A DNA stretch of 21,837 nt from IMG/VR virus record IMGVR_UViG_3300021960_000595, positions 1 through 21,837 of that record. One strand, 5' to 3'. This stretch comes from a virus. How positions within the stretch are numbered: position 1 is the stretch's first letter; each line of letters opens with the position of its first letter. Below are positions 1 through 21,837 of this stretch, in pieces. The position numbers and the translations under genes were made by a program. Under the pieces are notes generated by a model, which did no database searches, had not been told where the DNA came from, and saw only the letters and a list, made by a program, of their open reading frames with translations.

Positions 1-383
1 CCGTCAATTGTTAAACTAAACTTAATTGAATACTCAGCAGGTTGTTGAAATGCCTGAGTAGTAGTATTAACTAACGAAACTGTAATGTAATTATTGTGAA
101 ATAGACACATTTCTACACTATGTCTGTTTGCGGCACTTAGATATGTTAAGCCGTAGGTAGCATCCCTTGGTAAACTTTTTTGGCTAGCCTCGTTATCAGT
201 AACAGGATTACCATTAATTTCATATGGAGTTACTAACATTTCTAAAGTAAACGGACCTTCATAATCCCAAATACCCGTAGTTTCTTGATTAAAACTATCA
301 GCGGCCTTAATGTGAACATAACCATTACACATTACAGGAAACTGTAATGATTTTCTATCCTTAGAAAATACTGTATAAGACAA
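1..383 (-). CDS. Possible LamG-like tail/adsorption protein, N-terminal part (runs off the left edge)
   Basis: An open frame runs from 383 to the window edge, giving about 127 residues without a stop. It starts with TTG at 383-381, four bases after the stop of the distal tail gene, behind a GGTGGT Shine-Dalgarno-like stretch. The segment is rich in beta-forming and aromatic residues. The stretch TGIWDYEGPFTLEMLVTP near residues 40-57 looks like the early strands of a concanavalin A/laminin-G jelly roll, a fold common in receptor-binding tail proteins. Its position, two genes after the tape measure, is where tail-tip or fibre proteins sit. That this is a coding continuation of the tail operon is well supported; the LamG assignment is a fold impression only. 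The C-terminus is not in the window. Confidence 0.6.
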   Translation of the reverse strand, partial: MSYTVFSKDRKSLQFPVMCNGYVHIKAADSFNQETTGIWDYEGPFTLEMLVTPYEINGNPVTDNEASQKSLPRDATYGLTYLSAANRHSVEMCLFHNNYITVSLVNTTTQAFQQPAEYSIKFSLTID

Positions 384-384
384 T

Positions 385-1149
385 TCAACCACCAAAAGGA
401 ATGTATGCAATTACGAATGAAAAGTTAAAATTAACGTAAGGTTCGCCCGCGTTAATATCTGTTGAGATGTTTGTAATATACCCATCTAATCCCTTGTAAT
501 CATCAGGGTCGGGAAAATCACGAAGAGTTAGGGCAAATTCTGTATCACCTGCTACTACTTCTGTATTACTACTTTCTGCTAAATACTCAGTAGAATAATC
601 CCCATTAGAGTCTAATAATACTTTACGAGCCTTATAGTTAAATGGAATAAGTGGCAATTCGTCGGTTGGTGTAGTTGCCGTAACCCCATTATGATATCTG
701 TAATGTTTATTTACTCTTGAGGGCATTAGCACTACTAATTGAGAAATAGTTTGGTGTGATTGAATAAAAGAAGAGTCTACTGCAGAGTGCAATAATTGTG
801 CTACTTCAAAAGCGGTCATATTTACTGCTACCTGTTGGTCTACACCCTTAAACTTCTTGTAAATCATTTGGTCTGTAATAATGCCTGAAATAGAAATTTC
901 CTTAGTAGCAATACCTAAATCAATAGCCAAAGTGCGTGATTCACCTGAAATTGCACCTGAGAACGGGACGGGAATAGGTGCTACCTGACGGTTAGTGTTA
1001 ATTCCGATACGTTCTGCCTTGAGCATAACTCTGTTTGTAGCCCCCGATTGAGAATCGTCGTGTGCTTTAAAATTTAAGAACACGGTGGATTCCGGTCCTG
1101 TATAACCATCCGATACTAAGCCATCTAAGATTTCTTTAACGCTCGCCAT
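385..1149 (-). CDS. Putative distal tail / baseplate-hub protein
   Basis: This 254-residue protein starts with ATG at 1149 behind GGGGATGAT and begins just after the tape measure stop (TGA at 1156-1154). It has a short amphipathic N-terminus (VKEILDGLV) followed by a long beta-rich body and a C-terminal strand region ending in FVIAYIPFGG. There is no signal peptide or membrane segment. I recognise no specific family. The gene directly after the tape measure in siphovirus-type modules usually encodes the distal tail protein that closes the tube, and this length suits such a protein, so the role is inferred from synteny. It could instead be a tail-tip adaptor. Confidence 0.55.
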   Translation of the reverse strand: MASVKEILDGLVSDGYTGPESTVFLNFKAHDDSQSGATNRVMLKAERIGINTNRQVAPIPVPFSGAISGESRTLAIDLGIATKEISISGIITDQMIYKKFKGVDQQVAVNMTAFEVAQLLHSAVDSSFIQSHQTISQLVVLMPSRVNKHYRYHNGVTATTPTDELPLIPFNYKARKVLLDSNGDYSTEYLAESSNTEVVAGDTEFALTLRDFPDPDDYKGLDGYITNISTDINAGEPYVNFNFSFVIAYIPFGG

Positions 1150-1153
1150 TTAA

Positions 1154-3142
1154 TCATCCCCTGAGTCCTGAGTTAGAATACCGATTCATTTCACGGTTAA
1201 TCTTTTCTCCTAGTTTTCTCGCTAGTTCATTAAGTTCTTGGTCTGTTGCACCCACACGTCCATTGACCGAAACGTTGATTGTATTTCCTCCCATGTTTCG
1301 AGTCTGTGTATTGTTTAATACGCTTGTTCCAGCAGGGAGGAATACGGCTTCAGGACCACGTTCACCTACTGTAAATACACCACCAGTTCTAACCGTTCCA
1401 CCACTAGCCATACCAAGAATATTTCGTCCGTCTTTATCGTATCTAAACCCAAAATTTTGTCCAATATTTCTTCCTAATCTTTTAGTTTTTGCAGATACGA
1501 GGTCTGTTATACCTCCTTGACTTTCTTGTTGATAAGCAAGTTGGATTGCATCTTTGCTAGCCTGCCTTCTTTCAGGACTCAAAGGACCCAAAACTAATTC
1601 TCTTCCTTTTTGATACAAACCATTTAAAGCACCGAGTAATATTATCATTTGAGCACTAATAGCCATTACGATAATACCTACAAGTATTTTACCTATTCCT
1701 AATAAAACCTTACCTATCATTAGAGCAAATTTTTCTACTAAATTTCCAAAAGCGTCTACAAGCCCTTCTCCTTTATATAGAGCAGATAATACGTCAAAAA
1801 TAGCAATAATAAAGTCCTTAATACCCATGTAAATATCAATTACACCACTCAAAAATAAATTAAATCCTTCTTTCCAAATTTTACCAAAGATACCCTCTTT
1901 CCACATTTTAATAATACCGTCTAATACCCCACTTGTTTTTAATAGATAAACAACAGCACCTAATAAACTAACCCAAAGTAATACTTGTCCAAAAAGTAAA
2001 GCACCTTTACTAACAAAAGAAAGAATCATTTTTAAACTTCCACCTGTATAAAATTTTTGAACACCTTCAACCGCTTTATTAATTTTTCCTTGAATTAGAT
2101 TTTTAGCCTTTTTAAGAGTATCAACACCAAAGACTTTATACCATAAAGGTTTATCATCATTCTCTCTATCAGGGGCTTCAGACAAATTAAGATATTCTTC
2201 ATCATCAGAAATCTCATACCCTTTTTTAGCCAACGCTTTTTTAGACTCTACAATATCCCCTGTAAGAACAGCATCTTCTTCTGTTAATTCTAATAGAATT
2301 AATTCTTGTGCTTCTTGTTGTTCTGCTCTAAGCCTTCTTTTTTGTTGAAGTTTTCTTAATTGTCTTCGGGCAATCATTGTTTCTTTTCCTGAACTTGGTA
2401 ATTTATCAATTAATTGTTGTTTCTCTTCAATTTGAGCGTCATATTTATCTAAAGCGACTTCACCCTTAGTTACCATTCCTTGAATTCTACCCTTTCTTTC
2501 TCTTACTTCTCTTCTTCTATCTTGAGCAAAAACTAAATCTGCCCCAATTTCATAATCCATCCCTCTTAATCCTTTAAAAAATCCAGAGTTTTCTCTTACG
2601 ATATCTCCCCTAGAAATACCTCTACTCTTTCTTCTAAGTCTAGCAGAACTTTTTCTCAAAAATTGTGCTCTTTCTTCAATTTTCTGCATACCCTTAGCCA
2701 TTTTATAACGTTGAATCATAAATTTTACATTTTTGTCTTGTAAAATGGTTTCTTTTTCTAAGGTTGAAATTTCTCCATCTCTTAATTTTCCAATATTTTG
2801 AAGTAGCCTCATAGATTGTGTTTGATAAGTAACAACCATGTCGGCAGTTCTCATAGCCGCCGCATCAGATTTCGCTTCCTTTTCTCTCGTTTGATTAATT
2901 AATTTCAATACGAAAGCAATAGAACGAATATTTGCTTCAACACGGTGGAATCCTGTTCCGACCGACATACGGCTAATAAGGGACCAAACAGTTCCGGCCC
3001 TATTACCTGAACCTGTAAGTGTTGAACCCTTTTTAATAAAGTCCTCAGTAGCGGCAGAAACTTGTCCAATGGCTTCGTTAAAGTCAAGGGTTTCCCTCTT
3101 TAACTGTTTCATATTCCTTAAAACAGCCTCTAAATCAGCCAT
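1154..3142 (-). CDS. Tail tape measure protein
   Basis: This 662-residue protein sets tail length and is threaded through the tail tube; by the usual 0.15 nm per residue it predicts a tail near 100 nm. Residues 1-310 are helical and highly charged, with coiled-coil stretches around 205-310. Hydrophobic, membrane-like segments lie at about 371-402, 428-456 and 472-508. The C-terminal region has the hallmark of tape measure proteins: GGTVRTGGVFTVGERGPEAV at 581-600, then a small beta region and a final amphipathic helix. The ATG at 3142 overlaps the stop of the preceding chaperone frame by eight bases and has GGTGA upstream. The position directly after the frameshifting chaperone pair fits the family. 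The repeat [MI]WKEG occurs at residues 414-417 and 422-426. Confidence 0.93.
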   Translation of the reverse strand: MADLEAVLRNMKQLKRETLDFNEAIGQVSAATEDFIKKGSTLTGSGNRAGTVWSLISRMSVGTGFHRVEANIRSIAFVLKLINQTREKEAKSDAAAMRTADMVVTYQTQSMRLLQNIGKLRDGEISTLEKETILQDKNVKFMIQRYKMAKGMQKIEERAQFLRKSSARLRRKSRGISRGDIVRENSGFFKGLRGMDYEIGADLVFAQDRRREVRERKGRIQGMVTKGEVALDKYDAQIEEKQQLIDKLPSSGKETMIARRQLRKLQQKRRLRAEQQEAQELILLELTEEDAVLTGDIVESKKALAKKGYEISDDEEYLNLSEAPDRENDDKPLWYKVFGVDTLKKAKNLIQGKINKAVEGVQKFYTGGSLKMILSFVSKGALLFGQVLLWVSLLGAVVYLLKTSGVLDGIIKMWKEGIFGKIWKEGFNLFLSGVIDIYMGIKDFIIAIFDVLSALYKGEGLVDAFGNLVEKFALMIGKVLLGIGKILVGIIVMAISAQMIILLGALNGLYQKGRELVLGPLSPERRQASKDAIQLAYQQESQGGITDLVSAKTKRLGRNIGQNFGFRYDKDGRNILGMASGGTVRTGGVFTVGERGPEAVFLPAGTSVLNNTQTRNMGGNTINVSVNGRVGATDQELNELARKLGEKINREMNRYSNSGLRG

Positions 3143-3332
3143 GTTTATTCACCTTTTTTTCCATAGCCTTCATTTCCATTTCCTTAGAAATAGAATGAAT
3201 TAATAATAAATCCCTAACCTGAGTATAAGGCATTTCATATGCCTCGGCGGGACTAATATGTAGTTGGGATGCTAAGATATATAAACTTATCCGAGAAGCC
3301 ATTATTGGGTCATCAATTTCACCCTTAATCAA
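3135..3332 (-). CDS. Tail assembly chaperone, T-type frame (probably expressed by -1 frameshift)
   Basis: This 65-codon frame sits between the G-type chaperone and the tape measure, the position of the lambda T region. It overlaps the G-type stop by four bases and lies in the -1 frame. Its only start at the border is TTG at 3332. An ATG lies ten codons in at 3302, and GGGTGA occurs downstream of the TTG and not before it. The frame stays open upstream to the T TTA AAA heptamer at 3356-3350. I therefore think it is mainly made as the C-terminal extension of the upstream protein, giving a fusion of about 190 residues. The predicted product is helical and charged, with KEMEMKAMEKKVNKHG at the end. 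Independent initiation cannot be excluded. Confidence 0.75.
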   Translation of the reverse strand: MIKGEIDDPIMASRISLYILASQLHISPAEAYEMPYTQVRDLLLIHSISKEMEMKAMEKKVNKHG

Positions 3333-3706
3333 GGCTCGCTCGTATCTTCTTTTAAATCGGCATCATCCCCCATATCGAATGGGTCGGGAAGGATATCCTT
3401 AATTTGATTACCCACATAAGGACTTAATCGCAATAACTCAACACTTGTAATCTTTGGTTCAGTTCTATCAACGAAGGCTTCCCATAGATATTTAAACAAA
3501 CGGTCCATTTCCAAACTAATATCATCAGTTCTCGAGTTTAGGTTTAGCAACTTTGCCTGAGCCTTTTCCAATTGTAGGAATGTAGGTTCCTTAATCCAAA
3601 TCTTGAGGTATTCATCACTCCCCGGCGCAACACGAATGTAGTGTAGGCGGCTTTCGGTCGGTGCAAATAAACTAGTCTTATCAGTTACAGTCTTCTTATC
3701 TTCCAT
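3329..3706 (-). CDS. Tail assembly chaperone, G-type
   Basis: This 125-residue acidic protein is encoded between the tail tube and the tape measure genes, the conserved place of the lambda gpG-type chaperone that coats the tape measure during tail assembly. Residues 30-110 form an alpha/beta then helical domain (KIWIKEPTFLQLEKAQAKLL, LFKYLWEAFVD), ending in an acidic tail. The ATG at 3706 has GGGGAG about ten bases upstream. Near the end of the frame lies a slippery heptamer that moves ribosomes into the next frame. I see no sequence signature beyond size, composition and position, but the frameshift architecture makes the call strong. Confidence 0.8.
   Translation of the reverse strand: MEDKKTVTDKTSLFAPTESRLHYIRVAPGSDEYLKIWIKEPTFLQLEKAQAKLLNLNSRTDDISLEMDRLFKYLWEAFVDRTEPKITSVELLRLSPYVGNQIKDILPDPFDMGDDADLKEDTSEP
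3350..3356 (-). promoter_or_regulatory. Programmed -1 ribosomal frameshift site
   Basis: On the minus strand the heptamer is TTTAAAA, read in the zero frame as T TTA AAA, which fits X XXY YYZ exactly. It sits seven codons, counting the stop, before the end of the G-type frame. The -1 frame is open from here through to 3135. A Shine-Dalgarno-like GGGGGATGAT lies at 3371-3362, with its G run ten bases before the heptamer, as in bacterial stimulators such as dnaX. A short possible hairpin (CCTT-GATT-AAGG) follows fifteen bases downstream. Confidence 0.8.
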
Positions 3707-3761
3707 AGTTCACACTCTCCCCTTAAGGGTAATAGGCAATTCTTAGGGTAGGTCTTTAAAC
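3707..3761 (-). promoter_or_regulatory. Intergenic gap with possible promoter and a 10-bp palindrome
   Basis: This 55-base gap separates the tail tube gene from the chaperones. It contains a TATA-like TTTAAA at 3760-3755, about 50 bases before the chaperone ATG, and a perfect palindrome CCCTTAAGGG at 3720-3729. There is no AACC element as in the two better candidate promoters, so promoter function is only a possibility. The palindrome could be an operator or a short RNA hairpin. Confidence 0.3.
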
Positions 3762-5375
3762 TTAACCCTGAAGAGGCCAATAGGTGACTAATTCACAATC
3801 GTCCATTGAAAGCGGTGTAACAGTCCAAGTTACAGTAATAGGTCCGTTATCGTTAGTCAATTGGAAATCCACGTCTTGAACGTGGTAGTCACGGAAACGG
3901 AGGTCGAGGGACTCACCGTTTTCTTTGTCGAATCGGAGTTTGACTTCAGCAGTATCAGCAGTTCCGTTGGGTGTTAAAGCAAAGGCGTGTTCTTGACGGA
4001 AGTAGTCAAACAAGTCTGCGTTTGTAACAAGGCCTGTAAAGGATAGGCTATATGTGCGTTGTGTAGCAAATGCGTATTGACTACGCTTGTCGTGTTTGCC
4101 GATAAACCTACGTTGCTGAATACCGTTATCAATAGTGAGAGTAAAGTTTTCTAATTGAATGAATTCTTCACCGAAAAGTTCTACTGTTCCGTCTGAGAAG
4201 AAGAATGGGCGCATTAGAGGCTCCATAACATCAGCCGCATATTCGGTGCTTCCTGATTCAATACTTCCACGGCGAGTTCCAAAGTTTACGAAGTGTGTAA
4301 TATCAGTTTGTCCATTGTTTGTTTGATAACCGGCAGGGGCTACAAAAGTATTCTTGGGTAAAATATCCACACTACATTCAATTTCTTGTCCGGCTTGAGC
4401 GGTCATAGATAAGTTTCCTACAACACAACCGGGGTAAATTTTACAGTAAACATCTTCTTTATCCGCATCGGTAGCAGAAGAAGCGAATGAATTAGGCTTA
4501 CGAAGAACGTATTCTAATGCAAAGGAAGGTAGGTCTTCACCATTGTTTTCACTAATTGTGTAGGTAAATAAGTCTGCGGCTGAGGATGAATAGGTTTCTC
4601 TAATAAGAGCGGGGGTAGCATCACCACTCATGCCTTGAGCGGGAGGGCATAAGTTACCCGAATGAATACGGTGTAATGTATCTCCATTCTTTTGATAAAT
4701 TTCATCATCAGCAACCGTAACGTCCCATACTGCCCCTCGACCCGGAGAAGTTTCAGCCCCTTCAACGGTAGTAACACTATCAATTGTTTTACTACCAAGA
4801 GCATAATATAACCAAGGGAAGGCATTTGCAAAAGTTGTAAGGCTTGCATTACTTGTGGTTTCTGCTCCTTTGAATTGATAAATAAAGTTTCGAGTGCCTG
4901 ATGCACCTACGTTAATTTGCTTAATATCAGTTGAAGTTGTGGGGATTGTAACTGCCGAGGCTAGACCAACCCAAGTATCTGATAACAATTGGGGGTTGCT
5001 AGCGTTTGTAGCGGGAACGGGTGCGCCAAAGTGACGAATAATACCATAGTGTTCCGTAGTTCTTGTATCACCTCTAATTAAATCTAATTGAGTGATAACT
5101 GCACTATTTAAATTAATTACTGAAATTGTAGTGGCCGCGTTTGAGCGAATCATGCAAGTATCTACTAAAACGTCAGATTCATTATAAATATCTAGGGTGC
5201 AACCTACATATAAATCTGCTAACAACTGAAAATTACCTGTAAAGTTAAAATTAATATCTAATACTGTTACACTATTTGTTGTTGTCTGTCCATCGAAATA
5301 TCCCAAGAAAATATCTTGTTCCGGAATCATCGAAACCATCGCGCCTGAGTCTAACCAAATTTCATTACTTGCCAT
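3762..5375 (-). CDS. Tail tube protein
   Basis: This 537-residue beta-rich protein lies upstream of the chaperone/tape measure block. The C-terminal half has the features of tail tube proteins: an ALEYVLRKPN strand, a strand pair with SMTAQAGQEIECSVDI, the segment VELFGEEFIQLENFTLTIDN, and a late strand reading RTYSLSFTGLVTNADLFDYF. The N-terminal part (roughly 35-105) seems to be an extra beta module (LYVGCTLDIYNESDVLVDTC). Many tail tube proteins are about half this length, so an inserted or appended domain, perhaps exposed on the tail surface, is likely. ATG at 5375 follows AAGGTGA. It would assemble as stacked rings forming the DNA channel. No sheath gene is seen nearby, which favours a non-contractile tail. 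Confidence 0.85.
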   Translation of the reverse strand: MASNEIWLDSGAMVSMIPEQDIFLGYFDGQTTTNSVTVLDINFNFTGNFQLLADLYVGCTLDIYNESDVLVDTCMIRSNAATTISVINLNSAVITQLDLIRGDTRTTEHYGIIRHFGAPVPATNASNPQLLSDTWVGLASAVTIPTTSTDIKQINVGASGTRNFIYQFKGAETTSNASLTTFANAFPWLYYALGSKTIDSVTTVEGAETSPGRGAVWDVTVADDEIYQKNGDTLHRIHSGNLCPPAQGMSGDATPALIRETYSSSAADLFTYTISENNGEDLPSFALEYVLRKPNSFASSATDADKEDVYCKIYPGCVVGNLSMTAQAGQEIECSVDILPKNTFVAPAGYQTNNGQTDITHFVNFGTRRGSIESGSTEYAADVMEPLMRPFFFSDGTVELFGEEFIQLENFTLTIDNGIQQRRFIGKHDKRSQYAFATQRTYSLSFTGLVTNADLFDYFRQEHAFALTPNGTADTAEVKLRFDKENGESLDLRFRDYHVQDVDFQLTNDNGPITVTWTVTPLSMDDCELVTYWPLQG

Positions 5376-5388
5376 TTTTTCACCTTCT

Positions 5389-5976
5389 TTACAAACTTAC
5401 GGCGAAACGCTTGAGCGTTACGTTTATTCTATATCCAAAAATTCGTGCCTGCTTATCGTTAGCATCACTTCTAGAACCCAAAATAATATGCTTAATGTTT
5501 TCAAAAATCTCTCCTGAATCTCTTTCCCAACCCCTACGGTTGTGTTCTAGAATATAACGAACAACTATATAAAGGTTCTCGAGTCTGTCCCTACCAAATG
5601 TTGAACCGGATGGGGCAACACGGGAATTATCGTTGGTTCTCCTATCGTCCTGTTTAGTGCGAATAGAAACGCCCATTTCATAGGTTTCGTTTCTAACCGA
5701 CCAATCACGGGTAGGATATTCGATACCCTGTGAATTTTCCATAACGACGATTAAATCCTTTGATGGGGTCACACCACCCGATGTAGTTTCACGGGCTACG
5801 GAAATACGCACTCTATTTCCACCCTTACCCTCATTACCTCTTGTTGAATCCATAGAGCGCACGTCCATGATTTGAGGATGAACACGGTGGATTGCGGGGA
5901 TTGTATCGCCCAAAGCGGTGATAGCCGCATCCCATTCTTCTTCAAGAAGGGTTACGAGATAGGTAACTTCATCCAT
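5389..5976 (-). CDS. Putative tail completion / tail terminator protein
   Basis: This 195-residue protein starts with ATG at 5976 behind GGAGG. A TTG eighteen bases upstream is also in frame but lies before that ribosome site. The ATG overlaps the previous stop by eight bases (ATGGATGA). An N-terminal helix (MDEVTYLVTLLEEEWDAAI) is followed by an alpha/beta body with a long helix around LENLYIVVRYILEHNR and a C-terminal strand (RINVTLKRFAVSL). This helix-then-sheet layout, and the place just before the tail tube gene, match tail terminator or head-tail completion proteins. The assignment is by context and predicted fold only. Confidence 0.6.
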   Translation of the reverse strand: MDEVTYLVTLLEEEWDAAITALGDTIPAIHRVHPQIMDVRSMDSTRGNEGKGGNRVRISVARETTSGGVTPSKDLIVVMENSQGIEYPTRDWSVRNETYEMGVSIRTKQDDRRTNDNSRVAPSGSTFGRDRLENLYIVVRYILEHNRRGWERDSGEIFENIKHIILGSRSDANDKQARIFGYRINVTLKRFAVSL

Positions 5977-6166
5977 TTGTAAACGCCTCCGCAATTAGTT
6001 TAGCCAATCTTTCAGAAAATTCATTCTCCACGTTTTTGATTAACTCGTCTGTAATCTCTTCCCCTAAATGTTCATAGATAGCCATTTCCCTATCTGCGAT
6101 TGTTTGTAAAATTTGCTCCGCCTCTTCTGCAAAACGGGCAGTATCTTTTAACATACGGCGGAACAT
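5969..6166 (-). CDS. Small helical neck protein of unknown function
   Basis: This is a 65-residue, almost wholly helical, acidic protein with no recognised family. ATG at 6166 is preceded by GGTGAT and by the TAA of the upstream gene, directly abutting. The N-terminus MFRRMLK could be a degenerate form of the W-x-[DEN]-[ILMV]-L-K tag seen on the six genes before it: F replaces W, and the L-K ending is kept. The remaining helices (AEEAEQILQTIADREMAIYE) could pair with the tail completion protein that follows and overlaps it by eight bases. Confidence 0.7.
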   Translation of the reverse strand: MFRRMLKDTARFAEEAEQILQTIADREMAIYEHLGEEITDELIKNVENEFSERLAKLIAEAFTNG

Positions 6167-7162
6167 TTAATCACCTTTGTAGTTTATGGACTGACGGAAT
6201 ATGTTATAAACGTTTCGTAATTCCTCAGGATTTGGGAATGCTGGAACGCCACCTTTGGTTTCAATAGAACTAATCCATTCATTCATTTCTTTAAAGAATT
6301 CACCTAATTTATTTGATGATTGTTGAATAGTATTTTCTACAATAAATTTACCCCAATTTGGATTATTACCATTTACTGTAACCTTGTCCTGTAATAGATT
6401 AATTAATTCATTCTTTTGACTTTCGTTCATAATAGAATTAGCATCAACCTCAGGCATTTTTTGTCTTCCTCTTCTAGCAAGAATTCTTTGGAAACTTGGT
6501 CTTTCTACTCTTGTTTCTGTTGAAGTAGTAGCAATATCACTTGCGCCTAACCCCATTTCACTTGCTAATAAATAATCGTATAGGTTTAAGTTATTTTCTT
6601 GAGAACTTTGAATCATTTCATTCAAGTTTTGCTTAACCATTTTACCTGTTTGTCTATCATAGGTATATCCAAAATTAGCGTCTTCAACTTCTTTTTTCCA
6701 TGTATCAAAGTCTTCCACTTCGTTCCAAACTTCGTCAAGATTAAAAGATTGAGGCATACTAATAATAATTTCTTTTAATACAGATGAAACAATAGCGGTA
6801 AGTAAATCTTCTTCATTATTTACTTGAGATTCAGGAAGTAGTTTAATATTTGTTCCAATAACACTTCTAAAATAATAATCCCCTTCTTCGTTTTCATTCA
6901 TAATAATATCAAAGGATTGTCTTTTTCCGGGTGCGTATTTATTTCTATACGTTACGTTATATGTTCTAGTTTTACCTACTACCCTACCATTTGGAGGATT
7001 AAATCTAACATATGAACGACGACCACCGCCCTTCGGTCCTTCATAAATTTCTGCAACTGATTGACTTAATTTTCTCCTTAATTCATTAATGAACATATCC
7101 ACATCAGAAACCACAAGGTCTACACCTGCTGACGTTTTAATCTTTAAAACATCAAACCACAT
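6167..7162 (-). CDS. Tagged protein 6: unknown 331-residue protein with W-x-D-V-L-K N-terminus
   Basis: The best start is ATG at 7162, four bases after GGTGAT, giving an N-terminus MWFDVLK; a TTG four codons upstream would place the ribosome site inside the gene. The body has an N-terminal alpha/beta domain of about 110 residues with a basic strand region (GRRSYVRFNPPNGRVVGKTR), followed by a helix-rich part with asparagine- and glutamine-rich stretches. Residues around RPSFQRILARRGRQKMPEV form a basic linker. There are no membrane segments or known catalytic motifs. It shares its N-terminal tag with the five annotated genes upstream, which suggests a common destination, possibly the virion. 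I do not recognise a family. Confidence 0.75.
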   Translation of the reverse strand: MWFDVLKIKTSAGVDLVVSDVDMFINELRRKLSQSVAEIYEGPKGGGRRSYVRFNPPNGRVVGKTRTYNVTYRNKYAPGKRQSFDIIMNENEEGDYYFRSVIGTNIKLLPESQVNNEEDLLTAIVSSVLKEIIISMPQSFNLDEVWNEVEDFDTWKKEVEDANFGYTYDRQTGKMVKQNLNEMIQSSQENNLNLYDYLLASEMGLGASDIATTSTETRVERPSFQRILARRGRQKMPEVDANSIMNESQKNELINLLQDKVTVNGNNPNWGKFIVENTIQQSSNKLGEFFKEMNEWISSIETKGGVPAFPNPEELRNVYNIFRQSINYKGD

Positions 7163-7167
7163 AGCAA

Positions 7168-7539
7168 TCACCAATTATAATTACAAGCCCAATACCCTGC
7201 CTTGGTTTTATCCTTCTTTTCATCACAGTTATGACGGGATTTGAAATTAGCCCTTCGCTTTGAATCTTTGTGTTGTAAGAAATCCTTATACCCTCTTGCA
7301 CCAAATTCCACTACACGGTATTTTCCATCCTGATGAGCCAATACACGATATTTCTTTTTGCTACCCTTAGGTGCTCTCTTAGGTTTATTAACACCGGGGA
7401 ATTTTTCACCACGATACTTCACCCCACCTTTGACTCTTTCAATTTGAGGTTTTTTATTTCCGGCCTTTTCCACGTCTTCATCGTCACATGAATTACAGCC
7501 GCACCCACACCCTTTAAGAATATCTTTCCAATCAGACAT
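7168..7539 (-). CDS. Tagged protein 5: Cys-cluster plus small basic marine-virus-type domain
   Basis: This 123-residue protein starts with ATG at 7539 after GGGAGG and overlaps the previous stop by eight bases (ATGTCTGA). It begins MSDWKDILK, then a cysteine cluster (GCGCGCNSC, residues 10-18), an acidic spacer, a lysine-rich linker, and a C-terminal domain with FGARGYKDFLQHKD followed by RRANFKSRHNCDEKKDKTKA and GYWAC. That last pattern resembles a small domain that recurs in uncharacterised proteins of marine phages and algal viruses (I believe the DUF5754 type; not verified). The cysteines could bind a metal. Its tag is identical at DNA level over 18 bases to that of the gene at 8996. Confidence 0.78.
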   Translation of the reverse strand: MSDWKDILKGCGCGCNSCDDEDVEKAGNKKPQIERVKGGVKYRGEKFPGVNKPKRAPKGSKKKYRVLAHQDGKYRVVEFGARGYKDFLQHKDSKRRANFKSRHNCDEKKDKTKAGYWACNYNW

Positions 7540-8002
7540 AAGCAACCCTCCCTTCTTCTTCTCTAAAATATGATAATGAATCTTGAATTAAATTAATAAT
7601 AGGGGAATTAGGACCATGACCTTCGCTTCTATACATTCTAAGTAATTCTTCAAGTGTTGGTTTTACATCATCATCATCTGTATCAAAAAGAAGCATTCTT
7701 AATTTTTGTGCTTCCTCATTTACATTATTATTTAAATTTTGAATGAAAAACTTTCTTGCTTTTTTAGAAGTTAATGCATCATACGCTTTTAGGATAGCGG
7801 TAGCACCTGCACTTTGAAGACTTTCAACAGTTGAATTAATATATTCAAAAATTTGTTCCATTGGTTCTTTATTTTCTAAGGCTTCTTTAATAGCACCTAA
7901 TGTGAAAATTAATTGATTCATAACTTCAACGATTTCTTCTTCGTCCTCATCATCAGGGGCTTCGATATCAACCTTGAGAAGATTTTCCCAACTTACCACC
8001 AT
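7532..8002 (-). CDS. Tagged protein 4: acidic helical protein of unknown function
   Basis: The start is most likely ATG at 8002, after AGGTGG; a GTG three codons upstream lies within that ribosome site. The 156-residue product begins MVVSWENLLK, followed by a strongly acidic segment (PDDEDEEEIVEV) and then continuous helices, including LIFTLGAIKEALENKEPMEQ. The C-terminal part has another acidic patch (DTDDDDVKP). I recognise no family. Unlike the basic tagged neighbours it is acidic, so the shared tag and not overall charge is what unites the set. It ends with an eight-base overlap into the next tagged gene. Confidence 0.75.
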   Translation of the reverse strand: MVVSWENLLKVDIEAPDDEDEEEIVEVMNQLIFTLGAIKEALENKEPMEQIFEYINSTVESLQSAGATAILKAYDALTSKKARKFFIQNLNNNVNEEAQKLRMLLFDTDDDDVKPTLEELLRMYRSEGHGPNSPIINLIQDSLSYFREEEGRVAYV

Positions 8003-8088
8003 TTCCACCACCTAATTTTAATACCATTACGGTATACCTGTTTATCTAACACGTCACTAATATATAAATCTAACCAAGCGTCACGCAT
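7993..8088 (-). CDS. Candidate 31-residue microprotein
   Basis: ATG at 8088 follows directly after the TAA of the upstream gene (TAAATG), with a GGGGG run nine to ten bases upstream. The frame ends with TAA at 7995-7993, overlapping the next start by ten bases. It exactly fills the only gap in a cluster where all other genes overlap or abut. The peptide has an N-terminal amphipathic stretch (MRDAWLDLYISDVLDKQ) and a C-terminus rich in tryptophan and basic residues (IRWWKWW), unusual for random sequence in AT-rich DNA. Function unknown; a membrane-interfacial peptide is one guess. Confidence 0.45.
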   Translation of the reverse strand: MRDAWLDLYISDVLDKQVYRNGIKIRWWKWW

Positions 8089-8430
8089 TTATTTTCCCCC
8101 CTTTCCCCAAGTCTTTCCTCTTCCTTTTTGATTACAAGCACCGGGCGTTGGCCTACATTCAGGGTATTCGCTTCTTTTTTCACCTTCTGCTCTTCCACAA
8201 GGTTTGCATTTCTTACGCCCGTTTTTATCCTCACGACAGGTATTGCAATCAATCCATCCACCTGTGCTTCCTTTAGCACCTTTACGACCGAACCAATCTG
8301 AAAGAGATTTCTCAGAAGAAGGCTTCGCAGTTAATTTCTTTCTTTTTTTTCGAGCCTTGCCCGGTTTTCTTGTGCGACCGCGTGACTTCTTTCGCTTGCG
8401 CTTAAGAACTTCCTGCCAATCATCAGTCAT
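8089..8430 (-). CDS. Tagged protein 3: lysine/arginine-rich protein with seven-cysteine domain
   Basis: This 113-residue protein has ATG at 8430, overlapping the previous stop by eight bases (ATGACTGA); a TTG nine codons upstream is a poorer start. It begins MTDDWQEVLK, continues with a very basic stretch (residues 11-36, mostly K and R), and ends in a domain with LSDWFGRKGAKGSTGGW, then CNTC, KKCKPCGR, YPECRPTPGACNQKG and GKTWGKGG. That domain is a type I recall from uncharacterised marine virus proteins (perhaps DUF5872; unverified), and its spaced cysteines suggest metal binding. Charge and size suggest a nucleic-acid-binding protein. Confidence 0.78.
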   Translation of the reverse strand: MTDDWQEVLKRKRKKSRGRTRKPGKARKKRKKLTAKPSSEKSLSDWFGRKGAKGSTGGWIDCNTCREDKNGRKKCKPCGRAEGEKRSEYPECRPTPGACNQKGRGKTWGKGGK

Positions 8431-8620
8431 TTGAATTACCCCAGTTATCTGCACCAACTTTACGACATTGAACTAAAGCACCGGAAGCATAGGCCGAGGG
8501 CCACTTTTTATATCTACTCTTAACTTTGTAATAACAAGCATCGCGCTTTACATTCTTTTTCTGTTTCTTACGGCGGGCTTTCTTTTTATTAGCCTTAAGC
8601 ATTTCCCACCATTCATCCAT
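8423..8620 (-). CDS. Tagged protein 2: very basic small protein with marine-virus-type domain
   Basis: This 65-residue protein starts with ATG at 8620 behind GTGAT, which contains the previous stop. It begins MDEWWEMLK, followed by a lysine/arginine block (residues 9-25), then ACYYKVKSRYKKWPSAYASG and ALVQCRKVGADNWGN. The last 40 residues match from memory a short domain widespread in marine phage proteins of unknown role. With about a third K/R residues it is a candidate for binding packaged DNA, as T4 internal proteins do. This is inference from charge and tag only. Confidence 0.78.
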   Translation of the reverse strand: MDEWWEMLKANKKKARRKKQKKNVKRDACYYKVKSRYKKWPSAYASGALVQCRKVGADNWGNSND

Positions 8621-8624
8621 AAAA

Positions 8625-8996
8625 TCACAACCAAGTATTTAAGTCACCAAGGATTTTATGTTGTTCCATAATATCCTTGTAATATTTATCATTTTGTTTT
8701 CCGGCTCTAACAATAGCAATCGCGCACTTATCAACGAATAATTTTAATTGTTTACACGATAATTTACTAACCATTTCTCTATCTTCTCTTGTAAATTTCT
8801 CTAAACCCTTAATATGTAAATTATGCAGGTTGCTACGGACTACAAGATTAGCCCTTGCACATACATTTCTATAACCGGGGTCGTCATTTGGAACAATCTT
8901 ATCCGCATTTTCGATTGTATCGAGTAAGATATATTCATCAGTTTCTACAACAATTTCACCTTCTCTAGGTTTAAATTTAAGAATATCTTTCCACAT
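8625..8996 (-). CDS. Tagged protein 1: unknown 123-residue protein, MWKDILK N-terminus
   Basis: ATG at 8996 lies four bases after the stop of the connector gene, with GTGAT overlapping that stop. The N-terminus MWKDILK carries the tag with no residues between Met and Trp. The body starts with short strands (GEIVVETDEYILLDTIENAD) and continues as helices with three cysteines (VCARANLVV, LSCKQLKLFVDKCAIAIV). There are no membrane segments or known motifs. It is the first of six annotated consecutive tagged genes and lies right after the head-tail connector candidate. Confidence 0.75.
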   Translation of the reverse strand: MWKDILKFKPREGEIVVETDEYILLDTIENADKIVPNDDPGYRNVCARANLVVRSNLHNLHIKGLEKFTREDREMVSKLSCKQLKLFVDKCAIAIVRAGKQNDKYYKDIMEQHKILGDLNTWL

Positions 8997-9000
8997 AATA

Positions 9001-10089
9001 TCACATCCCGTCTAGGTAATACATCACACGTTTCTTCAACTTTAAAATCTTATCTACGTCAGCCTTATATGAGTCATATTTACTCTTAAGGTCAATGCCT
9101 GATTGACTTCCTCCGGCATCTAATAACGTGTAAGAATCATCCGAAGCAATTAATTCACAACAGACCAATTTAGTAGCCGCGTCTTCAATAACTGCGGGGA
9201 CTGTAATATTCCCATATTTATATGTAGCCTTTACAGAATGTTTTAATCTTAACGGGTATTCTGAACGGAAGAAAATATCGCCCGATGGTTTCATATCCCA
9301 CCAATCCTGTGTTCGTGAATATTCTTCTTTATCTGTAAATGGTGTAACAATAGTGCTACTCGATGAAGAAGAAATAGTGCAATTTGTTCCATCACTACCC
9401 GGAAGTAAAGATACAATAGTAACTGTATCATCATCTTCTAAATTAGCATAGAAAAATTTTGAAATATTATAATTATTTGTTATATCCTTTAAGGCTTTAC
9501 TTTGTGTAGCACCTGTAAATTCAGCAGTTACAGTAGGAGCCTGTTCATTAATAAGATAACATAATTCTTGAGCGGCAGTTCTTTTTCCCCATATAATATT
9601 ATACTCATTTTCAAAACTACCTGTCCCACCAGTTAATTCCCAAGTCCTTGCTGATTCATTCCCAGCAGTTAAGGTAATAATACCCGCATCAGTAAAATCG
9701 TTAAACTTAACAGTAGCAACTGCTGAGGCTAAATCCCTATAACGGTCCCCATCCCATACGGCTAATCTGATAATCTTACGAATGTATTCATTGTGTAGTC
9801 GGATTTTTCCAACGTATTCATCTCGATAGAATCCTGATGCGTCATAGAAAAAATCGTGAAATTCATTTTCAACTAAATTATCACGCCAAGAATCATTAGC
9901 CATTTCATCAATGTAGTCTTCACATCTGCGAATAAGGTCACCCACTTCTGCTAATGTGGGTGAGGTATCAGCAGTAAAATCAGAAATACCCAATAACGCG
10001 GCAACCTTAACTGCGGTTGTATAAGAACCCACCCCACTTGTATAATTCACTATTTGAAGGGGTGCATCCGAGGCAGTTACAATTTTCAT
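9001..10089 (-). CDS. Putative head-tail connector / adaptor protein
   Basis: This 362-residue protein starts with ATG at 10089, overlapping the upstream stop as TGATG, with GGTGGTG before it; the in-frame TTG one codon earlier is less likely. The N-terminal part is helical (LAEVGDLIRRCEDYIDEMAN) and the C-terminal part is again helical (PAVIEDAATKLVCCELIA, then KYDSYKADVDKILKLKKRV). Between them lies a beta-rich insertion (about 130-265). Helices at both ends forming one bundle is the layout of gp6-type connectors that bind under the portal, and the C-terminal lysine-rich helix is typical. The long beta insertion is unusual. It lies after the capsid block and before tail completion genes, as expected. 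Confidence 0.65.
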   Translation of the reverse strand: MKIVTASDAPLQIVNYTSGVGSYTTAVKVAALLGISDFTADTSPTLAEVGDLIRRCEDYIDEMANDSWRDNLVENEFHDFFYDASGFYRDEYVGKIRLHNEYIRKIIRLAVWDGDRYRDLASAVATVKFNDFTDAGIITLTAGNESARTWELTGGTGSFENEYNIIWGKRTAAQELCYLINEQAPTVTAEFTGATQSKALKDITNNYNISKFFYANLEDDDTVTIVSLLPGSDGTNCTISSSSSSTIVTPFTDKEEYSRTQDWWDMKPSGDIFFRSEYPLRLKHSVKATYKYGNITVPAVIEDAATKLVCCELIASDDSYTLLDAGGSQSGIDLKSKYDSYKADVDKILKLKKRVMYYLDGM

Positions 10090-12944
10090 CAAACACCACC
10101 AACTGCTTCTCTTAAGGTTGATAATCTAGCCATTAGTCCGTCTGCTTGAGTTTTAGCAGTTCTATCAATAGCCTTTTGACTAGCGGTAAACCTAAAAGTT
10201 TTCTTTTCTCCTGTTTCGGGGTCCTGTCTAATTCCCGTAGACGCTCCTATTCTTGTCCCACCTGTAAGTGTTTTCTTACCCGTAAGTCCTCTCAAACCCA
10301 TTGTGGGGTTAATTGAACCCGTCTTTACAAAGGTTAATTTAAGGGTAATATCAGTAGTCCTTTTTTCTTTTCCAACAGTAGAAGAAACGTCTGTTTCTAT
10401 TGATATTCTTCCATATACCTTAGGGTCAGAAAGTGGGGTTCCATATGTTTCGTTTGCAATTCCCTTAATAATAGATTCGTAAATTTGTCTATCATAATCA
10501 CTTAATGTAGTTAAATCTACACCTTCAATTAAATACCCTATTACGTTTTCTACATCTTCCATACCTGAATCAATTAAGTCTTCAGTTAAAACATCTGAAA
10601 ATTCTTGTTCGATTTCTAATCTAAATTTAGTAGCGTTGTTTGCAGTTAATTTATCTCTATGATTTTTGTTTCCATAAGTTCTTTTTAATCCATCAAGAAC
10701 ATTTTTAAGAGAACTTCTTTTAACTCCTTTATTGGAACCACTTTCCATCCTCAAATTAGAATCATAAAAATTATAAATAGCCTTAATAATTCTATTAGCA
10801 TCATCAACATTAGGTGGAGAAACATTGATAGTTCTAGCAAATCTCTTAATAGCAGATGCGGCCCTATCTAAGTTATTTGTGTTTTTCCTAATATCTTTAA
10901 TTTTTTCATAAGAACCGTCATTATCACGATGGGTTTCTACCAATGATAAGATATAATCTTGCATTAAGTTAACCTTGTCTACTGCTTCTGCAATCTGTGT
11001 TTTGAAGTTATCACCTTCTTCAGTAGATTCTGTGCTAGAAAGTAACCTTTCTACTGCTTGAGCACTAAGGTCATTTAATAATTCATCCATGCTAAGACCC
11101 GCATCAGTAATAGCCTCTTTTAAATCTGCATAAATATCTCTAATATTATTTGTCTTATTACCTTTTTTATCTTTATAAACAGTAAATAATTGATAATCTC
11201 TTAATGAATCTTCTCTATCTTCTTCTTCTTCTTCTTCATCTTTACTAGAATCTTCAAAAGACGCAATATCCTTTTCTTCTTCTTTTCTATATTTTTCTAA
11301 TTTTTTCACAGCACTACCTGTAATATCTGTATTAGATAGTTGTTTTGTAAACTCATTAAAAGCCTCCTTAGCATCAGTATCTTCAATGAAGGCATATTGT
11401 TTTAACCCCTTTAATGAATCGTATAATTCTAATTTAACAGGGTCAATATCAATTTCAGGAAGATTAATTTCATAAGGACCAAATACCCTGCTAGCCCTTG
11501 AAGATTCATCAACAACGTCAAAACCTACCCCCCTATCTCTATAAAAATCTGCACCCCAATTCCATTCACCCTTAAAATTACTATTTAAATTAGCAAGCAT
11601 TCTTGGGACTACTAATGATTCGTAAGTTTTTTTATCTAAGGGTGTGGATAAGACTTCATCAACGGAAACGTCCTTTGTTCCTTCATTGTCCACCCCTTCA
11701 TATGCAGGACTTGCTTTTCCAAAATTAACTTCTTCTAAAATTTTAAACAAGGCATCTGCTTTAATATCTTCTCTAAGTTTATCAAGCATTTCATTTCCTG
11801 TGCCTTGTTTTAATCTTTTTCTAAAAAGAGAAATATTTTTCTTATATACTTCTTGGAAATTTTTAACGAAAGAATCCGGTGTATGGCGTAGTAAAATAGA
11901 ATAAAATCGTGCAAGGGGTTCATCACCTAATGGGGCTCTGATATTTAATTCGTATTCTCTATCAGCATTTTTTCCTTCAAAATCATAATTTCCCATATCT
12001 ACATTTTCTGCAAAACCCGCTTCCTTTAAAGCAGATAAACCATCTAGGTCTAATTTCAATTCAAATTGATAATGTTCTTCTTTGGGAATAACAAAGGGGT
12101 GAAATTTATAACCTGAAAAATTAACCTCGAAATCAAATAACACCATAAAAGCAGTTATTCTAGAATGCCGGTCGCTCATAACCCTTCTAAAAACATTTTC
12201 GATATTATCTTTTATTTTTTCAAAATAAACTTCAGCAGTTTTGTATCCCCTTTCTTTAAGAATTGTTGATACCATTCGCCTTAAATTTTCATTTTTATCT
12301 AATTCTTCTTGAGTGCTAGTTTTAGGGTCCAAGAACTTTAGACCAATAGATGCAATTAAAGCACCAAAAGACGTTTTAGGAGCCTTTTCAGAAAATAAAC
12401 TATTAACAGTTAAATCAGCAATTGTCTTTTGAAATTCATCGCTATTGATATCAACACCCATATAGAGAGGGGTTATATCACCTTTTAATACATCACCTAA
12501 AGTTAATTTATCGTATCTCTCCTGCATATCAGGAGTCCTCATAATAGCGGGTAGGCCATCGGAATTAATTTCCTTAAGGAGAGGAATAACATCGGAAACC
12601 TTAGCCCCTAATAAATCTCTAAACGCGGCTACGTTGATTCTATCAAACTCAGCATCGTTATATCCTTCAAAGGGAATAGGGTCATTGTGGTCTGTTGCTA
12701 ACCATGTGGGGAATGCTCGAATGAATTGTCTGTTTTTAGAAGAAGGAAAATCAACTTCGTTAATAAAAGCATACATTAAGAATTTAGCATCCTGTGTTGT
12801 ATATTGCCCGTCCCTTTCAGGTGAAAATAAATCATCTTCAATAGGCAATTTAACTTCTTCTGAAGAAACACCTTCTTGGTTTTCCCTACCCTGTTCTCTT
12901 TGGATTCCGGTAGTTACTCTTGGGATTTTTGGAACACGAACCAT
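10089..12944 (-). CDS. Large (951-residue) virion-associated candidate of unknown function
   Basis: ATG at 12944 follows GAGGTGAT overlapping the stop of the 99-residue gene. The N-terminus is basic and disordered (MVRVPKIPRV, IQREQGRENQEGVSSEE). The middle is helical and charged, with an acidic low-complexity block near residues 565-580 encoded by a GAA triplet run. The C-terminal 120 residues include strands (YGRISIETDVSS, TDITLKLTFVK) and a glycine/threonine-rich basic stretch (LRGLTGKKTLTGGTRIGAST). I see no enzyme motif and no transmembrane segment. It is the longest gene in the window and sits between head and connector genes. Its size and place suggest an internal or injected virion protein or a scaffold-like factor, but this is a guess. 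Confidence 0.8.
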   Translation of the reverse strand: MVRVPKIPRVTTGIQREQGRENQEGVSSEEVKLPIEDDLFSPERDGQYTTQDAKFLMYAFINEVDFPSSKNRQFIRAFPTWLATDHNDPIPFEGYNDAEFDRINVAAFRDLLGAKVSDVIPLLKEINSDGLPAIMRTPDMQERYDKLTLGDVLKGDITPLYMGVDINSDEFQKTIADLTVNSLFSEKAPKTSFGALIASIGLKFLDPKTSTQEELDKNENLRRMVSTILKERGYKTAEVYFEKIKDNIENVFRRVMSDRHSRITAFMVLFDFEVNFSGYKFHPFVIPKEEHYQFELKLDLDGLSALKEAGFAENVDMGNYDFEGKNADREYELNIRAPLGDEPLARFYSILLRHTPDSFVKNFQEVYKKNISLFRKRLKQGTGNEMLDKLREDIKADALFKILEEVNFGKASPAYEGVDNEGTKDVSVDEVLSTPLDKKTYESLVVPRMLANLNSNFKGEWNWGADFYRDRGVGFDVVDESSRASRVFGPYEINLPEIDIDPVKLELYDSLKGLKQYAFIEDTDAKEAFNEFTKQLSNTDITGSAVKKLEKYRKEEEKDIASFEDSSKDEEEEEEDREDSLRDYQLFTVYKDKKGNKTNNIRDIYADLKEAITDAGLSMDELLNDLSAQAVERLLSSTESTEEGDNFKTQIAEAVDKVNLMQDYILSLVETHRDNDGSYEKIKDIRKNTNNLDRAASAIKRFARTINVSPPNVDDANRIIKAIYNFYDSNLRMESGSNKGVKRSSLKNVLDGLKRTYGNKNHRDKLTANNATKFRLEIEQEFSDVLTEDLIDSGMEDVENVIGYLIEGVDLTTLSDYDRQIYESIIKGIANETYGTPLSDPKVYGRISIETDVSSTVGKEKRTTDITLKLTFVKTGSINPTMGLRGLTGKKTLTGGTRIGASTGIRQDPETGEKKTFRFTASQKAIDRTAKTQADGLMARLSTLREAVGGV

Positions 12945-12955
12945 TAGCCATCACC

Positions 12956-13255
12956 TCAATTGTGAATGACGTAAACTGTAAGTCCTTGTGTGAAATCAGT
13001 AGATTTAACCGTGAGGCCATTTCTAACAATTACCTTATATCCGCGATAATCTTCACTACTTTCTAACGATGTATCTGATACCACAAAGGTAGCAATATCA
13101 TTAGTAGCGTCAGCAGAACCTACTGTGTTAGCATCGTGAATACTAATGCTTTCAAGTCCGGTTCCGCCACCATCGCAATAAATAATAATTCCTTCCCAAG
13201 TTCCACCAATGTTTGAAACGGTTGTATTTTCTGTAATCTTTGTAATCCTATGCAT
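12956..13255 (-). CDS. Small beta-rich structural protein, possible capsid decoration
   Basis: This 99-residue protein has ATG at 13255 and a strong GGAGG nine bases upstream. It appears to be all beta: GGTWEGIIIYCDGGGTG, then alternating strands (ATFVVSDTS, YKVIVRNGLTVKS, GLTVYVIHN). It has its own candidate promoter in the gap before it, implying higher or separate expression, which would suit an abundant outer capsid or neck protein. No family is recognised. A trimeric cement protein or head fibre base are the likeliest alternatives. Confidence 0.65.
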   Translation of the reverse strand: MHRITKITENTTVSNIGGTWEGIIIYCDGGGTGLESISIHDANTVGSADATNDIATFVVSDTSLESSEDYRGYKVIVRNGLTVKSTDFTQGLTVYVIHN

Positions 13256-13304
13256 GGCTAAAGCCTCCTATAACAACGTTAAGGTCGAAGAGGTATTTAA
13301 GGTT
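13256..13304 (-). promoter_or_regulatory. Candidate archaeal promoter before the 99-residue gene
   Basis: This 49-base gap begins right after the stop of the upstream gene. It reads AACCTTAAATACC at 13304-13292, a BRE-plus-TATA-like element whose first base is 49 bases from the ATG. The gap before the protease gene has AACCTTTATATAG at 50 bases from its ATG. The Shine-Dalgarno GGAGG follows. The shared sequence and spacing make chance less likely. Confidence 0.45.
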
Positions 13305-13622
13305 TTACTCTTCTTCGCCTACTGCTAATGAAAGAAGTGCGGCCTTTGTATCAGTTAGTTTAAAACTAATACCAAGACCGTTAAGGTAAGATTGCAATTC
13401 TTTCTTAGTCATATCTTCGAGGGAAGGCTCCGAAGGGGAGTCCTCCACTACGGCAGTTTCTTCAACCACCGGAGCAGATTTTTCCCCTTCGGAAACCAAC
13501 TCAAATCTGTTGCGAAGGAATACATCAACATGGCGTTCAGGAATATCGTATTCACGGTTTCCACCGTAACGACGACCCATAACTTCTCGGGTTCCACCTG
13601 ATTTGTTAATCATTCGCACCAT
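13305..13622 (-). CDS. Small head-module protein with C-terminal HeH/LEM-like domain
   Basis: This 105-residue protein has ATG at 13622, five bases after GAGGTGAT. The N-terminal 45 residues are basic (REVMGRRYGGNREYDIPERH), followed by an acidic, proline-containing linker, then a C-terminal helix-extended loop-helix motif (MTKKELQSYLNGLGISFKL then TKAALLSLA). Such HeH/LEM or Rho-N-like mini-domains occur in small proteins of phage head modules and may bind DNA or protein. The two-part layout suggests an adaptor between capsid or connector and another component. Role inferred from location downstream of the capsid gene. Confidence 0.65.
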   Translation of the reverse strand: MVRMINKSGGTREVMGRRYGGNREYDIPERHVDVFLRNRFELVSEGEKSAPVVEETAVVEDSPSEPSLEDMTKKELQSYLNGLGISFKLTDTKAALLSLAVGEEE

Positions 13623-13633
13623 CCTAAATCACC

Positions 13634-14212
13634 TCAAATTCCGTAAACTCGTAGTCTAACTGTTCCTAAATCAGCATCATTAGAAGCAGGAACACCGGCT
13701 CCGTTAGCGGCATGTAATTCAACATATGTTTGACCGCCGGATAAACCACCACTTGTGGTTTTAACGCCAAATGTGCTACCATCTGTTTCTTGACCTGTGA
13801 TGAAAACAGTATTAATTACTCTTAAACCAAATTCGCTAGCAAGTAACAATTCGTATGTTGGACGAACAGTAATAGCATCGCCGGTTTCGTCACCGGCTAC
13901 TGCACTTAAGGTCAACACACTTCCAATTGCACCTACACCGCTAATAGCAGTAATTGTAACTGTTCCGTCATTTGTTGCACTTTCTGTATCGCTAATAGTA
14001 ATGGATTGCCCAACCTTTAGGGAAGGGAAATCAGTAAGATTAGCAACAGTTAGGGTAAACGTATTAGCGGCGGCTACAAATGTTCCTGTAAATGCTACAT
14101 CGGTTCTAAACTCAGTAATATCTACTGCCGCATCAACGTAATACTCATGTCCTTTAACCTGACGCTTTGCTACACCGTGATGGTCGGAAAGAATTGTTGT
14201 AGTGTGGGTCAA
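13634..14212 (-). CDS. Putative capsid decoration or head-fibre protein
   Basis: This 192-residue protein is rich in Thr, Ser, Ala and Gly. It starts with TTG at 14212, six bases after GAGGTG; no ATG or GTG start fits the ribosome site, since the nearby GTG is followed by a stop. The middle part (about 37-118) looks like a beta-sandwich module (TFTLTVANLTDF, LKVGQSITISDTES, GTVTITAIS). The C-terminal part is also beta (TYVELHAANG, LGTVRLRVYGI). Directly following the major capsid gene, it is a natural candidate for the decoration or cement protein. The central module is not unlike the extra beta module of the tail tube protein. Confidence 0.65.
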   Translation of the reverse strand: MTHTTTILSDHHGVAKRQVKGHEYYVDAAVDITEFRTDVAFTGTFVAAANTFTLTVANLTDFPSLKVGQSITISDTESATNDGTVTITAISGVGAIGSVLTLSAVAGDETGDAITVRPTYELLLASEFGLRVINTVFITGQETDGSTFGVKTTSGGLSGGQTYVELHAANGAGVPASNDADLGTVRLRVYGI

Positions 14213-14222
14213 TTAAAACACC

Positions 14223-15476
14223 TCACTCCAAATCAATAATCTTGCCTTGTCCACGGAAGTAAGTGCACATTGTTTCGCCAATGGTTCGGTAAAGTCCACG
14301 GTGTCCGAGTTTGCCGTGGCCGAATACATCAGCACCAACGCCACCCTCGAAATACTCGGTTGGCTTTAAGGTGCAAAGGAACAAGTGGTCGGTGTCTAGA
14401 ACCAACATATCACTTAGACCTGTGCGGCCAGACTTCGGCATATCCTTTGTGGGGATAATTGGGATGTCGTGGTATGTTGCAACACGGAAACCTACTTGGC
14501 GACCTTCAACACCCTTGATACCTGCGTGGGACGGAACGATTTCCGAGCGACCCATGAAACGTTCTTGGGCTTGGAGTAATTCACCGAGAACCTGAATGGT
14601 GTCGTAGCCGGTTAGAATTACCTTAGGTTCAGCACCGCGAGCCATTAAGTCACGGAGCATTGTGTTTAGAATGTTCACAGTTAATGCACGGTCTGTTCCA
14701 CCGTTTTCATCAACGAGAGATTCTAAGTGTTCAGCACCAGTCGAAGCACGGGTAGAACCGTAAAGGTTTAGGGAGTTTGTAAATAGACCATTTAACTCAT
14801 CGAAGTTGGAAATAATCTGATACAAAGAGGTTAAACCTTGTAGGGGGTTTCCGGTTGATAGACCACGGTAGGTGGAGTCTGCTAGACCATCGGTTGAGTG
14901 AAGGTCAGTTAGCACCATCTTGTTCATAGATTCAGCGTGAGAAATACCGACTTCTTCGCGGTAGTTTCGCATAAGGTCGCCAATGCCGTCGTCAAGACCA
15001 GCCATCAATTGTGCAATTTCCGAAACTTCGAAAGAGTGTGCAATTGTCTTGGGCGAAACGCTGAGAACATCGTATTCGGGACGGACGTTTAGAATGGTCG
15101 AAAGAGATTCGTTCTCATCAACACCACCAAGACCCAAAGAGGACTCGTAGCCTGTTCCGCTAACATCGAAAGCGAAGGTATCACCGCCACCACCGATTGC
15201 ACGTTCCTTTAGGATTCTCCAACCCGAGGACTTCCAAGGCTTCTTGGGAAGCATGGAAAGTGCGTTAATTTCACGGTTAATCATAGACCATACTTTTTGT
15301 CCGTAAACAAGGTTGTATAGTGCGGGAACATCAGCCGCGCCGGTTTGTGCGCCGTCGTGTGTTGTGTGAATCCCTTCTGTGATTACCTCTGTATATGCTT
15401 TGCTAATGCGGCCATTGTCGCCAAGACCGTAAGTAGCGCGTTCTAAGTCTGCAATTGTATTAAAATATCCTGTCAT
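14223..15476 (-). CDS. Major capsid protein, HK97 fold
   Basis: This 417-residue protein is chosen to start at ATG 15476, because the in-frame GTG nine bases upstream is part of the GAGGTGA ribosome site. The N-terminal arm is short (about 45 residues) before VPALYNLVYGQKVWSMINRE, a segment typical of HK97-fold capsid proteins of archaeal and other tailed viruses. Later signatures are the long spine-helix region (about 150-190), the A-domain segment PKVILTGYDTIQVL, and the C-terminal strands DIPIIPTKDMP and SDMLVLDTDHLFLCTL. No large N-terminal delta domain is present, consistent with a separate scaffold encoded just upstream. Base composition is richer in G+C than its neighbours, as expected for a very highly expressed gene. 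Confidence 0.92.
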   Translation of the reverse strand: MTGYFNTIADLERATYGLGDNGRISKAYTEVITEGIHTTHDGAQTGAADVPALYNLVYGQKVWSMINREINALSMLPKKPWKSSGWRILKERAIGGGGDTFAFDVSGTGYESSLGLGGVDENESLSTILNVRPEYDVLSVSPKTIAHSFEVSEIAQLMAGLDDGIGDLMRNYREEVGISHAESMNKMVLTDLHSTDGLADSTYRGLSTGNPLQGLTSLYQIISNFDELNGLFTNSLNLYGSTRASTGAEHLESLVDENGGTDRALTVNILNTMLRDLMARGAEPKVILTGYDTIQVLGELLQAQERFMGRSEIVPSHAGIKGVEGRQVGFRVATYHDIPIIPTKDMPKSGRTGLSDMLVLDTDHLFLCTLKPTEYFEGGVGADVFGHGKLGHRGLYRTIGETMCTYFRGQGKIIDLE

Positions 15477-15486
15477 TTTTTTCACC

Positions 15487-16047
15487 TCAGTTTAATCTGT
15501 TAAATAGGTCATGGGCTTCATCCCACGACATTTCGCTTACGCGAGAAAGTTCTTCGCTAACCTGAACGCGAGAGGCTTCAACCGACTTGGCGATTGTAGC
15601 GTCACCTTCAAGGGACTTGCGGAGAGCGTTAAACTCTTCCTTAAGTGCTTCAACTGCGTCTGCAGCGTTAAAGTCTTCTTTAGCGATACGGGCCTTTTCT
15701 TCTTCTAATTCAGCCTTGTAGCGAGCCTCGAATTGTGCCTTGACTAAACCAAATGCACGTTCTTCCTCACGCTCGGCACGGAAAGCCTCGTAAGCCTTCT
15801 CAATGTTCGAGGGAGAAAGGTCGAGGGTTTCAGCACGAACAGACTTGTATTCTTTGTCCATTTCTTCTTCGCTGTAATCGCCCATCTCTACGTCTTCTTC
15901 TTCATCAGCCATTTCAACATCTTCTGTTTCCATGCCTGCGGCCTCATCCATAGCCTCTACGTCTTCGGATTCTTCCTTGCGTAGTTCGCCCTTTAGTTCG
16001 GCCATTACTTCGTTAAATTCTTGTAATGCTTTTTCAATTTCACTCAT
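15487..16047 (-). CDS. Nested in-frame scaffold protein from an internal start
   Basis: An ATG at 16047 (codon 179 of the protease-scaffold gene) has a full AAGGAGG with eight bases between its GGAGG core and the start, better than most gene starts in the window. It lies exactly at the border between protease and scaffold domains. Translation there gives a free 186-residue scaffold starting MSEIEKALQEFNEVMAELKG. This mirrors lambda C/Nu3, where the scaffold is made from an internal start in the protease gene so that scaffold greatly exceeds protease. The stop is shared with the full-length product. Confidence 0.75.
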   Translation of the reverse strand: MSEIEKALQEFNEVMAELKGELRKEESEDVEAMDEAAGMETEDVEMADEEEDVEMGDYSEEEMDKEYKSVRAETLDLSPSNIEKAYEAFRAEREEERAFGLVKAQFEARYKAELEEEKARIAKEDFNAADAVEALKEEFNALRKSLEGDATIAKSVEASRVQVSEELSRVSEMSWDEAHDLFNRLN

Positions 16048-16581
16048 TTTAGTGTCCTCCTTAACAATGTCAAATTTGGCTTCGGGATTGATGCCTTCCT
16101 CACAAATGGTAATCTCATGGAGTTCTAATTTATCAATTTCTTTATAGGTCCCCACCGATTCATTGTGTCGGTTAACTTTATTCAATGCCTGTCCACCAAT
16201 CGAGAAAGAACGTAGTTTCCCCTTTCTTACGTCACGGGCTACTTCTCGCGCCTTCTCGATATCATCTCTTAACTTAATTACTACAAAAAAACCTGTATCA
16301 TCAACGCCTGTTTTTAGGACTTTTCCTTTGGAATCTGTATATGTGTCTAAAACTTCACCAACCTGAACGTTAGAATGCGTAATCATAACGTTTCGGTATC
16401 GGTCGTTTTTCATAAATTTGTCTGCCGCTTCACGGATAGCAGGAAGTGTAATCATATCATTCTGCTTATCCACTACATCAACAGATGCGTAGCCCGCAAT
16501 AACGGTGTCCTTATCTTCCTTCATTACAATGAATTCGCTACCGGCTTCGGGCGAATTACCAAACATAAGTGACTCGAACAT
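15487..16581 (-). CDS. Prohead maturation protease fused to scaffold domain
   Basis: This 364-residue protein has two parts. Residues 15-173 form a herpesvirus-assemblin/U35-like serine protease: VIAGYASVDVVDKQNDMI, then MITHSNVQVGEV with likely catalytic His69, then GKLRSFSIGG with likely nucleophile Ser127, then LELHEITICEEGINPEAKFD, equivalent to the usual third conserved block. Residues 179-364 are a highly charged scaffold: helix, acidic repeats (EDVEAMDE, EDVEMADE, EDVEMGDY at 206-236), long coiled helices at 260-345, and a C-terminal helix MSWDEAHDLFNRLN. It would assemble the procapsid, then digest the scaffold. ATG at 16581 has AGGAG nine bases upstream and its own candidate promoter. 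Confidence 0.92.
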   Translation of the reverse strand: MFESLMFGNSPEAGSEFIVMKEDKDTVIAGYASVDVVDKQNDMITLPAIREAADKFMKNDRYRNVMITHSNVQVGEVLDTYTDSKGKVLKTGVDDTGFFVVIKLRDDIEKAREVARDVRKGKLRSFSIGGQALNKVNRHNESVGTYKEIDKLELHEITICEEGINPEAKFDIVKEDTKMSEIEKALQEFNEVMAELKGELRKEESEDVEAMDEAAGMETEDVEMADEEEDVEMGDYSEEEMDKEYKSVRAETLDLSPSNIEKAYEAFRAEREEERAFGLVKAQFEARYKAELEEEKARIAKEDFNAADAVEALKEEFNALRKSLEGDATIAKSVEASRVQVSEELSRVSEMSWDEAHDLFNRLN

Positions 16582-16659
16582 TATGCTACGCTCCTAGTAT
16601 ATTTCTGTGGCTTATAGACTATATAAAGGTTATCTAAACTTTCATTTAAATGTCTATCA
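16582..16659 (-). promoter_or_regulatory. Candidate archaeal promoter for the protease-scaffold-capsid genes
   Basis: This 78-base gap between the ligase stop and the protease start is the longest in the head region. It contains AACCTTTATATAG at 16631-16619, with TTTATATA a good archaeal TATA box. A start of transcription about 25 bases downstream would leave a leader of some 15-20 bases containing AGGAG. Late high-level expression of scaffold and capsid from here fits their composition. Confidence 0.6.
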
Positions 16660-18738
16660 TTATGACTCATAAATATCAATTACCCCTTTATCTGAATCTT
16701 TTGGTGCGGGTTTCTGTTCATATCCGGTCCATGCTAACCACATTTCTTTACCACCTACCGGCAATAATCTAACGTGTAGTTTTGAACGAATATCCTTACC
16801 ACTTAGAATGTATTCATGGTAGTCAGTTCTTTGTGCACCGAGAATAACTGTCCCTTTATCAATTACCTTATCTTGAGAGGATTCCTTAACAGCCTTTGCA
16901 GGATATTTACCAGCCTCCCCTAAGAAGTCGTATAACTCTTCATCGGAAGAAGCCTCGATTTCCCAAGTTTGTTTTTTACCATCATAGATAAATGTAAAGT
17001 TGAGATTACCTGTATTAGTTAATGATAATACAAAGGACCCTCTTCTTTCTGCCTTTAGTAAGCCCTTGAAAACATAGCGGTTACCTTCCTTTTCGATACC
17101 ATAGGCTTCACCACCATTGTCTAACCTTTCAGTCATTTTCTTCATGTTGCCCTTAAACAATCGGTCCATTAAGTCCTCGTCATGGTCCATTCCTGCGTTG
17201 TAAATATCTTCTGCAGACATTCTTTTGTCCTCGAGAATTTGTGCTACAAAGGCCATGAACCTTCCATTATCCTTTCCATAGGTTTCTTGTAATTTCTGCT
17301 TCCAAAGGTCCATTTCCAAATTAGCCATCTTAGCCATTAGGTTATCCTTTTCAAAATCATAAAATACAAATCCTTCAGGTTCGATTCCATATTCCATTTT
17401 TGCAATTCCGTGAATACCGTCACTAACTGTGTAGGACTTTTTCAATGCTTCAACCTTATAATCACCCAATGATTTACGTCCACCTTCGGATAATAATTCT
17501 AAAGAAATAGCCCTATCCGGTTGCTCCACTTCAGGAATTTCGTGAATCTTTGCACCACCTAAGGTAAAGCCCTTTTCCTTGCTACCCAAAATATCGTCCA
17601 CCTTTACGCGAATGATACTACCAACAGGAAGTTTTTTACTGTAATTAGCGGCCTTACCAACGGGCATGTATTTTTTCCCACCAATGGATTTTAACTTAGA
17701 ACCTTCTTCTTCAGGACCAACACCCATTGTATAGGAATAAGTATTATTAGCATTTTTACGAGCCTCGAGAATAATTACATCAAGGTCTACAAAATTCTTC
17801 CACTTAACCCATTTTGGGTTCTTTTTCTTACCAATGATATATGAAGATTTGGCGTCCTTAATAACAACACCTTCAGCGGTGGGGTTATTCATAATTTCTT
17901 CAGCATAGCGGGCGATTTCTTCTTTAGAATCTGCATCGCGTGTATTTTTCTTATTAGGGAATGTAATATCATCATTAGCCAATGCAGAAAAGTTTTGCAT
18001 AAGAACTTCGAGTCTATCCTCTAGTTTTTCTTTGTAAACTTCATCACCCGCAAAATGCATGATATCGAAAACGTGAATTCTGATATCTGCACTTTCAGCG
18101 TTTTTCTTATTAATATACGCTAATGTATCAGACCTTACCAATGGGTCGTCGTCTTTGTATAGCACCGCTTCACCATCAATAATAAAATCACCAACGTCTT
18201 TCTTTTCTAAATATTCTGCAAGTTGTGTAAACTTGGGTGTAATATCATTCCCATTAAAAGAATAAACCTTGACCTTATTATCAAAGTTGTGAACCTGAAC
18301 CCTTAGACCGTCGTATTTTTCTTGAACGATATAGAAACCTGTAAAGCCACGAATTTCATCTAAGTCGTCAATTTCAAAGATTCTATACATTGGTTTATTT
18401 GGAATAATAAACTTGGGATTCTCTTCTTCCTTCAAAAATGTGTAGGGTTTCTTTGGTTCTAAATCAGTAATGGCTGAGTATAATTTCTGCGCCTGCTCAC
18501 TTCTAACATTAAGAGATAAATTAGAAAATAGAATATCATCTTCAAAGTCAAACTCAGCACGAATAATTGGGTCGCTCATAAGTTTCCTAAGTTCTAAAAC
18601 CAATTTTTCCCATTCTTGACCGAAGGCTTTTTGATTATCAACGCCTGTAAGATAGCGTGAGGCTACCACGTTTCTAAGCATCATAATGTGCGGTTGCACA
18701 TCAGGAGTCTGCACTTCGAATGGATTCATTTTAATCAT
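16660..18738 (-). CDS. ATP-dependent DNA ligase with a long novel C-terminal extension
   Basis: This 692-residue protein carries the nucleotidyltransferase ligase motifs in order: KYDGLR (141-146, Lys141 the adenylated residue), the FNGNDITPKF block (161-170), DFIIDGEAVLY (184-194), AEGVVIKD (288-295) and WVKWKN (310-315). An OB-fold domain follows to about residue 405. Only 140 residues precede the lysine, so the large helical DNA-binding domain of cellular archaeal ligases is absent or reduced. Residues 410-692 form an extension I cannot identify, including FYDFEKDNLMAKMANLEMDL and a beta-rich end (LHVRLLPVGGKEMWLAWTGY). The start may be ATG 18738 (ATGA overlap) or ATG 18729, which has the better GAGATGAT. 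The location among head genes is unusual for a replication or repair enzyme. Confidence 0.9.
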   Translation of the reverse strand: MIKMNPFEVQTPDVQPHIMMLRNVVASRYLTGVDNQKAFGQEWEKLVLELRKLMSDPIIRAEFDFEDDILFSNLSLNVRSEQAQKLYSAITDLEPKKPYTFLKEEENPKFIIPNKPMYRIFEIDDLDEIRGFTGFYIVQEKYDGLRVQVHNFDNKVKVYSFNGNDITPKFTQLAEYLEKKDVGDFIIDGEAVLYKDDDPLVRSDTLAYINKKNAESADIRIHVFDIMHFAGDEVYKEKLEDRLEVLMQNFSALANDDITFPNKKNTRDADSKEEIARYAEEIMNNPTAEGVVIKDAKSSYIIGKKKNPKWVKWKNFVDLDVIILEARKNANNTYSYTMGVGPEEEGSKLKSIGGKKYMPVGKAANYSKKLPVGSIIRVKVDDILGSKEKGFTLGGAKIHEIPEVEQPDRAISLELLSEGGRKSLGDYKVEALKKSYTVSDGIHGIAKMEYGIEPEGFVFYDFEKDNLMAKMANLEMDLWKQKLQETYGKDNGRFMAFVAQILEDKRMSAEDIYNAGMDHDEDLMDRLFKGNMKKMTERLDNGGEAYGIEKEGNRYVFKGLLKAERRGSFVLSLTNTGNLNFTFIYDGKKQTWEIEASSDEELYDFLGEAGKYPAKAVKESSQDKVIDKGTVILGAQRTDYHEYILSGKDIRSKLHVRLLPVGGKEMWLAWTGYEQKPAPKDSDKGVIDIYES

Positions 18739-19157
18739 CTCAAGGTGGGTTGCATAGCATCAGCGGCTTCTACTTCTAAGGTGTGCTTTAGTCTGCGAAT
18801 CTTTTCTAAAGTCTGTTCAATAGAAGCGGCTACGTCCTTAGATTGTGAATCTTCAGGAGCGGTAGGAGGTTCAACAGGAGCATCTCCTGATTCATCAAAT
18901 GCCGGTTCTTTGTATAGCATATCATTCTTAGGCATTAAACTTGGTGTGCCCTTCTTAAACGCTTCAGGTAGTCCCTTTGTATATGGTCGAGCGGCTAATC
19001 TTTCTACATCTGTTTTCTTAGGTTTTACAGTCTTATATGCTTGTGCGTTAGCCGATTCGACTAAAGCCCCAAGAGCATTTGTTACTAATGTTTCTAACTC
19101 GACTAGTCGAGAATATACTGTTTCTTTCTGTGTTAAATCTTCTGTTTCTTTCATCAT
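18735..19157 (-). CDS. Small coiled-coil protein of unknown function
   Basis: This 140-residue protein starts with tandem ATGs at 19157 and 19154 behind GGGGGGAC, overlapping the previous stop, and ends with ATGA into the ligase. The N-terminal 45 residues form an amphipathic helix (VYSRLVELETLVTNALGALV). The middle is basic then proline-rich and acidic, probably disordered (EPPTAPEDSQSKD). The last 35 residues form another helix (SIEQTLEKIRRLKHTLEVEA). It could be a scaffold accessory or a partner of the 75-residue coiled-coil protein. No family is recognised. Confidence 0.7.
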   Translation of the reverse strand: MMKETEDLTQKETVYSRLVELETLVTNALGALVESANAQAYKTVKPKKTDVERLAARPYTKGLPEAFKKGTPSLMPKNDMLYKEPAFDESGDAPVEPPTAPEDSQSKDVAASIEQTLEKIRRLKHTLEVEAADAMQPTLR

Positions 19158-19381
19158 TGTCCCCCCATTCTATCAACGAGTTCGTCTAATTGGTCCCAAG
19201 ACATTTTAGCAATAGTATTTGAATCAGGGTTTAAACTTTGGGTCTTAGCAGACGGGCGTGGTGTATGTGCTACAAAGCCCGACTTAAGCAAAGTCATTTC
19301 AGATTCTAACACTTGGCGTTCTAAGTCCTTTACTCTTTCAACAAGCATTTTCAAAATTTCTAATGTATTTTCTTCATTCAT
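19154..19381 (-). CDS. Small coiled-coil protein sharing the scaffold's C-terminal motif
   Basis: This 75-residue protein has ATG at 19381 overlapping the previous stop as ATGA, with GAGGA upstream. Residues 5-33 are a strong coiled coil (LEILKMLVERVKDLERQV), residues 38-55 a flexible linker, and residues 57-75 a C-terminal helix containing MSWDQLDELVDRM. This end resembles the C-terminus of the prohead scaffold (MSWDEAHDLFNRL): same M-S-W-D, same Leu and Arg spacing. If the scaffold end binds the capsid protein, this small protein could dock to the same site. Role otherwise unknown. Confidence 0.72.
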   Translation of the reverse strand: MNEENTLEILKMLVERVKDLERQVLESEMTLLKSGFVAHTPRPSAKTQSLNPDSNTIAKMSWDQLDELVDRMGGQ

Positions 19382-21720
19382 TCTTCCTCATCCTCCGGAT
19401 AAACTTCTTCTCTAATATCTTCATATAGGCCTTCGTATAATTTTCTTAAGCGGGCGGCTAGTTTAATAACCTTGAGGTTTCGCTCGTTAAGCCCTTCAAG
19501 CATTTCCTCATCCCCTTCTTCGGAAACCCCTTCTAATACTTCAATGAGTTTCCCTAGTTTTAAATATTCCTCTCCAAAGTAAGAGGTCGGGTCAGCATCC
19601 TGTAAATAAGTCTTGACTTCCCTTCGTTGTTTTTCGTTTAGTGAACCAACGTCCATTTTCTCAAATCGAGCCGCCTCGTTTTCTGCTCTGAAGCGTTGTC
19701 TTTTTTCCTCTGTCGAAATGCCCGGAGATATAGACGTGTTCCCTAATAACTCCGGTTCTTCTTCAACAATTTTAGCATCTTCATTTAATTCAATAAATAC
19801 CCTATTAATAATATCGTATTTCTGTTCACCTTCTTTAATTCGCTTTAATTGAATATTTTTAATTCTATCTCTATCATCGTAAGAGATAACTAAATCATTT
19901 CTTGTAATATTTAAATTTTTAACTAATTCATCAAGTTTACTTTCAATTGTTTCATGAATATTGTTTCTTTCATCTTCATTCTTTTTTCTTTCACTATGGT
20001 ATTTACGGAAATTGGATAACATATTATCTCTTTTTTCAACAAGTAAGTCATTGTTTTCAGCAAGAGTTTTTTCCTTGTCTAAAATACCCGAAGACATACT
20101 TTTTAAATCCTTTAAATTAGAATCTTTTGTATCAGAGGGAATATCCTTATAGGGTTTATTATACCCAAGTTCAAGGTTTTTATCCGCACCTGCTTCTTGT
20201 TTATCTCTAATTTTATCAAGTAATCTCAAAATATTATCAATTTTTCTTATTTCCTTCTCTTCAGCAGGTTTCATAGTTTCCTTAAGTTTATTTAATTCTT
20301 GTAACTTTCTACCAATTTCGATATATAATGGTTCAATATTTTCTTTATAAAATTCCATAGCAAATGCAGAATTTTCATAGGGAGAAAGTAAAGAATAATT
20401 TACCTTCTTTCTAGATGGTGAAACTTCAGGACGTTCAATTGATTCAGGGATTCTAAAGGGCGTTTTAAACTCTGGTGCTACACCGCTTCCTACAAGGTTT
20501 TTACCCTTTTCGTCATATACGTTCTTAGCCCCAAGCCCTACACCTGCACCCATTTGAGATTTTAATGCACCTGCTACCCAAGAACCTAACGGTAATTTCA
20601 TTCCTTCAGGTCCAACTTCCTTAGAATATAATTCCATAACCTTATCCCTTGTTTGGGGGGTCAATGCTTCTAAATAATTGGGAGAAGTTAAGACTTGAAT
20701 AGCATACACTTCATCGCCCTTGAAAATTTTAAATAAATTTTTATAGAATAATTTTCTATCAAATTTTCCTGATGATGGGAACATACGCTCGCTTTCTCTG
20801 ACGATTTTACTATACAATGGAGATGTAATTAAACTACGACCCAATTCTTCAATAGTATTAGCAGAAACATTTGATTCTGAAGTCATAAACGCTTGAAGTT
20901 CCCTAAAGAAAATAGAAGCAAATTTCTTAATAGGGACCTTATCAACATCTTCTAAAGGATAATAATTTTTAGTAGCCCATTCTTGCCAAACATCTAAAGC
21001 GTCCTCGTATACTTTATTAGAAGCATTTTTCTTTAAAACTTCTTTATTAATATAACTAATTTTAGGATTAACCTTACTTGGACTATCACTAAATCTAATA
21101 ATATTCCCATTACTAGATTGAATCTTGATACCCTTAGCATCAGGAATTACCTTATCCTTTAAACCTCTTAAGTAAGGAACAAACATACCATAAAAATCTT
21201 CTTCCTTTGATTCTAAATTAGTCACGTTATAATTTTCAATCATACGCATTAATCTATTAATGTCTGACTTATTAACACCATCATTATTTTCTTGTAGATT
21301 ATTTAAGGCTTTAACAATAATAGAATAATCGTTTTGTGAAATACCTCTATTAAATTCAATCATAAAATTTCTGATATCAACATTTGAAACGCCCTTTGTT
21401 GTTAAAAATTCAAAGGTTTGTCCGTATAGTTTCTTATCTCGAACAATTTTAGCGGGAGGACTAGGCTTATATTCAAAACCCTTATCTCCGGGTCTAAGTA
21501 TAGAAAACAAAGGTGCGCCTACTGTATCTGAGGGTAATGTAGCAGTTGACGGATATTTTTCAGCAAATTCCTCTTCAGTTAATCTTCTTTTTTCATCTGC
21601 AGAAACACCTTCCCCTCTTGCTTCTCTTTGACTAGTTTTTGGAAAACCTTCTAGGGATGGCGGTCTGCGGAATGGAAACCCCTTACCCTTTTTATCTTCT
21701 TTTTCTTTTTTTCTAGCCAT
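19378..21720 (-). CDS. Large (780-residue) protein of unknown function, head module
   Basis: ATG at 21720 is preferred over a TTG six codons upstream, because AGAGGTG lies just before the ATG and the TTG lies before that site. The first 60 residues are basic, proline-rich and probably disordered (MARKKEKEDKKGKGF). Then come alternating helices (NVDIRNFMIEFNRGISQNDY, SIIVKALNNLQENN), a glycine-rich loop (GALKSQMGAGVGLGAKNVYD) near 395-415, long coiled-coil helices at about 460-640, and an acidic C-terminus. I see no enzyme motif or transmembrane helix. The position upstream of protease and capsid could fit a portal, but the sequence does not look like one to me. An internal virion protein is the alternative. 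Confidence 0.78.
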   Translation of the reverse strand: MARKKEKEDKKGKGFPFRRPPSLEGFPKTSQREARGEGVSADEKRRLTEEEFAEKYPSTATLPSDTVGAPLFSILRPGDKGFEYKPSPPAKIVRDKKLYGQTFEFLTTKGVSNVDIRNFMIEFNRGISQNDYSIIVKALNNLQENNDGVNKSDINRLMRMIENYNVTNLESKEEDFYGMFVPYLRGLKDKVIPDAKGIKIQSSNGNIIRFSDSPSKVNPKISYINKEVLKKNASNKVYEDALDVWQEWATKNYYPLEDVDKVPIKKFASIFFRELQAFMTSESNVSANTIEELGRSLITSPLYSKIVRESERMFPSSGKFDRKLFYKNLFKIFKGDEVYAIQVLTSPNYLEALTPQTRDKVMELYSKEVGPEGMKLPLGSWVAGALKSQMGAGVGLGAKNVYDEKGKNLVGSGVAPEFKTPFRIPESIERPEVSPSRKKVNYSLLSPYENSAFAMEFYKENIEPLYIEIGRKLQELNKLKETMKPAEEKEIRKIDNILRLLDKIRDKQEAGADKNLELGYNKPYKDIPSDTKDSNLKDLKSMSSGILDKEKTLAENNDLLVEKRDNMLSNFRKYHSERKKNEDERNNIHETIESKLDELVKNLNITRNDLVISYDDRDRIKNIQLKRIKEGEQKYDIINRVFIELNEDAKIVEEEPELLGNTSISPGISTEEKRQRFRAENEAARFEKMDVGSLNEKQRREVKTYLQDADPTSYFGEEYLKLGKLIEVLEGVSEEGDEEMLEGLNERNLKVIKLAARLRKLYEGLYEDIREEVYPEDEEE

Positions 21721-21722
21721 AT

Positions 21723-21837
21723 TCACACCTCTTTCCAACGCTTTCTCATTCGAGGACCTGCTTCAATTGCATATCCTACACGACTCGGTGCATCCCGCTT
21801 ATCACCATCAGTAATAGGTTCAGGAACAGGTGGTGAT
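21723..21837 (-). CDS. C-terminal end of an upstream head-module protein (runs off the right edge)
   Basis: An open frame enters from the right edge and ends with TGA at 21725-21723, giving 37 residues. It reads SPPVPEPITDGDKRDAPSRV, followed by GYAIEAGPRMRKRWKEV. The stop lies two bases before the next ATG, and its last codons overlap the ribosome site (AGAGGTG), a layout seen repeatedly in this window. The proline-rich then basic tail would suit a portal or terminase C-terminus, which would be expected just upstream, but 37 residues cannot decide this. Confidence 0.65.
   Translation of the reverse strand, partial: SPPVPEPITDGDKRDAPSRVGYAIEAGPRMRKRWKEV

Follow-up and report, generated by a model that had tools for sequence, protein, structure and literature searches.

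Organization of the G and T Frames

The window analyzed here is a DNA stretch of 21.8 kb, comprising positions 1 to 21,837 of the IMG/VR record IMGVR_UViG_3300021960_000595. On its minus strand, two overlapping frames, called G and T, are located between a tail tube gene and a tape-measure-like gene. The features referred to below are as follows.

3329..3706, minus strand: G frame, gpG-like tail assembly chaperone of 125 aa with an ATG start and a TGA stop (family alignment)
3362..3371, minus strand: SD-like element GGGGGATGAT (anti-SD pairing profile, GGG/GAG codon bias)
3350..3356, minus strand: slippery heptamer T_TTA_AAA (direct reading; equivalent heptamer in 104/104 loci)
3135..3350, minus strand: predicted -1 extension into T, 71 residues past the slip and a stop (PHROG 9001, alignment)
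3292..3342, minus strand: predicted 3' stem-loop (folding z-scores; near the register of the covarying stem of A-type relatives)
3762..5375, minus strand: tail tube protein (PF18906 Phage_tube_2, E 2.4e-12; phrog_290)
1154..3142, minus strand: tape-measure-like protein, 662 aa (phrog_8892, E 1.2e-4, a weak match; position and length)
14223..15485, minus strand: major capsid protein (phrog_24667, E 9e-29; tblastn matches to archaeal viruses only)

The heptamer TTTAAAA (3356-3350) is read in the G frame as GAT-TTA-AAA and is followed by GAA GAT ACG AGC GAG CCT TGA, six sense codons and the stop. After a slip of one base, the -1 frame would continue as AGA AGA TAC GAG CGA (RRYER, then on as RRYERALIKGE...), and this frame is open to 3135. 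The initial annotation had placed the heptamer at these positions, seven codons including the stop from the end of G, with an open -1 frame behind it and a predicted fusion of about 190 residues, 119 of them from G. Direct reading reproduces all of this, and the predicted fusion recounts to 119 + 71 = 190 residues. The SD-like sequence was likewise found where it had been described, with the G run at 3371-3367 ending 10 bases before the heptamer. Ahead of the conserved T core, the only T-frame starts in the window are the border TTG at 3332, already noted at that stage, and an ATG at 3302, and neither has a ribosome site. The 3' stem-loop, the published precedent in haloarchaeal viruses, and the relatives with a -2/+1 arrangement were absent from that annotation.

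Probable Tail Assembly Chaperone Genes of an Archaeal Virus

The assignment of the two frames to a tail assembly chaperone pair, proposed from the sequence alone, is borne out by profile matches and by the neighboring genes. For T, all 22 family members match PHROG 9001 (tail assembly chaperone), the window T with an E value of 1.2e-4. The match of G is partial: phrog_25860 (tail assembly chaperone) is matched by 8 of 18 family members, with a best E value of 1.2e-7, and the window's own G gave no match to tail assembly chaperone profiles. A fold search of the predicted G model (pLDDT 72, moderate) against the PDB returned no match. The order tube, G, G-T, tape measure also holds in the window, with Phage_tube_2 upstream and the tape-measure-like protein downstream; no relative of the tube or tape-measure protein was found in INPHARED.

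The suggestion of an archaeal virus has likewise gained support. In a tblastn search of INPHARED, the capsid protein hit archaeal tailed viruses and no others, HVTV-1/HCTV being the best. Family B DNA polymerase is present in all 12 long relatives (64-98 kb), and two of these encode TFIIB-like factors, a family that matches archaea only among the control genomes. In the same 12 relatives, PCNA_N was found in none and the MCM search stayed below the cut-off. The window itself is a fragment and carries an ATP-dependent ligase. Magroviruses are viruses of marine Poseidoniales (PMC10768690, PMC10160649). The group is marked by an HK97 capsid of archaeal type, akin to that of Druskaviridae, by its own family B polymerase with further replication genes of archaeal type, and by genomes of about 90-100 kb. 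The capsid matches, the polymerase, the TFIIB-like factors and the size of the long relatives fit such viruses, compared here by their published description, and the window virus is therefore described as magrovirus-like. The scan of GTDB for host links yielded a single contig bearing the G-T pair, L118 (NZMJ01000011.1), in a MAG labelled Maricaulis (Alphaproteobacteria). Maricaulis was rejected as a host, since this is most likely a mis-binned viral contig, and the host assignment thus rests on the capsid and polymerase evidence.

Two further groups of genes in the window are worth recording. Six tandem genes at 6167-8996 on the minus strand encode otherwise different proteins that share the N-terminus M(0-4)W-x-x-[ILVM]-[LI]-K (MWFDVLK, MSDWKDILK, MVVSWENLLK, MTDDWQEVLK, MDEWWEMLK and MWKDILK). 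Such N-termini occur in 27 of 1,246 ORFs of the window and its relatives, against 0.17 expected from the interior frequency, and the motif is perhaps a shared tag for packaging into the capsid. The stretch at 7168-8620, between the head and tail genes, encodes small proteins rich in Lys/Arg and Cys, some of which show CxxC-like motifs.

Conservation of the Slippery Heptamer

IMG/VR was scanned with G, with the G alignment, and with the T of one relative, and a pattern scan was added. In the resulting set, G occurs together with T at 104 distinct loci, among them the window and one locus from GTDB. A canonical in-frame X_XXY_YYZ is found at the end of G in all 104, whereas elsewhere in G this pattern occupies 69 of 8,970 in-frame positions (about 0.8%); the heptamer at the end of G is beyond chance. 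The heptamers are TTTAAAA (31 loci), AAAAAAC (29), AAAAAAG (21), and GGGAAAC (15), followed by the rarer GGGAAAG (4), GGGAAAA (2), AAAAAAA (1), and GGGAAAT (1). Conservation of T_TTA_AAA in relatives had been proposed as a check; the slippery site is conserved, and its sequence switches between TTTAAAA, AAAAAAC/G and GGGAAAN.

The residues encoded vary with the heptamer class (LK, KN, KK, GN, GK), so what is kept is slipperiness and not the protein sequence. In the tree of G-T, TTTAAAA loci form a single supported group (100/99) that includes the window, and about 12 changes are needed to account for all nine classes. One relative, L060, has a longer G end and an AAAAAAA heptamer 52 bases before the stop, and is the sole relative with the site well inside the overlap.

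The Upstream SD-Like Element

Pairing was computed against a general archaeal 16S 3' end, AUCACCUCCUA; the host's anti-SD is assumed to be the same. Immediately before the heptamer, the duplex with the anti-SD has a mean energy of about -9.5 kcal/mol, compared with -0.2 +/- 1.25 elsewhere along G. Codon choice points in the same direction. At the core of the element, Gly is encoded by GGG in 39/42 cases, compared with 12% of Gly codons elsewhere in G, and Glu by GAG in 25/25 cases, compared with 17% elsewhere. GGGGG and GGAGG thus interchange at an amino-acid cost. In most relatives, 7 bases separate the G run from the heptamer; the window has an extra codon that brings this spacing to 10. On this pairing and codon evidence, the 5' Shine-Dalgarno-like element is conserved in the G-T family.

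The Downstream Stem-Loop

In the window, the predicted stem begins 7 bases past the heptamer. Its outer part pairs CGAG.GAGCC (3342-3333) with GGCTTCTCG (3300-3292), and its inner part pairs GGGT (3324-3321) with ACCC (3310-3307). Folding was scored on the 60 bases starting 4 after the heptamer, with dinucleotide shuffles and with synonymous codon shuffles that hold the protein constant. The window stem has an MFE of -18.1, with z = -3.6 against the former and -3.0 against the latter. For the family, the mean z is -2.5 against dinucleotide shuffles (control stretches about -0.6) and -1.87 against synonymous codon shuffles (control stretch -0.47). The effect against synonymous shuffles is strong at A-type sites (z = -2.9 and -3.1, control about 0), while the TTTAAAA clade shows on average no excess (mean z -1.1, control -1.25).

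Covariation gives a similar picture. Among 31 A-type relatives, a stem of 15 + 4 pairs in one fixed register covaries with a score of 0.312 and 64 double-changed cells versus 27. Shuffled controls reach 0.209 +/- 0.014 (0/500 attain the observed score) and slid registers at most 0.177; because the register was taken from single folds of those same 31 sequences, the slid-register control is lenient, but the shuffle control is unaffected. RNAalifold predicted zero pairs on the downstream alignments because these were too mixed, and the fixed-register count then supported the A-type stem and not that of the TTTAAAA clade, where the covariation test of the 3' stem was negative. The register of the window stem nearly coincides with that of the covarying A-type stem. 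Since the stem of the TTTAAAA clade has neither covariation nor a mean excess over synonymous shuffles, its role in the window is uncertain.

Access to the T Frame

Taken together, the conserved heptamer, SD-like element, and open -1 frame agree with the -1 frameshift that the initial annotation had read here, and the two frames very probably encode the gpG and gpG-T of a long-tailed, magrovirus-like archaeal virus, the latter made by -1 slippage. Most ribosomes would terminate at the G stop and produce G alone. A minority would slip back one base on T_TTA_AAA, where tRNA-Leu would re-pair on TTT and tRNA-Lys on AAA, and would continue in the -1 frame to give the 190-residue G-T fusion. The slip is probably aided by the upstream GGGGGAUGAU, which would base-pair with the 16S rRNA 3' end, and probably by the downstream stem-loop too. 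By analogy with lambda, G would coat the tape measure protein and T would recruit tail tube subunits, so the slip rate would set the ratio of G to G-T.

The alternative that fares best, though still very unlikely, is that T is a separate small protein with its own start (TTG 3332 or ATG 3302) coupled to the G stop, the heptamer being a by-product of coding for Leu-Lys. The TTG at the G/T border of the window and an ATG adjoining the G stop in some A-type relatives would suit it. However, ATG, GTG, and TTG are all absent from the T frame before the core in 39/76 non-redundant relatives, and in 20 of 25 members of the TTTAAAA clade. The refuting case named in the initial annotation, relatives lacking a heptamer and having a strong T start, did not turn up: the heptamer was present in 104/104 loci, and 39 of the 76 relatives have no possible start. 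A ribosome site is also lacking before the T starts, whereas the Shine-Dalgarno element is kept at the heptamer, and a Leu-Lys by-product is at odds with a heptamer that switches class and remains slippery as the residues change (LK, KN, KK, GN).

Still less probable is transcriptional slippage on a homopolymer run, which would yield two mRNA populations. The A6-A7 runs of A-type relatives would permit it, but T3A4 in the window and its clade and G3A3 in others are too short for polymerase slippage, and both the 3' stem and the conserved SD-like element are signals that work on the ribosome. That G and T are truly one continuous frame broken by a sequencing or assembly error can be practically dismissed: nothing was found in its favor, and the same frame break recurs, in differing sequences, across roughly one hundred contigs drawn from many metagenomes.

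Relatives with T in the +1 (-2) Frame

T occupies the +1 (= -2) frame of G at 12 distinct loci, 8 of them below 93% identity (L077, L084, L088, L109, L112, L122, L127, L129, L130, L133, L142, and L143 make up the 12). T follows CAGGAGGATGA(A/C)GAAAAAAAGGA, with an A7 run that has AGGAGG upstream, and in nearly all 12 the -1 frame shuts immediately (GGA TGA). The codon after the A7 slip is AGG (Arg), which is aligned with the first T residue of other relatives. A comparison of L109 (GAAAAAAAGGATGATTAGG) with its sister L156 (GAAAAAAAGGAATGATTAGG) is informative: the latter has the same SD element, A7G, and one more A in the spacer, and its T is in the -1 frame. The subgroup apparently arose by a one-base deletion between the slip site (the A7 run) and the 3' stem. 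In the G-T tree it is nested among -1 relatives, compatible with one or more origins.

The A7 run would let both tRNAs re-pair two bases back. It is fairly likely that the size of the frameshift has changed within this one family of archaeal viruses, with T of the subgroup accessible solely through a -2 (or +1) shift and that of its sisters, which share the SD element and the A_AAA_AAG heptamer, through -1. A +1 shift on the same A7 run may operate instead, and its product would differ by one Lys. Initiation of T may also occur in the subgroup members that have an ATG beside the G stop; L088, unlike the other members, is without it, so start coupling there cannot be general in the subgroup. 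A shorter spacer raises the -2 share over -1 in an HIV cassette, and tailed phages use -1, -2 or +1 for the tail chaperone gene (PMC5009743), which makes a change from -1 to -2 plausible. Phage Mu likewise expresses its tail chaperone by moving into the +1/-2 frame, the route suggested for the A7 relatives, but it is a bacterial myophage with a different site, and its shift is -2, whereas that of the subgroup would be -2 or +1. As far as is known, a -2 variant would be new for archaeal viruses.

Comparison with Known Systems

According to two reviews (PMC8211752, PMC5009743), -1 frameshifting of G/G-T in HVTV-1, HCTV-1, HCTV-2, and HCTV-5 was published in 2013. In the records of HVTV-1, HCTV-1, and HCTV-5, the genes stand in this order too, and G is annotated alongside a joined CDS for G-T. 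Like the window virus, these Druskaviridae (HVTV-1 gp129/gp130, HCTV-1, HCTV-5) are archaeal tailed viruses with G/G-T between tube and tape measure, and their capsid protein is related to that of the window. Their heptamers, G_GGA_AAG or G_GGA_AAC, both occur in the window's G-T family, and HVTV-1 and HCTV-5 carry GGAGG 10 bases upstream of the heptamer. The G and T profiles of the window family weakly match G and T of HVTV-1/HCTV-5 (14.3 and 12.2 bits in a very small search). In contrast, the sequences have largely diverged, the window heptamer is T_TTA_AAA, and the SD-like pairing of the haloviruses does not stand out clearly from the gene's GC-rich background.

The lambda gpG/gpG-T pair resembles the window in its gene order, in a low-level -1 slip near the end of G, and in its T-domain fusion (PMC5009743). 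It differs in its bacterial host and in its heptamer. To our knowledge, descriptions of the lambda site do not include a stimulatory SD element. Bacterial dnaX combines an SD-like element, an A_AAA_AAG-type heptamer, and a 3' stem-loop in the same order as A-type relatives, whose covarying 3' stem completes the three parts of the dnaX signal. The gene is unrelated and bacterial, and the window differs from it in its T_TTA_AAA heptamer. All three dnaX-type parts are present in the window, with the 3' stem not conserved through its TTTAAAA clade.

Implications for Archaeal Recoding

The mechanism is already known from phages and salt-lake archaeal viruses, and the predicted site in the window adds to those cases. 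None of the papers covered by the literature search reports the frameshift site in magroviruses; the ICTV profile of Aoguangviridae marks the TAC gene and gives its translation as unknown (PMC10768690). Few cases of recoding are known from Archaea: a 2021 review lists, for -1, a single studied example (fucA1) besides a handful of viruses of haloarchaea (PMC8211752). The present family adds about a hundred sequence-supported cases of archaeal frameshifting, in abundant marine archaeal viruses, and annotators of such viruses should join G and G-T. With its SD-like stimulator, the covarying stem of A-type relatives, and a heptamer that has been swapped repeatedly, the family makes the rules of archaeal frameshifting testable with natural variants. 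If the proposed readings are true, they would extend SD-stimulated frameshifting to Archaea, and the -1 and -2/+1 relatives would form a natural series for studying what sets the slip size on archaeal ribosomes.
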